Below are positions 1 to 64,000 of a stretch of 64,000 nt of DNA, piece after piece. The stretch's first letter is position 1. Every line of letters starts with the position of its first letter. The notes below the pieces were generated by a model. The model searched no databases. It was not told where the DNA came from and worked only from the letters and a program-made list of their open reading frames with translations. The DNA is taken from positions 45,287-109,286 of the forward strand of contig JAGCVH010000094.1 of the NCBI GenBank assembly GCA_017962495.1, written 5' to 3'. This stretch comes from Bacteroidaceae bacterium. GTDB taxonomy: Bacteria > Bacteroidota > Bacteroidia > Bacteroidales > Bacteroidaceae. Position numbers and translations under genes: made by a program.

Positions 1-1195
1 AGTCCTCGGGACTTGCCTCTCCGTGTGCCTCCAATACTTGTTGCACCTCTTCGTAGATGAACCTTCGGTTGCTCCTTGTTATGGTCTTGGCCAAATGCCA
101 ATCGTGTACTTTCGCCTCCTCGTCCATAAGGAATACAACGCTGTAGGTCAGTTTGTCTTCGTCGGGACGCAAGGAGCAAACGTTGTTACACAATTTCTCG
201 GGAAGCATGGGTATTGTACGGTCCACCAGATAGACACTGGTTCCGCGTTTCTGGGCTTCCTTGTCGATGATGCTGCCTTCTGTGACGTAGTACGACACGT
301 CGGCAATGTGTACACCCACCTCCCACATGCGAGTGCTCACCTTTCTGACGCTTAGTGCATCGTCGAAGTCTTTCGCGTCGCGTGGGTCAATGGTGAAGGT
401 CATCACATCACGCATGTCTTCGCGTCGGCGTATTTCCTCTTCGGGGATTTGGTCCGAGATTCTATTGGCGGCCTCTTCCACTTGCTGGGGATAGCGATAG
501 GGTAGGCCGAACTCTGCAAGAATGGCGTGCATCTCCGTCTCGTTCTCGCCCGATGCCCCCAACACCTCCACTACGCGACCGATGGGATTCTTGGCATAGC
601 TGGGCCATTCCACAATCTTCACGATGACCTTGTCGCCGTCCTTTGCTCCACGCAGTTGTTTGCGAGGAATCAGGATGTCGTTGGCAAGCGTGCGGTCTTC
701 GGTAAGTAGGTAGGCCAAGTCGCTGTGTACTTGCAAGCGCCCCACGAACTGGCGGTCGGCACGTTGCAGGATTTCTGTCACCATGCCTTCGCGAACGTGA
801 TTGCGTCTGCGTGCCATCATTGTCACCCTCACGCGGTCACCATCCATCGCATGTTGGGAGTTTCGTTCAGCCACCAGTAAGGGCTGTCCTCCACCGTCAG
901 GTATGAAAGTGTTCTTACCATTGGCTTTGCGGTTGAATATGCCCTCCAGCGTCTGACTTTGCTGTTTCAAGGCATATGTGTAGCGAGGTTTCTCAGTGAT
1001 GAAATCATCCATGAGCATGGCGTCCAACACATCCATGCACAACATCTTTGCCGGATGCGTGCTCAAGTTAAGTGTACGGAAGATTTCCTTCAAAGGAAGA
1101 CTTTCCTGGGCATTCCGCTCGAACAATTGTTCCAGCATAGCCACCATCTGTTTCCTGGTAACGCGCTTTGCGCCTTTTCCTTTACCCTTTGCCAT
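1..1195 (-). CDS. rnr: Ribonuclease R, N-terminal part (cut by window edge)
   Basis: The gene runs off the left edge; 398 codons are visible. The reverse strand from the ATG at 1195 reads MAKGKGKGAKRVTRKQM, a basic start typical of Bacteroidetes RNase R. A winged-helix-like segment follows, then OB/cold-shock-like sequence, then the start of the RNB catalytic domain. The Asp-rich motif IDPRDAKDFDDA around residue 270 holds the metal-binding aspartates of RNase II/R enzymes. The family is a processive 3'-5' exoribonuclease that degrades structured RNA in the cytoplasm. The S1 domain and C-terminus lie outside the window. A TAnnTTTG -7 box reading leftward lies at 1217-1224. The RNB motif makes the family call firm; RNase R rather than RNase II follows from the N-terminal extension. 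Confidence 0.93.
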   Translation of the reverse strand, partial: MAKGKGKGAKRVTRKQMVAMLEQLFERNAQESLPLKEIFRTLNLSTHPAKMLCMDVLDAMLMDDFITEKPRYTYALKQQSQTLEGIFNRKANGKNTFIPDGGGQPLLVAERNSQHAMDGDRVRVTMMARRRNHVREGMVTEILQRADRQFVGRLQVHSDLAYLLTEDRTLANDILIPRKQLRGAKDGDKVIVKIVEWPSYAKNPIGRVVEVLGASGENETEMHAILAEFGLPYRYPQQVEEAANRISDQIPEEEIRRREDMRDVMTFTIDPRDAKDFDDALSVRKVSTRMWEVGVHIADVSYYVTEGSIIDKEAQKRGTSVYLVDRTIPMLPEKLCNNVCSLRPDEDKLTYSVVFLMDEEAKVHDWHLAKTITRSNRRFIYEEVQQVLEAHGEASPED

Positions 1196-1216
1196 AACTT
1201 ATTAGTATTTGTCATG

Positions 1217-1224
1217 CAAATATA
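1217..1224 (-). promoter_or_regulatory. Bacteroidetes -7 box for rnr
   Basis: The minus strand reads TATATTTG, matching the TAnnTTTG consensus, 22 nt upstream of the rnr start. No TTTG was found at the usual 19-21 bp spacing, so support comes from the -7 box and position only. Confidence 0.45.
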
Positions 1225-1246
1225 ATGATTATTGTGAAGATTTTCT

Positions 1247-1254
1247 TATTTTTG
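1247..1254 (+). promoter_or_regulatory. Bacteroidetes -7 box for the epimerase/polysaccharide operon
   Basis: TATTTTTG matches TAnnTTTG and lies 19 nt before the ATG at 1274. It is the only promoter-like box seen ahead of the plus-strand cluster 1274-11363. No well-spaced -33 TTTG is visible. Confidence 0.45.
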
Positions 1255-1273
1255 CAAAAAATTATTATAAATA

Positions 1274-2308
1274 ATGAATAATGAATTAAAAAGTGTCCTG
1301 GTCACAGGAGCCTCTGGTTTCATTGGCAGTTTCATCTGCAGTGAAGGGCTGGAGCGTGGAATGGATGTGTGGGCAGGTATGCGTCGGACCAGTAGCAATC
1401 AGTATCTCAAGGACGAACGACTCAAGTTTGCCGAACTTGATTTGGGCAACTACGACACGCTTTGCCAACAGCTTCGTGCTTATAAGCAGGAGATGGGCGG
1501 TCGAGGATGGGATTACGTGGTTCATGCAGCAGGTGCAACCAAGAGTCTGAAGCGCGAGGGCTTCTTTAAGACAAATACTGAAGGGACGAAAAATCTCGTG
1601 CGCGCTCTCATTGCCGAGGATATGGTGCCCCGTCGTTTTGTCTTTGTTTCATCGCTCAGCATCTTTGGTGCTATCCGTGAAGAACCTTATCCCTATGAGC
1701 CCATTCGCGATACCGATACTCCCCGACCCAATACGGCCTATGGCGAGAGCAAGTGGCAAGCCGAACAGTTCCTTGCGACGGTGAAGGATTTCCCTTATGT
1801 TATCCTTCGCCCGACAGGTGTCTATGGTCCTCGTGAACGCGACTACTACATCATGGCTAAGAGCATCAAGCAACATGTCGATTTCGCTGTCGGCTATCGG
1901 CCACAAGACATCACCTTCGTCTATGTTTCCGATGTCGTTCAGGCTGTCTATAAGGCGATGGATGCTGAGGCTGCTGTCGGTCATGCCTATTTCCTCAGCG
2001 ATGGTCAGGTTTATAATAGCCGCGCTTTCAGCGACCTCCTTCAAAAGGAACTCGGCAATCCTTGGGTCCTCCACATCAAGGCCCCTTTGTGGTTCCTCCG
2101 TCTTGTTTGTGCAGTCAGCGGTACGGTTAATCGTTGGCTTGGCAAACTCACTACACTCAACCTCGATAAGTACCACATCCTCAGCCAGCGCAACTGGCAA
2201 TGCGACATTGAACCTGCCCGTCGTGACTTAGGTTATGAGCCTCAGGTGCTCCTCGACGAAGGTGTGCGTCTCAGTGTTCAGTGGTATAAGCAGGAAGGCT
2301 GGCTTTAA
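1274..2308 (+). CDS. NAD-dependent epimerase/dehydratase (extended SDR)
   Basis: 344 residues. The N-terminus has the Rossmann glycine motif TGASGFIGS (about residues 11-19). The catalytic Tyr-Lys pair is in AYGESK near residue 155, and a PTGVYGP segment follows as in UDP-sugar epimerases. These mark an extended short-chain dehydrogenase/reductase acting on a nucleotide sugar or a related polyol, with NAD(P) bound at the N-terminus. No signal peptide is seen, so it should be cytoplasmic. It is divergent from rnr and lies 23 bp upstream of a secreted lyase on the same strand, so it may share a transcript with the polysaccharide genes. The exact substrate cannot be read from the sequence. Confidence 0.85.
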   Translation: MNNELKSVLVTGASGFIGSFICSEGLERGMDVWAGMRRTSSNQYLKDERLKFAELDLGNYDTLCQQLRAYKQEMGGRGWDYVVHAAGATKSLKREGFFKTNTEGTKNLVRALIAEDMVPRRFVFVSSLSIFGAIREEPYPYEPIRDTDTPRPNTAYGESKWQAEQFLATVKDFPYVILRPTGVYGPRERDYYIMAKSIKQHVDFAVGYRPQDITFVYVSDVVQAVYKAMDAEAAVGHAYFLSDGQVYNSRAFSDLLQKELGNPWVLHIKAPLWFLRLVCAVSGTVNRWLGKLTTLNLDKYHILSQRNWQCDIEPARRDLGYEPQVLLDEGVRLSVQWYKQEGWL

Positions 2309-2331
2309 GAATAATACTTAAAAACGAAATA

Positions 2332-4203
2332 ATGAAAACAAAACTTCTTACCCTCGCGCTGTTGTTTATCAGTATGATGGCAGTCGCCCAAACTACAACC
2401 AATAGTTCAGACCGAGGTTTTATCCACCCGGGAGGCCTACATACTCAAGCCGATTTTGATAGAGTGAAGGCACAGATTGCCGCCAAGAACACAACCATTG
2501 TGAAAGCTTGGAACAAACTGAAGGCGGCCGAGTACGCCCAAAGTAGTGTGCAGACCTATCCCGTTGAGACCATCGTTCGCGGTGGCTCTGGTGAAAACTA
2601 CATCAATGCGGCTCGTGGGGCAACGATGGCTTACCAAAACGCGTTGCGTTGGAAGATTGGTGGCACGGTTGCCAATGCAAGGGCTGCAGTGCGCATCCTC
2701 ATGGCATGGTGCAATACGACAACAGCCATCAGTGGTAACAGCGATCAGTGCCTTGCTGCAGGCCTTTATGGTTATCAGTTCGCACAGGCAGCCGAACTGG
2801 TGCGTGACTATGAGGGCTGGAAACCTGAGGAGTTCGAGCAGTTCCAACAGTGGATGCTCACCTTATGGTATCCTAAAGCCATCGGTTTCCTCCGTGGGCG
2901 CAATGGCACATGGGAGAATAGCGGTAAGTGGTGGCAGGCACCTGGCCATTATTGGTCGAACTGGGGATTGTGTAATGTCCTGTGCGTGATGTCGATAGGA
3001 ATCCTTTGCGACAACGTACAGATATACAACGAAGGAGTTTCCTTTGCCAAATACGATCAGGTGGGAAACTATACAGAACCACCCACGTTGCATGATGCAA
3101 CAGATGCTGAAGGAACAACGGTGAAGGCTATTCACAACGATGGTCTGACGGAGTTCTGGGGAAACCTTATTGTAACCATGGAAGATAGCGAATTAGAGAC
3201 AGGTGCCTATGGTCAGTTGGGACAGATGAACGAAAGTGGGCGCGACACAGGACATTCGTCGCTGGCATTGGGTTTGGCTGTCGATATTGCCAAAGTTGCT
3301 TATAATCAGGGCGACGACCTCTTCGCTTACATGAATCACCGTTTGGCAGCAGGTATCGAATATGTGGCGGCACAGACGCAGAGCGTGGAGGGACTGCCTT
3401 GGACGAACTATCACTATGGTTCCAACGGTTATTATTATTCAGACTCGCGTGCTTGGTTGATGACAGGACCTGCCCTTGGTGCACAGATGCGTCCTTACTG
3501 GGGCACTGTCATAGGACTGTACGAAGGCGTAAAAGGTATCAAGATGCCATTTTCCGAAAAGGCTTATGAGGAGATGGGCATCGACGAGGGCGGTAAGGGC
3601 TCTACCAGTGGCGGTTACGACCATTTGGGCTATTCTGTGCTGATGAACACATACGAACCACAGCTCTGTCCCGCCGATCAGGTGCCAACCGAATTGTCGC
3701 CCCAGATGGAGTATAGCACAACGCTCAACACTACTTTCATCCCCAGTTTTGCGCAGGAGAAGAAGCGCGGACTGGTAAATGGAAAGGTTACCAACCATAA
3801 TGAACTCGGTGCTCTCGTCAACACTTATTCCACTACCAAAAGCACCCTCCTGCCTCAGGGTAAGACTTTGCGCCTGATTCCTCAATTGCCTGACGGAGAG
3901 GAAGATACGGGTTTGTGGCAATGGAATACGGGTGAAACAACCCGAGAGATTACAGTTAATACGGATTGGAGCTACATCTATCGCGTTACCTATACGAACG
4001 CTCGTGGCATTCAAAGCAATCTCGCCTTCTTCATTGCTACGACGGACAAAGGCGTACCCGTAGGAATCAAAAGTCCTACAACCACATCCATTCGGAATAA
4101 GTCGGAAGCCAATGTCTTATTTGACCTAAGTGGGCGTAGGGTAAAGAATACTGCGAGGCACAGCGTAGTTGTGTCGAATGGTAGGAAGATATACACACCT
4201 TGA
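2332..4203 (+). CDS. Secreted alginate/glucuronan-lyase-like protein (PL38-like) with T9SS tail
   Basis: 623 residues with a signal peptide (MKTKLLTLALLFISMMAVAQ). The body, about residues 35-400, resembles the alginate_lyase alpha-barrel superfamily. It starts with HPGGLHTQADFDRVK, carries an NGTWENSGKWWQ segment near residue 189 and a GRDTGHSSLALG motif near residue 299. This layout is like Bacteroides family PL38 enzymes, which cleave polymannuronate or glucuronan by beta-elimination; family and substrate are inferred. A beta-sandwich region follows, and the end (VLFDLSGRRV...NGRKIYT) is a degenerate T9SS sorting signal. The next gene repeats the lyase core in shorter form. A polyuronide lyase fits the GH88 domain downstream, which acts on unsaturated uronates. 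Confidence 0.75.
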   Translation: MKTKLLTLALLFISMMAVAQTTTNSSDRGFIHPGGLHTQADFDRVKAQIAAKNTTIVKAWNKLKAAEYAQSSVQTYPVETIVRGGSGENYINAARGATMAYQNALRWKIGGTVANARAAVRILMAWCNTTTAISGNSDQCLAAGLYGYQFAQAAELVRDYEGWKPEEFEQFQQWMLTLWYPKAIGFLRGRNGTWENSGKWWQAPGHYWSNWGLCNVLCVMSIGILCDNVQIYNEGVSFAKYDQVGNYTEPPTLHDATDAEGTTVKAIHNDGLTEFWGNLIVTMEDSELETGAYGQLGQMNESGRDTGHSSLALGLAVDIAKVAYNQGDDLFAYMNHRLAAGIEYVAAQTQSVEGLPWTNYHYGSNGYYYSDSRAWLMTGPALGAQMRPYWGTVIGLYEGVKGIKMPFSEKAYEEMGIDEGGKGSTSGGYDHLGYSVLMNTYEPQLCPADQVPTELSPQMEYSTTLNTTFIPSFAQEKKRGLVNGKVTNHNELGALVNTYSTTKSTLLPQGKTLRLIPQLPDGEEDTGLWQWNTGETTREITVNTDWSYIYRVTYTNARGIQSNLAFFIATTDKGVPVGIKSPTTTSIRNKSEANVLFDLSGRRVKNTARHSVVVSNGRKIYTP

Positions 4204-4265
4204 TTGTAAGAAAACGAGGATTGTTTGCCCTCATGTCAATAAGTCGAATATAGAATCGCACTTCT

Positions 4266-6644
4266 ATGAAAAGGATACTTATCACAACATTGCTTGTCAC
4301 TATGATGCCTTGGGGCTTCATCGATGCACAGACAGAATATAAGATGGCTGGCCCTTACGAAGTGGTGGCACGTGATGGACAATATGCCCGCACGAAAGGT
4401 GGTAGCGAACGTGACATGAAAGCCGCGTGGGATTTTGCACGAGCCGGAAAGCATGATGAAGCGATTCACATCATCAATGCGTATGCCGAGACGTTGCAGC
4501 GGTTCGATGGTCACGATGCTCCACTATGCCTCATTCAAGGCTATTGGCTTTGTCGCGCAATGATGGAACTCAAATTAAAAATTAAAAGTGAAAAATTAAA
4601 AATTGATAGTAAAGCATGGGAGGCTATGCTTCGGAGGGCGATGCTGCCAGTCATGGATAAGTTTGAGGCCGACAGTCCGTATGCCAACGGCAACTGGGGA
4701 CATATCGTGAACCGTTGCAGGATGGCTGCTGCCATATGTTTGGAGGATAAAGACCTCTATCAACAGGCTATCGACATCTATCTTCACGCCCGCGACAATG
4801 GTTCCCTACCTAATTATGTTAGCGAGACAGGTCAGTGTCAAGAGACGGGACGCGATCAGGCTCATGCCCAGTTGGGACTTGGTGCCATGTGTGAGATTTG
4901 CGAGATGGCTTGGGAACAGGGCGACGACCTATGGGGTGCATTGGACAATCGGCTGATGAAGGGTATAGAATATAGCGCACGCTATAATCTAGGTTATGAT
5001 GTGCCCTTTGAGACATGGACCGACTGCACGGGACTCTATAACAGATGGACGGAACCTGGTGAGATGGGGCGTGGTCGCATACGTAACGTTTATCACTTGG
5101 CATACAACCACTATGTGGGCAGGAAAGGCCTGAAAATGCCATATACCAAGAAGATTAAGGAGTTGGCACAGAAGGCCGAGAAGCGAGGCGAGATTCGACG
5201 GGGGTTGGAAAGCAATGAGTTTACAGCCCCGGGTGTGCAAGAAGGCAAACGACTTCATCAGGTCTTCACCTACCCAGCTCCTAATGGTGCTCCGCTGAAG
5301 CATGACTATGATGTCTATGTTCAGCCGCGAGGAGGTAAGGAGTGGACGAAGGTGGACACCTACATGGCAAAGGTAAATGCTCCAGTGGGTGAAGGCAAGC
5401 ACGCCATTCGTGAAATATCCTATGTATGTTTCGACTTCACGGGCGATGTGTTCGTGCGTGTAGTGAGCAAGAACAAGAAGTTCAAGTCGGCAAGGATTCG
5501 TCCAGACTATCGTGGCACGATAGCTAATATGCAAAACGACTCCACTGTACAGTTCCTGCTATTCCAACCTGAGAACGTGAGTGTGGAATTGGACGGAGAC
5601 ATCACCAACAATCTCCATGTCTTTACCTCCAAACCTCCCGTAAGCAGGGAAGAGGCAGAGCGTGAAGCAAAGCAACAGGGACGAGAGTTTAAGTACTTTG
5701 CTCCTGGCTTCTACGATAGGCAGGACAGCATGCGTGTTCCGTCAAACACCACCATATATCTTGAGGGTGGCTCGTACTTTACGGGCACTTTTGCTATCAA
5801 TGATGCTGAGAACGTGAGCATCCTTGGACGTGGTATAGCCCGTCCTGTTAAAGGTTATGAGGGTTGTCATGTTTATCGTTCAAAGAATGTGCTCGTCGAT
5901 GGTCTTGTGCTGAACACCTGTCCCATAGGTGAGTCACAGAACGTAATTCTACATGATGTTCGCAGTATCTCACATCCCAGTTGGGGCGATGGACTGAATG
6001 TCTTTGGTGGTTGTGAAAACATCTTGTTCGACCGAGTGTTCTGTCGCAACAGCGACGATTGCACCACAGCATACGCCACCCGCAAGGGCTTCAATGGTAG
6101 TGTTCATAACGTCCGCATGACAAACTCTACACTTTGGGCAGACGTGGCTCACCCCATATTTATTGGACTGCACGGTAATCCTGCAGTGGGCGATAGCATT
6201 GTCAACCTATGTTACGAAAACATTGACATCATCTGTCATGCTGAATCCCAAATTGACTACCAAGGATGCCTTGCCATCAACTGTGGCGATAATAATTACG
6301 TGAAAGACGTCACGTTCGATAACATCCGCATCGAACAGATACAACAAGGTTGCATAACGCAGGTAAAGGTGGGATGGAACCAGAAATATTGCACGGCAGC
6401 TGGTGCTGGGGTAGAGAACGTGCTGTTCCGCAATGTCCGTTACTATGGGACACAGCCCAATATATCTATTATTAATGGCTACGATGAGGACCACAAGGTG
6501 AAGAACGTAACATTTGAAGGACTGAAGATAAATGGAAGGACCATTTATGACAACATGCCTGGAAAGCCTGGATGGCATGCGACTTCCGACTATGTGCCTA
6601 TGTTCGTGGGCAACCATGTGGAAAACCTGAATTTCACGAAATAA
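4266..6644 (+). CDS. Fusion of lyase-like alpha-barrel and GH28/GH49-like beta-helix glycosidase
   Basis: 792 residues with a signal peptide ending near IDAQ. Residues about 25-300 are a second alginate-lyase-like domain, paralogous to the upstream gene: compare ETGRDQAHAQLGLG and EQGDDLWGALDNRLMKGIEY here with ESGRDTGHSSLALG and NQGDDLFAYMNHRLAAGIEY there. Residues about 410-790 form a right-handed beta-helix like GH28/GH49 enzymes, with SWGDGLNVF (about 571) and RNSDDC (about 595) placing three acidic residues. The catalytic state of the N-terminal domain is uncertain because it is short. An AT-rich repeat is inserted in frame at 4571-4608 (residues about 102-114, LKLKIKSEKLKID). The stop overlaps the next start (TAATG), indicating translational coupling. 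Confidence 0.72.
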   Translation: MKRILITTLLVTMMPWGFIDAQTEYKMAGPYEVVARDGQYARTKGGSERDMKAAWDFARAGKHDEAIHIINAYAETLQRFDGHDAPLCLIQGYWLCRAMMELKLKIKSEKLKIDSKAWEAMLRRAMLPVMDKFEADSPYANGNWGHIVNRCRMAAAICLEDKDLYQQAIDIYLHARDNGSLPNYVSETGQCQETGRDQAHAQLGLGAMCEICEMAWEQGDDLWGALDNRLMKGIEYSARYNLGYDVPFETWTDCTGLYNRWTEPGEMGRGRIRNVYHLAYNHYVGRKGLKMPYTKKIKELAQKAEKRGEIRRGLESNEFTAPGVQEGKRLHQVFTYPAPNGAPLKHDYDVYVQPRGGKEWTKVDTYMAKVNAPVGEGKHAIREISYVCFDFTGDVFVRVVSKNKKFKSARIRPDYRGTIANMQNDSTVQFLLFQPENVSVELDGDITNNLHVFTSKPPVSREEAEREAKQQGREFKYFAPGFYDRQDSMRVPSNTTIYLEGGSYFTGTFAINDAENVSILGRGIARPVKGYEGCHVYRSKNVLVDGLVLNTCPIGESQNVILHDVRSISHPSWGDGLNVFGGCENILFDRVFCRNSDDCTTAYATRKGFNGSVHNVRMTNSTLWADVAHPIFIGLHGNPAVGDSIVNLCYENIDIICHAESQIDYQGCLAINCGDNNYVKDVTFDNIRIEQIQQGCITQVKVGWNQKYCTAAGAGVENVLFRNVRYYGTQPNISIINGYDEDHKVKNVTFEGLKINGRTIYDNMPGKPGWHATSDYVPMFVGNHVENLNFTK
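4571..4608 (+). repeat. AT-rich interspersed repeat inside a coding region
   Basis: The segment is built from AATTAAAA and AGTGAAAA words. Its 4580-4594 part is identical over 15 nt to the reverse complement of the intergenic repeat at 21495-21509. It adds a Lys-rich in-frame stretch to the host protein, at a place where the paralogous upstream lyase shows no comparable segment. Confidence 0.6.
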
Positions 6645-8557
6645 TGAAAAAGTTCCTCCTTTGCGCCTTTGCTGCTTTCGCGCTTTATGGTTCCGCCCGA
6701 CAATTGTCATCTCCCAATGGCAAGTACGTGGTTTCCATTGACGGCATGACTTACAGCGTGACCTATAATAATAAGACGATTATAGAGAAGGGTCGGCTTG
6801 GTGTGGATATCGACAATCGTCTCTTCGAGTCGGCATTGGCTGTGCCTCGTGGCGAAAATGATAACTGGAGTGGCGATATGGTATTGAAGGGGGAGGAAAG
6901 TCTTTCTGTTGACAACACATGGACACCGTTGTATGGTGAAAATGCGCGAATTCGTGACCACTACAACCAACTCGTACTGCACTATGAGAAGGACTCTAAT
7001 GGTCTGGGTTCCGTATCTGATGGCTATGACAAGCGCAAATTCTATGCGATGGATATCATCGTTCGGGCCTATGACGAAGGCATAGCCTTCCGCTATCATT
7101 TCCCGGAGACAAGTAATGGCCTCTTCTTGCACATCACGAGCGAACAGACCTCGTTTGCCTTCCCCAGTGGTACGACTGCATGGTATGAAGAGTGGGCGCA
7201 AGGGCCATATAGTAGGAGAGAATTAAGGTTGAAGGATGAAGGGTTAAGGATGGAAGGGGAATGGCTTGAGTGTGAACGCCCATTGCTTCTTCAAACTCCC
7301 GATGGTACATACGTTGCTTTACTCGAAGCTGCCATGAAGGATTACGTCCGTGGCAAGTTCAAACTCAAGCAGGACAACGAATTGCAAATCTCGATGTACG
7401 ATTGTGCCGACATCATTTCGCCTTACGACACCCCTTGGCGTGTTGTAATGGTGGGTGAGAAAGCTGTCGATCTCATCAATCATAAAGAGCTCATCCTAAA
7501 TCTGAATAAAGAATCCCTTCCAAGGGAGGATAATTGGAGTTGGGTGTGTCCTGGTAAGGCATTCCGCAGTAGTCGTCTTGACAAGTCCAGCATCATGAAG
7601 AGCATCGATTATTGTGCTGAATTTGGTATAGACTATGTGGAATTGGATGCAGGTTGGTACGGACCTGAAGGAAAGGTGGAAAGTGATGCTACGAGGGTTG
7701 CCGAGACACGTGATTTCACAATGCCGGAGATATGTGCATACGCTAAGAGCAAGGGCGTTGGCGTATGGCTCTATGTCAATCAGCGTGCGCTCTATCGGCA
7801 ACTCGACGAAATCCTTCCTCTTTATAGGCAATGGGGCATCAGTGGCATCAAGTTCGGTTTTGTACAGATTGGCAACCAACATTGGACAAAGTGGTTGCAC
7901 GATGCTGTGGCAAAGTGTGCCGAATATGAGATGATGGTGGACATACATGACGAATATCGTCCCACAGGGCTTAGTCGCACCTGGCCCAATTTACTGACGC
8001 AGGAAGGTATTCGTGGCAACGAGGAAATGCCTGATGCCAATCACAACACATTGCTACCCTTCACGCGTTTCCTGTGCGGACCAGCCGACTACACGCTTTG
8101 CTATTTCAACAATCGTGTGAAGAACACCAAAGGCCACCAACTGGCAATGGCAGCTGTTTACTATAGTCCCCTTCAGTTCCTGTTCTGGTACGACCTGCCT
8201 TTTGTGGACAAGGGTGAAGAGGAACTGCAGTTCTGGAAGGACTGTCCTACGGTTTTCGACGAGAGTATCGCCCTCGACGGACAACCTGGGGAGTATATTA
8301 TTCAGGCGCGTCGTAGCGGCACAGAGTGGTATGTAGGATGTATGACCAATACCGAGGCACGAGTGGTAACCATATCCACCGACTTCCTGCCGAAAGGCAA
8401 GTATGAAGTTGAAATATACAACGATGACCCTACGCTGAACACACGTACAAAAGTCAAAAGTGAAAAGATAAAAGTGAAAAGTCCCGGCAAGCCCATTACC
8501 TTGCAACTTCAGCCCAGTGGTGGCGCAGCCCTTCATCTCAGACCAGTGAAAAAGTAA
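6644..8557 (+). CDS. Glycoside hydrolase family 97 protein
   Basis: 637 residues from the ATG at 6644, which overlaps the previous stop; the frame is open back to 6572, but a signal peptide begins exactly at MKKFLLCAFAAFALYGSA. GH97 features in order: an N-terminal beta-sandwich (LSSPNGKYVVSID), a catalytic barrel with YVELDAGWYGPEG (about 331), IKFGFVQIG (about 400), HDEYRPTG (about 434) and TQEGIRGNEE (about 451), and a C-terminal beta domain. GH97 enzymes act on alpha-glucosides or alpha-galactosides. Retaining members carry an Asp nucleophile in an IKxDF context; here that position is Gly, so an inverting mechanism or another specificity is likelier. A Lys/Ser-rich in-frame repeat lies near the C-terminus (8447-8482). 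Confidence 0.88.
   Translation: MKKFLLCAFAAFALYGSARQLSSPNGKYVVSIDGMTYSVTYNNKTIIEKGRLGVDIDNRLFESALAVPRGENDNWSGDMVLKGEESLSVDNTWTPLYGENARIRDHYNQLVLHYEKDSNGLGSVSDGYDKRKFYAMDIIVRAYDEGIAFRYHFPETSNGLFLHITSEQTSFAFPSGTTAWYEEWAQGPYSRRELRLKDEGLRMEGEWLECERPLLLQTPDGTYVALLEAAMKDYVRGKFKLKQDNELQISMYDCADIISPYDTPWRVVMVGEKAVDLINHKELILNLNKESLPREDNWSWVCPGKAFRSSRLDKSSIMKSIDYCAEFGIDYVELDAGWYGPEGKVESDATRVAETRDFTMPEICAYAKSKGVGVWLYVNQRALYRQLDEILPLYRQWGISGIKFGFVQIGNQHWTKWLHDAVAKCAEYEMMVDIHDEYRPTGLSRTWPNLLTQEGIRGNEEMPDANHNTLLPFTRFLCGPADYTLCYFNNRVKNTKGHQLAMAAVYYSPLQFLFWYDLPFVDKGEEELQFWKDCPTVFDESIALDGQPGEYIIQARRSGTEWYVGCMTNTEARVVTISTDFLPKGKYEVEIYNDDPTLNTRTKVKSEKIKVKSPGKPITLQLQPSGGAALHLRPVKK
8447..8482 (+). repeat. AAAAGTGAAAAG-type repeat inside GH97 gene
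   Basis: Two copies of AAAAGTGAAAAG about 15 nt apart encode KVKSEKIKVKS near the C-terminus of the GH97 protein. The same words occur between genes at 21480-21509 (opposite strand) and in another coding region at 4571-4608. Confidence 0.55.
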
Positions 8558-8573
8558 AATCCCCCGAATAATC

Positions 8574-11363
8574 ATGAAACACCGAACCCTATTTCCCGTT
8601 CTTCTTCTCGCACTATGTGTTGGTTTGCATGCGCAGAGTTCTTACCAGTCACAAGTATGGATGCCCGACCGTGGCGATGGTACTTACCAAAATCCTGTGC
8701 TCTATGCCGACTACAGCGACCCCGACGTATGTGTAGTGGGCGACGATTACTACCTTACTGCCTCGTCGTTCAACTGTGTGCCAGGTCTGCCTATTCTGCA
8801 CTCGCGTGACCTGGTGAACTGGGAAATCGTAGGTCATGCCCTGCCACAACTGGAGCCTACCGAAACTTTTGATCAACCAGCTCATGGGAATGGTGTATGG
8901 GCTCCTGCCATTCGCTACCACAACGACTCGCTCTATATCTATTGGGGCGATCCCGACAGGGGCATATTCATGGTCAAGTCACCGATTAATCGTCAGTCTT
9001 CCACCTTCGTTCCTCGATTCACAAAGCCTATCTGCGTCGTGCCTGGGCGTGGACTCATAGACCCCTGTCCTTTGTGGGACGACGATGGTCGGTGCTATAT
9101 GGTAAATGCCTGGGCTAACTCGCGTGCTGGCTTCAACTCCGTGCTCACCTTGCGCGAGTTGTCAGCCGACGGAACACATGCCATTGGTCTGCCGCGCATT
9201 GTCTTCGATGGAGGAGAAGTGAACCACACAGCAGAAGGTCCGAAGATGTACAAGCGTGATGGATGGTACTGGATTATGTGTCCTGCGGGAGGTGTCGAAC
9301 AGGGCTGGCAATTGGCTATGCGCTCGCGTTCGCCTTACGGTCCCTATGAATGGCGGAGAGTATTGGAAAAGGGGAAAACCACCATCAATGGTCCTCATCA
9401 GGGCGGATGGGTGCATACGTCACAAGGCGAGGACTGGTTCCTCCACTTCAATGATAAGGGTGCCTTGGGGCGCGTCGTAATGTTGCAACCCGTCGATTGG
9501 TCGTCGGGCTGGCCCATTATGGGTGACAAGGGGGTGCCTATGACTGGTGGACGAAAACCTCGAACCGTGTCGACTATACGATGCAATCCACAGGAAAGCG
9601 ATGACTTTACCAATGGAATGGGACTGCAATGGCAATGGCACGCCAACTACGACCAGACCTATGGCATGCCTACAGCCGATGGACACATGCGCTTGTACAC
9701 TCGCCAGTTGACAGGCTCCCTATGGCAGGCGCCCAACTTGCTGTTGCAGAAACTACCAGCCCCGCGTTTCGTGGCTACAGCTCGTGTTCGCATGGCTGCC
9801 AAAGCCGATGGGCAGTGGGGTGGACTGGTCATGATGGGACGCGACTATTCGGCACTGGTTATCCGTCGTGAAGGGGACCACTTCGTCGTTCAGCGTCGCA
9901 CTTGTACGGGAGCCGATGAAGGAAAGAGCGAAACATCCACCATCGTCGAGCGTCTTCAGCCCAGTGCCAAAGACACCACGCGATATGCTCCGGCCATCTA
10001 TCTCGACCTCTACCTGCAAGCTACAGTCACCGATGGCGTATGCACATTTGCTTACAGTCAGGATGGACGTAAGTTTACTTCCACGGGCGTTAACTTCACG
10101 ATGAAGGAAGGCAAATGGATTGGTGCCAAGATCGGTTTTGTGGCAGAAAGCGAGCGCGACGATGTCAATCGCGGTTGGCTGGATGTCGATTGGATACGCA
10201 TCACAGCACTCCCTGGTTCGCAACAGAAGTTCGATGTCAACCAGCAGTTGGCCTATTGCCATCGTCAGTTGAAGCGGGCACTCGAGACCTTGCAGCCTTA
10301 CAACTTCTCGCAGGAACCTCGCAATATCCTGCTGGGACAGTCGACATGGAACTGTCGGCCTGCCACTGCCGAGGAGTGGTGCTCAGGTTTCTGGCCAGGC
10401 ATACTGTGGATGGACTATGCCGTTTCTGGCGATGAGGAAGTCCGCCGTGCTGCCGAGGGATACACCGAGTCGTTGCTACCACTGGCTCAACGACCTGCCT
10501 ACGACCATGATTTGGGTTTCATCATGTTGGGTTCATTCGGTAAGGGTATAACCCACGACCGCACGGTTGCTCAGCGCTATCAACCCGTCATGCTGGCTGC
10601 TGCTGACACATTGGCTACCCTGTTCAACCCGACGGTTGGAACCATCCTGAGTTGGCCACGCCACGTCAAGGACTATGGTGGACACAACACCATCATGGAT
10701 AACATGATAAACCTCGACCTGCTCTTCTGGGCTGCTGCCAACGGAGGCAACTCCGCGCTTAAGAAGATGGCCATCCAACATGCCGAGACCACGATGAAGA
10801 ATCACTTCCGTCCTGACGGTTCGTGTTACCACGTGGCTGTCTATGACACTCTAACGGGGAAATTCATTAAAGGCGTAACCCATCAGGGCTACAGCGACTC
10901 TTCGATGTGGAGTCGAGGTCAGTCGTGGGCCATCTACGGCTACACTATGGTGTACCGTTGGACGAAAGACCGCAAGTTCCTGGAGTTTGCCCAAAAGGTT
11001 GCCGACATCTACCTAAAACGCCTTAGTGAGACCAGCGACGACTGGGTGCCCCTGTGGGATATGGATGACCCTCGTGGACTGCTTGCTCCGAAAGATGCCT
11101 CTGCAGCTTGCGTCGTAGCATCGGCACTGCTGGAACTCAGCACATACACGAGTCGCAGTCGCTCGCGCGAATACAACAATGCGGCTATCAATATGCTCAC
11201 GGACTTGAGTTCTCCACGTTACCAGAGTGGCGACAGCAACGTCTCGTTCCTCATGCACTCCACTGGACACCATCCTGCTGATTCTGAGATAGATGCCAGC
11301 ATCGTTTATGCCGACTATTATTACATAGAGGCATTATTGCGTTTGAAAGGTGTTTATAAGTAA
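8574..11363 (+). CDS. GH43 beta-xylosidase/arabinofuranosidase fused to GH88 unsaturated uronyl hydrolase
   Basis: 929 residues with a signal peptide (to about residue 21). Residues about 38-340 are a GH43 five-blade propeller: YADYSDPDVCVVGDDYYLT carries the catalytic base Asp, GLIDPCP the pKa-modulating Asp, and HTAEGP the general acid Glu. Residues about 360-550 are the GH43 C-terminal beta-sandwich. Residues about 560-925 are an (alpha/alpha)6 GH88 domain with DHDLGF (about 645) and DNMINLDLL (about 708) holding the two key aspartates, and SDSSMWSRGQSWAIYG. GH88 removes 4,5-unsaturated uronates created by lyases. Having both activities on one chain suggests a substrate with uronates next to pentoses. 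The gene is the last of the plus-strand cluster and is followed by a strong terminator. Confidence 0.87.
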   Translation: MKHRTLFPVLLLALCVGLHAQSSYQSQVWMPDRGDGTYQNPVLYADYSDPDVCVVGDDYYLTASSFNCVPGLPILHSRDLVNWEIVGHALPQLEPTETFDQPAHGNGVWAPAIRYHNDSLYIYWGDPDRGIFMVKSPINRQSSTFVPRFTKPICVVPGRGLIDPCPLWDDDGRCYMVNAWANSRAGFNSVLTLRELSADGTHAIGLPRIVFDGGEVNHTAEGPKMYKRDGWYWIMCPAGGVEQGWQLAMRSRSPYGPYEWRRVLEKGKTTINGPHQGGWVHTSQGEDWFLHFNDKGALGRVVMLQPVDWSSGWPIMGDKGVPMTGGRKPRTVSTIRCNPQESDDFTNGMGLQWQWHANYDQTYGMPTADGHMRLYTRQLTGSLWQAPNLLLQKLPAPRFVATARVRMAAKADGQWGGLVMMGRDYSALVIRREGDHFVVQRRTCTGADEGKSETSTIVERLQPSAKDTTRYAPAIYLDLYLQATVTDGVCTFAYSQDGRKFTSTGVNFTMKEGKWIGAKIGFVAESERDDVNRGWLDVDWIRITALPGSQQKFDVNQQLAYCHRQLKRALETLQPYNFSQEPRNILLGQSTWNCRPATAEEWCSGFWPGILWMDYAVSGDEEVRRAAEGYTESLLPLAQRPAYDHDLGFIMLGSFGKGITHDRTVAQRYQPVMLAAADTLATLFNPTVGTILSWPRHVKDYGGHNTIMDNMINLDLLFWAAANGGNSALKKMAIQHAETTMKNHFRPDGSCYHVAVYDTLTGKFIKGVTHQGYSDSSMWSRGQSWAIYGYTMVYRWTKDRKFLEFAQKVADIYLKRLSETSDDWVPLWDMDDPRGLLAPKDASAACVVASALLELSTYTSRSRSREYNNAAINMLTDLSSPRYQSGDSNVSFLMHSTGHHPADSEIDASIVYADYYYIEALLRLKGVYK

Positions 11364-11405
11364 GAAGACGCAATAGCGATAACGTCAAAGGGTAAAGAAA
11401 AGACA

Positions 11406-11439
11406 GAGAACCGAGAGCCCAACATAGCTCTCGGTTCTC
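11406..11439. terminator. Bidirectional hairpin terminator after the GH43-GH88 gene
   Basis: A perfect 13-bp stem (GAGAACCGAGAGC and its complement) with an 8-nt loop lies 42 bp after the stop. The neighbouring minus-strand gene converges on it. Confidence 0.75.
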
Positions 11440-11515
11440 AATTCTTCATTATTGTTTCGATAAACTACGCAAACCTCACTGTTACGCAGATACCGAGCGA
11501 GGCAAAGCCCCCAAG

Positions 11516-11893
11516 TTACTTCTTCAATTTAAAGTCAGCCTTCAGTTCCCAGATACCGCTGTCCCATTCGTCATCGCCTTCGCCCACCTTCTTCTTCTCC
11601 ATGTCGATGAGTCGGATGGTGTCATGCGCGAATAATCCGCCATTTTCCTTGCCGTCCACGTCCTCGGCTATCAGCACCAGTCCGTCGCGGATACTCGTGT
11701 CGTCGATGAATTCGGTGGAGTATTCCCCCTTCTCGTCAGTCCCCACGCTGTCCAGTTGCACATAGGGGTCTTTCAGAGCGGGGTTCATGAAGTCGTCCTT
11801 CATCAGTTCGCTCCGACGCAGGGGCTGCGATACAAAGTTCTGAACGCCTGGGTGCAAAGGTTGAAGATTATTCTTTCGGCTTATACTATGCAA
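11516..11893 (-). pseudogene. Truncated radical-SAM-associated-type lipoprotein (C-terminal fragment)
   Basis: 125 codons. The last 80 or so residues (DSVGTDEKGEY..., EDVDGKENGGLFAHDT..., ending in LKADFKLKK) resemble the C-terminal part of Bacteroidales putative lipoproteins associated with radical SAM genes, which have a carboxypeptidase-regulatory-like beta domain and a conserved DxDGxxNGG stretch. The expected signal peptide, lipobox and first half are absent; the 30 N-terminal residues (MHSISRKNNLQPLHPGVQ) look unlike a real N-terminus. It begins 3 nt after the DUF3108 stop. A decayed gene remnant is the simplest reading, but translation as a small protein cannot be excluded. Confidence 0.5.
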
Positions 11894-11896
11894 TCA

Positions 11897-12742
11897 CTAC
11901 TTTATGATGCTGTTTTCGGGATTGCGGAGGCCAGTGGCTGAACGCAGGTAAGCCTTGGCGATGCCGAAACGGAGATTGAGGTCGAGACGGACGGGAATGT
12001 GGTTGTCGTCGTCGGTGATGTAGAAGGTGACGATTTCCTTCTCTTTGCCTTTGTCGTTTTTCTCGAGGTAGGAGAAGACGAGACAGCGATAAGTGACGGG
12101 ATTCTCGCCTTCGGTAGTGAAGTTCTTGATGCCACGATAGATGAGGGTCTCGGTCTTTATCTTGTCTCCATCGGCAAATTGGAAGGGAACGCGTTGCCCG
12201 ATGGTAAAGTCGCTGGCTTTGTAACTACGGCAACGCATGACCATGCTTATCATGTCGTAGGGACATTCTGACGAACGGTTATCGACTTCAGTGATGCGTC
12301 CGTCGCCATGACGGTAACGCTGGTGGAGCTGGGCCTGTCCGCCCGAGTAGTTATAAGTTATTTCATTGACGCGATATTTGCCTCCCTCGTTGGCTCCCTT
12401 GCGATAGAAGAGAGGCACAACATTGGTGGTGTAGATGGAACGCAAGGTGTCGCGCATGCAAAACCATTTGTCGATGCGACCTGATGTGCGCGTGATGAGG
12501 TCGGTCTGAAATGCAGACTTGCCTTGGTAGGTGGTCTTCTTCGTTGTCATCGAGGCTGAACCTGCAGTCTTCCATATGAACTTCCAGTTGAAGAAGAGTT
12601 TATATTCAAGTCGTTCGCCATCCTGAAAAGCCGTGTTCTGTACGGGGCACTGGGCTTGGATAGTGGATAATGGACAATGGATAATGGAAAATGGGGTTGC
12701 AAAGAGCAACAACAGGGTGAGTATTTGCTTGTTCATGTTCAT
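11897..12742 (-). CDS. DUF3108 secreted/periplasmic protein
   Basis: 281 residues from the ATG at 12742 (MNMNKQILTLLLLFATPF); a second Met lies two codons on. The frame is open back to 12781, but those extra residues would precede the hydrophobic signal. The mature part, beginning CPVQNTAFQDGERLEYKLFFNW, is the DUF3108 fold: repeated beta strands, KTAGSASM, DKWFCMRDTLRSIY and a C-terminal DDDNHIPVRLDLNL. DUF3108 proteins are cell-envelope proteins of unknown function. The signal peptide is interrupted by a short-period repeat (12661-12695) coding SIIHCPLSTI. It follows the Ig-like lipoprotein gene on the same strand across a 250-bp repeat-rich spacer. Confidence 0.8.
   Translation of the reverse strand: MNMNKQILTLLLLFATPFSIIHCPLSTIQAQCPVQNTAFQDGERLEYKLFFNWKFIWKTAGSASMTTKKTTYQGKSAFQTDLITRTSGRIDKWFCMRDTLRSIYTTNVVPLFYRKGANEGGKYRVNEITYNYSGGQAQLHQRYRHGDGRITEVDNRSSECPYDMISMVMRCRSYKASDFTIGQRVPFQFADGDKIKTETLIYRGIKNFTTEGENPVTYRCLVFSYLEKNDKGKEKEIVTFYITDDDNHIPVRLDLNLRFGIAKAYLRSATGLRNPENSIIK
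12661..12695 (-). repeat. TGGATAATGG-type repeat inside DUF3108 signal peptide
   Basis: Tandem 10-nt-like words (GGATAATGGA, GGACAATGGA) lie within the signal-peptide coding region and are translated as SIIHCPLSTI. The same word family (TCCATTGTC, TCCATTATC) occurs in the spacer to the right at 12788-12800 and 12950-12986. Confidence 0.6.
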
Positions 12743-12993
12743 ACGCTTTTGTTTTCTTATATATGATGTCTTAAATTCCAAAATGTTTAATTGTCCATTA
12801 TTTGCTCTGTTTCTCTACGTCGCTCAGCGCTTGCGATGCTTTCACCAAGCGAAGCGACTGAAAGAACGCGTCACTGCTTCGCAGATGCCGAGCGCTCCAT
12901 TCTTGCTCCGTTTCTCTACGCAAGCGTCACTGCTTCGCAGATGCCGAGCGGTCCATTGTCAATTGTCAATTGTCCATTCTCCATTAAAAAAAC
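12743..12993. repeat. Repeat-rich spacer with duplicated 34-nt segment
   Basis: Two 34-nt copies (12868-12901 and 12924-12957) beginning GCGTCACTGCTTCGCAGATG differ at one base and have a 56-nt period. GCTCYGTTTCTCTACG also occurs twice (12804-12819, 12905-12920). The right end (12950-12986) is a TCAATTGTCAATTGTCCATT cluster whose 25-nt part 12954-12978 is identical to coding DNA at 30089-30113. Related CTACGCAAGCG/CGAGCG words are seen at 11464-11505, 28926-28965 and 33828-33860. No gene is visible. Confidence 0.7.
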
Positions 12994-14979
12994 CTACTTC
13001 CCTCTTCTCTTTTCTTCCTCGCGTTGGCGGTTCTTGTCTTTTATGGTCTTTTCCTTATCGGCCTTCTGCTTGGTGATGGCTTTAGGCTTTTGCTGAGTGA
13101 GATCGATGCTGCGGAAATTCCAGTCCTGCTCCATCTCGAACTTGGCTCGAAGAGGTATGGGACGGGGGAAATAGAACACTTCCTCGGGTGGTGTCATGGT
13201 TGCATACTCACCTGTATCCCATTTGCCGTTTCCGTTGCGATCGATGAACATACGCATATAGTATTCGGCAGGCTTCAGGTAGAAGAAGTCGGCACGGCCT
13301 TCAGTGGCTCGCATCTCGGCTACGGGCTTGTCGCTCTTGTTGAGCAACTGCACATAATAGTCGATGGAATCGCTGATTTCTGCTCCTATGAGGCGGACGA
13401 AGATGGCGCCATATTCATCGAGTGAACGGACGCGGAACTCCGTCCTGATGGCAGTGTTGGTGTGTCCCAACGCACTGTGTACGGCCATGCTGTCGATCTC
13501 GAACCGATAGCGTTGCATGGGTTCCCATTCGGCAAAGAGTTGCCACTGGCGTATCTGTCCCTCGACAGGCTTGAATATGAACGGAGCCTCCACGTATTCC
13601 GAATCCACTTTAATCGTGAAACGTACATGGTCCATGTCTATCTCGCGGATAGGTTCGTTGAAGGTGAAGATGGGATTCTGGTTGGGGTCGATGGTGCCAG
13701 AGGGACGAACCTGCTGGGTGACGAACGTCTCTTCAAAGGGATTGCGTTCGTACTTTATATTGCCTTTGGCGCGCTTGATTTCCTTTTCCCGTTGCTTCTG
13801 CCAGTCCTCCCAGTTCTTCTGTCGTTCCTTTTCGAGTTTAGCATGCGACTGCTTCGGCACCAGGTAAAGGGTGTCGGTGTGCGGACGGTCGATACCCAAC
13901 GTGTCAGTCTCAGGGAAGGTGAGGGCAATGGTGAGTGTGTCGGAGTAGGCGTAAAGGGTATCGGTAATCCAATAGGTGATGGTGTCCTTCTTTTCCGACG
14001 GTTCGGCAAGGAGTACGCGACTGGCATCGAAGCCGAAACCTTCTATGTGCGGCAAGGTGTCCTGCGGAGCCGTGAAGAAGATGGTAAACGACTCGGGTGT
14101 CTTACGTTCCTCCTTCAGTTTATGCTTCTCCTGTCCTTCCTCAAGGAAAGCGCGCAGAACGATGTCGTCGGGGTAGTAGTGGATGAATGGCACCATGCGT
14201 ATCTTCTCGATTTGGACCGTATCGTACCACACGGTATCGGGACGTATGTCGGGACGGTTTGTCGTTTTGACAGTGGTGGTGTCGAAGGCCACCATTTCGC
14301 TCTTCTGACTGAAAAAGTAGTTGCCGTCCATGTCCTTCAGGGCATAGGTGTGATAGTAACCGTTCTTCACGCCTTTTATGGTAAACTGCCCGCTTCCGTT
14401 GGTGCGAGCCACGCGAATGAGGGATTGGCTCCGGAAAAGAGAGTCGTGGAAGGTGGAGTCGGCAGCATAGAGTCCGACAAGCATACCCTTGATGGGTTCC
14501 AGATTCTCGGCATTGAGCACAGTACCGGAAACCTCCATTGTATCGATGGTCTCGCCTGTGCTGAAGGAGTAAGTGTATTTGCCCAAGGGGTTGCCTTCAT
14601 TATTGTCGACGATGGCGTCGCTAAAGTCGATGGTGTATGTGGTGTTGGCTTGCAGCGAGTCGAAGAGGTCTATCTTGACGCGTTTGCCCACGCTTCGGAT
14701 ATTGGGCATCTCCATCTGAGGGGGTGAGACAACAACCTTCTCGCTGGCATTCTCCATCTTAATGTATTCGTCGAAAAGGATGCTCACCTTCCGCTTGTCG
14801 TTCATCGTGGCCTTGTTTTCAGGCGTACACTCCACCACCTTTGGCGGTTTCTCGTCATAGGGACCACCATCGGGAGAACCTATGCTGGCACAACCCGCAA
14901 GAAGCATGACCGACCCCATCCCCAGTCCCTTCCCGAGGGAAGGGCGTAAAAATGATTGCATCCTTTGTATAATACTCAT
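12994..14979 (-). CDS. Ig-like (Big_5-type) outer-membrane lipoprotein
   Basis: 661 residues. The signal segment MSIIQRMQSFLRP...GMGSVMLLAGCAS ends in a clear lipobox (LLAGC), so a lipoprotein is expected. An SbsA/Big_5 Ig-like domain follows (PPKVVECTPENKATMNDKRKVSILFDEYI, about residues 45-140), then a carboxypeptidase-regulatory-like beta domain (GTVLNAENLEPIKGMLVGLY), further beta-rich sequence, and a basic Lys/Arg/Glu-rich C-terminal tail (KQKADKEKTIKDKNRQREEE). This is a common Bacteroidales envelope lipoprotein of unknown role. The stretch FLRPSLGKGLGMG between the start and the hydrophobic core is encoded by a palindromic element also found between genes. It lies 65 bp downstream of the GH3-type adenylase gene. 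Confidence 0.8.
   Translation of the reverse strand: MSIIQRMQSFLRPSLGKGLGMGSVMLLAGCASIGSPDGGPYDEKPPKVVECTPENKATMNDKRKVSILFDEYIKMENASEKVVVSPPQMEMPNIRSVGKRVKIDLFDSLQANTTYTIDFSDAIVDNNEGNPLGKYTYSFSTGETIDTMEVSGTVLNAENLEPIKGMLVGLYAADSTFHDSLFRSQSLIRVARTNGSGQFTIKGVKNGYYHTYALKDMDGNYFFSQKSEMVAFDTTTVKTTNRPDIRPDTVWYDTVQIEKIRMVPFIHYYPDDIVLRAFLEEGQEKHKLKEERKTPESFTIFFTAPQDTLPHIEGFGFDASRVLLAEPSEKKDTITYWITDTLYAYSDTLTIALTFPETDTLGIDRPHTDTLYLVPKQSHAKLEKERQKNWEDWQKQREKEIKRAKGNIKYERNPFEETFVTQQVRPSGTIDPNQNPIFTFNEPIREIDMDHVRFTIKVDSEYVEAPFIFKPVEGQIRQWQLFAEWEPMQRYRFEIDSMAVHSALGHTNTAIRTEFRVRSLDEYGAIFVRLIGAEISDSIDYYVQLLNKSDKPVAEMRATEGRADFFYLKPAEYYMRMFIDRNGNGKWDTGEYATMTPPEEVFYFPRPIPLRAKFEMEQDWNFRSIDLTQQKPKAITKQKADKEKTIKDKNRQREEEKRRGK
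14914..14944 (-). repeat. C-rich/G-rich palindromic element in frame in lipoprotein signal peptide
   Basis: The coding strand has CCCTTCCCTCGGGAAGGG, a perfect stem, followed by ACTGGGGATGGGG. This is the same organisation as the intergenic elements at 26830, 29681, 33961 and others. It encodes RPSLGKGLGMG and is embedded without breaking the frame. Confidence 0.65.
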
Positions 14980-15012
14980 AGGTTTGGCTTAAGAGTTTAG
15001 TTCTTGGCTACT

Positions 15013-15040
15013 TCCTCCCCTCGGAGAGGTTGATGGGGAG
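15013..15040. repeat. Palindromic C-rich/G-rich element next to a stop codon
   Basis: CTCCCCTCGGAGAGGTTGAT and a further GGGGAG form the element 4 nt beyond the stop codon of the GH3-type adenylase gene. It belongs to the CTCC(C)n...GGGGAG...GGGG family described at 26830. Confidence 0.6.
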
Positions 15041-15044
15041 ATGC

Positions 15045-16556
15045 TTAGGAGGCGTTCAGCCCCAATATCTGTTCAATAATCCTTCTGTCGTTCGAGAGTC
15101 GGGGCACCTTATGCTGTCCGCCCAATTTACCCTGACTCCGGAGCCATTCGTCGAAGACTCCGCGACGGGCGGGAATGACCTCGAGGCGTTGCAGGGTAAT
15201 GTTCTTGTATCGCTTAGCCTCATAGTCGGAATTGAGTGTCTGCAGAGCCAAATCCAGGCGATGGGCAAAGGCTTCGATGTCTTGTGGTTCTTTGGTGAAC
15301 TCGATGAGCCATTGATGGCGGCATTGCCCGTGCTCGTCCATAAAGACGGGGGCTGCCGTGTATTCCCGAATCTCTGCATCCGTTGACTTGCAAGCAACCT
15401 CAAGACCACGTTCGGCATTATCGACAATGAGTTCTTCGCCAAAGGCGTTGATGAAGGATTTCGTGCGCCCAGTGATGATGAACTTATAGGGTTGGAGACT
15501 GGTGAAGCGCACCGTGTCGCCAATAAGATATCGCCATAGTCCACTCGTGGTAGATATAACCATCGCGTAGTTCTTGTCTTTCTCCACTTCCCACAAGGGC
15601 AAGACGGTTGGCGAATCGTCGTACAATTCGTTCATGGGAATGAATTCGTAGAACACACCATAGTCCAGCATCAGGCTCATGGAAGGGTCATTGGGATCGT
15701 CCTGAAGTCCGAAGAATCCCTCACTTGCGTTATACGTCTCCATATAATGCATCTTGGGCGTGGTGATGAGGCGATGGTATTGCTCCCGATAGGGCGTGAA
15801 CGCCACGCCACCATGGAAGAATACCTCCAGGTTGGGCCATACCTCCTCGAGGTGTTGCTTGCCAGAGAGTTCCATCACACGGTCGAGTACCGACATCATC
15901 CATGAAGGTACGCCACTCAGGTTCGTTACGTTCTTGTTGAGTGCCTCATGGGCAATGCGGTCGCGCTTTTGTTCGAAGTCACAAAGCAGGGCGGTCTCTT
16001 TCTTGGGAACGCGGATGAGGTTGACCAGAGGATTGATGTTCTCGATGAGAATGGCACTAAGGTCTCCCACGAGAGAGTGCTTCAGATTGTAGTTAGGCGC
16101 ATGGCTTCCGCCAAGGATGAGGGCATTGCCGTCGAAGATGCGGCTGTCGCGATTGTTCCTGAGATACCACACCACAGCGTCTGTGCCACCACGGTAATGT
16201 GTATCGTGCAAGCCGTCATTGCTTACGGGAATAAACTTACTCTTGTCGTTGGTCGTTCCGCTTGATTTGGCGTACCAGCGTATCTGGCCCGGCCAAAGCA
16301 CATTTCGTTCGCCATGACGCATGCGGTCGATGTATTCCTTCAATTCCTCGTAAGTGTTGACAGGCGAGGATTGTCGGAAACTCTCGTATGAGGTCACCTT
16401 GTCGAACCCATGTTCCCAACCCCACAAAGTCTTTCGTCCCTTTGCGAGAAGGTGGGCAAGCACTTTGCGTTGCAATTGTTCGCCTTCCGTCGCATAACGG
16501 TCGAGTTGATGCTGACGAGGAACAAACAGTTTGCGTATGATTCTTGTTTTGTTCAC
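15045..16556 (-). CDS. GH3 auxin-responsive-promoter family acyl-adenylating enzyme
   Basis: 503 residues, no signal peptide. The sequence has the ATP-binding SSGTTNDKSKFIPVS motif (about residue 97), FHGGVAFTPY, METYNASEGFFG and a C-terminal TGRTKSFINAFGEELIVDNAE motif. These define the ANL-like GH3 family (plant JAR1/GH3 and bacterial homologues such as PBS3-like proteins), which adenylate a carboxylate and usually transfer it to an amino acid. The bacterial substrate is unknown. The name GH3 here is unrelated to glycoside hydrolase family 3. The gene sits upstream of the Ig-like lipoprotein on the same strand; the relation is unclear. Confidence 0.85.
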   Translation of the reverse strand: MNKTRIIRKLFVPRQHQLDRYATEGEQLQRKVLAHLLAKGRKTLWGWEHGFDKVTSYESFRQSSPVNTYEELKEYIDRMRHGERNVLWPGQIRWYAKSSGTTNDKSKFIPVSNDGLHDTHYRGGTDAVVWYLRNNRDSRIFDGNALILGGSHAPNYNLKHSLVGDLSAILIENINPLVNLIRVPKKETALLCDFEQKRDRIAHEALNKNVTNLSGVPSWMMSVLDRVMELSGKQHLEEVWPNLEVFFHGGVAFTPYREQYHRLITTPKMHYMETYNASEGFFGLQDDPNDPSMSLMLDYGVFYEFIPMNELYDDSPTVLPLWEVEKDKNYAMVISTTSGLWRYLIGDTVRFTSLQPYKFIITGRTKSFINAFGEELIVDNAERGLEVACKSTDAEIREYTAAPVFMDEHGQCRHQWLIEFTKEPQDIEAFAHRLDLALQTLNSDYEAKRYKNITLQRLEVIPARRGVFDEWLRSQGKLGGQHKVPRLSNDRRIIEQILGLNAS

Positions 16557-16597
16557 TAATCTCTATTCTCTAATCTCTAATCCCTAATCCTTTTTCA

Positions 16598-16722
16598 AAT
16601 CGAACCTATGTTCGATGTGCCTCGAACCTAAGGCCTTTTTCATTTGAACCTAAGGTCCTCGCGCGGAAGACCTCAGGCTCATTTCCATAAGGCCTATGCC
16701 TTATTTGAGTCGAGCCAATGTC
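16598..16722. repeat. 22-nt-period degenerate array reaching the aspartate aminotransferase stop codon
   Basis: Units of 22 nt start at about 16599 and are recognised by GAACCTATG, GAACCTAAGG, GAACCTAAGG, GACCTCAGG and AAGGCCTATG cores at regular 22-nt spacing. The last clear unit contains the stop codon of the gene ending at 16701, and a weaker sixth unit (GAGCCAATG) falls in its last codons. Many cores are palindromic (CGAACCTATGTTCG). Similar arrays lie at 26890, 40647 and 58665. Confidence 0.65.
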
Positions 16723-17897
16723 TCCTTGATTCTACGCATAGCCTCGATGATTTTTTCATCACTTGTGGCATAGCTCATGCGGAAGCACTCGGGCGAGCCA
16801 AAGGCATCACCACCAACGGTGGCAACATGACCTACCTCGAGCAGATACATAGCCAGGTCGCTACTTGTAGCAATCACTCGCTCACCATCGCGCTTGCCAA
16901 AGAAACTGCTGCACTTGGGGAACAGATAGAACGCGCCTTGAGGTTCGTTGACTTCCAAACCCGGTATCTCGCGAGCCAACTTAACTATCAGGTTCTTGCG
17001 ACGTTCGAAGGCAAGTCGCATCTCTTCCACACACTCCTGAGGACCAGAGAAGGCTACCTCTGCCGCCTTTTGGCTTACGCTGCACGGTCCGCTCGTGTAC
17101 TGACCTTGAAGTTTGTTGCATCCCTTCACTACCCATTCGGGAGCAGCGATGAAACCAATGCGCCAACCCGTCATCGCGTATGCTTTCGAGACGCCATTGA
17201 TGATGACTACGCGGTCCTTGATATCGGGGAACTGAGCCATCGAAGCATGTTCTCCCACGTAGTTGATATGCTCATAAATCTCGTCGGCAATGATGATGAC
17301 TTGCTCGTGACGGAGTAATACGTTCTTCAGTCCCTCCAACTCTTCGCGGCTATAAACAGCTCCTGTGGGATTGCTGGGCGAACAGAGGATGAGTGCACGA
17401 GTGCGAGGGGTGATGGCAGCCTCTAATTGCTCGGGTGTAATCTTAAAGTCCTGCTCAATGCCAGCCTCGATAAATACGGGAGTACCATCGGCCAGAAGCA
17501 CCATCTGCGGATAGCTTACCCAATAGGGTGCGGGAATGATGACTTCGTCGCCTTTGTTTACCAGAGCCATGACGGTGTTGCAGACGCTTTGCTTTGCACC
17601 ATTGGAACAAAGGATTTGAGCGGGTGTGTAATCCACGCCGTTCTCGCGCTTTAGTTTATCCACGATAGCTTGGCGAAGGCCGGGATAGCCTGGGACGGGG
17701 GAGTAACGACTCCAGTTGTCCTCAACTGCCTGTATGGCTGCTCGTTTGATGTGGTCTGGGGTGTTGAAGTCGGGTTCACCCACACTCATGTTAATGATGT
17801 CAATGCCTTGTGCTTTCAATTCACCACTGCGTTGACTCATGGCCAGCGTTGCGCTGGGCGATAGTCTCTTTAGTCTCTCAGATAATTGTGTTGCCAT
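16701..17897 (-). CDS. aspC: PLP-dependent aminotransferase, aspartate aminotransferase type
   Basis: 398 residues, cytoplasmic. It has fold-type I class I/II aminotransferase motifs: NMSVGEPDFNTPDH near the N-terminus, SNGAKQSVCN (PLP phosphate region), PAPYWVSYP, LCSPSNPTGAVYSREEL, IIADEIYEHI with the PLP-pyridine Asp, and VSKAYAMTGWRIGF with the Schiff-base Lys near residue 235. The C-terminal Arg for the alpha-carboxylate is in FRMSYA. This is the subgroup I-gamma pattern of aspartate/prephenate aminotransferases, so aspartate-oxaloacetate exchange is the likely main reaction. It stands 94 bp downstream of ribBA, with an AT-rich and a palindromic repeat between. Confidence 0.9.
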   Translation of the reverse strand: MATQLSERLKRLSPSATLAMSQRSGELKAQGIDIINMSVGEPDFNTPDHIKRAAIQAVEDNWSRYSPVPGYPGLRQAIVDKLKRENGVDYTPAQILCSNGAKQSVCNTVMALVNKGDEVIIPAPYWVSYPQMVLLADGTPVFIEAGIEQDFKITPEQLEAAITPRTRALILCSPSNPTGAVYSREELEGLKNVLLRHEQVIIIADEIYEHINYVGEHASMAQFPDIKDRVVIINGVSKAYAMTGWRIGFIAAPEWVVKGCNKLQGQYTSGPCSVSQKAAEVAFSGPQECVEEMRLAFERRKNLIVKLAREIPGLEVNEPQGAFYLFPKCSSFFGKRDGERVIATSSDLAMYLLEVGHVATVGGDAFGSPECFRMSYATSDEKIIEAMRRIKETLARLK

Positions 17898-17924
17898 ATT
17901 ATTTCACTTAATTTTTATGTCATT

Positions 17925-17978
17925 CTTCACTTCATCACTTTTCACTTCTTTCTCCCCCTTGGGGGAGTTAGAGGGGGC
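17925..17978. repeat. CACTTTTCACTT repeat and C-rich/G-rich palindrome
   Basis: An AT-rich TTCACTTCATCACTTTTCAC stretch is followed at 17951-17978 by CTCCCCCTTGGGGGAG and GAGGGGG, a member of the palindromic family. The palindrome begins 14 nt beyond the ribBA stop and lies 54 nt before the aminotransferase start. Confidence 0.6.
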
Positions 17979-17991
17979 TTTTCATCACTTC

Positions 17992-19191
17992 TTAAAGCCT
18001 ATGTCCCATGCGGTTCTTCTTTGTTTCCAGATACCGACGGTTGTATTCATTAGGCTCGATGACGATGGGAACATTACCCACAATCTCAAGTCCGTAAGCC
18101 TCCAGTCCGACACGTTTAACAGGGTTGTTCGTGATGAGACGAATCTTTGTCACGCCCAGACTACGCAGAATCTGTGCACCTACACCATAGTCGCGTTCGT
18201 CGGGACGGAAACCCAGATGGATGTTAGCATCCACGGTGTCGTCGCCTTGTTCCTGCAGTTTGTAGGCAGCAATCTTATTCATCAGACCAATGCCTCGTCC
18301 TTCCTGATTGAGGTAAACGATGACACCTTTTCCCTCGCGCTCGATAAGGTCCATGGCCTTGTGCAATTGTTCGCCACAGTCGCAACGCTTGCTTCCAAAG
18401 ATGTCGCCTGTCATGCAACTCGAATGCATCCTGACTAGAATGGGTTCGTCCTTTTCCCACTCGCCTTTGAACAAGGCCACGTGCTCCAGACCGTTACTCT
18501 TCTGACGGAAGGGAACAATGCGGAAGTGTCCGTGTTCGGTGGGCATGTCGGCTTCCACGCCTTTCTCCACAAGCGACTCGCGTTGCAGTCGATAACTGAT
18601 GAGGTCTTTAATGGTAATAATGCGAAGCCCGAACCGCTTGGCTACTTCCTGCAACTGGGGCATGCGAGCCATGGTGCCGTCCTCGTTCAGTATTTCGATA
18701 AGGGCCGATGCAGGTTGGAGTCCTGCCAGACGTGCCAAATCGATGGCGGCCTCGGTATGTCCTGCACGCCTTAGCACACCCTTGTCTTGTGCGTACAAGG
18801 GATTGATGTGTCCCGGACGACCAAAGTCTGAAGGCTTGCGATTGGGGTCGGCCAAAGCACGGATGGTAGCCGCCCTGTCGTGGGCGCTCACACCTGTGGT
18901 GCACCCCTCCAACAGGTCAACGGTTACGGTGAAAGGCGTCCCCAGCATCGAGGTGTTTTCTTCTACCTGATGAGGCAATTGCAGTTCCTCGGCTCTACTA
19001 ATTGTAATGGGGGCGCAAAGCACTCCACGCCCGTTCTGTAACATGAAATTCACCTTCTCGGGAGTAATGGTTTCGGCCGCAGTGATGAAGTCACCTTCGT
19101 TCTCGCGGTCTTCATCATCAACAACAATGACAAACTTGCCTTGTCGGAAATCCTCTATGGCCAATTCAATGTTTTTCAGATTCTCGTTCAT
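17992..19191 (-). CDS. ribBA: Bifunctional DHBP synthase / GTP cyclohydrolase II
   Basis: 399 residues. The N-terminal domain (about 1-205) is 3,4-dihydroxy-2-butanone-4-phosphate synthase, with [11 protein letters not shown] (metal/acid loop), [11 protein letters not shown] and RPGHINPL...RRAGHTEA. The C-terminal domain (about 206-399) is GTP cyclohydrolase II: the zinc cysteines are in [20 protein letters not shown], and the catalytic segment is [13 protein letters not shown]. The pair supplies both precursors for lumazine in riboflavin synthesis. Both domains look complete. The ATG overlaps the stop of the LptF/G gene by 4 nt, so the two are translationally coupled. Confidence 0.96.
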
Positions 19192-21104
19192 ATCTCGTTT
19201 AGAAACTTTTTGTCAATTCTTTCTATCAGGGTTTGTGACTCTTGGCGTATGACACTCATGTCACGAAGGAGTCGTAGTCGATAGCGCCAGATGCGGAGGA
19301 AGAAGAACAATCCCACGGGGAACACAATGCCTGCGACCATGTTCTTTCGCGTATTGCGGAAGGGACGGGTGTGGGCATCGGGCACCAGCACAGGAATCTC
19401 GTTTAGTGTACCCAGAATGAAGTTGTCACGACTATTGTGCAACTCATCGATGATGGCTTCCAACCTGTCATTGATGTCAATGACCTTAGTGTCTTCTTCG
19501 TATTCAAAGAATACCTTCTTGTAGTTGGGCATACTCATGAGATGATGCTCGCTTACATAATGCTCGCAGTCTTCCTGTAGTTCTACAAGTTTGTTTCGCA
19601 GTGTAGCGTAGTCGGGGTCGTTTATGATGACATCCTTGCGGTTGATCTTTCTCGACTCACGCAATCCGAACAGACGCATGAAGAACATGCGATAACCATC
19701 GATGTTGAAGACGGCCGAGTCTTTGTTCGACTTATAGGTGAGGAATGCACCGATGGGAGCCAGCACCATACTGCTTAGCCATACGCCGAAAGGTATGTAC
19801 CACACGCCTGTCTTAGCCAATTTCTCGCCACTGGCATTCACGATGTAATAGAAGATGAAGATGCTCACGCTAATGATGACGGGTATGCCCAATCCGCCCT
19901 TTCGGATGATGGCTCCCAATGGGGCACCGATGAAGAAGAAGATAAGACATGCCAGTGAATACGTGAACTTACGATGCTGTTCGACATAGTGCAGTCTCAG
20001 CACACGGTTATCCTCGTCTGAAATCAACTTGCGGAAGTCGTATTCAGCCTTCAGTTGTCGCGCCTTGGTGGTGGCAGTTCGGAATGTGCTTTGCAGAGCC
20101 TCATGGTTCAGTGCCATATAGAGGGTGTCGAAGGGTTGTGTCTTTGACACTTGTGAGATAACGCGTGCAGAGTCTTTTGTCGTTTTTCCTGTTAGGTTAC
20201 GCGTCATCACGGTCCTTTGTTCCATATCGTAGAGCTCTCTTCCCGTACTGTCGATTCGGTTGACGAGTGAGTCGATGCCTACCCGGATGCTCTTCAACCC
20301 TTTCGTCTGTGCGTTTCCGGCAAAGAGCGAGGCATCCATCACGTTGAAGTTTCCGTCAAATTCAATCAAATCGACTTCGTGGGTAAAGGTCTCACGCATA
20401 TAAGGCACGGAAGCCCTCATCATGTTGGCACTATGTGCGTCCATGTTGCGGAAGCGTTCGCCACTGAAGAGGGTCAGCATCAAGTGCATCTTGTCGGCTG
20501 TGCTCTGCAATCGCGCCGAGTCGGCCAGTACGATTTGCGTGTCGTTTTGTGTGTTGACGTTACTGTAAATCATCACACCATAGAGCATGCCCGTCTTCGT
20601 GTCTTTATGTTCGACATAGATGTTATAACCGGGAATCTCACCATAGAAGACACCTTCTGGAATGTCCAGTTCGGGTGATTTCTGTTTCATCGACCATACC
20701 AAGGCGGCCAGCCTCTTGGCGGCTTCGGGACCGACATTGTTTTGGAAATAGAAACTGCCTGCACACAGCAACAGCACTACAAAAAGGAGTGGGCGCAAGA
20801 TTCGCAGGAGGGGGATGCCTGCTGCCTTCATTGCCAGCAACTCCAGTTTCTCACCCATGTTGCCGAAGGTGATAAGGGAGGCCAAAAGTATACCTGGGGG
20901 AAGGGCGGCAGGAACGAAGGTCAAGGCCATGTACCAGAAGAACTTTGCCAGTACGTCAATGGAGAGACCTTTGCCAATAAGTTCGTTGATGTATCGCCAC
21001 GTATATTGCATCATGAACACGAACAGACATATGAAGAAGGTAGCTGCAAGCAGTTGCAGGAATGCCTTCGTAACAAAGATGTCCAATCGTTTGATTATCC
21101 TCAT
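19188..21104 (-). CDS. LptF/LptG family permease (YjgP/YjgQ)
   Basis: 638 residues. Three membrane helices are near the N-terminus ([55 protein letters not shown]), a periplasmic beta-jellyroll-like region lies at about 130-330, three more helices at about 375-470 ([56 protein letters not shown]), then a long cytosolic-looking C-terminal extension with a final hydrophobic stretch. This is the inner-membrane component of the LptBFG ABC transporter that extracts lipopolysaccharide. Whether it is LptF or LptG cannot be told. At 638 residues it is much longer than proteobacterial members (about 360), as is usual in Bacteroidetes. Confidence 0.88.
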
Positions 21105-21202
21105 GCGCGTACGTACGTGTCAAAAAACGGTTGTAAAGGTACAAAGAAAATGCGGATAGACGATGCAATTAATTGTTAATAATAAAAAAAACGTACAAAT
21201 TC

Positions 21203-21233
21203 TTTGCAGATTCGGAATTTTGACCTACCTTTG
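21203..21233 (+). promoter_or_regulatory. Bacteroidetes consensus promoter for tRNA-Met
   Basis: TTTG at 21203-21206 and TACCTTTG at 21226-21233 are separated by 19 bp, matching the TTTG-N19-21-TAnnTTTG consensus. It lies 19 bp before the tRNA. Confidence 0.85.
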
Positions 21234-21252
21234 CAGTCGCAAAAATGATGAT

Positions 21253-21326
21253 GGCGGGATAGCTCAGCTGGTTAGAGCGTCGGATTCATAATCCGAAGGT
21301 CAAGGGTTCAAGTCCCTTTCCCGCTA
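21253..21326 (+). tRNA. tRNA-Met (CAU anticodon)
   Basis: A 74-nt cloverleaf can be drawn: acceptor GGCGGGA with TCCCGCT (one G-U closing pair), D arm GCTC...GAGC, anticodon stem TCGGA/TCCGA with loop TTCATAA (anticodon CAT), T arm AAGGG TTCAAGT CCCTT, discriminator A. CCA is not encoded. The acceptor stem and A73 fit elongator Met; a lysidine-modified Ile-CAU tRNA is the alternative. Confidence 0.9.
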
Positions 21327-21329
21327 CGA

Positions 21330-21357
21330 AGAAAGGCAACCAATCGGTTGCCTTTCT
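21330..21357 (+). terminator. Intrinsic terminator after tRNA-Met
   Basis: A perfect 12-bp stem AGAAAGGCAACC / GGTTGCCTTTCT with an AATC loop starts 3 nt after the tRNA end. Confidence 0.9.
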
Positions 21358-21445
21358 TGCGTTTATTCATCAGATGAATGTCAAATCTAAAAGATGAGAA
21401 GTAGGAGGTGAGGAGTGAGATGCGTCTTCAATTTGTCTAAAGAAA

Positions 21446-21477
21446 AGCCCTCTCTGCCGTGGAGCGGGGAGAGGGCT
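21446..21477 (-). terminator. Terminator of the amylomaltase gene
   Basis: Stem AGCCCTCTC / GAGAGGGCT; on the minus strand it is followed by TTTTCTTT. It lies about 50 bp beyond the malQ stop, past a repeat. Confidence 0.75.
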
Positions 21478-21527
21478 AATTTTTCACTTTTCACTTTTCA
21501 CTTTTAATTTCTCTCCTACGGAGAGGC
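21478..21527. repeat. TTTTCACTTTTCAC repeat plus short palindrome by the malQ stop
   Basis: Three CACTTTT units (21480-21509) precede CTCTCCTACGGAGAG (21511-21525), which ends a few nt from the malQ stop. The CACTTTTAATT part matches, in reverse complement, the in-frame repeat at 4580-4594 over 15 nt. Confidence 0.65.
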
Positions 21528-21529
21528 CT

Positions 21530-24214
21530 TTACCTTCCATACCTCTTCACCAGCCCCCTTATCCTTTCGTTCAGGGCTGTATTCGACATCAGTTGTTCGA
21601 TGGTCAAGTGCATACGGTAACGCCAGTAGTGACGTGGGTTAGCCGGTACATTAATGCGCTCAGCGTTAGGATCGGGGAAACGCAGGTTCTCATCGATGGA
21701 CAACCAGTCCTGCAGACTCAACAAGCACAGCATCGAAGGACATTCCAAGTGTCCGTCCACAATCTCTTCTGCAATCTCGGCCGTCATGGGGTGGGGGGCT
21801 TGTCCTTCATGATACAGCATTTGGTTGTAGTATTCCTGTGCCGTCTCACGTTGCTCGTCCCACCAGCCACGCATGGTAGGCATGTCATGAGTCGAGATAG
21901 TGGCAACACTCACATACGGATTCTCCCACAGATTGGCAAAGGTCAGCCAAGGAGCCTTCGGCATGGTCTGAATCTCCAAGGTCAGAATTTGTAGGTTCTT
22001 CATGACCCAACTTACGCACTCGGGTATCATACCCAGGTCTTCAGCACATACCAACATACGTGTGGCGCCTACAAGCGTGGGCAGTTTCTTCATCGATTCC
22101 TCGTACCAGAACTGATTGTGTCTATGGTAGAAGTAATGTTCATGGATACGCTTGAAGGCATCTTTTTCCCAATCGCCCAGATCCTCGAACAGGTAGTCTT
22201 GGTGGGCATCAATGCGGGGATGGAACATGTGTGGGTCTCGACGGTCGGGTACAAACAGCACATTACTGATGAGCGAATACAAACCATCACGGATTTTAGT
22301 CGAGTGCTCGTCGTTCTTGTCGGCAAAGGCCGCCTGCACCTTGCGTTGTGTCTCGAATTCAGGCTTCATGGCATAACGTCCGTTCTGCATAGAGTCCAGA
22401 TAGAGTCGGCGCACTTCCGCAGTGTCATCACCAAAGACGCGATGAATAATGCGGTCAGTAATGTAGGGCTTGGTGTAAGTGTCTTCGCGCCAAGGTAGTC
22501 CGTAGCTTTCAATTTCTTCGACGGTCATGGGCAATGCTGGTGAGAACTGTCCAAGCAGACCATGCACGCTATGCTGAGGTATTTCCCAGATGCGGAAGAA
22601 TCCCAGCACGTGATCGATGCGATAGGCGTCATAATATTCAGCCATCTTCTCGAAGCGTCTGCGCCACCACTTGCAGCCGTCTGCAAGCATCGTATCCCAG
22701 TTATATGTCGGGAAACCCCAGTTCTGTCCGTTGGTGCTGAAATAGTCGGGTGGGGCGCCGGCTTGACCGTTTAGGTTGAAGTAATGAGGTTCCTTCCAAG
22801 CCTCTACACTGGTCGGACTGATGCCGATGGGGATGTCACCTTTCAGTACGATTCCTTTCTCTCTTGCATGCTCGCGTACCTGGCTTAACTGCTCGTGAAG
22901 TATGAACTGAATATAGCAATTTTCTTCGATGGAATCGGTACTTTCTGTTCCTTTCTTGGTCAATGCCTTTACCTTCTTTGCATCATATTCATTCAGTGTC
23001 TCCCACTGGTGGAAGTCGGGTGTTCCATACAAGTCACGCAGGTAGCAGAAGGCTGCATAAGGCAACAGCCACTCCTCGTTGTCGGCATAGAATGCCTTGT
23101 AGGCTTTGCTGGCTTTGACTGTACTCCATTCCTGACGGAAGAGTCTGCGCAGGTAGTTGCGTTTTGTATCGAATGCCTTCTCGTAGTCAATGGCAGCTAA
23201 AGCATTCAGCTTTTGCTGTGCCGAATTGTAGCAAGTACGCATGGCGGCATCCTTCAAGGGAGGCAGAGCTGAGAGGTCGGCATAGATGGGATGCAGGGCA
23301 TAGATGCTGATACTGTTATATGGGTACGAATCGGTCCACTTGCCCGTCTGCGTGGTGTCATTGATGGGCAGTATTTGCAGGACATGCATACCCGTCATGG
23401 CCACCCAGTCCACCATTCGACGCAGGTCACCAAAGTCACCGACACCAAAACTATGTTCACTTCTCAAACTGAAGACGGGAATCACACAACCTGCACCGCG
23501 CCATGGAGCCAATGGCAGTTTCACGGTCTCGTCTTCCACCACCACAGCCATCTTTCGTTCGGCGTTGGGGCATTGCAGGGAGCGGTTGTCGTGCATTTCC
23601 CACAAGCATTGCTCTCCAGTGCTGGTGTTCAGGGTCAGGAACTTATATTCTACAGGTCCTTGCAGTTCGGCCAGGTCTAATGCCGTCACCCATTCGTTGG
23701 GTGCAACGCAGGTCATTCTAACCTCTTTGCCCGCTTGCCAGTTGCCCAGCAAGGGGGCGCTTCCCAGAAGGGCCAGAGTCTGTTCGGCTGGAACCTCGGG
23801 AGCAAAGACACGCAGTATCAGTGTCTTCTCATCTTTGCTCTCGGGCCATTCCTGATGCTCGTGGCGCACGAATGCTTCGGTAAAGGCACTGGTATAGCGA
23901 TAGCTGTCCTCCGGGCAGTCGCGCCAGCAGTCTGTCGTCTGCACACGGTTCTTTCCCTTTGGCAGTTCCAACTCGCGGGGCAGCACATCCCATTCGCTTC
24001 GGGACACTTGTCCTTCCTTAATAATAAGGTATTGGTAACGAACCCTTGCGGCACTGGCAGGGAGGACGGTCTCCCCTCGCCATGTTTCCCCGTCAATGGT
24101 GGCAAGTGCCACATCGATGCAGGTCTCTTTTCCAGCCTTTGTCATCCATGTCAGAGCAACGCGGACGTTTTCGCCCCACACGGTACGGTACTTTATTTGA
24201 AAACCAATGTTCAT
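21530..24214 (-). CDS. malQ: 4-alpha-glucanotransferase (GH77) with two N-terminal CBM20 domains
   Basis: 894 residues, no signal peptide. Two starch-binding CBM20 modules come first: about 1-100 (FQIKYRTVWGENVRVA...VRYQYLII) and about 125-230 (LRVFAPEV...ALLGSAPLLGNWQAGKEVRM...VEYKFL). The GH77 barrel begins near residue 250 (GCVIPVFSLRSEHSFGVGDFGDL). YRIDHVLGFFRIW near 530 carries the nucleophile Asp, CAEDLGMIP near 720 the acid/base Glu, and STHDMPTMRGWW near 773 the third acid. The architecture equals the DPE2-type disproportionating enzyme, which moves glucans from maltose onto glycogen-like acceptors in the cytoplasm. A GH2 gene is divergent from it; no other starch genes are near. Confidence 0.94.
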   Translation of the reverse strand: MNIGFQIKYRTVWGENVRVALTWMTKAGKETCIDVALATIDGETWRGETVLPASAARVRYQYLIIKEGQVSRSEWDVLPRELELPKGKNRVQTTDCWRDCPEDSYRYTSAFTEAFVRHEHQEWPESKDEKTLILRVFAPEVPAEQTLALLGSAPLLGNWQAGKEVRMTCVAPNEWVTALDLAELQGPVEYKFLTLNTSTGEQCLWEMHDNRSLQCPNAERKMAVVVEDETVKLPLAPWRGAGCVIPVFSLRSEHSFGVGDFGDLRRMVDWVAMTGMHVLQILPINDTTQTGKWTDSYPYNSISIYALHPIYADLSALPPLKDAAMRTCYNSAQQKLNALAAIDYEKAFDTKRNYLRRLFRQEWSTVKASKAYKAFYADNEEWLLPYAAFCYLRDLYGTPDFHQWETLNEYDAKKVKALTKKGTESTDSIEENCYIQFILHEQLSQVREHAREKGIVLKGDIPIGISPTSVEAWKEPHYFNLNGQAGAPPDYFSTNGQNWGFPTYNWDTMLADGCKWWRRRFEKMAEYYDAYRIDHVLGFFRIWEIPQHSVHGLLGQFSPALPMTVEEIESYGLPWREDTYTKPYITDRIIHRVFGDDTAEVRRLYLDSMQNGRYAMKPEFETQRKVQAAFADKNDEHSTKIRDGLYSLISNVLFVPDRRDPHMFHPRIDAHQDYLFEDLGDWEKDAFKRIHEHYFYHRHNQFWYEESMKKLPTLVGATRMLVCAEDLGMIPECVSWVMKNLQILTLEIQTMPKAPWLTFANLWENPYVSVATISTHDMPTMRGWWDEQRETAQEYYNQMLYHEGQAPHPMTAEIAEEIVDGHLECPSMLCLLSLQDWLSIDENLRFPDPNAERINVPANPRHYWRYRMHLTIEQLMSNTALNERIRGLVKRYGR

Positions 24215-24293
24215 GATATATTGATTGAGTTAATTATAATGCGAAGTTATAAAATATTTTTTAATTGTGAATTATGAATTGTGAATTTATCGT

Positions 24294-24301
24294 TATCTTT
24301 G
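24294..24301 (+). promoter_or_regulatory. -7 box for the GH2 gene
   Basis: TATCTTTG matches TAnnTTTG, 42 nt before the chosen ATG at 24344. Upstream is an AATTGTGAATTATGAATTGTG repeat (24263-24288) in place of a clear -33 TTTG. Confidence 0.55.
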
Positions 24302-24343
24302 TACTATAAATTCAAATATTTTTCATTAACATCTCTGATTTCT

Positions 24344-26812
24344 ATGAAAAAACTATCGTTCATCGTATGCTTTGCCTTGCTTGCTTCAGTCTTGTACGCC
24401 CAACGCTCTGAGACGTTGTTGCACGAGGGCTGGTTCTTCCATCGTGGTGACCTACCTGAAGCCAAAAATGCCGATTTCATCGAGAAAAACTGGCTGTCTA
24501 TAACTGTTCCGCACGATTGGGCTGTGTATGGTCCTTTTGGCAGCTCTTTCGATTTGCAGAATGTTGCCGTCACTCAGAATGGTGAGACCGAAGCCAGTTT
24601 GAAGACGGGTCGCACAGGTGGCTTGCCTTATGCGGGTGTCGGATGGTATCGTACTCGTTTCGTTGCTCCCCGTTCTGGTCGCACGACTTTGGTGTTCGAC
24701 GGAGCCATGAGTGAGGCTCATGTCTATGTCAATGGCAAGGAGGTTATCTTCTGGCCCTATGGCTATAATTCCTTTTATGTAGATGTGACCGATCAGGTGC
24801 ATAAGGATGGCACACCCAATGTCCTTGCCGTTCGCCTCGAGAATCGCGACGAGAGCAGTCGTTGGTATCCGGGTGCGGGACTTTACCGTAATGTTAGGTT
24901 GGTAACCACGGGCGATGTTCATGTTCCAGTATGGGGAACTCAGGTGACTACGCCGCATGTGGAGGAAGGTTATGCTTCCGTTACCCTGAATACTACGGTA
25001 GAGAATGCCGGTGACCAGCCCGTACGCATTCTTACTGAGATTAAGGATGCTACTGGAAATACCGTTGCTTTCAAGGACAACACTCAACGCCTCTTCCATG
25101 GTCAGCCCTTCCAACAGCACTTCATCATCGACAATCCCCGCCTTTGGTCACCCGAGTCGCCTGTCCTTTATGAAGCCGTTTCCTGCATTCTTGTGGGTGT
25201 CGATACAGTCGACACTTACACAACCCGTTTCGGCATTCGCAGCATTGAACTTGTTCCCGATCGCGGTTTTTTCCTCAACGGAAAGCATCGTAAGTTCCAG
25301 GGCGTATGCCTTCACCACGATTTAGGTCCACTTGGTGCTGCAGTCAATCGTTCGGCCATCCGTCATCAGTTGACAATACTGAAGCAGATGGGTTGCGATG
25401 CCATCCGTACCAGTCATAACATGCCCGCACCGGAACTTGTGGAGTTGTGTGACGAGATGGGCTTCATGATGATGGTGGAACCCTTCGACGAATGGGATGT
25501 TGCCAAGTGCAAGAATGGTTATCATCGTTATTTCCAGGAGTGGGCAGAGCGCGACATGGTGAATATGCTTCAACAGTATCGCAACCATCCCAGTGTGGTC
25601 ATGTGGTCGATTGGAAACGAAGTCCCAACCCAAGGCCGTCGCGAGGGTTATCGTGTGGCTAAGTTCCTGCAAGACATTTGTCATCGGGAAGACCCCACGC
25701 GCCCTGTTACCTGTGGTATGGATCAGGTCGATGCTGTATTGGCTAATGGTTTTGCTTCCTTGCTCGACGTTCCGGGCTTCAATTATCGCACACAAAAGTA
25801 CATCCCAGCTTACGCCCAATTACCGCAGAACCTTGTATTGGGAAGCGAGACGGCAAGTACCGTCAGCAGTCGTGGCACTTATATGTTCCCCGTTCAGGTA
25901 AAGAGTGGTGTCAAGTACGACAATCACCAAAGCAATGGGTATGATGTCGAAGCCTGTTGGTGGAGTAATTTGCCCGAGGAAGACTTTGCCCTTGCCGATG
26001 ATTATCCATGGACCATCGGTCAGTTTGTTTGGACGGGTTTCGACTATCTGGGTGAACCCACACCTTACGACACTAATGCTTGGCCCAGTCACAGCAGCTT
26101 GTTCGGTATCGTCGACCTTGCCTCTCTGCCTAAGGATCGCTATTGGCTCTATCGCAGTGTGTGGGCATCCAAGGAAAAGACCCTGCACATTGTTCCTCAC
26201 TGGACGTGGCCCGGACGCGAAGGTGAGGTTACTCCTGTCTTCGTCTATACCAATGCCCAGTCGGCCGAGTTGTTTGTCAATGGAAAGAGTCAGGGCGTTC
26301 AGCGTAAACTCTCGCGGGCAGAGGCCGAAGCCCTAAAGGGTACTGATCCATTGTGGTTACAGCGTCGCTACCGCCTCATATGGGATAAGGTCATCTATGA
26401 ACCGGGCGAACTGCGTGTGGTGGCCTATAACGCCGATGGCAGCAAGATGGGAGAGCAAACAGTTCGTACGGCTGGGAAACCTCACCACTTACAGCTTACT
26501 ACGGACAGTCAAGGTCTTTTGGCCAATGGCGAAGACTTGGCGTATGTCACCGTCAGTGTAGTGGATAAGGATGGCAACCTTTGTCCTGATGCCACGCCAG
26601 TGGTAGAGTTCTCCACAAAGGGAGCAGGCCATTTCCGTGCTGCAGGCAATGGCGATGCCACTTGTCTCGACCTCTTCCACCTGCCTCGTCACCATGCTTT
26701 TGCAGGTCAACTTACTGCCATCGTAGAGAGTGGCAAAGCCCCAGGTACTGTTACCCTTACCGCCAAGGCAAAGGGCCTAAAGCCAGCCACCCTTACCCTA
26801 ACGGTTTTGTAG
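24344..26812 (+). CDS. Secreted GH2 beta-galactosidase-type glycosidase
   Basis: 822 residues from the ATG at 24344, where a signal peptide starts (MKKLSFIVCFALLASVLYAQ); the longer frame from 24281 would include the -7 box. Domains: GH2 jelly-roll (about 30-190), Ig-like (about 200-295), TIM barrel (about 300-590), DUF4982 (VTPVFVYTNAQSAELFVNGKS, about 640-700), and a C-terminal Ig-like domain (DSQGLLANGEDLAYVTVSVVD). The acid/base Glu is in MWSIGNEVP (about 419) and the nucleophile Glu in VLGSETAS (about 498). Members split beta-galactosides or related beta-linked sugars in the periplasm or at the surface. The exact sugar is not predictable. It is followed by two palindromic elements and a 22-nt-period array. 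Confidence 0.9.
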   Translation: MKKLSFIVCFALLASVLYAQRSETLLHEGWFFHRGDLPEAKNADFIEKNWLSITVPHDWAVYGPFGSSFDLQNVAVTQNGETEASLKTGRTGGLPYAGVGWYRTRFVAPRSGRTTLVFDGAMSEAHVYVNGKEVIFWPYGYNSFYVDVTDQVHKDGTPNVLAVRLENRDESSRWYPGAGLYRNVRLVTTGDVHVPVWGTQVTTPHVEEGYASVTLNTTVENAGDQPVRILTEIKDATGNTVAFKDNTQRLFHGQPFQQHFIIDNPRLWSPESPVLYEAVSCILVGVDTVDTYTTRFGIRSIELVPDRGFFLNGKHRKFQGVCLHHDLGPLGAAVNRSAIRHQLTILKQMGCDAIRTSHNMPAPELVELCDEMGFMMMVEPFDEWDVAKCKNGYHRYFQEWAERDMVNMLQQYRNHPSVVMWSIGNEVPTQGRREGYRVAKFLQDICHREDPTRPVTCGMDQVDAVLANGFASLLDVPGFNYRTQKYIPAYAQLPQNLVLGSETASTVSSRGTYMFPVQVKSGVKYDNHQSNGYDVEACWWSNLPEEDFALADDYPWTIGQFVWTGFDYLGEPTPYDTNAWPSHSSLFGIVDLASLPKDRYWLYRSVWASKEKTLHIVPHWTWPGREGEVTPVFVYTNAQSAELFVNGKSQGVQRKLSRAEAEALKGTDPLWLQRRYRLIWDKVIYEPGELRVVAYNADGSKMGEQTVRTAGKPHHLQLTTDSQGLLANGEDLAYVTVSVVDKDGNLCPDATPVVEFSTKGAGHFRAAGNGDATCLDLFHLPRHHAFAGQLTAIVESGKAPGTVTLTAKAKGLKPATLTLTVL

Positions 26813-26829
26813 GATTACGAGTTATTTAT

Positions 26830-26885
26830 CTCCTCCCCTTGAGGGGGAGGCGGGGTAGGGGCTGTCTCCCCATTACGGGGGAGTT
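26830..26885. repeat. Two tandem C-rich/G-rich palindromic elements after GH2
   Basis: CTCCTCCCCTTGAGGGGGAG with trailing CGGGGTAGGGG (26830-26861) is followed by CTCCCCATTACGGGGGAG (26866-26883). These are strong hairpins 18 nt past the GH2 stop, possibly doubling as terminators. Family members: 14914, 15013, 17951, 21511, 29681, 29956, 33961, 34224. Confidence 0.7.
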
Positions 26886-26889
26886 CGGA

Positions 26890-27095
26890 GAGACTCATAA
26901 GCCTTATTGTTATAACCCCTAGGCCTTATTGCTGTAACCCCTAGGCCTTCCGCCCGAAGCCCTAGGGGTTATTGTCGAAGCCCTAAGGGTTCTGTCGGTG
27001 ATATAATATACCCTCTTCCATGCTTGTATATATCATCGCCACATGGTTGTATATATCGTTGTCTCATGCTTGTATATATCATCACCACATGATAG
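26890..27095. repeat. Degenerate arrays with 22-nt and 23-nt periods in the GH2 / ATPase spacer
   Basis: The 381-bp spacer holds no gene. From about 26893 there are 21-22-nt units with cores CATAAGCC, CCCCTAGGCCTTATTG, CCCCTAGGCCTTCCG, CCCTAGGGGTTATTGTCG and CCCTAAGGGTTCTGTCGG. From about 27018 a second block has units of about 23 nt beginning CATGCTTGTATATATCATC, CATGGTTGTATATATCGTT, CATGCTTGTATATATCATC and CATGATAGTATCAATC. The second block has a different core but nearly the same period. The rest, to 27193, is AT-rich with nothing recognised. Confidence 0.65.
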
Positions 27096-27193
27096 TATCA
27101 ATCAGCGAAATTTTACTTATCAATCTCCAACTTTTTTCTTACCAATCATCACCCTTTGATTGTCAAGTGAAATTCTCGTGATATTTTGAATGA

Positions 27194-28471
27194 CTATATT
27201 TTTAAAAGCCACTTCCAACAAGGTATGACTTCAATAGTCCCAAATATGTCCGTGATGTTATCTTCTTCATCGTAAGTTACTATTACGCGACGTTTACAAG
27301 GATGGACATTAGGGAACTTGCTAAGGGCCCCAACCTCACGTCCCCGTGTGGCCTCGTCGGCAAGTGAATAAGATGCTTGTACTGCAAGCTCATCCTCGGG
27401 CACATAAAAATCTACTTCGACATTTCCGTTATAATAATATACTCGTTCGTTGTCAAGGTCGTGACCATATCTTCTAAATAAAGAAAGAGCGACAGCGTTT
27501 TCTAAAAGCAAAGTATCGATGTTTAGCAGTTGAATTGTCAGCAAACCATTGTCTATGTAGTAGTACTTGCAGATGCTTTCTTTTTCTGAAAAAGCGGAAG
27601 CAATATTCCTTAGCCGCAACAGTAGCCAAGCGTCCTCCGAGTAGTTGACATAACTGGAAACGGTAGGTACACTTACTTTTCCAGCCACGCTTGACAAAAT
27701 CTTTGACAAACGGTTGTATGAGATAGGCTGCATGATGCTCTCGGCAATTTTCTTTGTTAGCAGTTGCAGTAGTTTGGGGTTGGAGATATTGTTTCGCTGA
27801 GCGATGTCGCTAAGATAGATCTTCTGAAAGACACTCGAGAGGTAGGAACGTTTAACAGGCAGATTTACAGATTCTGGGAGTCCTCCCCAAACCATGTACT
27901 CTCCATAAGCTTTCATAAATTGGGCCTTCGACTCCGTACTAGATAGCGAAAGCTGATTGTGTGGGACTTGTCGGAAGTCTAGATATTCTGTAAAGCTGAA
28001 CGGATATACTTCGACGGGAATATATCGTCCACCAAGGTCAGACATAATTTCCTTTGAGAGCATTTTTGTATTGCTACCTGTGATAAAAACGCTATACTTC
28101 CTGTCAGCAAGATTTCGGGCAAACTTTTGCCATCCATCAATATTCTGTATTTCGTCTAGAAATAGCATGGGACGTTTGCCATACATTTCCTGATGGCATT
28201 CTAGAACGAGGTTGAAATCTTCTGAGGTAAAACCTTCAAGTCGTCTATCTTCAAAATCGAGGTAAAGCATATCTTCCCATCCATGGCCTTCAGCCAGCAT
28301 CTGACGCATTTTTTGGAATAGTAAAAATGACTTCCCAGAACGTCTTACACCAACAAAAACGAGCAAAGGAAAGGTGTCCAGGTCATAGTTTCGTGGAAAG
28401 ATGTCATATTGTTCGATATCTTTTTGATTATCGAGTAACACCTGACGTAAAATGTTTCTTGTTATGGCCAT
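27194..28471 (-). CDS. AAA_14/DUF4143 ATP-binding protein
   Basis: 425 residues. The N-terminal P-loop ATPase has Walker A GVRRSGKSFLL (about 41-51), a strand LYLDFEDRR, Walker B PMLFLDEIQNIDGW (about 100-113) and sensor VFITGSNTKML. The C-terminal DUF4143 domain (about 215-395) is winged-helix then PD-(D/E)XK-like, with VEVDFYVPEDELAVQASYSL. These AAA_14-DUF4143 proteins are very numerous in Bacteroidales and their function is not established; DNA binding and a defence or regulatory role have been suggested. It stands alone, with its own promoter, between two repeat-rich spacers. Confidence 0.9.
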   Translation of the reverse strand: MAITRNILRQVLLDNQKDIEQYDIFPRNYDLDTFPLLVFVGVRRSGKSFLLFQKMRQMLAEGHGWEDMLYLDFEDRRLEGFTSEDFNLVLECHQEMYGKRPMLFLDEIQNIDGWQKFARNLADRKYSVFITGSNTKMLSKEIMSDLGGRYIPVEVYPFSFTEYLDFRQVPHNQLSLSSTESKAQFMKAYGEYMVWGGLPESVNLPVKRSYLSSVFQKIYLSDIAQRNNISNPKLLQLLTKKIAESIMQPISYNRLSKILSSVAGKVSVPTVSSYVNYSEDAWLLLRLRNIASAFSEKESICKYYYIDNGLLTIQLLNIDTLLLENAVALSLFRRYGHDLDNERVYYYNGNVEVDFYVPEDELAVQASYSLADEATRGREVGALSKFPNVHPCKRRVIVTYDEEDNITDIFGTIEVIPCWKWLLKI

Positions 28472-28509
28472 AATCTGCTTTCTTTTAAACGCTAATTAAT
28501 AAAACTGTA

Positions 28510-28541
28510 CAAAAGTATAAAATGTGTTTTAATAAAACAAG
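28510..28541 (-). promoter_or_regulatory. Promoter of the AAA_14/DUF4143 gene
   Basis: On the minus strand TACTTTTG (28510-28517) matches TAnnTTTG, and CTTG (28538-28541) lies 20 bp upstream, one mismatch from TTTG. It is 38 nt before the start. Confidence 0.65.
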
Positions 28542-28580
28542 AAATCTTCAATATTTTATAAGGAAAACAACTATTCCTGT

Positions 28581-28817
28581 AACCCTGTACTATGGTGGTA
28601 CAGGGTTTTATATTTATTTTTATATAATCTATATAAAAGTGACGTCACTGATGTCACTGTTGTCATTCTTCTCCGTTTGGGTGCAATGGGTGATATCACC
28701 CTATATAACATTTATATAAATTAATAGGAAATGCTGTACCACCATAGTACAGCCTTTTTATATAAAAAATAAAATGTATACTATTCTATTGCACCCATTG
28801 CACCCATTGCACCCAAA
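28581..28817. repeat. Nested inverted-repeat block with palindromes and 9-nt direct repeats
   Basis: Within this 538-bp gene-free spacer: hairpin A (28581-28607, 10-bp stem AACCCTGTAC/GTACAGGGTT), whose 19-nt core 28585-28603 is repeated exactly inverted at 28734-28752. Element B, TTTGGGTGCAATGGGTG (28676-28692), is repeated exactly inverted at 28801-28817. So the order is A-B-A'-B'. Palindromes AGTGACGTCACT (28638-28649) and GGGTGATATCACCC (28688-28701) lie inside. Two 9-nt tandem series are present: GTCACTGAT (28645-28668) and GCACCCATT three times (28791-28814). There is no convincing ORF. Confidence 0.8.
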
Positions 28818-28834
28818 TCAAGGATGAAACAACA

Positions 28835-28870
28835 AAATCCTCCGCAAGCAATTGAGCTCGCGGAGGATTT
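28835..28870. terminator. Hairpin terminator-like element (AAATCCTCCGC stem)
   Basis: An 11-bp stem AAATCCTCCGC/GCGGAGGATTT with a 14-nt loop. A near copy is at 29635-29666 and shares the CAATTG loop word. To 29009 the remaining 140 bp show only CTACGCAAGCG/CGAGCG repeat words. Confidence 0.65.
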
Positions 28871-29009
28871 CTATGGTATTTAATCAGACCCTGTTACCCT
28901 TTAAACTGTTCTTGCTCCTCTGTGCTACGCAAGCGAGCATAGCTCGAGCGAACCAGGGCGAAGCCCGATTAAACTTTTATTATCTTTCTACCTTCTCATC
29001 AGCGTTTTT

Positions 29010-29252
29010 CTAACCTAAGGGGTTAGGTTGATAAAGCTGTTGTGTAAGGCTCGATATATAGATGTCCTCATCTATGGATTCCCATCTAACATCGTCACCC
29101 CACTTGCCGATTACGTAATCTTCCCTTTGCGAGGGCGTTGCCTTTTGCAGAAGGGGAAAAGCATCCAGCGGACGGCAATAGATGTAGCCGTCTGTTGTCG
29201 TCGTCAGGATCAGTTGGTCAGTGAATTCAATCTTTTTGATTTTTGCTTCCAT
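29010..29252 (-). CDS. DUF2442 family small protein
   Basis: 80 residues from the ATG at 29252 (MEAKIKKIEFTDQLILTTTTD); the frame is open further upstream, but this start matches the family N-terminus. A GGGAGGAG Shine-Dalgarno-like sequence stands a few nt before it, unusual in this window. Features are GYIYCRPLDAFPLL and WESIDEDIYISSLT, typical of DUF2442, a small all-beta protein normally encoded right after a DUF4160 gene. The start lies inside the end of the DUF4160 gene (26-nt overlap), so the two are coupled. The biochemical role is unknown; toxin-antitoxin-like behaviour is sometimes proposed for the pair but is unproven. Confidence 0.85.
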   Translation of the reverse strand: MEAKIKKIEFTDQLILTTTTDGYIYCRPLDAFPLLQKATPSQREDYVIGKWGDDVRWESIDEDIYISSLTQQLYQPNPLG

Positions 29253-29478
29253 GATACTCCTCCCATTTGTTGATGATTTCTTCTTTATACATTCTTGCCA
29301 ACTGCATGGCTCTTTTGACATTACGTGCCTTCATTCCTTCGTTCTCGATGAGTTTTATTTCAGGCGACATCTCTATTTTTATTCGTCCATCACCATCTAC
29401 CACATGCACATGTATAGGCAGGTGTTCTTCTGAGTAGAAGAAGAATCGAAGACCGAAGATATTTATAATAGTAGGCAT
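29227..29478 (-). CDS. DUF4160 family small protein
   Basis: 83 residues. MPTIINIFGLRFFFYSEEH, then PIHVHVVDGDGRIKIE, is the DUF4160 signature (MPxI..fGirfffys.eHxPpHvHv). The C-terminal helix (RNVKRAMQLARMYKEEIINKW) is also typical. It is the upstream partner of the DUF2442 gene and overlaps it by 26 nt. Such pairs are scattered through bacterial accessory regions. A plausible promoter on the minus strand (TTCCTTTG at 29499-29506 and TTTG at 29527-29530, 20-bp spacer) precedes it. Confidence 0.88.
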   Translation of the reverse strand: MPTIINIFGLRFFFYSEEHLPIHVHVVDGDGRIKIEMSPEIKLIENEGMKARNVKRAMQLARMYKEEIINKWEEYHGSKNQKD

Positions 29479-29634
29479 ATTCTAATCACATCTTTCTGCA
29501 AAGGAAAGGAAAAAATTTTTAACCACCAAATAAAATCATTCATTTCTTCATACAATATCCAACTATGCGGTCGGGAGGGAGTACTCTATTGTTAACCTCG
29601 CTCGTTACCCTGTTGTATAGTCAGCATAAAACAA

Positions 29635-29714
29635 AATCCTCCGCATGCAATTGCCCGCGGAGGATTATTATTTAGGCTTTCTCCTCCCCCTTGAGGGGGA
29701 GGTTGGGTAGGGGC
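29635..29714. repeat. Terminator hairpin plus palindromic element downstream of peptide gene 1
   Basis: Stem AATCCTCCGC/GCGGAGGATT (29635-29666) is a near copy of 28835-28870. Then CTCCTCCCCCTTGAGGGGGA and GGTTGGGTAGGGG (29681-29714) ends 1 nt from the stop of the peptide gene. The rest of the 29479-29634 spacer has half of a CGGGAGGGAGT hairpin (29572-29582) and no gene. Confidence 0.7.
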
Positions 29715-29715
29715 C

Positions 29716-29898
29716 TTACTTCCAGAAATCCTCTTCGAAGATGTTGCCCTTTACGTCAGCCTCTGTTGGAGGTTCTTCGCCTGGATCTCCAGGTGTTAGG
29801 CCACTGTCACCACCAATTTCGGTGATGCTGCCAGCCAACATCTCTACTACGTTCACGTTAAGAACTTCAGTCTCGGGTTGCAAATATATCTGTTTCAT
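29716..29898 (-). CDS. Small 60-residue peptide, copy 1
   Basis: 60 residues from the ATG at 29898 (MKQIYLQPETEVLNV); three more codons to another ATG (29907) are possible. It is 50/60 identical to the peptide at 33998-34180, with the same length and no gaps. Layout: a conserved front with YLQPETEVLNVNVVEMLAGS, a Gly/Pro/acid middle (GGDSG, PGEEPPTEADVK) and a conserved end FEEDFWK. There is no signal peptide or membrane helix. Short proteins of this form are common in Prevotella-like genomes; I know of no assigned function. It sits just downstream of a giant secreted FIVAR protein, as does the other copy. The N-terminus looks leader-like, but no modification enzyme is nearby. Confidence 0.72.
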   Translation of the reverse strand: MKQIYLQPETEVLNVNVVEMLAGSITEIGGDSGLTPGDPGEEPPTEADVKGNIFEEDFWK

Positions 29899-29955
29899 AT
29901 AATTCAAATTTATTAAATTTAAAATTCAAAATTTTTGCTTCCTTTCCCTTCCCTT

Positions 29956-29992
29956 AGCCCCTCCCACTCGGGGGAGGGGACGGGGAGAGGGG
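29956..29992. repeat. Palindromic C-rich/G-rich element between giant gene 1 and peptide gene 1
   Basis: CCCCTCCCACTCGGGGGAGG followed by GGACGGGGAGAGGGG, 7 nt from the stop codon of the gene ending at 30000. The equivalent position in the second module (34224-34260) holds a homologous element. Confidence 0.7.
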
Positions 29993-29999
29993 TCGTGAA

Positions 30000-32900
30000 T
30001 TATTTAACAACCACCTTACGTCCATTGATAACGTAGATGCCCTTCGTAGCCTTGCTTACGCGCTGGCCAGCCAGGTTGTAGATAGCCTCATTGTCAATTG
30101 TCAATTGTCCATTTTCAATTGCCTCGATAGAGGTTGCAACGCCGTCGATGCAAAGCTTAACATTGCCATTGGTGTTGGCCTTGTTCTGGATGAAGGCGCG
30201 GAAGCTCTTAAGATTAGTATTACCTTCACTCTTGTATAATTTACCACCACTTACGAAGTAGTCATTAGCGGCAACCTTAACCGTACCTGCATAATTACCT
30301 ACAAAGTCGAAGTTTGTGCCAGTAACCTTAGCTTCACCAGCCTTTAGGATAACACCGTTGATAGTCTGCTGGGTACTTTCGGTGGCACCACCAACGAGAA
30401 CGGGAACATTGGCCTCGATGGTGTTCTCTTCCTTTGTATTGAAGTTAATCTGAGAGTTTTCGCCATCGGGCACATCTTCGAAGGTGTAAACCTGAGCATT
30501 CTCACCAAACACAGCCTTCACTTGCTCTGTAGTCAAGTCGAAGGGCACTGCAACTGCATTGATACCAGCAACCACCTTGCGGTTCATAGTCACATTGGCA
30601 TAAGTCTCTTCAGCCTGTTCAAAGGCTACAGTCTCATCAAGAGTAATTTCCTCAGCTACAGCCAATTTCATGCTCAGGTCAGCAATCGTGAAGTGGTGAT
30701 TGGCATAGATAGTCAGCTTAGAACTATCTTCAGTAGGAGTAACATAGAATTTCAATGTAACGAATGGATTACCCTCAGAAACATTAATTGCCTTTGCTCC
30801 GAGTTCCTGAGCATTTACAGTCTGGCTTACTCCATCAAGAGCTATTGTCACAACATTGGGCAGATCACCATCACGCCATCCTGATACCTTCAGGGTAAGT
30901 TCATACAACTCATCCTTATTCATGGGCAGGGTGTAACCTTCCTGCTCACCATAAGTCAGCGTAGTGCCACCCCAAGCGAATACGGCAGCCCCACCATCGG
31001 TGTAAGCCAGACCCGGGTCAGTGGCCTCGTCCTTTACCAACAGACGAATGCCTTGAACCTTCGTCCAACCAGGAAGGTTGATGTCACCACTGGTTGTATT
31101 AGCTTCAGTTGTAGCAAATTGACCATCGAAGATGGCATCTACTTCAGCGGTATTGGCCGTCCAACTATTGGTCAGGGCTTCAGTCAAAGCCTGCACCTCG
31201 GCCTTTTCGTTCTCAAGGCTGGAATCAATCGTCTTAGCGGTTGCAATAGCCTTGATAACCTCTACATTGTTGTAAGGAGCATATTCGCCTTCGTCGAAGC
31301 CAAGAGGTTTAGCCTCAGCGGCCTCAATGGCAGCAGTAAGAGCAGCATAGTCCTCTTCGTTAGCCATTTCAGTAAAGAGTTCCAGACGAACCAGACGGAA
31401 ACGATTGATGGACATCCATTGCTGACTTGCCGTAGATGTTGCCTTGACCTCAAGGGTCTGAGCGCTTCCATCTGTCTCAAATTCTACAGAGACATCGTCC
31501 CAACCATTACCAAAGACACCACCATTACCACCATTCTTAGGCAGATTAACAGTTACCCCACCGATGGAAAGGGTGTATTCGTCCAAAGCAGCGGCACCGC
31601 GAGCAGTGACCGTGAGCAAGTACTTGCCAGCAGGAATCTCCACCGAGCGAGTCATGTCGATGTCTGCACCTGCATTCTGTGCCCAACCACCATCAAGATA
31701 CTTGGCAGCAACTGTACCGTCAGCAGCAGTGTAGCCTTGGCCTTGGTTTGTACCAATGCCGTTAGTCCAACCCGTGTTGGTGTCAGCGTTGGCAGCAGAA
31801 ACTCTGTCAGTCATGTCAACAGCGCCCTCAACATTTTCAGCCATAGCATGACTCTCGTAATAAGTACGAAGTGCAGTGTAAACGGCATTTGTCTTTACAA
31901 CAGCATCAGCGGCAGATGTAGGTTCTACGCTGCAAGCCTCATCAAGTGCTTGCCTCTTCTCCTCTGTGCCATAATTCAGCGTTGTGACATAATCAGAATT
32001 GGCAATAGCATAGAAAGCATCATAACTTGCCTTCGCTGTAGTGAAGGTTGTGGTAGCTGCGGTCAGAGCTGCGGAAGCTTCGTTGTAACCATCGACAGTG
32101 GTAGGCTCAGCCTTGTCAATTTCTGCATTCAGAGCAGTCCGCTCTTCACCAGTTACGTTAGCATAGGCTTCGTCATCCACAGCAGCCTGAGCAGCAGCTT
32201 TAGCTTCTTCCCATGCAGCTTTTGCACCAGCAAGAAAACCGCTATAGTTCAGCTTAACATGGCTGACATAGATGGCAGGGGTATTGTCGGCGGGGGTATT
32301 GTTGCTGCCTGTTCCATATCCGAAACTGACAGTGATGGGAGCTGCATCGTTCAATGTTACGCGAATAGTATGAGTTGTCCAATCGCTCTTAGCTGCCATC
32401 CACTCCGTCGTTGAAGAGTAATTCTTTGTCTCACCAACCTGAACATAGTTGTAGTCAGCATAGGTTAAGTTTGAAGTAGCGCCGTTGACATTCTCAACGT
32501 CATACGTCAGCGTATATACACCAGCGGGCAGAGCTTCCGTAGTCTGGTTGTAAGAAGCGAAGTTGCCACTCCAACGAGCCTCAAAACCAAAGCAGTACTC
32601 TGTTGCAAGGTGAGTCTCATCCACCGTGGCAGCAGAGAAGCGGACAGAGTAATCACCAATCAGTCCATTACCTTGATCGCGGAAATTACCTGATTGATTA
32701 ACAGTCCAGCCTTCAGTAGAAGACAAGTTGGCATTTGTCAGGAACAAATCGGTGACATCGATGTTACTAGCGGTAGCCATAGCGGTATTAACGGCGTTGT
32801 TCAGCATTTCTGCTGCGGCATTCACCTCATCCTGAGTAGCATCTTCATCATCATACACAGCCTGAGCAGTAGCGATAGCAGCATCCAACGTGCCTCCCAA

Positions 32901-33629
32901 AGCGGTATTTGCCTTGGTCGCAGCAGAGATGGCAGTCTGCAACACGTCCCTAACCACAACAGCCGTAAACTCAATCTTTACTCCATCAAAAACGAGGTGA
33001 GGGTTGGCACCAGAGCCACTACCTGTAGATTGATATCCCAGACGAATCTGACCAGCAGTTTCAGCAGCCAAAGTAAACTCAACAGTCTGATTAACCCAAG
33101 AGCCGACAGTAGTATTGATGGCTACAGTACGGTTAGTTCCACTTGTGGGGAAGAAGCCTGTATAGGTGGTATTAGCTTGAGTGCCAGAGATGCAGTAGAT
33201 AGGGAAGGTAAGCTTATACTTACCAGCTGCAAGAGTTACATCTTGATAATAGTAACCACCACAACCCCATACGCCAAAGAAACCGAGGCCATTGGCTGCA
33301 CCTTCACTTGGTCCAGCGGCGGGAGCCGTTACATTGTTGCCTTTCAGTTGGTTGGTAGAACCATAGGCGAGTACGCCACCACCCATTGCTGAGTTGGGAT
33401 AGGAGGCATTTGAGTTGTCAGCCGCAGTTACCACTTTAGTCCATCCTGTAACATCTTGGAAACCATAGACATCTCCAGAGACCATGTCTTTACCATAACC
33501 ACGGATATCAGCAGTTATGACAGGACCTTCAGAAAAGTCCGCATTCGTCAGATAAGTGCTTGTCACATCCGTCTGTGCCCATGCACTGGTGGCAACCAGG
33601 GCAAGGAGCATAAGTAAAAGTTTTTTCAT
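30000..33629 (-). CDS. Giant secreted FIVAR-repeat surface protein with T9SS tail, copy 1
   Basis: 1209 residues from the ATG at 33629, where the signal peptide MKKLLLMLLALVATSAWAQ starts; the upstream in-frame ATG at 33668 would precede it. Residues about 20-220 look like a carbohydrate-binding beta-sandwich (YLTNADFSEGP..., YYYQDVTLAAGKYKLTFP). Helical FIVAR-like repeats follow (AIATAQAVYDDEDATQDEVNAAAEMLNNAV; AKAAAQAAVDDEAYANVTGEERTAL), alternating with further beta-sandwich modules. The last 180 or so residues (VNAVAVPFDLTTEQV-like, NVPVLV, YFVSGGKLYKS) and the end IYNLAGQRV...GIYVINGRK form a conserved T9SS C-terminal region. It is probably a glycan- or host-binding surface protein. An in-frame repeat (30089-30120) codes ENGQLTIDNE. 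Confidence 0.72.
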   Translation of the reverse strand: MKKLLLMLLALVATSAWAQTDVTSTYLTNADFSEGPVITADIRGYGKDMVSGDVYGFQDVTGWTKVVTAADNSNASYPNSAMGGGVLAYGSTNQLKGNNVTAPAAGPSEGAANGLGFFGVWGCGGYYYQDVTLAAGKYKLTFPIYCISGTQANTTYTGFFPTSGTNRTVAINTTVGSWVNQTVEFTLAAETAGQIRLGYQSTGSGSGANPHLVFDGVKIEFTAVVVRDVLQTAISAATKANTALGGTLDAAIATAQAVYDDEDATQDEVNAAAEMLNNAVNTAMATASNIDVTDLFLTNANLSSTEGWTVNQSGNFRDQGNGLIGDYSVRFSAATVDETHLATEYCFGFEARWSGNFASYNQTTEALPAGVYTLTYDVENVNGATSNLTYADYNYVQVGETKNYSSTTEWMAAKSDWTTHTIRVTLNDAAPITVSFGYGTGSNNTPADNTPAIYVSHVKLNYSGFLAGAKAAWEEAKAAAQAAVDDEAYANVTGEERTALNAEIDKAEPTTVDGYNEASAALTAATTTFTTAKASYDAFYAIANSDYVTTLNYGTEEKRQALDEACSVEPTSAADAVVKTNAVYTALRTYYESHAMAENVEGAVDMTDRVSAANADTNTGWTNGIGTNQGQGYTAADGTVAAKYLDGGWAQNAGADIDMTRSVEIPAGKYLLTVTARGAAALDEYTLSIGGVTVNLPKNGGNGGVFGNGWDDVSVEFETDGSAQTLEVKATSTASQQWMSINRFRLVRLELFTEMANEEDYAALTAAIEAAEAKPLGFDEGEYAPYNNVEVIKAIATAKTIDSSLENEKAEVQALTEALTNSWTANTAEVDAIFDGQFATTEANTTSGDINLPGWTKVQGIRLLVKDEATDPGLAYTDGGAAVFAWGGTTLTYGEQEGYTLPMNKDELYELTLKVSGWRDGDLPNVVTIALDGVSQTVNAQELGAKAINVSEGNPFVTLKFYVTPTEDSSKLTIYANHHFTIADLSMKLAVAEEITLDETVAFEQAEETYANVTMNRKVVAGINAVAVPFDLTTEQVKAVFGENAQVYTFEDVPDGENSQINFNTKEENTIEANVPVLVGGATESTQQTINGVILKAGEAKVTGTNFDFVGNYAGTVKVAANDYFVSGGKLYKSEGNTNLKSFRAFIQNKANTNGNVKLCIDGVATSIEAIENGQLTIDNEAIYNLAGQRVSKATKGIYVINGRKVVVK
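30089..30120 (-). repeat. TCAATTGTCAATTG repeat in frame in giant gene 1
   Basis: 30089-30113 is identical over 25 nt to the intergenic repeat at 12954-12978. In the protein it codes the linker ENGQLTIDN just before the sorting signal. The paralogue (34267-37677) has unrelated sequence there (NADVQESGA), so the stretch looks inserted. Confidence 0.7.
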
Positions 33630-33693
33630 TTTGTTTGTTAATTGGTTAGTTAATTTAAGATAATTCATTTTCTCTTTATACTTAATTTATATG

Positions 33694-33719
33694 TGTGTGC
33701 GTGCGCATGTGCGTACACA
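33694..33719 (-). promoter_or_regulatory. 5'-UTR hairpin of giant gene 1
   Basis: A TG/CG-rich dyad (TGTGTGCG ... CGTACACA), with one mismatch on the transcribed strand, 65-90 nt before the start. A similar dyad lies at the matching place in giant gene 2 (37747-37768). The rest of the 33720-33900 spacer shows a weak CGAAATTA box and repeat words near 33830-33860, and no gene. Confidence 0.45.
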
Positions 33720-33911
33720 ATCGGCGACGAAATTACAAATAAAAATTGAATAATGAGCAATGGACATTAGAAAAAGTTATCCAAAGGGACAAAATGATAC
33801 CGAAGTTATGAAGAAAAACCATGAAAAACTCTCATCAGCCCGCTCGGCTTTGCCACTTGCGTAGCCTGTCTGAGTTAAAAAGTAAGTATAATCGAGTGCA
33901 TATACAAAAAA

Positions 33912-33944
33912 ACTCCCTCCCAACCATTGTGGTCGGGAGGGAGT
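33912..33944 (-). terminator. Terminator hairpin after peptide gene 2
   Basis: A 10-bp stem ACTCCCTCCC/GGGAGGGAGT with an inner ACC/GGT; on the minus strand it is followed by TTTTTTTG. It lies about 54 bp past the peptide stop. Confidence 0.8.
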
Positions 33945-33960
33945 GCTTATGTCACCTATT

Positions 33961-33993
33961 TCTCCTCCCCTTTAAGGGGAGGATAGGAGGGGT
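33961..33993. repeat. Palindromic C-rich/G-rich element at peptide gene 2 stop
   Basis: CTCCTCCCCTTTAAGGGGAG then GATAGGAGGGG, ending 4 nt from the stop of the peptide gene, as in copy 1 (29681-29714). Confidence 0.7.
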
Positions 33994-33997
33994 CCTC

Positions 33998-34180
33998 TTA
34001 CTGCCAAAAATCCTCTTCGAAGATGCTGGACTTTACGTCAGCATCTGTTGGAGGTTCTTCGCCTGGATTTGCGGGAGTCAGACCACTGTCACCACCAACG
34101 CCGGTGATGCTGCCAGCCAACATCTCTACTACGTTCACGTTCAGAACTTCAGTCTCAGGTTGCAAATATAACTTTTTCAT
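33998..34180 (-). CDS. Small 60-residue peptide, copy 2
   Basis: 60 residues from the ATG at 34180 (MKKLYLQPETEVLNV); an upstream ATG at 34192 is four codons earlier. It is 50/60 identical to copy 1: changes cluster at residues 27-28, 37-38, 46 and 51-52, while YLQPETEVLNVNVVEMLAGS, the GGDSGLTP and PGEEPPT blocks and the terminal FEEDFW are constant. It lies 86 bp after giant gene 2 with a palindromic element between, as in copy 1. Substitutions are mostly conservative and lengths equal, suggesting selection on the product. Function unknown; it could be a secreted, RiPP-like or regulatory peptide, but no partner enzyme supports any of these. Confidence 0.72.
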   Translation of the reverse strand: MKKLYLQPETEVLNVNVVEMLAGSITGVGGDSGLTPANPGEEPPTDADVKSSIFEEDFWQ

Positions 34181-34223
34181 AGCTAATATCAATTATGTAT
34201 TATTAATGTTTTTCCTTCCCGTT

Positions 34224-34260
34224 AGCCCCCTCCCTTGAGGGGAGGGGTTGGGGAGAGGCT
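34224..34260. repeat. Palindromic C-rich/G-rich element between giant gene 2 and peptide gene 2
   Basis: GCCCCCTCCCTTGAGGGGAG followed by GGGTTGGGGAGAGGC, 6 nt past the giant-gene stop. It is homologous in place and sequence to 29956-29992. Confidence 0.7.
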
Positions 34261-34266
34261 TTTCAA

Positions 34267-37200
34267 TTATTTAACAACCACTTTGCGTCCGTTGATAACG
34301 TAGATGCCCTTCTGAGCTTTGCTTACGCGCTGGCCTGCCAGGTTGTAGATGGCACCGCTTTCCTGTACGTCTGCATTGATTTCGCTGATTGCGGTAGCAA
34401 CGCCGTCGATGTACAGCTTAACCTCGCCCTCGCCATTAGTCTTATTGTCAATATAAGCGCGGAATGCCTTAAGGTTGGTAGAGCCGGCGCTCTTGTACAG
34501 TTTGCCACCGCTTACGAAGTAGTCACCCTCGTCAACAGTCATAGGAGCATAAACACCTACGAAATCAAAGTTTGTACCTTCAACCTTGGCTTCAGTAGCA
34601 GCAACAATCTGTACACCTTGGAAGGTTTGCTCTGTGCTAGCTGTGGTAGCATTAACCAGAACGGGAACATTAGCTGTAATAGAGCCGTCGCCCTTGTTGA
34701 AGTTGACGGTGGCATCCATAGGATCTGTGCTAGCCTCACTGAAGTTGTAAACCTCAGCACCAGTGCCAAAGGCTGCTATTACTTGGTTGGCTGTCAAAGC
34801 GAAGGGCAAAACAACAGTGTTCAAACCTTCCTTAACATTGCGTGCGATGGTGACGTCGGCAATGATGGTGTTTTCGATGGTGTTGTTAGCAGTTTCGTCG
34901 TAGGCTACATCCTCTGCGAGTTTGTCTGTGGAGAGAAGTTCGCCGTCGGAAATAGACATCCAGTTGTATTGCTTGTTGGTTTCAGCATAGAATGTCATAG
35001 TTACTTCTGTCTCTTCATCAAGTGTGAAGGGGAGGAAGCGCCATTGCCATCCAGCACCAGCGTTTGCTACGCCGGCAGTGCTTGCGATGAACTCATCATT
35101 GTCAGCCCAGCTAGCTACACCTGATTTAGTGATACCACGGCCACTATTGCCTACATTTGGTAAAGATATTGTATTATCTGTAGCAGTACAAGAAACGCTA
35201 CTTGTTACATCAACAGAAGAGCGTGCAGCCACCTTGATAACATAGTCACCAGCGGGCAGAATGCATGTCTTTTCATACTTGATAGTCCAACCACCAGCAT
35301 TACCCCAACCCGAAGCTGCTTGCTCGTAATAAGCATGAGTCTGACCGCTCCAGTGCTCGTTGCTTAAGTAATTGGGTTCAGCGGGTTCACCTGCAACGGT
35401 TGCTGTACCTGTCCAGGAGCCAAAGTCTCCAATCAGGCCTGTAGCAGAGTAAGTGTATTCATCAGCAACCTTGTTGTATTGAGCGATGTTTAAAGCGTTG
35501 ACACCTGCGGCAGCCTCTGCAGCAGTGGTGGGAGCAGCAACACCAAGAGTTGAACCCCAAAGATTTGTGGTTTCGGTCTTGGCAAGAACCCATGCGTTGT
35601 AGCTAGGAGCTGCAGCCTTGAAGGTTGCGGTAGCATCCTGCAGGGCCTGAATCTTCTCCAGATACTGGGCTTTCTTGTCGCCAGCGACAGGTTCGTTAGC
35701 GATGGCCTCAGTTACTGCAGTTCTTTCGTTACCACTGATATACTTGTAAGCTTGAGCTTCGAGAGCCTCGTTGGCAGCAGCCACGGCATCGGCCCACTGT
35801 TGGTCATATACGCTGTAGTCAGGAGCACCATAATATTTCAGCGTGAAGTCACGGAAAATGGTCCACTTGTCAGTCTGGGTGTCTTGGTTGTCGATACCGA
35901 TCTCGATGCTCTTATCCTCTTCGAGGAGGAACTTTAGGGCAACCTTTCCATTGCCATTATTGAAGTAGGTCTGGGCTTCTGCCATCGAGTTTACAACAGT
36001 GTTTTCAACACCTGGGATGAGAATCTTGTCCTCACCAGCATAGAAGTGCGTGTTGTGGTTACCTGCACGGTGGAAGCCTGTTACGCCAAACTCCCATGTA
36101 CCACTATTCAAAGTTAAGGTCTGGTAGAACTTGAAGTTGTTGTTGTAAAACTCGCACTCGCCATAATTGCAGACACCAAAACTATAACCTCCATTAGGTG
36201 TACCTTCAATTGTCCAATAATCAGTATTCGTATGAACGCCTGCATTGTCCACCATGACAGCGGTTACATCAATATAACCAGGATCTGAAGGAATCGTCAC
36301 ATTGGGCAGCTCGTTGAGGAATGCCTGACGGAGTGTTGCGATAGCTGCATTGATAGCATCATTGGTTGTAGCAGCCCCTACTGCAGCATCGGCTTCATCA
36401 GTTTCAGTTTCAGAAGCAGCAGCAAGAGCAGCAGCTTTTATGGTCTGGTAGCGGCTGTATTGGGATTGCAAAGCCTTTGCAGCATCTACGAGAGCAGCGA
36501 GTTCGGTAGAAGCCGTGGAAATAGCCTCTTCTGTTGTCAGGGCATCCATGTTAATACCATCTGCATAGTTCTTGGCGGCATTGTAAGCAGCTGCGGTGGT
36601 GGTTCCTTCGAGAGCAGGAACGGCATCTATCTGAGCCTGAAGGGCAGCCTTCAGCTCAGAGAGGTCAAGACCATAATATTTCAGCGTGAAGTTGTCCCAG
36701 ATACACCAAGTGTCAGTACGTGTGCCACGAACACCAATGGTGAGTGAACCGTTAGTTACGATAACTCTTAATGGGCCAACACCATAACTGCCGTTGGTAA
36801 AACTACCAGATAGCTGTGTCATACTTGTACCACGGTCAGCTTCGTTCATGTTATTGAAAGGAGCTGTTACATCATTGGCATATACAACTGGGTAGTTGGT
36901 ACCATCGTAAGCGTTAGTGTAGTCAGTCAGAGCGGCTTGAGCTCTCAACTCATAAACACCATTGGGTACAGTTAGGGTCTGGCTTAGAGTGAAAGTAGCT
37001 CGCCAAGATTCGGCACAAGGGTTAGTCACATCACCACCACAGGGATTATAGTTGCCTGACACCATTGTCCATGCATCTTGCTTGATGGCAGGAAAACTAA
37101 AGTTTGCATTCACGATGAGGGTTGTTGCATCTACAGGATTTTCAGCAGTAGCACTCTCCATACCTATTGGCTGTGTGGGTAGGCTCATCAGTTTCCACTT

Positions 37201-37677
37201 GGCTCCATCAATTGTACCGTCTGAACCAGGAGTAACAATAGTGCCGTCGGCTCCAGCTGTGAGGAATGCACCAGCACCACCACCATGGTTGTCAGCGGAA
37301 ACGATGGTATAAACAGGACCATTGTCTGTGCCAACCTGAGAGAATGTCCATGTGGAGTTCTTGTTTTGAGACTGGTCTGTGTATACTGTGCCGCCAGCCA
37401 AGTGCTCCAGTCCCTTTCCGTCACCATTGATGTTTGTTCGAATCTTAAAATCACTACCTACAGCCTCAAGTTGAACTGCAATACCATTACCTATTGTTGT
37501 AGCAGTAGTAATACTGGCTTGAGTATTCCACCCATTACCCCTAGTAAGGTATTGACTTGTGCCGACATTGTAGAGCATGTAATAGCCTGCTCCAACCTCG
37601 GATGCGGTCCATGATTGTGCTCTCATTCCGAGCGCACTTACGATGCATAGCATCGCGAAAAGTAATCTTCTTTTCAT
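34267..37677 (-). CDS. Giant secreted FIVAR-repeat surface protein with T9SS tail, copy 2
   Basis: 1136 residues; signal peptide MKRRLLFAMLCIVSALGMRAQ. Residues about 22-165 resemble a ricin-type/RICIN-like lectin region (YYMLYNVGTSQYLTRGNGW...TWTFSQVG). Beta-sandwich modules (VPNGVYELRAQAALTDY; LTLNSGTWEFGVTGFHRAG) and helical FIVAR-like segments (SELKAALQAQIDAVPALEGTTTAAAYNAAKNYADG; QWADAVAAANEALEAQAYKYISGNERTAV) follow. The C-terminal 180 residues and the sorting signal IYNLAGQRV...GIYVINGRK are close to copy 1. The two genes share ends and design but not the front domain, as expected from duplication followed by domain shuffling. A glycan-binding surface role is inferred. Confidence 0.72.
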   Translation of the reverse strand: MKRRLLFAMLCIVSALGMRAQSWTASEVGAGYYMLYNVGTSQYLTRGNGWNTQASITTATTIGNGIAVQLEAVGSDFKIRTNINGDGKGLEHLAGGTVYTDQSQNKNSTWTFSQVGTDNGPVYTIVSADNHGGGAGAFLTAGADGTIVTPGSDGTIDGAKWKLMSLPTQPIGMESATAENPVDATTLIVNANFSFPAIKQDAWTMVSGNYNPCGGDVTNPCAESWRATFTLSQTLTVPNGVYELRAQAALTDYTNAYDGTNYPVVYANDVTAPFNNMNEADRGTSMTQLSGSFTNGSYGVGPLRVIVTNGSLTIGVRGTRTDTWCIWDNFTLKYYGLDLSELKAALQAQIDAVPALEGTTTAAAYNAAKNYADGINMDALTTEEAISTASTELAALVDAAKALQSQYSRYQTIKAAALAAASETETDEADAAVGAATTNDAINAAIATLRQAFLNELPNVTIPSDPGYIDVTAVMVDNAGVHTNTDYWTIEGTPNGGYSFGVCNYGECEFYNNNFKFYQTLTLNSGTWEFGVTGFHRAGNHNTHFYAGEDKILIPGVENTVVNSMAEAQTYFNNGNGKVALKFLLEEDKSIEIGIDNQDTQTDKWTIFRDFTLKYYGAPDYSVYDQQWADAVAAANEALEAQAYKYISGNERTAVTEAIANEPVAGDKKAQYLEKIQALQDATATFKAAAPSYNAWVLAKTETTNLWGSTLGVAAPTTAAEAAAGVNALNIAQYNKVADEYTYSATGLIGDFGSWTGTATVAGEPAEPNYLSNEHWSGQTHAYYEQAASGWGNAGGWTIKYEKTCILPAGDYVIKVAARSSVDVTSSVSCTATDNTISLPNVGNSGRGITKSGVASWADNDEFIASTAGVANAGAGWQWRFLPFTLDEETEVTMTFYAETNKQYNWMSISDGELLSTDKLAEDVAYDETANNTIENTIIADVTIARNVKEGLNTVVLPFALTANQVIAAFGTGAEVYNFSEASTDPMDATVNFNKGDGSITANVPVLVNATTASTEQTFQGVQIVAATEAKVEGTNFDFVGVYAPMTVDEGDYFVSGGKLYKSAGSTNLKAFRAYIDNKTNGEGEVKLYIDGVATAISEINADVQESGAIYNLAGQRVSKAQKGIYVINGRKVVVK

Positions 37678-37746
37678 TTGTTTTTGTTAATTGGTTAATA
37701 AATTAGTTAGTTTCTTGTTTTCACATGTTTCACATATCTTTATATA

Positions 37747-37768
37747 TGCGCACATGGGGGTGTGCGCA
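37747..37768 (-). promoter_or_regulatory. 5'-UTR hairpin of giant gene 2, with -7 box upstream
   Basis: A perfect TGCGCAC/GTGCGCA stem with an extra A-T pair, 70-91 nt before the start. A minus-strand TAATTTTG -7 box is at 37782-37789, so the hairpin would be near the 5' end of the mRNA. It resembles 33694-33719 in module 1. Confidence 0.55.
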
Positions 37769-37853
37769 CAGTATATCGTGGCAAAATTATACAATAATAT
37801 TTACGCGCGTGCGACAAACAATGTCTTTAACACTTCTTTTAACAAAGATTAAC

Positions 37854-40514
37854 TTATTTCGCCGTGAAATTGTTGATGGCACTACTTGTTCCAACATGGC
37901 TACTGCCAAGGTATAGGCCGTGGAAGACGGTGGTGGCATCAGTGGGGGCAGTGGTGTTGTATTTCACATTATAAGTGCTGCCCGACTTCATGCCAGTGGC
38001 GGTAATCAAAGAGAGACTACTGGTGACAGCGGCGGGGAAAGAGTATGTGACAAGGTTGTTGCCCGAGGCATCGGCCAGGGTGTAGTAACGTCCGCTTTGA
38101 TAACCGACGGAAGAGGTGATGAAGGCATAGCCTTGCTTGGCACCAGAGATGGTGCTTGAACTGCTGCCTCCACCCTGTGAACCGCCTGCGCTGATGCCGA
38201 TACCGGTTCCCGTGATTTGGATGTAAGAGTTGTTGTCGCAGTCGAAACCTTCCTCGGGCGACCCTTTGCTGGTGTAGGCAAAGGCAACGCCATTGCCAAT
38301 GACGACGGCTCCAGAGCGTCCGTAATTACTATCGACAGCATCATTGCCATTGCTGTAGCATACAGTGATGCCACCATTGAAGAGGATGGAACCTGCAGAG
38401 TTGATGCAGTCATCGTAACACTTCAGGTAGTGCTTACCTCCTTGAATATCGACACTGGTCTTGGACTCCAGTCCTTCGGCACGGTTCTGACTGGTATTGA
38501 TGGTAAGTTCGCCACCCAGGAGTGTGGCTTTACCCTGAACCTTGATGGCTTTGGGACTGCCATTGCCTCCGCTTGAGGAACCTCCTCCCCATCCGCCACC
38601 GCCTCCGCTGCTGTTGTTCATAGCAGTGCCAGTGGTGGTAACATTCAAGACAGGCCCAGTCTCGTCGTTGCGTCCCATAGTGAATGTTTGATCAGCATTT
38701 ATGCCTTTGCCACCCTGACCACTCATGGTGATGGTGATGGTTCCGGCTTCGAGCACGATGTTCCCATCGCCAGAGATGCCTTTAGGTGTGACATAGTTGC
38801 CACTTGACGTTGATCCACCAGTCGATATGGTTCCTTGTGAATAGGTGGAAGTGGCATCGGTGAGGGTGTAGGTGCGAGTAGAGCCGCTTGTGGTGTAGTT
38901 GCTCGACATCGTATAGAAGTAGGCAGAGCCCGAGGTGGGACCTGTGAAAGTGGTGGACTTAAGGGTGTAGGTGGTGCCTCCGCCCCAACCGCCTCCGCTG
39001 GTGTAGGTGCTTTGGAAGTAGTATGTGCCTGAATCGCTCTTCTTGAAGTCGTAATAATAGAAGGTCTTAGACGTATTGCCAACAGTTACGGTTACGGTGT
39101 TGGTGAGTTGTGCCACTTGCGTGTCGGAGGAATTGTAAAGATAGACAGTCGACCAAGCCCTGTTGCTTCCACCTGGTCCTCCGCCACTACTTGAGGGAAC
39201 ATTAACATAGACACGATACGATTCGGAAGGAGTCTCGCTTCCCGATTCGGAATCGATGGTCTTTGAGGTATCGAGTGTCTCGCCCTTACCACTATTGGTA
39301 ATGGTGACGGTGGTGGAGGCTTTGTCTTCATTGATGGTAAGCGTGCCGTCGGCCGAAAGTCCGCGTCCTGCTATAGCCGTATTGGTAATGTTGACAGTAC
39401 CGCCTGATATGGTGAGGTCGCCACTCGCCTTGATGGCAGTGGTATAACTGGGTTCGCCGTCCTCGATGACATAATCACCACTTTGTTTGATAACGAGAGT
39501 GCCATCGGTAATGAGGATATCCGTCTTCGACTTAATGCCTTTTACTGCTGCGCCAGAAGACTGCAGAGTGAGATTGCCTCCAGATATGGTCATCAGTGAG
39601 TCGCTCTTCAGTGCCGCAACATCCTGACCTGTGAGTGTGAGATCGATGGTTCCACCATTGATGAACATCTGTCCGTCGTCCTCTTCACCTTCTTCTCCTG
39701 TAGCTTCAGCTTGTATGCCGTCGCCCTTGACATTGGTGGCTTTAACGGTTCCGCCATTCATCTTAAAGTATTGTCCTGCATGTATGCCGTCGTTGGTTGC
39801 AGACGTGATGTTAATGATGCCTGCGGTGCGCTTCACAAGCATATATTCTTTCGATGAAATGGCGTGTTTTATGTTTCCCGTGAGGTTAAGCGTACCCCCT
39901 CCGCTTATCTCCAAATGCCCCTTGGTGTAGAAGGCGCCTTTCTGTCCTCCATCCGTTGCTGCATCTGCCAAAGTATTGGTTGTGCCTTCTGCCAGTTCCA
40001 AGGCAATGCGCTTGCCACATTTGATGTTAATGGCTTCGGCAGTGGAACCTGTCAGGGTAAGTCCTGCGAGACGAATCGTTGTCTTGAGCGTTCCATTATA
40101 AAGGAATGAACCTGAGGAACTGTTGCCACTTAAGACAAAGCACATCTCGCGGTCGGTGTTGTCGTTAGTGATTGTAACATCGGCTCCACTTATGCTTGTA
40201 GTGACGCCTTGGACAGCGGGCGTGACGGAGGCTGAAGACCCAGAATAGGTCACGTAAACGGTGTCGGACACGACATACTCAGTGGTATCTTCGTCATGGA
40301 TGGGTTCGGTGAAGGTGATGCTGTCGATATCGGCCAGTTGGTAGGTGGTGCCTTTAATGGTGAGCGTACCATCGCCGTAGGTCATATCTTGGGCATCGAT
40401 GTCATAAGCGGTGTAGTTTCCTCCTACCCAAACATAAAACTTTGTGGGGAGTATTCCAGCCACGATAATTGCCGTGCTAACGATTGCTATCAGAATGGAA
40501 AAGATGCGTTTCAT
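37854..40514 (-). CDS. DUF4353 carbohydrate-binding beta-helix protein
   Basis: 886 residues. An N-terminal hydrophobic segment (IFSILIAIVSTAIIVAGIL) acts as signal or anchor; a short insert with YDIDAQDMTYGDGTLTIKG follows. From about residue 75 the sequence is DUF4353: repeated beta-helix rungs such as NIKCGKRIALELAEGTTNTL, GAFYTKGHLEISGGGTLNLTG, KHAISSKEYMLVKRTAGIINI, GDGIQAEA and ALKSDSLMTISGG. The family prototype, Cthe_2159, is a calcium-binding beta-helix that binds acidic sugars. A Gly/Ser-rich middle (GGGPGGSN, GGGGWGGGSSSGG) separates two halves. There is no clear T9SS tail. A paralogue with a dockerin-like end is at 61389-63038. Confidence 0.82.
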   Translation of the reverse strand: MKRIFSILIAIVSTAIIVAGILPTKFYVWVGGNYTAYDIDAQDMTYGDGTLTIKGTTYQLADIDSITFTEPIHDEDTTEYVVSDTVYVTYSGSSASVTPAVQGVTTSISGADVTITNDNTDREMCFVLSGNSSSGSFLYNGTLKTTIRLAGLTLTGSTAEAINIKCGKRIALELAEGTTNTLADAATDGGQKGAFYTKGHLEISGGGTLNLTGNIKHAISSKEYMLVKRTAGIINITSATNDGIHAGQYFKMNGGTVKATNVKGDGIQAEATGEEGEEDDGQMFINGGTIDLTLTGQDVAALKSDSLMTISGGNLTLQSSGAAVKGIKSKTDILITDGTLVIKQSGDYVIEDGEPSYTTAIKASGDLTISGGTVNITNTAIAGRGLSADGTLTINEDKASTTVTITNSGKGETLDTSKTIDSESGSETPSESYRVYVNVPSSSGGGPGGSNRAWSTVYLYNSSDTQVAQLTNTVTVTVGNTSKTFYYYDFKKSDSGTYYFQSTYTSGGGWGGGTTYTLKSTTFTGPTSGSAYFYTMSSNYTTSGSTRTYTLTDATSTYSQGTISTGGSTSSGNYVTPKGISGDGNIVLEAGTITITMSGQGGKGINADQTFTMGRNDETGPVLNVTTTGTAMNNSSGGGGGWGGGSSSGGNGSPKAIKVQGKATLLGGELTINTSQNRAEGLESKTSVDIQGGKHYLKCYDDCINSAGSILFNGGITVCYSNGNDAVDSNYGRSGAVVIGNGVAFAYTSKGSPEEGFDCDNNSYIQITGTGIGISAGGSQGGGSSSSTISGAKQGYAFITSSVGYQSGRYYTLADASGNNLVTYSFPAAVTSSLSLITATGMKSGSTYNVKYNTTAPTDATTVFHGLYLGSSHVGTSSAINNFTAK

Positions 40515-40542
40515 TTACTGTATATTTGCAATATTCAGACAG

Positions 40543-40573
40543 CAAAATTATGAATTTGGTTTGAATCGGCAAA
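40543..40573 (-). promoter_or_regulatory. Promoter of the DUF4353 gene at 40514
   Basis: On the minus strand TAATTTTG (40543-40550) with TTTG (40570-40573), 19-bp spacer: a full match to the consensus, 28 nt before the start. Confidence 0.85.
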
Positions 40574-40583
40574 GGAAATTAAG

Positions 40584-40618
40584 TTAAAAAATGCCCCAAG
40601 CCCAATGGGCCTGAGGCA
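40584..40618 (-). terminator. Terminator of the sialidase operon
   Basis: The imperfect stem TGCCTCAGGCCC/GGGCTTGGGGCA on the minus strand is followed by TTTTTT. It lies beyond the 22-nt array and just before the promoter of the next gene. Confidence 0.75.
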
Positions 40619-40646
40619 ATAGGAATGATGGGTTTAACAAAAGGTC

Positions 40647-40844
40647 AGTTAAGGCCTATTTCCGTAACTTTCTTTACCGTTATTTGGTTTCTGGAAGGCC
40701 TTAGGCGTTCAGAAATAAGGCCTATGTCTTATGTGACTAAAACATAGGCCCTATTTTATCGAGCTTAGGCACGATGGCAATCAAGCATAGGTTCGATGGC
40801 AATTAAACATAGGTTCGATTGTAATCATGCTTAGGCCTTCGCCG
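40647..40844. repeat. Array of nine 22-nt units downstream of the sialidase gene
   Basis: Nine consecutive 22-nt units start at 40647, 40669, 40691 and so on to 40823. Cores are AAGGCCTA, AAGGCCTTAGG, AAGGCCTATG, CATAGG, CTTAGG, CATAGGTTCGAT (twice) and CTTAGGCC. Units 6-9 keep [CA]TTAGG/CATAGG at the same place; unit 2 is the most decayed. The array ends 6 nt from the sialidase stop codon (40851). The 336-bp spacer has no gene; it also holds the terminator 40584-40618. Confidence 0.72.
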
Positions 40845-40850
40845 TTTGAG

Positions 40851-43658
40851 CTATTTGACATACACCTTCTTTCCATTCACGATGTACAAGCCCTGAGTAG
40901 GATTGCTGACGCGTCGGCCACTGAGATCGTAAAGGGATTCGCCATTTGCCAATCTTCCATTTGCCATCCCATTGTCTCCCTCTCTCATTATCTCAATGTC
41001 TTGAATACCATCGACTAACGGGTCGTACATACGATAGTTTCCACCTGTGATTTCTTCGAGCGTGAGGGGAACATAAACCATGCAATACTCATTGGGACCT
41101 TCCTCGAAGAAGAAAGCAACGCGATTGTCGGACTGCATGCACATGGTGCTGTATGCCGAAGAGGTTTTGCTTACCTGCAGGCCTTGACTCCATCCCTTGG
41201 AGATGAGTTCAGAGGTGTAATTATAGGTAGTGTTGAAGCTGAGTTGTTTCCACCAGATGCTCACGTTGGAGCGTGAGTCTCCTGAGGGAAGACTTTGGAG
41301 TGCAATGGGATAGACATGATCGTATAGGCCATCGGTACGCTTTCCATAGACAATGAGAATCTCGCCGTTACAACTGTTGGAACCAACCTCGATGCCATGG
41401 TCCTGCTTGTTGCTCTCAAGGGCATTGCCCCATGAACCAGTGGTGTAGCTGTCGTCGTCGAACTTGAAGACATTGAAGTAACGACCATAAGACTTGCGGC
41501 CACTGAGGACAATGTTGCCATTGGGAAGTTCCTCTACCTTCGGCTCATTGCTTCCACTGCAAGCCTTAACGGTATTGGGTGACAAGAGGTTCCATGTCTG
41601 TCCGAAATCGTCGGAGTAAACGACATAGGCACCAGCAACGTTGTTTCCGCGACACAGCAGGGCTGCATACAGACGGTAGTATTTGTCTTTCTTGATTATG
41701 CGGCTTTGCAGAATCTTTCCACTGCCGAAGAATCCGCTGTAACAATCCACATTGTTCTTGCTGTCGGTAAGCAGGGAACCTTCCACTCCCCAGAATTGAT
41801 CGGTTATGTTCTCTGCCTTGGTCCATGTCTCACCGCCATCGTGACTGCGGATGCGTGCGATGCAAGGACGCCAGGAAGATGTGGCTTGAGGATAGGGAAC
41901 CTTTCCGCTGACACAGATGATGAGCACCTCGTCGCTCTCTCGGTCAGCAACGACTGCGGCATCACCATAACCATAACCAAAGTGAGGATAGTCGAGGGCA
42001 TTGGCTGGTATTCCATCGGCAATGCACTTGGGTTCGTCCCAGGTCTGGCCATTGTCGAAAGAACGACGCAGTATGAGATCTACCTCACCAAAGCCAATGT
42101 CTTGCTTGGCAGGACGATAGTCACTGATGGACAAGAGCACACCCTTGCTTGTGTTCATGATGGCGGGTATGCGATAGGGATATCCTTCGGGACTATTACT
42201 ATAATGAAGATACTGGTACTTATTGTTGGGGTCAACCTCGACGTTAATCGTGATGGTTCCGTCTTCGGCATACTCCACACCTTGCAGTATATATCCACGG
42301 TAGTTGACATTCTGCTTCACGGTCACTTGCTCGTTGCTGGGAAGGAAGAGCGTATTGGTGGCTCCGTCATTGTCGGTTGTCAATGATAGGTGGGAAGTAA
42401 TGCCACCGTAAAGCACATCGAGATAAGCCACTCGTGTGTTGGTGGGGTAGGGATTGGTGCCGGAAAGCTTGTACGTAATAGAGCGCTCGGCAACACGTTC
42501 GAAGTTCCAATGCGTACCAGCTCCTTCGGCATTCCAGAATTTCAAGGGGAAACCAGTCTTGCCACCATAGGAATTGATGCCCATCTCCTCGGCTCCAACA
42601 GGGGTGATAACATATCCTGCATTGCTGGCGGCATCGGCATAGGTGTCGATGAGCCTCCACTTCTTTGCCTGGGCAACCGAAGTGAAGTATGTAGCTGTTC
42701 CCTTCTCCGCATTGTCAGCCGAAAGAGCAACTTCGCTACCCATCGCACGATTGTATATGGTATAGCTTTCCGTTGTGCCTACGAAGCACCATAGATACGC
42801 CTCACTTCCCACATCCAATGTGGTATGCATGGGTGTGTCATTACCATTGCTTCGTGCTGCAGAGTTGATGTCCTCGACAGTACCAAAGCGAATCCACTTC
42901 TCGCCGTATGCCTGACTGAAGATATCGAGTTCGAAGATGGCATTTAGTGTGACGCTACCTAAAGCGTCCACGTTAACCTCTGTGCCCAGATTCTCACCAT
43001 TGAGATAGAACCCCTTGAATCGATAGGCGGCATTACCACTTTCGCCAGAAAGAAGGACTGTTTCCGCAGCTCCGGGTTCGTATATCATCTGGCAATTGCC
43101 AGTCTTGGTCTTCCCTTGCAGCGTGAATTTGCCACGAGCTTGTGCCAGGTTACATTGAATGTTGATAGCAATACTTTGTTCGCTTGAACCATTAACCTCC
43201 ACGAAACAGAAATCGGAACTGAAGTCTGTGGAAGCTTTGTTGAAAGGGACCGCTGCCTGGTCGAAGGCACCAGTGTTCTTGATAACGTAATAAAGTCTTC
43301 GCCCATCGGAATATGTGCCGAATAGCGTCACGTTGCCCTCTTCGAATGCACCTTCGGTGCTGATGGTCCACTCAAAAGGTGCGTTCTCCATCTTCTTAAA
43401 ACCGAGATAGCAAGTGGCATCGCTTGTGCTTTGAAGCGTGTAGGTGTTGTCGCCTGTCTGCGTCACTTTCCATATATAGGCAGGGTCGTTAGCAGAAAAC
43501 GAACCATTCATGGCCAATGCACCATTGTTGTTGTAGAAATACAATGGGTTGTCATTGTCATTAAAGATGTAATAGGTTTTGCCATCTTTCGGCATTCCCT
43601 GTGCCCACGAGATGCATGCCATCATGGTCAGGCATAGCATTGAAAATAGTCTTTTCAT
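40851..43658 (-). CDS. Secreted sialidase (GH33) with lectin-like front and T9SS tail
   Basis: 935 residues; signal peptide MKRLFSMLCLTMMACISWAQ. Residues about 25-180 resemble a ricin-like lectin module (YYIFNDNDNPLYFYNNNG). From about residue 485 comes the GH33 propeller: YRIPAIM (FRIP-type, arginine of the triad, about 495), SISDYRP (acid Asp), and Asp boxes SFDNGQTW, SHDGGETW and SDDFGQTW. GSNEPKVEEL probably carries the nucleophile-activating Glu. The end LYDLSGRRV...GLYIVNGKK is a T9SS signal. Exo-sialidases release terminal sialic acid from mucin-type glycans. It is downstream of manC in a minus-strand run greA-HIT-manC-sialidase; nagA and nagB a few kb away fit further use of the sugar. 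A short repeat at 40942-40970 codes MANGRLANG. Confidence 0.88.
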   Translation of the reverse strand: MKRLFSMLCLTMMACISWAQGMPKDGKTYYIFNDNDNPLYFYNNNGALAMNGSFSANDPAYIWKVTQTGDNTYTLQSTSDATCYLGFKKMENAPFEWTISTEGAFEEGNVTLFGTYSDGRRLYYVIKNTGAFDQAAVPFNKASTDFSSDFCFVEVNGSSEQSIAINIQCNLAQARGKFTLQGKTKTGNCQMIYEPGAAETVLLSGESGNAAYRFKGFYLNGENLGTEVNVDALGSVTLNAIFELDIFSQAYGEKWIRFGTVEDINSAARSNGNDTPMHTTLDVGSEAYLWCFVGTTESYTIYNRAMGSEVALSADNAEKGTATYFTSVAQAKKWRLIDTYADAASNAGYVITPVGAEEMGINSYGGKTGFPLKFWNAEGAGTHWNFERVAERSITYKLSGTNPYPTNTRVAYLDVLYGGITSHLSLTTDNDGATNTLFLPSNEQVTVKQNVNYRGYILQGVEYAEDGTITINVEVDPNNKYQYLHYSNSPEGYPYRIPAIMNTSKGVLLSISDYRPAKQDIGFGEVDLILRRSFDNGQTWDEPKCIADGIPANALDYPHFGYGYGDAAVVADRESDEVLIICVSGKVPYPQATSSWRPCIARIRSHDGGETWTKAENITDQFWGVEGSLLTDSKNNVDCYSGFFGSGKILQSRIIKKDKYYRLYAALLCRGNNVAGAYVVYSDDFGQTWNLLSPNTVKACSGSNEPKVEELPNGNIVLSGRKSYGRYFNVFKFDDDSYTTGSWGNALESNKQDHGIEVGSNSCNGEILIVYGKRTDGLYDHVYPIALQSLPSGDSRSNVSIWWKQLSFNTTYNYTSELISKGWSQGLQVSKTSSAYSTMCMQSDNRVAFFFEEGPNEYCMVYVPLTLEEITGGNYRMYDPLVDGIQDIEIMREGDNGMANGRLANGESLYDLSGRRVSNPTQGLYIVNGKKVYVK
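40942..40970 (-). repeat. GCCATTTGCCAATCTTCC repeat in frame near sialidase C-terminus
   Basis: Near-tandem CCATTTGCCA words code MANGRLANGE just ahead of the sorting signal, the same relative place as the 30089-30120 insertion in giant gene 1. Confidence 0.5.
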
Positions 43659-43690
43659 AAGTTGTTAGGTTTAGGGTTAGTAATGTGTTG

Positions 43691-44764
43691 CTATTCTATG
43701 TTCAGTTGGGTCTGCGCCTCCGTCATCATGCGTCGCATGGTGGCAGCATTCTCCTTCGGACATATCATCAGCACATCGCCTTCCTCCACTACGACATAGT
43801 CTTTCAGACCGTCGATGATGACAGTATGGTTTCTGGGCATACGAATGATATTGCCCTGGCAGTTGGTGAGGAGGGCGCGGGTGTCAAGCAGTATGTTGCC
43901 CTGTTCGTCTGTCGATTGGTTATTGCTTACTGTCCCCCAAGTGCCGAGGTCTGCCCATCCAAAGTGACATTCATAGACATAGACATTCTCGCTCTTTTCC
44001 ATGATATTCATGTCAACACTTAATTTAGGCAGTACGCTAAAGAATTCGGGAAGAAACTTGGGAGCAGCAGTTTCGGCTTCTGCCATCATCTCGGGAATCT
44101 CTATCTGATATTCGGGTACCAATTTGTAGATGTTATCGAGCATGGCATCGACGTTGAAGACAAAGATACCTGTGTTCCATAGGAAACTACCATCTTGCAA
44201 GAAGATTTCGGCATATTGCAATTCAGGCTTTTCAGTAAAGGTCTTCAGTCGGGAAATGTTTTTCTGATCGGTTTCTTCACCCATCTGTACATAACCATAG
44301 CCTGTTTCTGGTCGGGTAGGACGTAGGCCCATCACGAGCAAGCGATTGCCTTTTGATACAAAGTCAAGTGCTTGCTTAACATCGTTTTGGAATTGTTCGT
44401 CATTCAATATCAGTTGATCGACGGGCGAAACGATGAGGTTGGCTCGTGGGTCAGTTTTCTTAATAACAACCGTTCCCCATGCCACGCTGGCTAAGGTTCC
44501 ACGGTGCAAAGGCTCTTTCAGGATGTGAGTCTCATCTACATTTGGCAGTTGCTCGTGGATGTACGGCAGATAGTCGACATTGGTAGAGATGTAGATATGA
44601 TCGGCAGGCATAAACCGTAAGAAACGGTCATAGGTTTCCTGCAAGAGTGTCTTCCCCGTGCCAAAGATGTCGATGAATTGCTTGGGGAAGCTCTTGCGGC
44701 TCATAGGCCATAGGCGACTGCCGATGCCGCCGGCCAATATAAGACAATAATTGTGATTTTCCAT
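43691..44764 (-). CDS. manC: Mannose-1-phosphate guanylyltransferase
   Basis: 357 residues, cytoplasmic. The nucleotidyltransferase motif LILAGGIGSRLWPMSRKSFPKQF is at the N-terminus, and FTEKPELQYA, FLWNTGIFVF and FGWADLGTWGT follow as in GDP-mannose pyrophosphorylases. It makes GDP-mannose from mannose-1-phosphate and GTP for glycan, fucose or O-antigen synthesis. The length fits the one-domain type without the phosphomannose isomerase part; the C-terminal beta-helix-like segment VIRMPRNHTVIIDGLKDYVVVEE is present. It lies 57 bp after the HIT gene and 32 bp before the sialidase. Confidence 0.93.
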   Translation of the reverse strand: MENHNYCLILAGGIGSRLWPMSRKSFPKQFIDIFGTGKTLLQETYDRFLRFMPADHIYISTNVDYLPYIHEQLPNVDETHILKEPLHRGTLASVAWGTVVIKKTDPRANLIVSPVDQLILNDEQFQNDVKQALDFVSKGNRLLVMGLRPTRPETGYGYVQMGEETDQKNISRLKTFTEKPELQYAEIFLQDGSFLWNTGIFVFNVDAMLDNIYKLVPEYQIEIPEMMAEAETAAPKFLPEFFSVLPKLSVDMNIMEKSENVYVYECHFGWADLGTWGTVSNNQSTDEQGNILLDTRALLTNCQGNIIRMPRNHTVIIDGLKDYVVVEEGDVLMICPKENAATMRRMMTEAQTQLNIE

Positions 44765-44821
44765 GGAGTTATAGGAGACTCTCAGAGTAGTAAGACTTAA
44801 TGGAGAGGAGTCAGAACATAG

Positions 44822-45220
44822 TTATTGCTTCTCGAAGGCTTTGCGAATGGCGTCGGCCACGCATTGCATCTCTTCGGGAGAGAACTGTTTCTTGGGATTG
44901 GCAAAGTTGAGGTCGCCTTCGCTTTGCATGGGTACAAGATGGATGTGTGCATGAGGCACTTCCAGTCCCAGTACAGCTTGTCCCACCTTGCGACAAGGAA
45001 GAACCTCCTTGATGGCTTCGGCCACATGCTTGGCAAAAACCTGCATGGCTCCGATTTCCTCGTCGGTCAGGTCGAAGAAGTAGTCAACCTCGCGCTTGGG
45101 TATAACTAATGTATGTCCTTTGGCCAGTGGTGCAATGTCGAGGAATGCATAGAAACGATCGTCCTCAGCACACTTATAGCTGGGAATCTCTCCTGCTACT
45201 ATCTTTGAGAATATGGTCAT
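44822..45220 (-). CDS. HIT family nucleotide hydrolase/transferase
   Basis: 132 residues. The start MTIFSKIVAGEIPSYKCAED and the catalytic triad motif HAHIHLVPM (about residues 96-104) are diagnostic of Hint-type HIT proteins, which split nucleoside phosphoramidates and related compounds. It lies 31 bp downstream of greA, a frequent pairing in Bacteroidales. Confidence 0.94.
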   Translation of the reverse strand: MTIFSKIVAGEIPSYKCAEDDRFYAFLDIAPLAKGHTLVIPKREVDYFFDLTDEEIGAMQVFAKHVAEAIKEVLPCRKVGQAVLGLEVPHAHIHLVPMQSEGDLNFANPKKQFSPEEMQCVADAIRKAFEKQ

Positions 45221-45251
45221 GGGAGTTATGGGATTATAGTGGTTATGAAAA

Positions 45252-45722
45252 CTAAAGGTCGAAGGTGATGCTAGTTATTTCCAGTTCTACCATGCCTGCG
45301 GGCACTTTGATGTTGGCAACATCGCCTACGTGCTTGCCCAGCAAACCTTGTGCGATAGGGGTACCGACACTGATCTTTCCTTCGCGCAGGTTAGCCTCGC
45401 TCTCGCTAACGATGGTATATTTCATCTGCATCCCGTTTTTGCGATTCTTCAATCCAACGGTGGCCAACATCTGTACACTGCTGGTGTCCAGCGTCTTCGT
45501 GTCGATAATCTTGGCCTCCATAATGGTCTGTTTCAGCAAAGCAATCTTGTTTTCCAACTTTGCCTGATACTCTTTGGCTGCATCGTATTCAGCATTCTCG
45601 CTCAAATCACCCTTGTCGCGTGCTTCGGCGATGGCAGCACTTGCAGCGAGTCTTTCGACACTTTCCAAGTGTTGCAATTCTGCTACTAATTTATCGTAGC
45701 CTTGTTGTGACATGTATGCCAT
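45252..45722 (-). CDS. greA: Transcription elongation factor GreA
   Basis: 156 residues. An N-terminal antiparallel coiled coil (MAYMSQQGYDKLVAELQHLE ... DKGDLSENAEYDAAKEYQAKLENKIALLKQTI) carries the acidic tip residues in DLSENAEYDAAKE. The C-terminal FKBP-like domain has TYTIV-like VGLKNRKNGMQMKYTIV and SVGTPIAQGLLGKHVGDVANIKVP. It reactivates backtracked RNA polymerase. It leads the run greA-HIT-manC-sialidase. Confidence 0.95.
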   Translation of the reverse strand: MAYMSQQGYDKLVAELQHLESVERLAASAAIAEARDKGDLSENAEYDAAKEYQAKLENKIALLKQTIMEAKIIDTKTLDTSSVQMLATVGLKNRKNGMQMKYTIVSESEANLREGKISVGTPIAQGLLGKHVGDVANIKVPAGMVELEITSITFDL

Positions 45723-45767
45723 GATAATTTACTATTTTACTATTTACAATTTAACGATAGTCAAAAG

Positions 45768-45801
45768 AAGAATCCCGACGAATTGCTTCATCGGAATCCT
45801 T
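45768..45801 (-). terminator. Terminator of the GH51 gene
   Basis: On the minus strand all 15 positions of the stem around a GCAA loop pair (with G-U pairs), followed by CTTTTG. It lies 68 nt past the GH51 stop and before greA. Confidence 0.85.
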
Positions 45802-45869
45802 TCTTTATTGTTCTCGGGGCAAAGTTAGGAACAAAAAACGTATGTTCCAAACTTTTCAACTAATTTTAA

Positions 45870-47858
45870 CTATTTTTTTACCTTATATACGTAGAATGAC
45901 TTAGCAGGCAGGCTGACCATAATGGCATTTCCACCTTGTCCCACGCGTTCGGCATTCTCTTCTTTCGGCTCGATGGCGTTGGGATTGTCAACTGTATTTT
46001 CCAAGTCGTACTGGCTCAGGTCGAGTTTGATAACGCTGGCTTCCGAGATTTGCTTCATGCCCTTGAGTACGACGCTGACTGTCTTGGGTTGGTCGAAGGT
46101 GTTCACCAACTTTACAATATATTCAGCCTTATCCTTGTCCCATACGGCTGAGGCCAGCACGCCATCCTCACCCTTCCCTGGGAAGTTTGTCTGTTGGATG
46201 GGCAGTACGTTTGTACCCTTGTTCTGGGCATAGAGGGCCTGTACCCAATAGCTGGCACTCTTGGCAACGCGCAGGTTGTCGTACCATATCATGTCGGGAC
46301 GCCACTGCCATCCATCGACATGGCTGAACAGCGGGGCATAGGTGGCCATGTGCACAATGTCGGCATTGCGCTCAAGGCCTGTCATAAAGGCAGCTTCGTA
46401 AATGCTGGCACCGGCATGGTTCCACTTCTTACCTCGATCGTGGCAAGCATATTCACCGGCAAATACCTTTGGTCCCTTGCGGTCATATTTGTCGTAACGG
46501 TTCCACTCGTTTTTGAACCAAGAGATAGGACGATAGAAGTGCTCATCGACGAGATCAGCCTTTTGGCGCTTCATAGCTTCCCAACCAATCTCGAAGTTGT
46601 GGCCTTCTGCATCAGGGCCACTAGTGCCAATGATCTTGATTTCGGGATGAATCTTACGCACGGCATCGGCAACTATCTTCACACGCTTAAAGTAAGGATC
46701 TGCCCATTGCTCGTTGCCAATGGCAAGCAGTTTCATGTTGAAAGAGGCAGGGTGTCCCATCTCGGCACGCAGTTTTCCCCACTTGGTGTCTGTACTTCCG
46801 TTGGCAAACTCAATAAGGTCAAGGCAGTCGTCGATGAAGGGTTGCAATCCCTCGACGGTAGCAGGAGCATGGGCGTTATCACCATTCTGGAACTGGCATG
46901 CCATACCAACATTCAGAACGGGCAGGGGTTCGGCACCAATCTCCTCACTCAGGAGGAAGAATTCGTAGAAGCCGAGGCCATAACTCTGGAAATAGTCGGG
47001 ATAGTAGCGATAGGTGAAGGTGCACTCCCAGCGGTTTTTGTTCAACGGACGATTTTCAACAGGGCCTACTGAGTTCTTCCAGTTGTAACGATTGTCCAGC
47101 GTTACGCCTTCAACGATGCAACCACCAGGGAAACGGAATACACCTGGCTTCATGTCGGCAAGAGCCTGAGCCAAGTCTTTACGCATACCGTTTTCGTGTC
47201 CCTTCCAAGTATCGACGGGGAATAGGCTGATATGCTCCACATCTACTGTGCCTCGTCCACTGCGACCGTTTTCCTCACACATAAGGACTCGCAACTGGGC
47301 TTTGTCGACAGTGCGATTCGGTTTAAGGATGACGGTGTACTTCTGCCAATCGCTCGATGTTACCTTGACGTCCTGCTGGCAGAACTCCTGATGCTCGTCG
47401 TTGGTGTAGGGTTCCACCAATTGAACACGCAGCATCTGGGTCCTTCCCTCGGGTACACGTGCATAGACACTAAAGCGGTATTCCTTGTTCTGTTCCACAC
47501 CAATGCCGAAGTAGCCTTCGTTCTGCAGACCTGTCCACCAGTCGTTGTGGTTCATTGTGCTGAGGCGAGCATAGTGAGGATTGCGGTCAAACGGACCATC
47601 GTTCTTAATTTCCACCTTACCAAAGGCTTGCCATCCCATCAAGTGGTCGGGAGTGAATTCAAAAGAGCGATTCTTAACGAGCTCGCCATAAAGTCCACCG
47701 TCGGCGGCAAAGTTGATATCCTCGAAGAAAATACCGTACATCGTGGATTGAACTACAGCTCCAGGCTTCTGGGTGTCAATGGTTACGGTGTAATCTTGTG
47801 CCCATGCTCCCATGCTGATGGCTAACATGGCACTTAGTGCTAATCTTTTTAACTGCAT
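45870..47858 (-). CDS. Secreted GH51 alpha-L-arabinofuranosidase
   Basis: 662 residues; signal peptide MQLKRLALSAMLAISMGAWAQ. The family opening YGIFFEDINFAADGGLYGELVKN is followed by a CBM-like insert (about 70-200), the TIM barrel with LLAIGNEQWADPYF (acid/base Glu, about 374) and VFAGEYACHD (nucleophile Glu, about 466), and the C-terminal beta-sandwich ending SLPAKSFYVYKVKK. It removes arabinofuranose side chains from arabinoxylan, arabinan or arabinogalactan. It stands alone between terminators and fits the GH43 and GH3 enzymes elsewhere in the window. Confidence 0.92.
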   Translation of the reverse strand: MQLKRLALSAMLAISMGAWAQDYTVTIDTQKPGAVVQSTMYGIFFEDINFAADGGLYGELVKNRSFEFTPDHLMGWQAFGKVEIKNDGPFDRNPHYARLSTMNHNDWWTGLQNEGYFGIGVEQNKEYRFSVYARVPEGRTQMLRVQLVEPYTNDEHQEFCQQDVKVTSSDWQKYTVILKPNRTVDKAQLRVLMCEENGRSGRGTVDVEHISLFPVDTWKGHENGMRKDLAQALADMKPGVFRFPGGCIVEGVTLDNRYNWKNSVGPVENRPLNKNRWECTFTYRYYPDYFQSYGLGFYEFFLLSEEIGAEPLPVLNVGMACQFQNGDNAHAPATVEGLQPFIDDCLDLIEFANGSTDTKWGKLRAEMGHPASFNMKLLAIGNEQWADPYFKRVKIVADAVRKIHPEIKIIGTSGPDAEGHNFEIGWEAMKRQKADLVDEHFYRPISWFKNEWNRYDKYDRKGPKVFAGEYACHDRGKKWNHAGASIYEAAFMTGLERNADIVHMATYAPLFSHVDGWQWRPDMIWYDNLRVAKSASYWVQALYAQNKGTNVLPIQQTNFPGKGEDGVLASAVWDKDKAEYIVKLVNTFDQPKTVSVVLKGMKQISEASVIKLDLSQYDLENTVDNPNAIEPKEENAERVGQGGNAIMVSLPAKSFYVYKVKK

Positions 47859-47960
47859 AGTATGTAAGTTTTATGTGTTTTCTTGTTTTCGGACGTAAAT
47901 ATACGAATAATAATTGGTATGGTCAAAATTATGGTCGAAAATTGCAATGATGTGAAAATA

Positions 47961-49844
47961 TCAGCGCAAACCATCAGCTCCGATTTCAACTTTTCGTCGA
48001 ATTAGGCCTTGCCGCACGATATAAAGACCTCGTGGTAACATGTTGAGGTCGTGACCACAATATTGTCCATTCATTCGGAATACCTCGTAAGGACGGTTGT
48101 AGTTGATGTTTGTGGGGATAGTGGTTTCGGCTATGCTGTCGGTGGGTGATATATATTCGTATCCAAGTTTGTTGTCCATCCATGTGATACGCTTTTGAAT
48201 GAAGCGTCGGACGTTCTCGACTTCAGCATCATAGCTACCCCATAGTGTGGGGTTCTGATGAACCTTTTGGTTCATGATAGGCCAGCGCAAGAAGTTGAGA
48301 CGCTGCGACGATTGTAGCATGTCGGAGAGAGAGTCGGTATATGCAATAAGATATTCTTCAGTAAGCCCTCCCTGTCGTGCTTCGTCCCATATTTCAAGCA
48401 TACGTTTCTTGGCTGGGACATTACTAATCACGATTTTGTCGACAAAACTTTTCATATTGCCAGTATAGCTTCCTCCACTGCGGTAGACATAGTCACTCTT
48501 GTTGGTGACAGGGTAGGTGCGTTTATCGTTTTCGAAGGCTAAGTCGAAGTCCCATACGGGTCCTGTAAATATGGTGTCATTCTGCCTTTGCTTGTACATG
48601 AACACACTCCAATAAGTGTCAGTGTTTCCCGACAGCTCACCTACTAGGAAATGGCGTAGGAAAGTATTGAGGTCCAGATATTGGTTCCATTGCCTCTCCA
48701 TCGTATTGAAGTGGTTCTTGATGTAGCTAAACTGTTCGGTTGTGATGCTATCGGAAGAAGGCGATTTGACGGTAACAGGATTACCTTGTGAGGACTTAAA
48801 CCATGAAGTTCCTTCACTGGCATAGGCATCTATCTCAAAGAAATAGCCTCCACTCAGGGCCACTCCACTGTTATCCTGTGGAGTCATTTCTTCGATGTCA
48901 ACGCGCTTCTTATTAACCTCTACTTGGTCGCATAATTGATAGTTACCCTTGTACTCGCCATTCAATAAAACATCTACGGACTGTGCGTAAGGGGTGTAGG
49001 GCATACTCATACGTCGACTAAGTTCAAAAGCCAATAGGTTTCGAAGTAGGGTTTTGTCACCGTAATTGTTGATGAGTGTCCACTTTTTTGCCTTAGCAGG
49101 TGCATCCAAAACTTGTTGTTTTTTGTCGAATTTGATGCGATAAGGACGTTTGGGGAATGTGCGTGAACCATTTCCACGTTCTCGAATGCTACCTGGCTCG
49201 GACAGAATAGAGCCATCTGTACCTATGATAGTTAGTATAGCCTCAATATTGTGCTCTTTGTCATACGGAATCTCACCATTTTGCGTATGGATGGTGACCA
49301 AGGGCAGGTTTGTGGGGCGGTACAGGCGACTATAGTCACCAGCACCTTCATGCCCGTAGAATTCCAATTCGGCAATATTACAGCGTACATCGGATGGCCC
49401 TATATATCGGACATAGCGAAAACCAACCGAGCAGTCAACATCGGAAAACGACATTTCACCTATTGTTCCCCGCTCATCGATAATGTATAGAGGAAGGGCG
49501 TCCATGAAATCCTCTCGGTTAGCCCCTTCAAAGACTCCCAGTATTACGCGACTAGGACCGTCATTACTACTGCGTGGCGACCAACCCACCCGAGTGATGA
49601 CGTGTGGAGTTCCTAAGTCTAAACCAACCCATGTGTAACTGCGATCATAAGAAGCATAGAAGGTACTGAATTTTCCATCAAATGCCATTTCACAAGTATT
49701 TACCGACGTGGACATCGTCCCTGTCGAGTAGTCGATGGCTGGGCTTCCGATGATGGTTCCTGTTAGTTTGCTGTCAGCTTTGGCAGTTGGATGGAAACCT
49801 ATCGTAAGCAATATAACGGAAAGGAGTAATTCTCTTAGTCTCAT
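47961..49844 (-). CDS. CotH kinase family protein with discoidin-like domain and T9SS tail
   Basis: 627 residues; signal peptide to about residue 23. Residues about 25-175 are a F5/8-type C-like domain (SVNTCEMAFDGKFSTFYAS...WVGLDLGTPHVITRVGWSPR). Then comes CotH: RPYRIKFDKKQQ, KKWTLINNYGDKTLLRNLLAFELSRRM, VDVLLNGEYKGNYQLCDQVEV, YFFEIDAY and the acidic GPVWDFDLAFEND, which carries the metal-binding DFD. CotH kinases phosphorylate secreted proteins in spore formers; Bacteroidetes members are secreted and their targets are unknown. The end MLPRGLYIVRQGLIRRKVEI is a degenerate T9SS signal. Its own promoter lies at 49879-49910. Confidence 0.88.
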   Translation of the reverse strand: MRLRELLLSVILLTIGFHPTAKADSKLTGTIIGSPAIDYSTGTMSTSVNTCEMAFDGKFSTFYASYDRSYTWVGLDLGTPHVITRVGWSPRSSNDGPSRVILGVFEGANREDFMDALPLYIIDERGTIGEMSFSDVDCSVGFRYVRYIGPSDVRCNIAELEFYGHEGAGDYSRLYRPTNLPLVTIHTQNGEIPYDKEHNIEAILTIIGTDGSILSEPGSIRERGNGSRTFPKRPYRIKFDKKQQVLDAPAKAKKWTLINNYGDKTLLRNLLAFELSRRMSMPYTPYAQSVDVLLNGEYKGNYQLCDQVEVNKKRVDIEEMTPQDNSGVALSGGYFFEIDAYASEGTSWFKSSQGNPVTVKSPSSDSITTEQFSYIKNHFNTMERQWNQYLDLNTFLRHFLVGELSGNTDTYWSVFMYKQRQNDTIFTGPVWDFDLAFENDKRTYPVTNKSDYVYRSGGSYTGNMKSFVDKIVISNVPAKKRMLEIWDEARQGGLTEEYLIAYTDSLSDMLQSSQRLNFLRWPIMNQKVHQNPTLWGSYDAEVENVRRFIQKRITWMDNKLGYEYISPTDSIAETTIPTNINYNRPYEVFRMNGQYCGHDLNMLPRGLYIVRQGLIRRKVEIGADGLR

Positions 49845-49878
49845 GCGTTTAGTGTGGGTGGAACTAGGATTCCGTTCG

Positions 49879-49910
49879 CAAAGTTAAGGCTTTATTTGCA
49901 TACGTGCAAA
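49879..49910 (-). promoter_or_regulatory. Promoter of the CotH gene
   Basis: Minus strand TAACTTTG (49879-49886) and TTTG (49907-49910), 20-bp spacer; 34 nt before the start. Confidence 0.85.
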
Positions 49911-49984
49911 CCATATCTTATAAAGTTTCGGTCGGCAAGATGAGACTAATATGAGGGCTAAGCAAAAAATAAAGTGGGTTTTAT

Positions 49985-50015
49985 TTTGTTCTTATCTCGG
50001 ATTGCCGTACCTTTG
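49985..50015 (+). promoter_or_regulatory. Promoter of glmM-nagA
   Basis: TTTG (49985-49988), 19 bp, TACCTTTG (50008-50015); a full consensus match, 71 nt before the glmM start. Confidence 0.87.
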
Positions 50016-50086
50016 TAAAGCAAAAACGCTAATATATAATAATGTATTGCGCGCGAAAAAGGACTTAATATTAATAATACTCTGAT

Positions 50087-51475
50087 ATGACACTGGTTAA
50101 ATCAATTTCAGGCATTCGCGGAACCATTGGAGGCCGCACGGGAGATACATTGAATCCCCTCGACATAGTGAAGTTTACAACAGCTTATGCTACCATTATT
50201 CGTCGTACGACAAAGGTTACTTCGAACAAAATCGTGGTTGGTCGCGACGCTCGTATTTCGGGTGAAATGGTGAAAAATGTTGTATGCGGAACCCTGATGG
50301 GTATGGGCTTTGATGTGGTTTACATAGGTCTGGCTACCACACCCACAACGGAGATTGCCGTCACAATGGAAGGAGCTTGTGGAGGCATCATCCTGACAGC
50401 CAGTCATAACCCTCGTATGTGGAATGCCTTGAAACTGTTGAACGAGAAGGGCGAGTTCCTGAACAAAGCTGAGGGAGAGGAGGTATTACGTATAGCTGAG
50501 GCAGAAGACTTCGAATATGCCGATGTTGATCACCTGGGCAAACTCATTGAAGATGATTCATACGACCAGAAGCATATCGATATGGTGCTTAATCTCGACC
50601 TCGTTGATGTTGAAGCAATCAAGAAGGCAAACTTCCGCGTAGCTTTTGACTCCGTGAATTCTGTCGGTGGTGTTATCCTGCCCCAACTCTTTAAGGCATT
50701 AGGTGTGGAGCATGTGACGGGTTTGTTTACTGAACCTACTGGTGACTTCCAGCACAATCCTGAGCCTTTGGAGAAGAATCTGGCCGATATTAAAGCACTG
50801 ATGCAGAAGGGCGAACATGATATTGGTTTCGTTGTTGACCCCGATGTCGATCGTTTAGCTCTTTTCTGCGAAGACGGCACCATGTATGGCGAAGAATATA
50901 CTTTGGTGACTGTGGCCGATTACATTCTTCAGCATACTCCCGGCAACACCGTTTCGAATCTTAGTTCAACCCGTGCCCTGCGCGATGTTACGCGCAAGTT
51001 CGGTTGTGAGTATAATGCTGCTGCTGTAGGTGAAGTGAATGTGGTGACGAAGATGAAGGAAACCAATGCTGTCATTGGTGGTGAGGGTAATGGCGGAGTC
51101 ATCTATCCTGCTGCACACTATGGTCGTGACGCTCTTGTGGGCATTGCTCTCATTTTGACTTATATGGCCAAGAAGGGCATGAAGACGAGCGAACTTAGGG
51201 CTACCTATCCTCCTTATCAAATTGCAAAGAATCGTATCGACCTCACGGCTGGGACCGATGTCGATGCTATCTTGGCTAAGGTGAAGGCAATGTATGCCGG
51301 TAAGGCCGATGTTAACGATATCGATGGCGTGAAACTGGATTTCCCAGACAAGTGGGTACACCTCCGTAAGTCGAACACAGAACCCATAATTCGTGTCTAT
51401 AGTGAGGCAGCAACGATGGAAGAGGCCGACCTGTTGGGCAAACAAATTATGGATGTAGTTTATAGTATGGTATAA
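50087..51475 (+). CDS. glmM: Phosphoglucosamine mutase
   Basis: 462 residues. The catalytic phosphoserine loop TASHNPRMWNALKLL (about residues 104-118), metal-binding loop DPDVDRLALF, sugar-binding GEGNGGVIYP and C-terminal phosphate loop RKSNTEPIIRVYSEA are all in place. GlmM-type enzymes convert glucosamine-6-phosphate to glucosamine-1-phosphate for UDP-GlcNAc. The next gene, nagA, 15 bp on, deacetylates GlcNAc-6-phosphate, making the pair a route from recovered amino sugars to cell wall precursors. Phosphomannomutase activity is the alternative. Confidence 0.88.
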   Translation: MTLVKSISGIRGTIGGRTGDTLNPLDIVKFTTAYATIIRRTTKVTSNKIVVGRDARISGEMVKNVVCGTLMGMGFDVVYIGLATTPTTEIAVTMEGACGGIILTASHNPRMWNALKLLNEKGEFLNKAEGEEVLRIAEAEDFEYADVDHLGKLIEDDSYDQKHIDMVLNLDLVDVEAIKKANFRVAFDSVNSVGGVILPQLFKALGVEHVTGLFTEPTGDFQHNPEPLEKNLADIKALMQKGEHDIGFVVDPDVDRLALFCEDGTMYGEEYTLVTVADYILQHTPGNTVSNLSSTRALRDVTRKFGCEYNAAAVGEVNVVTKMKETNAVIGGEGNGGVIYPAAHYGRDALVGIALILTYMAKKGMKTSELRATYPPYQIAKNRIDLTAGTDVDAILAKVKAMYAGKADVNDIDGVKLDFPDKWVHLRKSNTEPIIRVYSEAATMEEADLLGKQIMDVVYSMV

Positions 51476-51490
51476 TAGAATTAAGAGACT

Positions 51491-52654
51491 ATGTTAACTC
51501 AAATCATCAATGGTCGCATTCTGACCCCACAGGGTTGGCTGAAGGATGGTAGCATTATCCTTCGCGACAATAAGATTCTGGAAGTAACAAACTGCGACCT
51601 TGCCATTATCGGTGCCAACATTATTGACGCTAAGGGCATGTCTGTGGTTCCTGGAGGAATTGAGATGCATGTGCATGGTGGTGGTGGTCGTGATTTTCAG
51701 GAGGGAACAGAAGAAGCCTTCCGAGTTGCCGTTGAGGCTCATGCCAAACATGGTACCACAAGCATCTTCCCCACACTGTCAAGTTCTACCGTGCCAATGA
51801 TTGAACAGGCCGTGGCGACCTGTAACAAGTTGATGAAGGAGGAAGATAGCCCTATATTGGGTTTGCACCTCGAGGGACATTATCTCAATCCTTTGAAGGC
51901 TGGTGCGCAGATTCCTGAATGGATAAAGGATCCCGATCCCAACGAATACATCCCCATTGTAGAGAATAGTCCATGTCTGCGTCGTTGGGATGCTGCTCCT
52001 GAGTTGCCCGGTGCCATTCAATTTGGTAAATTCTGTGCTGAAAAGGGCATCCTGCCAAGTATTGCCCACACGCATGCTGAGTTCAGTGATGTAAAGACGG
52101 CATTTGAGGCAGGCTTTACTCATGTTACCCACTTCTACAATGCAATGCCTGGTTTCCATAACAAGCAAGGGTACAAGTACGAGGGAACTGTCGAAAGTGT
52201 TTACCTTATTGACGACATGACTATCGAGTGTGTGGCAGACGGCATTCATGTGCCTCCTACGATTTTGCGCATGGCTTATAAGATTAAGGGTGTTGAGCGT
52301 ATGGCACTTATCACTGACGCATTGGCTGTTGCAGCTGCTCCTGCCGATGCTGTCGCCTTCGATCCTCGTGTCATTGTTGAGGACGGTGTTGCCAAGTTGA
52401 GTGATCGTTCGGCTTTGGCAGGTTCCATTGCTACAACCGATCGCCTGATACGTGTGGCTGTACAGCAGGCCGAGATTCCTCTAGAGGATGCCGTTCGTAT
52501 GGTTAGCGAGACTCCGTCGCTCATCATGAAGGTCAATGATCGTAAGGGCACCCTACAGCGTGGAAAGGATGCCGATGTTATGATTTTGGACGACAAACTC
52601 GACATCCGTTGTATCTGGCAAATGGGTAAGATAATTGAAAATACACTGTTTTAA
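51491..52654 (+). CDS. nagA: N-acetylglucosamine-6-phosphate deacetylase
   Basis: 387 residues, amidohydrolase fold. PGGIEMHVHGGGGRDFQEGT carries the HxH metal motif; LGLHLEGHYLNPLKAGAQ the metal Glu; SIAHTHAEFSD and THVTHFYNAMPGFHNKQ further His ligands; ITDALAVAA the catalytic Asp. It converts GlcNAc-6-P to glucosamine-6-P, the substrate of NagB (54394-55185) or GlmM. It is co-directional with glmM, 15 bp apart. No terminator follows; the next signals belong to the trpB2 leader. Confidence 0.94.
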   Translation: MLTQIINGRILTPQGWLKDGSIILRDNKILEVTNCDLAIIGANIIDAKGMSVVPGGIEMHVHGGGGRDFQEGTEEAFRVAVEAHAKHGTTSIFPTLSSSTVPMIEQAVATCNKLMKEEDSPILGLHLEGHYLNPLKAGAQIPEWIKDPDPNEYIPIVENSPCLRRWDAAPELPGAIQFGKFCAEKGILPSIAHTHAEFSDVKTAFEAGFTHVTHFYNAMPGFHNKQGYKYEGTVESVYLIDDMTIECVADGIHVPPTILRMAYKIKGVERMALITDALAVAAAPADAVAFDPRVIVEDGVAKLSDRSALAGSIATTDRLIRVAVQQAEIPLEDAVRMVSETPSLIMKVNDRKGTLQRGKDADVMILDDKLDIRCIWQMGKIIENTLF

Positions 52655-52695
52655 AAGCCTATTTTTAAATTAGTTATAAAAAATTTGCCCAAAAG

Positions 52696-52727
52696 TTTGA
52701 TGGAATAAAAGATAATGCATAACTTTG
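52696..52727 (+). promoter_or_regulatory. Promoter of the trpB2 leader transcript
   Basis: TTTG (52696-52699), 20 bp, TAACTTTG (52720-52727). The start of transcription should fall near 52734, about 25 nt before the leader-peptide ATG and 210 nt before trpB2. Confidence 0.87.
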
Positions 52728-52758
52728 CTGTCGAATTGAAACAAATAGAGTTACTAAT

Positions 52759-52812
52759 ATGAGAAATGTTAACTTTTGGTGGTGGCAAAACTCGGGGTTC
52801 AAAGAATCGTGA
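52759..52812 (+). CDS. Tryptophan-rich leader peptide of trpB2 (candidate attenuator)
   Basis: A 17-codon ORF, MRNVNFWWWQNSGFKES, with three consecutive TGG codons at 52777-52785, lying between a consensus promoter and an intrinsic terminator, all upstream of a tryptophan synthase beta gene. This is the arrangement of ribosome-mediated trp attenuation. Possible alternative pairs: GTGGC at the last Trp codon (52782-52786) with GCCGC (52820-52824), and AGCC (52819-52822) with GGCT in the terminator's 5' arm (52855-52858). A ribosome stalled at the Trp codons could free the latter to act as antiterminator. These pairings are short and unproven; the peptide itself is clear. Confidence 0.78.
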   Translation: MRNVNFWWWQNSGFKES

Positions 52813-52850
52813 GAAGATAGCCGCATACCCATAAGTAAGCATAAAAGATA

Positions 52851-52886
52851 AAGAGGCTTGTCATTCTTACGACAAGCCTCTTTTTT
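52851..52886 (+). terminator. Leader terminator upstream of trpB2
   Basis: A perfect 12-bp stem AAGAGGCTTGTC/GACAAGCCTCTT with an 8-nt loop, then a run of T. It stands between the Trp leader peptide and trpB2, with no second promoter seen before trpB2, so trpB2 expression would need readthrough. Confidence 0.9.
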
Positions 52887-52944
52887 AATGTTTGACTGAA
52901 GAAATATAAAGATAATAATTGTTTAATTCTAAAAATTAGTTGCT

Positions 52945-54312
52945 ATGAAAGAGAGACAGAAAAGGTTTTTCTTGCCAGAAAGCGAGATTCCAACACAGTG
53001 GTACAACATCCAGGCAGACATGGTGAACAAACCTCTTCCACCACTTCATCCTGCCACGAAAGAGCCTTTGAAGGCCGAGGATCTTTTCCCCATCTTTGCC
53101 GAAGAATTGGCACGACAGGAAATGAACCAAACGGATGCGTGGATTGATATCCCCGAGGAAGTTCGTGACATGTACAAGTTCTACCGTTCTACACCACTCG
53201 TTCGTGCTTATGGATTAGAGAAGGCACTTGGTACACCTGCCCATATCTATTTCAAGAATGAAAGCGTAAGTCCTGTGGGTAGTCACAAACTTAATTCAGC
53301 ATTGCCACAGGCATACTACAACAAGAAGCAGGGTGTGACCAATATCACCACAGAGACGGGTGCAGGACAGTGGGGTGCAGCTCTCTCGTATGCTGCTAAA
53401 GTGTTTGGACTGGAATGTGCTGTCTATCAAGTGAAAATCAGTTACAACCAGAAACCTTATCGCCGTAGCATTATGCAGACTTTCGGCGCAACCGTAGAAG
53501 CATCGCCCTCTATGTCAACCCGTGCAGGTAAGGATATCATCACACGTGACCCCATGAATCAAGGTTCGTTGGGTACAGCTATTAGTGAGGCCATTGAGTT
53601 GGCAATGTCAACGCCCAACTGCAAGTATACGCTGGGCTCTGTTCTGAATCATGTTGCCCTGCATCAGAGTGTGATTGGATTGGAAGCCGAGAAACAGATG
53701 GCCATGGCTGGTGAGTATCCTGATATCGTGATTGCTTGCTTTGGCGGTGGTTCGAACTTCGGTGGTGTGGCATTCCCCTTCATGCGTCACAACATTCTGG
53801 ATGGAAAGAATACACAGTTCATTGCCGCAGAACCTGCTTCGTGTCCTAAGCTCACTCGTGGCGTATTCCAGTACGATTTCGGAGATGAGGCAGGATATAC
53901 GCCATTGCTGCCCATGTTCACCCTTGGTCACAACTTTATGCCAGCCAACATTCATGCAGGTGGCCTTCGCTATCATGGGGCAGGTGTCATCGTTAGCCAG
54001 TTGTTGAAGGATGGACTGATGACAGCTGTCGATATTCCTCAGTTGGAAACCTTCGAGGCTGGAACCTTGTTTGCTCGTACCGAGGGTATCATCCCTGCTC
54101 CAGAGTCAAGCCACGCTATTGCCGCCACTATTCGCGAAGCATTGAAGTGTAAGGAAACAGGTGAGGAGAAAGTAATACTATTCAACCTCTCGGGTCATGG
54201 ATTGATAGACATGAGTGCCTATGACCAGTATTTCTCTGGTAACCTGCAAAACTATGAGATTACCGACGAGCAAGTGGCCGAGAACATCTCTAAACTTGAG
54301 AAAGTGATTTAA
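52945..54312 (+). CDS. trpB2: Tryptophan synthase beta-like enzyme, TrpB2 type
   Basis: 455 residues, longer than TrpB1 (about 400) and with the TrpB2 N-terminal extension (FLPESEIPTQWYNIQADM). RPTPLVRA-like RSTPLVRAYGLEKALG is followed by the PLP Lys in SVSPVG SHKLNSALPQAYYNK, TETGAGQWGAALS, the phosphate loop CFGGGSNFGG, and the C-terminal NLSGHGLIDMS with the PLP-N1 Ser/Gly region. It makes tryptophan from indole and serine (or phosphoserine in some relatives). No trpA or other trp gene is adjacent, typical for stand-alone trpB2. The Trp-codon leader upstream is independent support for a real role in tryptophan supply. Confidence 0.92.
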   Translation: MKERQKRFFLPESEIPTQWYNIQADMVNKPLPPLHPATKEPLKAEDLFPIFAEELARQEMNQTDAWIDIPEEVRDMYKFYRSTPLVRAYGLEKALGTPAHIYFKNESVSPVGSHKLNSALPQAYYNKKQGVTNITTETGAGQWGAALSYAAKVFGLECAVYQVKISYNQKPYRRSIMQTFGATVEASPSMSTRAGKDIITRDPMNQGSLGTAISEAIELAMSTPNCKYTLGSVLNHVALHQSVIGLEAEKQMAMAGEYPDIVIACFGGGSNFGGVAFPFMRHNILDGKNTQFIAAEPASCPKLTRGVFQYDFGDEAGYTPLLPMFTLGHNFMPANIHAGGLRYHGAGVIVSQLLKDGLMTAVDIPQLETFEAGTLFARTEGIIPAPESSHAIAATIREALKCKETGEEKVILFNLSGHGLIDMSAYDQYFSGNLQNYEITDEQVAENISKLEKVI

Positions 54313-54341
54313 GTTTTTTATAGGTATTAAGGTAAAAAGAT

Positions 54342-54369
54342 GCCCCCTGCTTCTGTTGAGGCAGGGGGC
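54342..54369. terminator. Bidirectional terminator between trpB2 and nagB
   Basis: Stem GCCCCCTGCTTC/GAGGCAGGGGGC with a 4-nt loop, followed by TTTATTGTTTG; the two genes converge here. Confidence 0.85.
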
Positions 54370-54393
54370 TTTATTGTTTGTTGTTGAAGGGAA

Positions 54394-55185
54394 TTATAGA
54401 TTATCCTTTTCAATGTCCTTGAAGTATTTGTAGGTACCGTGCTTCAATTCGTCGGTGGCAGCCTCATCGCATACGATGATGGCATGGGGATGCATTTGCA
54501 GGGCACTGATTGTCCACTCTTGACTGACCGCACATTCGATAGCATGTTGCAGGGCGCGAGCCTTTCCGTGACCGTTGCAGACGATGAGTACTTCCTTGGC
54601 GTCCATAACGGTGCCAACGCCAACAGTCAGAGCCGTCTTGGGTACCTTGTTCACATCGTTGTCGAAGAATCGACTGTTGGCAATGATGGTGTCGGTGGTA
54701 AGGCTTTTCACACGAGTGCGGCTTTGCAGAGAACTGAAAGGTTCGTTGAAAGCGATGTGTCCATCGGGACCAATGCCTCCCATAAAGAGGTCGATACCGC
54801 CAGCGTCTTTGATAGCTTTTTCGTAGGCAGCACATTCGGCAACCAAGTCTGGAGCATTACCATTAAGGATGTGCACATTTTCTTTCTTTATGTCGATGTG
54901 AGAGAAAAAGTTCGTCCACATAAAGCTATGATAGCTTTCGGGATGTTCTTCGGGCAGACCCACATATTCATCCATATTGAAAGTGATGACATTCTTGAAC
55001 GAAACCTTGCCAGCTTTGTTCAGTTCGATGAGGTGTTTATACAATCCCAAAGGAGAAGAACCAGTGGGGCATCCCAGTTTGAAAGGTTTTTCAGCAGTGG
55101 GTTTTGCTTCGTTGATACGGGCAGCAACATATTCTGCAGCCCAGCGTGACAACTCTTTGTAGTCAGGTTCAATGATTACTCTCAT
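54394..55185 (-). CDS. nagB: Glucosamine-6-phosphate deaminase
   Basis: 263 residues. Motifs: [17 protein letters not shown] (phosphate loop), [18 protein letters not shown] (catalytic Asp), [18 protein letters not shown] (His/Glu relay) and [20 protein letters not shown]. It converts glucosamine-6-P to fructose-6-P and ammonia, the last step of amino-sugar use after NagA. It is near nagA but on the other strand and separated by trpB2. Confidence 0.95.
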
Positions 55186-55267
55186 AATATAAAAGTTTAA
55201 AGTTTAATCGGACTGAAGCCCTGTTTAACGTTTAATACTTAATAAATAAACGATTTAGGATTTCTTT

Positions 55268-56833
55268 TTATTGCTTGTTTGCTTTGAATTTTGCCATTTT
55301 CCCATCGGTCTCATAAATGCACTGACGCAGGTCGCGTTGTGTGATTCGAACGGCATCGCGAGTCAGTTCGGGCACATTGTAACTCTTTAATAGAAGGATG
55401 TTGTATTCAGGGTCATATTGTGGCAGGCAGAAGGCTTTATGGGCTTGGCCATTCTTGTCGAAGTAGGCAATGAAGGGACGCGTGTAGTTTGCGTCCATCC
55501 GTCGAGTACTGAAGACGATCCATCGTCCGTTCGAACTCCATGAGTGGTAGGAGTCCACATCGTTGGAGTTTGCCTCCGTGAGGGCATATATGGAGTCAGT
55601 TTGTAGGTCTTTGACATACAGGTCACTCGATTTGTGCCAAATGTGGAACTGGCCGTAATCGCCTTCAGCAAAGAGGAGGTAACGCCCGTCGGGACTGATG
55701 CGTGGGAACGATGCACTGCGTTCGCGACTTTGACAGTCGACAACCATCTCCGATGGTCCGAACTTTCCCGTTTGCTCGTCGAACGGCATACGACGGATGT
55801 CATAGAAGAATCTGTCGTAAAGCAATACGCGACGCATCTCTGTTAGGCTGTCGGGGATATTAAGTTCAACATCTTTTGCCGGTTCTTCAGATACGCAATA
55901 GTAAAGCCATTTCCCATCGGGCGACCAACAAGGGAAGGTCTCGAACTTCGTGGAATCAGCTAGGACAAGGCTCACTTCGTTCTTGTCTGCATCATAGAGC
56001 AATAGGTCGCTTGCTTCATCCAACACCTCAATTTTCTCTTTGTGATACATGTGGAAGGCTTGTCCCGTCTTGTTGGTGGAAAATGCCACTAAGTTCTGGG
56101 TGGGATGCCACGAGGGATAGACCCCGGCAGTTAGGATGCTGTCGCCCTTAATCTGCACTTTTTCAGCCTTCCCGTCACGTATGAGTATGGTTCCGCCATG
56201 TTGTGCACGGACGTGGAACAACATTTGACGGGTGGAATAGTTTTGATAGTTGTGGCAGTTGATGCAATGGTTGTCCTCGTCGCTGTAGGCACGATTGTTC
56301 TCGTAGATTACTCTCTCTTCGAAGTTCGTCAGGTTGCGTTGGTATAGTCCCAATTGTCTGTATAATTCGTAGCCTGGTTCGATGAGTCGGTACGAAAGGT
56401 ATGGGTCGATGTCTTCCTCTGCCACTTGTAGTGTGTGAGGCTTGTAGCGCACCCAACCTTGAGGGAAGAGTGCAAAGACGGATACTCGAATCGTTGAACC
56501 TCTGTTCGCTTGCAGGAGTTCTCTCCATTCCGTGGTGTCGATGAGGACCTTGAGATCCTTCTCTCCGCCGGTAACCACCTTTCCCCCCTTTTCTCCCTCC
56601 ATCAGGGCAACCACTTGTGTCGGGTCGCTCTCGAGAAGTGAGAAGTTAAGTGGTGCTATGTTTGCAGGAATAGTGATATCTGTATAATCTGGGTAGAGTG
56701 GTGCTACGCTATCGGCTTCTGCGAAAGACGTGGGTACCGTATAAGTGTGGCGACCACAGGCCGTGAAAAGTAAAAAGAAAAAAGCAAAAAGTAGAAAGGC
56801 TTTGCCCTTATAGTCTCTCATTATATTCTTCAT
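55268..56833 (-). CDS. Beta-propeller (PD40/TolB-like) lipoprotein with a CxxCH motif
   Basis: 521 residues. The signal peptide ends in a lipobox (LLFTAC), so lipid attachment is expected; an alternative start is the Met at 56821. The N-terminal 170 residues are beta-rich. HCINCHNY near residue 189 is a CxxCH c-type heme motif. From about 235 to 490 are PD40/WD40-like propeller blades: YPSWHPTQNLVAFSTN, FPCWSPDGKWLYYC, FPRISPDGRYLLFAEG, YHSWSSNGRWIVFSTR. The following gene on the strand order (56861-58516, upstream) encodes a DUF6057 membrane protein; the two are often neighbours in Bacteroidales. Function unknown; a redox or glycan-binding envelope role is possible. The hydrophobic core is encoded by AT-rich repeat DNA (56763-56797). 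Confidence 0.75.
   Translation of the reverse strand: MKNIMRDYKGKAFLLFAFFFLLFTACGRHTYTVPTSFAEADSVAPLYPDYTDITIPANIAPLNFSLLESDPTQVVALMEGEKGGKVVTGGEKDLKVLIDTTEWRELLQANRGSTIRVSVFALFPQGWVRYKPHTLQVAEEDIDPYLSYRLIEPGYELYRQLGLYQRNLTNFEERVIYENNRAYSDEDNHCINCHNYQNYSTRQMLFHVRAQHGGTILIRDGKAEKVQIKGDSILTAGVYPSWHPTQNLVAFSTNKTGQAFHMYHKEKIEVLDEASDLLLYDADKNEVSLVLADSTKFETFPCWSPDGKWLYYCVSEEPAKDVELNIPDSLTEMRRVLLYDRFFYDIRRMPFDEQTGKFGPSEMVVDCQSRERSASFPRISPDGRYLLFAEGDYGQFHIWHKSSDLYVKDLQTDSIYALTEANSNDVDSYHSWSSNGRWIVFSTRRMDANYTRPFIAYFDKNGQAHKAFCLPQYDPEYNILLLKSYNVPELTRDAVRITQRDLRQCIYETDGKMAKFKANKQ
56763..56797 (-). repeat. AAAAGTAAAAAG repeat forming a signal-peptide core
   Basis: GTGAAAAGTAAAAAGAAAAA on the plus strand is, on the coding strand, a pyrimidine-rich run coding FAFFFLLFT. 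It shares the GTGAAAAGT word with 8447-8482 and 21478-21509. Phe/Leu-rich signal cores are naturally T-rich, so this may be convergent. Confidence 0.4.
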
Positions 56834-56860
56834 TCTTTATTTTTCATTTTTAGCGAGGCG

Positions 56861-58516
56861 CTAGTTTACTCCCTGTTTACTTGTCCCCTCATTGTTCGTG
56901 TCCTTACGTTTCGTGGCTTTCAGGTTACCGAAGAAATAGTAATACGGATAGAACCCTTTCCATTTCTTAAAAAGTTCGTGAGCATGCTCGGCACGTGTCT
57001 CGTGACTACCCATGAAGGGCTTCGTTTCGTTCAGCATGGCCAGTAGTCTTGCCTGATTATATTCTAGTCCAGGAAATGCTTTCAGTATTTCGGGATATTT
57101 GTTCGACATAAGTAGTAGTCCCTCGGCGATGGATGGGGGAGGGGTGCTCCCCTGTAAGGGTTGACAGCGAGCGATGAACTGTGGCATCGTCTTAGTGTAG
57201 AGGTGCACCATCAGACTGTTCCACAAAGCATTGACACTTCGCCCCTCATTCAGCGCGATGTTGTAACCCATGAATGTGGGTTGTGTGAATAGGTTCTCAA
57301 AGTTGTCATGCACGGGTTCCGTGAGTCGCATATGATGGAATTCGGGATCGTTGTCTATCAGACTTAGATTGCCCACCATGGGACGATATTTTTCAACGAA
57401 GTCGCCTTCAAATGGCACATGCTCCAGAATGCGAAGGTACTTGTTAGCTACTCTCCATTCGCCTTTGAGTATGGCGCCGCGTGTTAACAACTTCAGTGAG
57501 CGCAAGGTAGGTCCGTTCATTGTCATGTGCTCCATAGCATGGTGGATGGCTGTCTGTACCAGTCCTGCATACAAGTCACAATCCATGACATAGTAGTTGG
57601 CAGCATCGTTCGCGTTCTTGTTAAATCCATGTATGTAAGGCACGTCATAATCCATGCGAATGTCAAACAGGCGTGAAGCCTGTTCCTCCGATTGCGTCAG
57701 GGCGATAGCGTAGTAAGCCGCAATTGGTCGATACGACAGGTCGGCATTCTTTCGTGCCGTTTCAGCCATTCCTCGCCAGTTCTGTTCCATCATCTGGCAC
57801 TGCATACGCGTCGTTACGCGCACATAAGGACGCATCCAGTGGCTCACGCCCATGGGCAGAGCAACCGTCAATGCGGCCATTGCCAGTCCTGCAAGATGTT
57901 GCTTGGTGCTTTCGTTCTTGTCAGGAAGGAATGGACTCGGGAATTTATGGCTATGACTGAATGATCGTATTATCAACGCCAATGTCAACAATACAACGAG
58001 TGCCAACAAAGGCACACCCATAATCAAACCAGTTTCTGCTTCATAGAATAAATCGTAACCGATGTAGGCAAGGAAAAGGAGATAGGCCATAGCTGGGACG
58101 AACTGGAGTAATTTCCACCATCCCTTTAACCTCAGGCAGTAACCCGTCAGCCACGTACACTTTGCAACGAGCAAGGCCATCAGTGCACCACCTAATACTG
58201 GCCAGCGGTATGTGGTCAACAACATGCGTCCAGCACGGCAAAGCATCTCCCATGGTCGCCCGTCCATGAACCGCATTAAAACATCGTTTGGAGACCAAAA
58301 AGAGTTCTCTCGGGCAATACGCATTGTGTCGCCCATCCACAGCCAAGCCCAGAGCCACACCAGTACGAAAAAGAAAATAATTACAGAAAGATGAAGTCGT
58401 TTCTTTTTCGTCTTCTGTCCGTCGCTCTTCACCTGTGAGGCTTTAACGTTCGTCGCTACTTGCCCTGCAGTCTGGCTTTTATGATCAGCCTTGTATTGCT
58501 TTCTTTGTTTAGCCAT
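56861..58516 (-). CDS. DUF6057-type polytopic membrane protein
   Basis: 551 residues. A Lys/Gln-rich cytosolic front (to about 40) is followed by membrane helices at about 43-62 (LSVIIFFFVLVWLWAWLWM), 98-117, 135-153 (LLQFVPAMAYLLFLAYIGY), 166-186 (IMGVPLLALVVLLTLALII) and 210-225. A long soluble helical region with TPR-like character follows (KNADLSYRPIAAYYAIAL; KLLTRGAILKGEWRVANKYL), matching the Bacteroidales DUF6057 family of unknown function. It is immediately upstream of the CxxCH propeller lipoprotein (27-bp gap) and shares its promoter at 58533-58564. Confidence 0.78.
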   Translation of the reverse strand: MAKQRKQYKADHKSQTAGQVATNVKASQVKSDGQKTKKKRLHLSVIIFFFVLVWLWAWLWMGDTMRIARENSFWSPNDVLMRFMDGRPWEMLCRAGRMLLTTYRWPVLGGALMALLVAKCTWLTGYCLRLKGWWKLLQFVPAMAYLLFLAYIGYDLFYEAETGLIMGVPLLALVVLLTLALIIRSFSHSHKFPSPFLPDKNESTKQHLAGLAMAALTVALPMGVSHWMRPYVRVTTRMQCQMMEQNWRGMAETARKNADLSYRPIAAYYAIALTQSEEQASRLFDIRMDYDVPYIHGFNKNANDAANYYVMDCDLYAGLVQTAIHHAMEHMTMNGPTLRSLKLLTRGAILKGEWRVANKYLRILEHVPFEGDFVEKYRPMVGNLSLIDNDPEFHHMRLTEPVHDNFENLFTQPTFMGYNIALNEGRSVNALWNSLMVHLYTKTMPQFIARCQPLQGSTPPPSIAEGLLLMSNKYPEILKAFPGLEYNQARLLAMLNETKPFMGSHETRAEHAHELFKKWKGFYPYYYFFGNLKATKRKDTNNEGTSKQGVN

Positions 58517-58532
58517 TACTCTATTTTCCCGA

Positions 58533-58564
58533 CAAAAGTACTTTATTTACTTTAGATAAGCAAA
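58533..58564 (-). promoter_or_regulatory. Promoter of the DUF6057-propeller operon
   Basis: Minus strand TACTTTTG (58533-58540) and TTTG (58561-58564), 20-bp spacer; 16 nt before the start. Confidence 0.82.
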
Positions 58565-58605
58565 TATGCAAACATTTTTTTACGGCATAACCCCTAAAAA
58601 GAACA

Positions 58606-58625
58606 GCCCCTCCAAAAGGAGGGGC
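58606..58625 (-). terminator. Terminator downstream of the GH3 glycosidase gene
   Basis: 8-bp stem GCCCCTCC/GGAGGGGC with AAAA loop; the minus strand continues TGTTCTTTTTAG. It lies beyond the 22-nt array. Confidence 0.7.
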
Positions 58626-58664
58626 AGGAATGTGTTAGAAAATAAATATGATTAGGAATGATGC

Positions 58665-58752
58665 ATCGCGAACCTATGTTCGATACGCGAAGGCCTTAGG
58701 TCTTACGGGCGATCGCCTTAGGTATGATTGCGGAAGGCCAGCGATACATTAT
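58665..58752. repeat. 22-nt-period array abutting the GH3 glycosidase stop codon
   Basis: Four units of about 22 nt: GAACCTATGTTCGAT, AAGGCCTTAGG, TCGCCTTAGG and GAAGGCCAG cores at roughly 22-nt steps. The fourth unit overlaps the stop codon (58749-58751). The first core is the same palindrome as at 16600. Confidence 0.65.
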
Positions 58753-61343
58753 TTCACGACAAAGTTCAGTGATTCCAGATCGGCATCGCGCGAAGAGGTG
58801 CCATAGAGAATCTGGTAGTTGCCGGGCATTGGAGTCAGTTCGTCGAGGTACTGGTCGTAATAGGCGAAGGCGTCGCTGTCGAGGGTGATGACGGCAGTCT
58901 TGGTCTCACCAGGCTCTAATGTCAGTTTTTGGAAGCCCTTCAGGGCCTTGATGGGGGCACCAGCATCGCCAATTCGCTTGACATAGACTTGCACGGTCTC
59001 CGTTCCCTCGCGTCTGCCTGAATTGACAACGGGCACCTTCAGGACAACTGACCCATCGCGGTTCATCGACTTGCTCGACAAACGGCCTTTGCCCACGTTA
59101 AAGGTGGTGTAACTGAGGCCATAGCCAAAGGCATACTGAGGCACGCCTGTGAAGTAACGGTAGGTGCGATTCTTCTTCGAATAGTCGAGGAAATCGGGTA
59201 AGTCGTCGTTAGAACGATAGAAGGTGACGGGCAGTTTTCCTCCGGGGTTATAGTCGCCAAAGAGCACTTCGGCCAAGGCCTTTGCGCCTCCCTGACCAGG
59301 ATACCAGGCTTGAAGCAGGGCGTCGTACTGACCTTCCACACTGCCAAAAGCAATAGCGGAACCGGAACAATTGACGAAGACGACGGGCCGCCCTGTCTGG
59401 TGCATAGCCTTGAGTAACATCTGCTGCACCTTGGGTAGTTCGATGTCTTGCTTGTCGCCTCCTTCGCCTTCCATGCGAGCAGAGATTCCACCAATGATGA
59501 TGATGGCATCGGCACTGCTCACCTCGTTGGCGAGGTCGGTGAAGTCGACTAACTTGCGTTCGCATATGTCGCCGCGTAGCATTGCAAACTGACCATTGCC
59601 ATGCTTGTATTCAATCACCACATCATAGGGTTTGCCAGCCTCCACGGGGAAGGACTTGTATTGTACCCTGCGACCGAAGCCTCCCCTGTGGCCGCTTGCG
59701 GCTTGATTTTCCTCTACAACCTCGCCGTTAACCTTAAGTACATAGCCGTTGTCAGTAGTGAGTGTGTATTTCATCTCGCCAGAGAAGGTGGAGACATATC
59801 GACCGCTGATGCGAACGGAAAGTGTATCGCGATTGACACCTTCGGCAAAGCCCCAAGCACCAAAGGTGGAGAAGTTGAGTTCATTATAATATTCGGTTTT
59901 GGCTGGTTCGCCGGCCAAGTCATTGTTATTGAAGAACTCTACTTTCACGCCCTTGCCCTCGTTGAAGTCGGGCAGATGATGGACGGTGGTGAATTCGTCG
60001 TTCAGTTCGCATGCTTTATGATAGATAATGTTTGCTCCAGGAACAGCATCTTTAATGCCACTAAGCAAGGAGTGTTGATGGGCCTCCGTGGGAGTTCCGC
60101 CATAGTTGCCGTTGAGCATGCCCACATCGTCGGCATTGGGACCAAGCACGGCAATGGTCTTCAGTTTTTTGGAGAGGGGAAGCACGCCTTTATTGTGAAG
60201 CAAAACCATCGACTCACGAGCGGCTTGAGTGGCAAGTTCGTTGTGTTTCTCACTGCTGATGACTTCGGGAGCAAGATTTGCCCATGGGAGCATTTCGGCA
60301 GGGTCGAACATACCCAGTTCGAAGCGGCCCAGTAGTGTCTTGCGAAGATGATCGTCGAGGACACTATCTTGGATAAGTCCCTGTTGCAGGGCTTCATACA
60401 AATTCATAAATACCTTGCCACATTCCAGGTCGGTGCCATTGAGAACAGCATCTACAGAGGCCGACAAGGGACCATCGTGAGTCTCATGCTGACCACGATT
60501 GTAGAAATTGTTGATGGCATCGCAATCGGTTAGCACAATGCCGTCGTACCCCCATTTGTTGCGCAGGATGTCGATGAGCAGGCGGTCGCTACTGCAGCAA
60601 GGCTTTCCTTCGAAACGCTGGTAGGCACACATTACTTCGCGCACATTACCTTGTTTTACCAATGCCTTGAAGGCAGGCAGGTAGGTTTCCCAAAGGTCGC
60701 GGTTAGTGGGTTCCACATTCATGGAGTGGCGCAAGGGTTCAGGACCACTGTGTACTGCATAGTGCTTGGCACAGGCGTGGGTCTTAAAATAGCGATCATC
60801 GTTGCCTTGCATACCCAGGACAGTCTGCACTCCCAACACCGCACTCAGATAAGGGTCTTCACCACATGTCTCCTGGCCTCTGCCCCAGCGTGGGTCGCGG
60901 AAAATGTTGACATTTGGACACCAGAAGGTGAGCTCGGGATTGCCGGGATAATAAGTTACTCCTTGAGGCACATTGAAGATGTTGTGGTCGGAACGATTCC
61001 AATTGGCACGAGCCTCATCACTGACCTGTGAGAAGACATCATACACCAGTTTGGCATTGAATGCAGCAGCCATTCCGATGGGCTGAGGATAGACGGTATA
61101 TCCGCCCTGACGTACACCGTGGCAGGCCTCACTCCACCAGTTGTAGGAGGGGATGCCAAGACGATCGACAGAGGCCGATTTGTTCATCATCAGCCCCACC
61201 TTCTCATAAGGGGTGAGTAAAGACAAGAGGTTTTCTACGCGTTCCTTATTAGAAAGCGATGGATCCTGGAACGGATACTTCTCCTGAGCCAATATGGAGG
61301 AGGAGAGCATGGCGGTTATTGCTAACCCCAATAATTTCTTCAT
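58749..61343 (-). CDS. Secreted GH3 beta-glycosidase with inserted PA14 domain
   Basis: 864 residues from the ATG at 61343 (MKKLLGLAITAMLSSSILAQ); a Met four codons earlier (61355) is possible. The GH3 barrel begins at YPFQDPSLSNKERVENLLSLLT. It carries KHYAVHSG, and IVLTDCDAINNF with the nucleophile Asp near residue 266. The alpha/beta sandwich follows. A PA14 domain (VKVEFFNNNDLAGEP...YTLTTDNGYVLKVNGEVV, about 465-600) is inserted in it, and a fibronectin III-like end (VPVVNSGRREGTETVQVYVK) closes the protein. This is the layout of Prevotella beta-xylosidases/beta-glucosidases of the Xyl3A type. It follows the dockerin-bearing DUF4353 gene by 33-45 bp. Confidence 0.9.
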   Translation of the reverse strand: MKKLLGLAITAMLSSSILAQEKYPFQDPSLSNKERVENLLSLLTPYEKVGLMMNKSASVDRLGIPSYNWWSEACHGVRQGGYTVYPQPIGMAAAFNAKLVYDVFSQVSDEARANWNRSDHNIFNVPQGVTYYPGNPELTFWCPNVNIFRDPRWGRGQETCGEDPYLSAVLGVQTVLGMQGNDDRYFKTHACAKHYAVHSGPEPLRHSMNVEPTNRDLWETYLPAFKALVKQGNVREVMCAYQRFEGKPCCSSDRLLIDILRNKWGYDGIVLTDCDAINNFYNRGQHETHDGPLSASVDAVLNGTDLECGKVFMNLYEALQQGLIQDSVLDDHLRKTLLGRFELGMFDPAEMLPWANLAPEVISSEKHNELATQAARESMVLLHNKGVLPLSKKLKTIAVLGPNADDVGMLNGNYGGTPTEAHQHSLLSGIKDAVPGANIIYHKACELNDEFTTVHHLPDFNEGKGVKVEFFNNNDLAGEPAKTEYYNELNFSTFGAWGFAEGVNRDTLSVRISGRYVSTFSGEMKYTLTTDNGYVLKVNGEVVEENQAASGHRGGFGRRVQYKSFPVEAGKPYDVVIEYKHGNGQFAMLRGDICERKLVDFTDLANEVSSADAIIIIGGISARMEGEGGDKQDIELPKVQQMLLKAMHQTGRPVVFVNCSGSAIAFGSVEGQYDALLQAWYPGQGGAKALAEVLFGDYNPGGKLPVTFYRSNDDLPDFLDYSKKNRTYRYFTGVPQYAFGYGLSYTTFNVGKGRLSSKSMNRDGSVVLKVPVVNSGRREGTETVQVYVKRIGDAGAPIKALKGFQKLTLEPGETKTAVITLDSDAFAYYDQYLDELTPMPGNYQILYGTSSRDADLESLNFVVK

Positions 61344-61388
61344 GGTGGATGTCATAGTTCTATATGTTTAAAGTTTTTATGTTTTATT

Positions 61389-63038
61389 TCACTCTTTTCC
61401 TAAAATGATGTTTACCAGTGCAGTGACATCGGCAATGGAGATAGTTTCATCGTCGTTGATGTCTGCAATGCCATAAGGTCCGGTTGGCTTGCCAAGGATG
61501 ATGTTGACAAGTGTGGTGACATCGGCAATCGAGACAAAACCATCGAGGTTGACATCGCCTCGGATATAGGGTTTTAGTACTACACGCTGACTCATATCGT
61601 CGGCACTGATTACACCGTAGGGTATGAAGCGAACTTCCTGACCTGCATGGAGCAGAATGGTCTCATCCGTATCGTAATCGTAAGCTTTGAAGGTGATGAG
61701 GTCGTTAGTTGCTGTTGCGTTATAGATTCGAAGGTATCCGTCGATGGCAATGCCTACGCATTGGTCGCCAACAAACGCACCAATGGCAAAGTTGTTGTCA
61801 TCGTATGGAACATAGGTGTCTGGAGAGAGACTGACCACAACATGGGCTGTCATGCAATGTTCGAAGTCACCGTGATAGAACAGCCAAGGAGCGCGATGTA
61901 TAGTTAAATTGCCACCAGTGACTACCTCTGGAGAGTTAGTGTAATAAGGCTCGCCAGTTTGACCATAGGCAAATATCTCCACATCGCCGTTGTTGCGGGT
62001 AATGAACTGGTCGGCACTGATGGCGTGCGAATAGATGGTGGATGCGCCCTCTGCAAGGTCGTTCCCATGAACATAAATGAGGCACTTTGCTCCGTCAATA
62101 GTAATATAACCGCCATTGAAGACATAGGCTTCGCTTGCTGGGGCCTTTCGACTCTTAATTCCATTCGAGCCGTCGCCACTAACACTAATCTCAATACTTC
62201 CTCCCAATAATTCTACATCGTAGTTGGAGCGTATGGCGTCACAGGCATTGCCCTCAACATTGATGTTCAGTCTGCCACCACTCACCGTGAGAGTACTGTC
62301 GCTCTTGAGTCCACAGGTGTTCTCTGTTGAGACATTGACATTCAACATGCCACCTGTAATACGAATTACTCCAAAGTCGTCGCTGTCAACACCGTCGCCA
62401 TTGGTTTTCAGGATGTTAATCACGCCACCATTCATTTCAAAATAGTTGTGTTCGTTGTTGGCATTTCCCTTGCCACAATGAATGGCGTCGCCCTCTGCTG
62501 CTAAGATGTTGATGGTGCCTGTCGTTCGTTTTATTTGAAGATACTCCTTTGCCGCAATAGCGTGTTTCGTGCGACCGGTGATGTTGAGTGTCCCCAATCC
62601 TTCGAACTCGGGATGGCCTTTGAAATAAAAAGCTCCCTTGTGTTCGCCGTCAATCTTGTCGGTCAAATAATTCTTTGTTCCATCTGCCAGCACCACTTTT
62701 ATGCGTTTTCCACACTCTACATCGATGGCGGCTCCCCTTTGGCTCTCTATGCTGACACCCTTCAGGCAGAGCGTTAGCTTGTAGTCGCCAGTCAAAAGCA
62801 AACTGCCATTCTCCGTTGTTCCAGAGACGGCATAGATGTATTCTTCCGTCTTTGTCGTCGATGTTAGGCTGACATAAGCTCCATCCGTTACAGCCGTCAC
62901 TTGTGCGGTGGCAGGTATGGTCACAGAGGCAGTATTCTGATTAAAGACGACCTTTATCGTGTCTCCCTCTTCGGCATACCCCGAAATGAAGGGAACTGTA
63001 AAAAGCAGGCTTGTAATAAGTGTCTTAAAGTTGGTCAT
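61389..63038 (-). CDS. DUF4353 beta-helix protein with C-terminal dockerin-like repeats
   Basis: 549 residues; signal peptide MTNFKTLITSLLFTVPFISGYA. DUF4353 (about 55-440) has rungs closely like those of 37854-40514: DVECGKRIKVVLADGTKNYL, GAFYFKGHPEFEGLGTLNITG, KHAIAAKEYLQIKRTTGTINI, LKSDSTLTVSGGRLNI. A beta-sandwich follows, then two 22-residue dockerin-like units at the C-terminus, GDVNLDGFVSIADVTTLVNI and ADINDDETISIADVTALVNI, each with a DxNxDxxxSxxD calcium loop. It starts inside the stop of the preceding T9SS cargo gene (ATGA overlap). It is probably a secreted acidic-sugar-binding protein; the docking partner is unknown. Confidence 0.85.
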   Translation of the reverse strand: MTNFKTLITSLLFTVPFISGYAEEGDTIKVVFNQNTASVTIPATAQVTAVTDGAYVSLTSTTKTEEYIYAVSGTTENGSLLLTGDYKLTLCLKGVSIESQRGAAIDVECGKRIKVVLADGTKNYLTDKIDGEHKGAFYFKGHPEFEGLGTLNITGRTKHAIAAKEYLQIKRTTGTINILAAEGDAIHCGKGNANNEHNYFEMNGGVINILKTNGDGVDSDDFGVIRITGGMLNVNVSTENTCGLKSDSTLTVSGGRLNINVEGNACDAIRSNYDVELLGGSIEISVSGDGSNGIKSRKAPASEAYVFNGGYITIDGAKCLIYVHGNDLAEGASTIYSHAISADQFITRNNGDVEIFAYGQTGEPYYTNSPEVVTGGNLTIHRAPWLFYHGDFEHCMTAHVVVSLSPDTYVPYDDNNFAIGAFVGDQCVGIAIDGYLRIYNATATNDLITFKAYDYDTDETILLHAGQEVRFIPYGVISADDMSQRVVLKPYIRGDVNLDGFVSIADVTTLVNIILGKPTGPYGIADINDDETISIADVTALVNIILGKE

Positions 63039-64000
63039 CGTATAATAATTTTCTTGGTTCTGTTGTCTTGTTGACGAATGATATAAATGCCTGGTCTCAA
63101 ATTCTCTGTCTCCCTGCCAACGAAGGCTCCACTGGGTGTGTAAATACCCTTGATACCTGTTTCAGTTACAATGGGAGTGACGGGAGTTTCCTCCTTGATA
63201 AGCGTGAGCATGAACGGAGACTGCAATTTGCCGATAACATCCGAAGCGAAGCTAAGTTGTTGCTTGACTGCGTACGTGTCACCATTCTCTCCATATGCCT
63301 TGAATGTCAGCGCTTCCCCTCCCTGTCCGTACAGCGTCATGAACAACCTTCCGTCAATCCACCGACCCGTGCCCCGGCATTCTCCGTCGGCCCATGCCGT
63401 CAGCGTCAGGGATTCCTTGGCATAGGAAAGCCCTTCCGCTTCGACGTCTCCGATGACACCCATGACATTGGGATAGGCAAAGCGGTTGAAGCCATACAGC
63501 TGTTCAGAGACACTCATGCGGTGCTGCGTGCGCAGGCGCGGCATATTTTGTGCCTTGTTGAAACGGAAAGCCTTCGCCTGTACGGCCTTGTACATATATC
63601 CGAATCCCGGAGTCAGACTGCTAAGCGTACCCGTCCATCCGTCGTCGTCGGAATAGATGGAGAATCCTCCCTGTCCAATGACGATGTCCCCTTCCTGCAC
63701 GAGGCTGTTGTCAAACGCACTTGCAAGCGTCTGGGGGTACAGGAAAGGATACCCAATCCAGTTCCATCCCTTTCTCAGTACAACTGGAGCCAGGTTGACG
63801 GGCAACCTTGCAGTGAACTCGAAGAGGTAGCCGTCGGTGGCCTGCATCTTATAGAGCTCTCCCGAGTTCAACGATTTCAGCGAACCCTTCATCTCGTCCC
63901 TGTCGTCGCTGTACCAAGCCTCCAGTGTCTGTCCGAGAATGCGGTCGACGTGGTCCTTGAAGTCATTCGGCGACAGTGGGGTGAGGAAAGGATGCGAAAC
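63035..64000 (-). CDS. T9SS cargo protein, C-terminal part (cut by window edge)
   Basis: The frame is open to the right edge (322 codons visible), so the Met at 63892 is internal. Visible features: GWNWIGYPFLYPQTLASAF, a beta-rich motif repeated in Bacteroidales surface proteins; GYMYKAVQAKAFRF; a second beta-sandwich (ESLTLTAWADGECRGTGRWIDGRLFMTLYG); and a T9SS end IYTPSGAFVG...LRPGIYIIRQQDNRTKKIIIR. No catalytic domain is seen in this part. It overlaps the dockerin-bearing gene by 4 nt, so both are probably made together. Confidence 0.75.
   Translation of the reverse strand, partial: VSHPFLTPLSPNDFKDHVDRILGQTLEAWYSDDRDEMKGSLKSLNSGELYKMQATDGYLFEFTARLPVNLAPVVLRKGWNWIGYPFLYPQTLASAFDNSLVQEGDIVIGQGGFSIYSDDDGWTGTLSSLTPGFGYMYKAVQAKAFRFNKAQNMPRLRTQHRMSVSEQLYGFNRFAYPNVMGVIGDVEAEGLSYAKESLTLTAWADGECRGTGRWIDGRLFMTLYGQGGEALTFKAYGENGDTYAVKQQLSFASDVIGKLQSPFMLTLIKEETPVTPIVTETGIKGIYTPSGAFVGRETENLRPGIYIIRQQDNRTKKIIIR

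Follow-up and report, generated by a model that had tools for sequence, protein, structure and literature searches.

A predicted leader-peptide tryptophan attenuator ahead of a stand-alone trpB2 gene in a Bacteroidaceae genome, with counterparts ahead of canonical trp genes

The window analyzed here, a stretch of 64,000 nucleotides from contig JAGCVH010000094.1 of a Bacteroidaceae bacterium (assembly GCA_017962495.1), carries a trpB2 gene together with the following upstream features.

52696..52727, + strand: promoter of the Bacteroidetes type, with TTTG at 52696-52699, 20 nt, and TAACTTTG at 52720-52727
52759..52812, + strand: leader peptide ORF, MRNVNFWWWQNSGFKES, 17 residues, with Trp codons at 52777-52785 and a TGA stop at 52810-52812
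52782..52824, + strand: protector (1:2) hairpin, pairing 52791-52793 with 52811-52813 and 52796-52799 with 52805-52808, and, as its outer part, 52782-52786 (Trp codons) with 52820-52824
52807..52815, + strand: segment 2, the 5' strand of the antiterminator as read from alignments, overlapping the leader stop codon
52820..52822, + strand: GCC, an extension of the antiterminator through its pairing with GGC (52855-52857, terminator 5' arm)
52850..52886, + strand: intrinsic terminator, a stem of 13 pairs at 52850-52883 followed by a T-run
52864..52872, + strand: segment 3, the 3' strand of the antiterminator, formed by the terminator loop and the first bases of its 3' arm
52945..54312, + strand: trpB2, the putatively regulated gene, encoding a TrpB-like PLP enzyme of 455 aa (NF009057, TIGR01415)

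The promoter, the 17-residue leader with three consecutive Trp codons, the terminator with its T-run, and trpB2 had been described in an earlier note on this DNA, and all of them lie where that note placed them. The arrangement TTTG-20-TAACTTTG at 52696-52727, which we take to be the Bacteroidetes promoter consensus, is conserved across 24 aligned leader loci, that of the window among them. A pattern search of the window for TTTG-20-TANNTTTG returned four exact matches versus 0.16 expected; the three others are on the minus strand (45820-45851, 49879-49910, and 58533-58564), where the last two immediately precede the ORFs 47961-49844 and 56861-58516. A sigma-70 promoter was considered and discarded, with a single site, at 52892, versus 1.6 in shuffles, and the TTTG/TANNTTTG pattern fits instead. 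The motif TGGTGGTGG was also rejected as evidence on its own, since its six matches in the window make it uninformative by itself; the evidence comes from conserved homologs.

The product of trpB2 passes the cut-offs of both protein models that name it (NF009057, 708.4 versus a cut-off of 366; TIGR01415, 596.3 versus 518.85), and its best relatives of solved structure are 6hul, named as a beta chain 1, and 4qys and 6hte, named as beta chain 2. The gene 3' of trpB2 (54394-55185) is on the opposite strand, which makes a single-gene transcript probable for trpB2. The 132-nt leader RNA has a folding energy of −48.0 kcal/mol (z = −7.6), a stability equaled by 0 of 200 shuffles, and the 1:2 hairpin is present in its minimum free energy structure. 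A terminator scan of 52400-53100 found two sites, corresponding to one stem reported once per strand, versus 0.7 in shuffles of the 701 bases. The absence of another terminator-like stem from this interval would suit an explanation in which 52850-52883 merely terminates the upstream same-strand gene (51491-52654) and the short ORF occurs by chance. We give this explanation practically no credence, as it is contradicted by conservation: relatives retain promoter, ORF, segment 2, and terminator as a set, and this set recurs at another site of the same genome, in front of trpB.

Very probably, this element controls trpB2 through ribosome-mediated transcription attenuation, with charged tRNA-Trp as the signal that is read. 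Given the anatomy, conservation, covariation, and genomic company described here, we infer ribosome stalling and a response to tryptophan as follows. With enough tryptophan, the ribosome would pass the three Trp codons, reach the stop codon at 52810-52812, and cover segment 2 (52807-52815), so that the terminator (52850-52883) would form and transcription would end before trpB2. Scarcity of tryptophan would instead stall the ribosome at the Trp codons, where it would cover segment 1 and leave segment 2 free to pair with 52864-52872, helped by the pairing of 52820-52822 with 52855-52857; once this antiterminator had formed, the terminator would come too late and trpB2 would be transcribed. Without translation, the 1:2 hairpin would form and termination would be the default.

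This logic is that of enteric trpL, in which tandem Trp codons in segment 1, a 2:3 antiterminator, and a 3:4 terminator operate with termination as the default. Unlike trpL, the window leader has three Trp codons and eight more codons before its stop, and the core of its segment 2 pairs with the loop and the start of the 3' arm of the terminator, the 5' arm being engaged by the GCC alone. The earlier note had proposed that two short pairings could give the classical switch. Both pairings are real, but the main antiterminator, 52807-52815 with 52864-52872, had been missed, and the two prove to be secondary. The first (52782-52786 with 52820-52824), which is kept in 99.0% of cells across 21 distinct leaders, is the outer part of the 1:2 hairpin; the second (52819-52822 with 52855-52858) is upheld for three of its four pairs, those made by the GCC, with 100% of cells paired in the 21 distinct sequences, the fourth pair being left out of the count.

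Relatives of TrpB2 were collected from the best 80 named loci of a larger set, from a search of the genus, in which 121 of 139 genomes have a TrpB2 at an E value of 1e-100 or better, and from 60 further upstream stretches. The motif TGGTGGTGG lies within 330 nt of the gene in 26 of the 170 regions upstream of trpB2 relatives, a set in which at least 9 pairs of regions represent one locus drawn from two collections and 20 regions come from a distant type of TrpB2. We aligned 22 trpB2 leaders, 21 of them distinct (alignment A1), and the four segments were read from this alignment. The comparison did not turn up the loss of Trp codons or terminator that would have contradicted the earlier note: three consecutive tryptophans and a terminator hairpin are present in 22 of 22 leaders, and at least five T among the next nine bases in 21 of 22, L012 having only four T in nine bases. 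The leader peptides share a core of approximately A-N-F-W-W-W-Q-x-S-[R/G]-F-x-K-S. Promoter and terminator are conserved along with the peptides, and so is a TCGTGAG segment. Taken together, the Trp codons, terminator, antiterminator, and protector hairpin are kept in relatives, which supports a leader-peptide tryptophan attenuator ahead of trpB2.

The residues that follow the three tryptophans (Q.S[RG]F..KS) are conserved as well, which would also be compatible with a TnaC-like arrest peptide, in which free tryptophan is sensed in the ribosome tunnel and the gene is on when tryptophan is plentiful. However, the codons concerned coincide with RNA segments 1 and 2, and their conservation is thus explained by RNA pairing; L117 lacks several of these residues while retaining the three tryptophans, and runs of Trp codons before biosynthetic genes suit the sensing of starvation. 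We therefore regard an arrest peptide as highly improbable and retain the attenuator that reads charged tRNA-Trp.

In A1, the terminator (3:4) is paired in 93.2% of cells, and 6 of its 14 pairs are changed on both sides among the 21 distinct leaders. The protector (1:2) is paired in 91.5% of cells, with one-sided changes only; of the 21 leaders, 20 lack its innermost pair. The antiterminator (2:3), including 52820-52822/52855-52857, is paired in 98.8% of cells, with one double change, in L134. A wider alignment, A3, comprises 101 matches (99 distinct leaders) and was fitted to the 1:2 and 3:4 helices, not to the antiterminator. In its 99 distinct leaders, the nine-pair core of the antiterminator is paired in 91.1% of cells, versus 25 to 47% for slid controls, and contains 27 doubly changed cells versus 13.0 in shuffles, with 0 of 500 shuffles as high, an excess of the kind that kinship among sequences can also give without structure. 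This core does not surpass shuffles in its 4 doubly changed pairs or its 12 further pair types, values reached by 79 and 424 of 500 shuffles, respectively, and two antiterminator pairs (A3 columns 110/216 and 111/211) fail in 28 and 35 of the 99 leaders. The 1:2 and 3:4 helices together have 191 doubly changed cells versus 49.0 in shuffles, in an alignment fitted to these very helices.

Every row of A3 encodes a run of Trp codons (WWW in 89, WW in 7, and WxW in 5 of 101), the underlying model having been built from WWW leaders. Such runs argue against direct sensing of tryptophan or tRNA by the RNA, as by a riboswitch or a T-box-like element, with the ORF being incidental, and so does the Rfam scan of the window, whose only match at gathering scores is a tRNA; the high degree of structure of the leader RNA would fit such a sensor. 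Direct sensing by the RNA thus appears scarcely plausible to us, and we keep to attenuation through translation of the leader peptide.

The energetics of the 22 leaders were evaluated at the decision point, the moment when the 3' strand of the antiterminator has just been made, on the assumption that a ribosome hides 15 nt from its A-site codon on. Whichever of the three Trp codons the ribosome occupies, the antiterminator has a predicted probability of 0.85 to 0.98. For a ribosome at the stop codon, this probability does not exceed 0.24, and the terminator has 0.85 to 1.00. The stop codon overlaps segment 2 in 13 of 22 leaders, the window's included, and lies earlier in the rest; a ribosome at the stop fully covers the antiterminator core in 20 of 22 leaders and leaves free two of the nine pairs in L014 and five in L117, a leader that ends early. 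In the full-length RNA without a ribosome, the 1:2 hairpin reaches 0.59 to 1.00 and the terminator 0.85 to 1.00. With stalled ribosomes, the terminator of the full-length RNA surpasses the antiterminator in stability in 64 of 66 cases, the two exceptions belonging to L117; readthrough must therefore be a matter of timing. Of the 22 leaders, 5 (L011, L012, L084, L134, and L150) favor the antiterminator over the 1:2 hairpin at the decision point even when no ribosome is present.

A covariance model built from A1 (R1) was run on the 139 genomes of the genus and matched in 91 of them at an E value of 0.1 or better, some of these matches being antisense or chance. Assignments to genes are based on the 88 listed hits at an E value of 1.3e-8 or better together with one in G078 (E = 1.9e-4). 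In this set, the leader stands ahead of canonical trpB in 61 of 100 trpB hits and 57 of 96 genomes, G078 and the window's genome among them, ahead of 21 of the 75 trpB2 genes of the close type, and ahead of 1 of the 48 of the distant type; the 54 close-type genes without an assigned leader include that of G062, for which there is no upstream DNA. Six other strong hits comprise four ahead of genes that are cut by a contig end and start like trpB, as judged by eye, one orphan in G110 with no gene on its strand, and one, L227 (G120:C46), with an altered trp order in which the leader is followed by trpD-, trpF-, and trpA-like ORFs and trpB. Altogether, 87 of the 88 strong hits are ahead of trpB, trpB2, or trpD. 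Hits weaker than 1.3e-8 are mostly chance: among five that were fetched (L257-L261), only L261, the hit in G078, is a trp leader, and L257-L260 have no Trp leader and were taken as chance. Both trpB and trpB2 carry a leader in 13 genomes of the genus. The presence of the leader on trpB2 shows no relation to loss of the trp operon, trpB being found in 13 of 21 genomes with the leader and in 35 of 54 without.

Three loci of the genus call for separate mention. L231 (G117:C83), the sole strong leader hit on the second type of TrpB2 (51 to 57% identical), encodes MNNMIGKYWWWRYLGFKRS and has its own matching segment 2 and terminator loop. The orphan of G110 (L240, C22:26356-26468, minus strand) is a tryptophan leader, MLHTSNYWWWRDSGFKKS, approximately 8 kb from trpB on the same contig, and is followed by a hairpin that, by eye, differs in sequence; it looks like a stray copy. 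G076 has four copies of trpB, on contigs C22, C29, C30, and C64, each with its own attenuator, which reflects either mixed strains or a true amplification.

In the window's own genome, the second R1 hit (G000:C102:1540-1671) encodes MKQTTNLWWWRSSGFKKS and lies upstream of trpB, so that this assembly, 85% complete, has at least two such leaders. The earlier note had called trpB2 isolated; it is indeed a lone gene, but not the only tryptophan locus of the genome, since trpB was found, as was trpA on contig C81, preceded by ORFs that resemble trpC and trpF by eye. As the genome's own trp operon has the same kind of switch, the trp operon and trpB2 would form a regulon of two members. A tryptophanase search of this genome gave one PF01212 match above the cut-off, in a frame of 371 aa.

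In a sample of the family, R1 matches at an E value of 1e-5 or better in 95 of 161 genomes and 25 of 30 genera. Downstream genes were identified for 45 distinct hits, namely, the 25 loci L262-L286 and 22 hits in 20 stretches picked partly for genomes with two hits, two of the hits having been seen twice. They are trpB in 31 cases, trpD in 5, and trpB2 in 7; the two without a trp gene downstream, L315 and L317, were taken as chance. Outside the genus, the element precedes trpB2 in g19 (one case), g21 (four), and g24 (two), with the leaders MNGISNNVWWQSSRF and MNGISNNVWWQSSRS in the two of the four g21 cases that were read and MKKINSFFWWWRSLQLN and MKQYNSFFWWWQPLQLK in g24. At L307 (G221) and L308 (G204), both of genus g22, trpB and trpD several kilobases on carry near-identical leader peptides. 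At the level of the order, 29 loci, one of them from the same family, gave 20 trpB, 2 trpD, and 7 trpE, and 0 of these 29 had trpB2 downstream of the element; the seven trpE proteins match TIGR00564 (TrpE) best, below its curated cut-off.

The view that attenuation is unusual in Bacteroidales, put forward in the earlier note, does not hold: the element also fronts trpB in the same genome, R1 matches in 68 of 247 genomes sampled across the order, and Rfam has a family, RF01692 (Bacteroid-trp), which shares the phylum, a leader with Trp codons, a hairpin over these codons, a TCGTRAG-like segment, and the terminator start AGGCTTGTC. RF01692 aligns with the window element over its full length (model positions 1-131) at the Trp leader, scoring 36.8 bits versus a cut-off of 49; the element is thus not counted as a formal member, and RF01692 is absent from the gathering-score Rfam scan of the window. 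Unlike the element described here, the RF01692 model stops within the terminator's 5' arm and thus includes neither terminator nor antiterminator. It passes its cut-off in only 1 of the 139 genomes of the genus and reaches an E value of 0.01 in 18, whereas strong, trp-linked R1 hits occur in many more. The covariance model for the Trp_leader of proteobacteria, presumably RF00513, gave no match up to an E value of 5 in three loci. Bacteroid-trp is listed for Bacteroidetes by Weinberg et al. 2010 (PMC2864571), and the portion of that article available to us says nothing on trpB2. Our search of open-licence literature returned papers on the TrpB2 enzyme and its evolution and none on control of trpB2 by attenuation. 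Attenuation being known in Bacteroidales, its attachment to trpB2 seems to be the new part.

The NCBIfam models name the product only as a TrpB-like PLP enzyme, and the presence of an attenuator on its gene in four genera hints at its job. The attenuator suggests that TrpB2 serves tryptophan supply, an inference that it strengthens, short of proving it, and makes the role of TrpB2 testable. As to enzyme function here, TrpB2 probably makes tryptophan from indole. The generic protein name would also fit an enzyme that is switched as proposed and is not a tryptophan synthase in vivo, e.g., a serine deaminase useful at low tryptophan. We judge this unlikely, given that 87 of 88 strong hits in the genus are on tryptophan genes and given the behavior of BT_RS23500, a Bacteroides homolog that is 59% identical to the TrpB2 of Thermotoga: according to the part of the source available to us, it improved the growth of an E. 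coli trpA mutant solely in the company of a wild type, which its authors read as use of secreted indole (PMC11535334).

With regard to origin, a quick tree of trpB2 (82 rows, 23 with the leader) requires 13 changes of the leader label versus 20.4 in shuffles, at least nine of which are forced by well-supported branches, and gains and losses of the leader are thus frequent. A second tree, built from 88 leaders over 137 columns and with 49 of 85 inner branches open, requires 6 changes between trpB2 and operon leaders versus 20.4 when shuffled, and well-supported branches force just one. Most trpB2 leaders are close neighbors on this second tree; the leaders of G009 and G079 adjoin L178 of G046 (SH-aLRT 89), which was ungrouped in the change count and recognized afterwards as a trpB leader, and that of G117 stands elsewhere on a long branch. 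We read the trees as one older acquisition on trpB2 followed by many losses and by perhaps a few later copyings. The element is patchy on trpB2 in four genera of one family, where it was probably copied more than once. We lean slightly toward the view that the attenuator of the trp operon is a transferable cassette, copied several times independently onto trpB2 within one Bacteroidales family; tryptophan starvation would then induce the trp operon and, along with it, a free-standing tryptophan synthase that uses indole. If true, nature would thereby have supplied genetic evidence that the TrpB2 of bacteria acts in tryptophan supply, perhaps through salvage of indole from the community. Of note, one locus in these comparisons, L028 (JAMPEL010000056.1), is on a contig titled Roseburia and its TrpB2 falls among those of Bacteroidales in the trpB2 tree; it is probably a mislabelled MAG.
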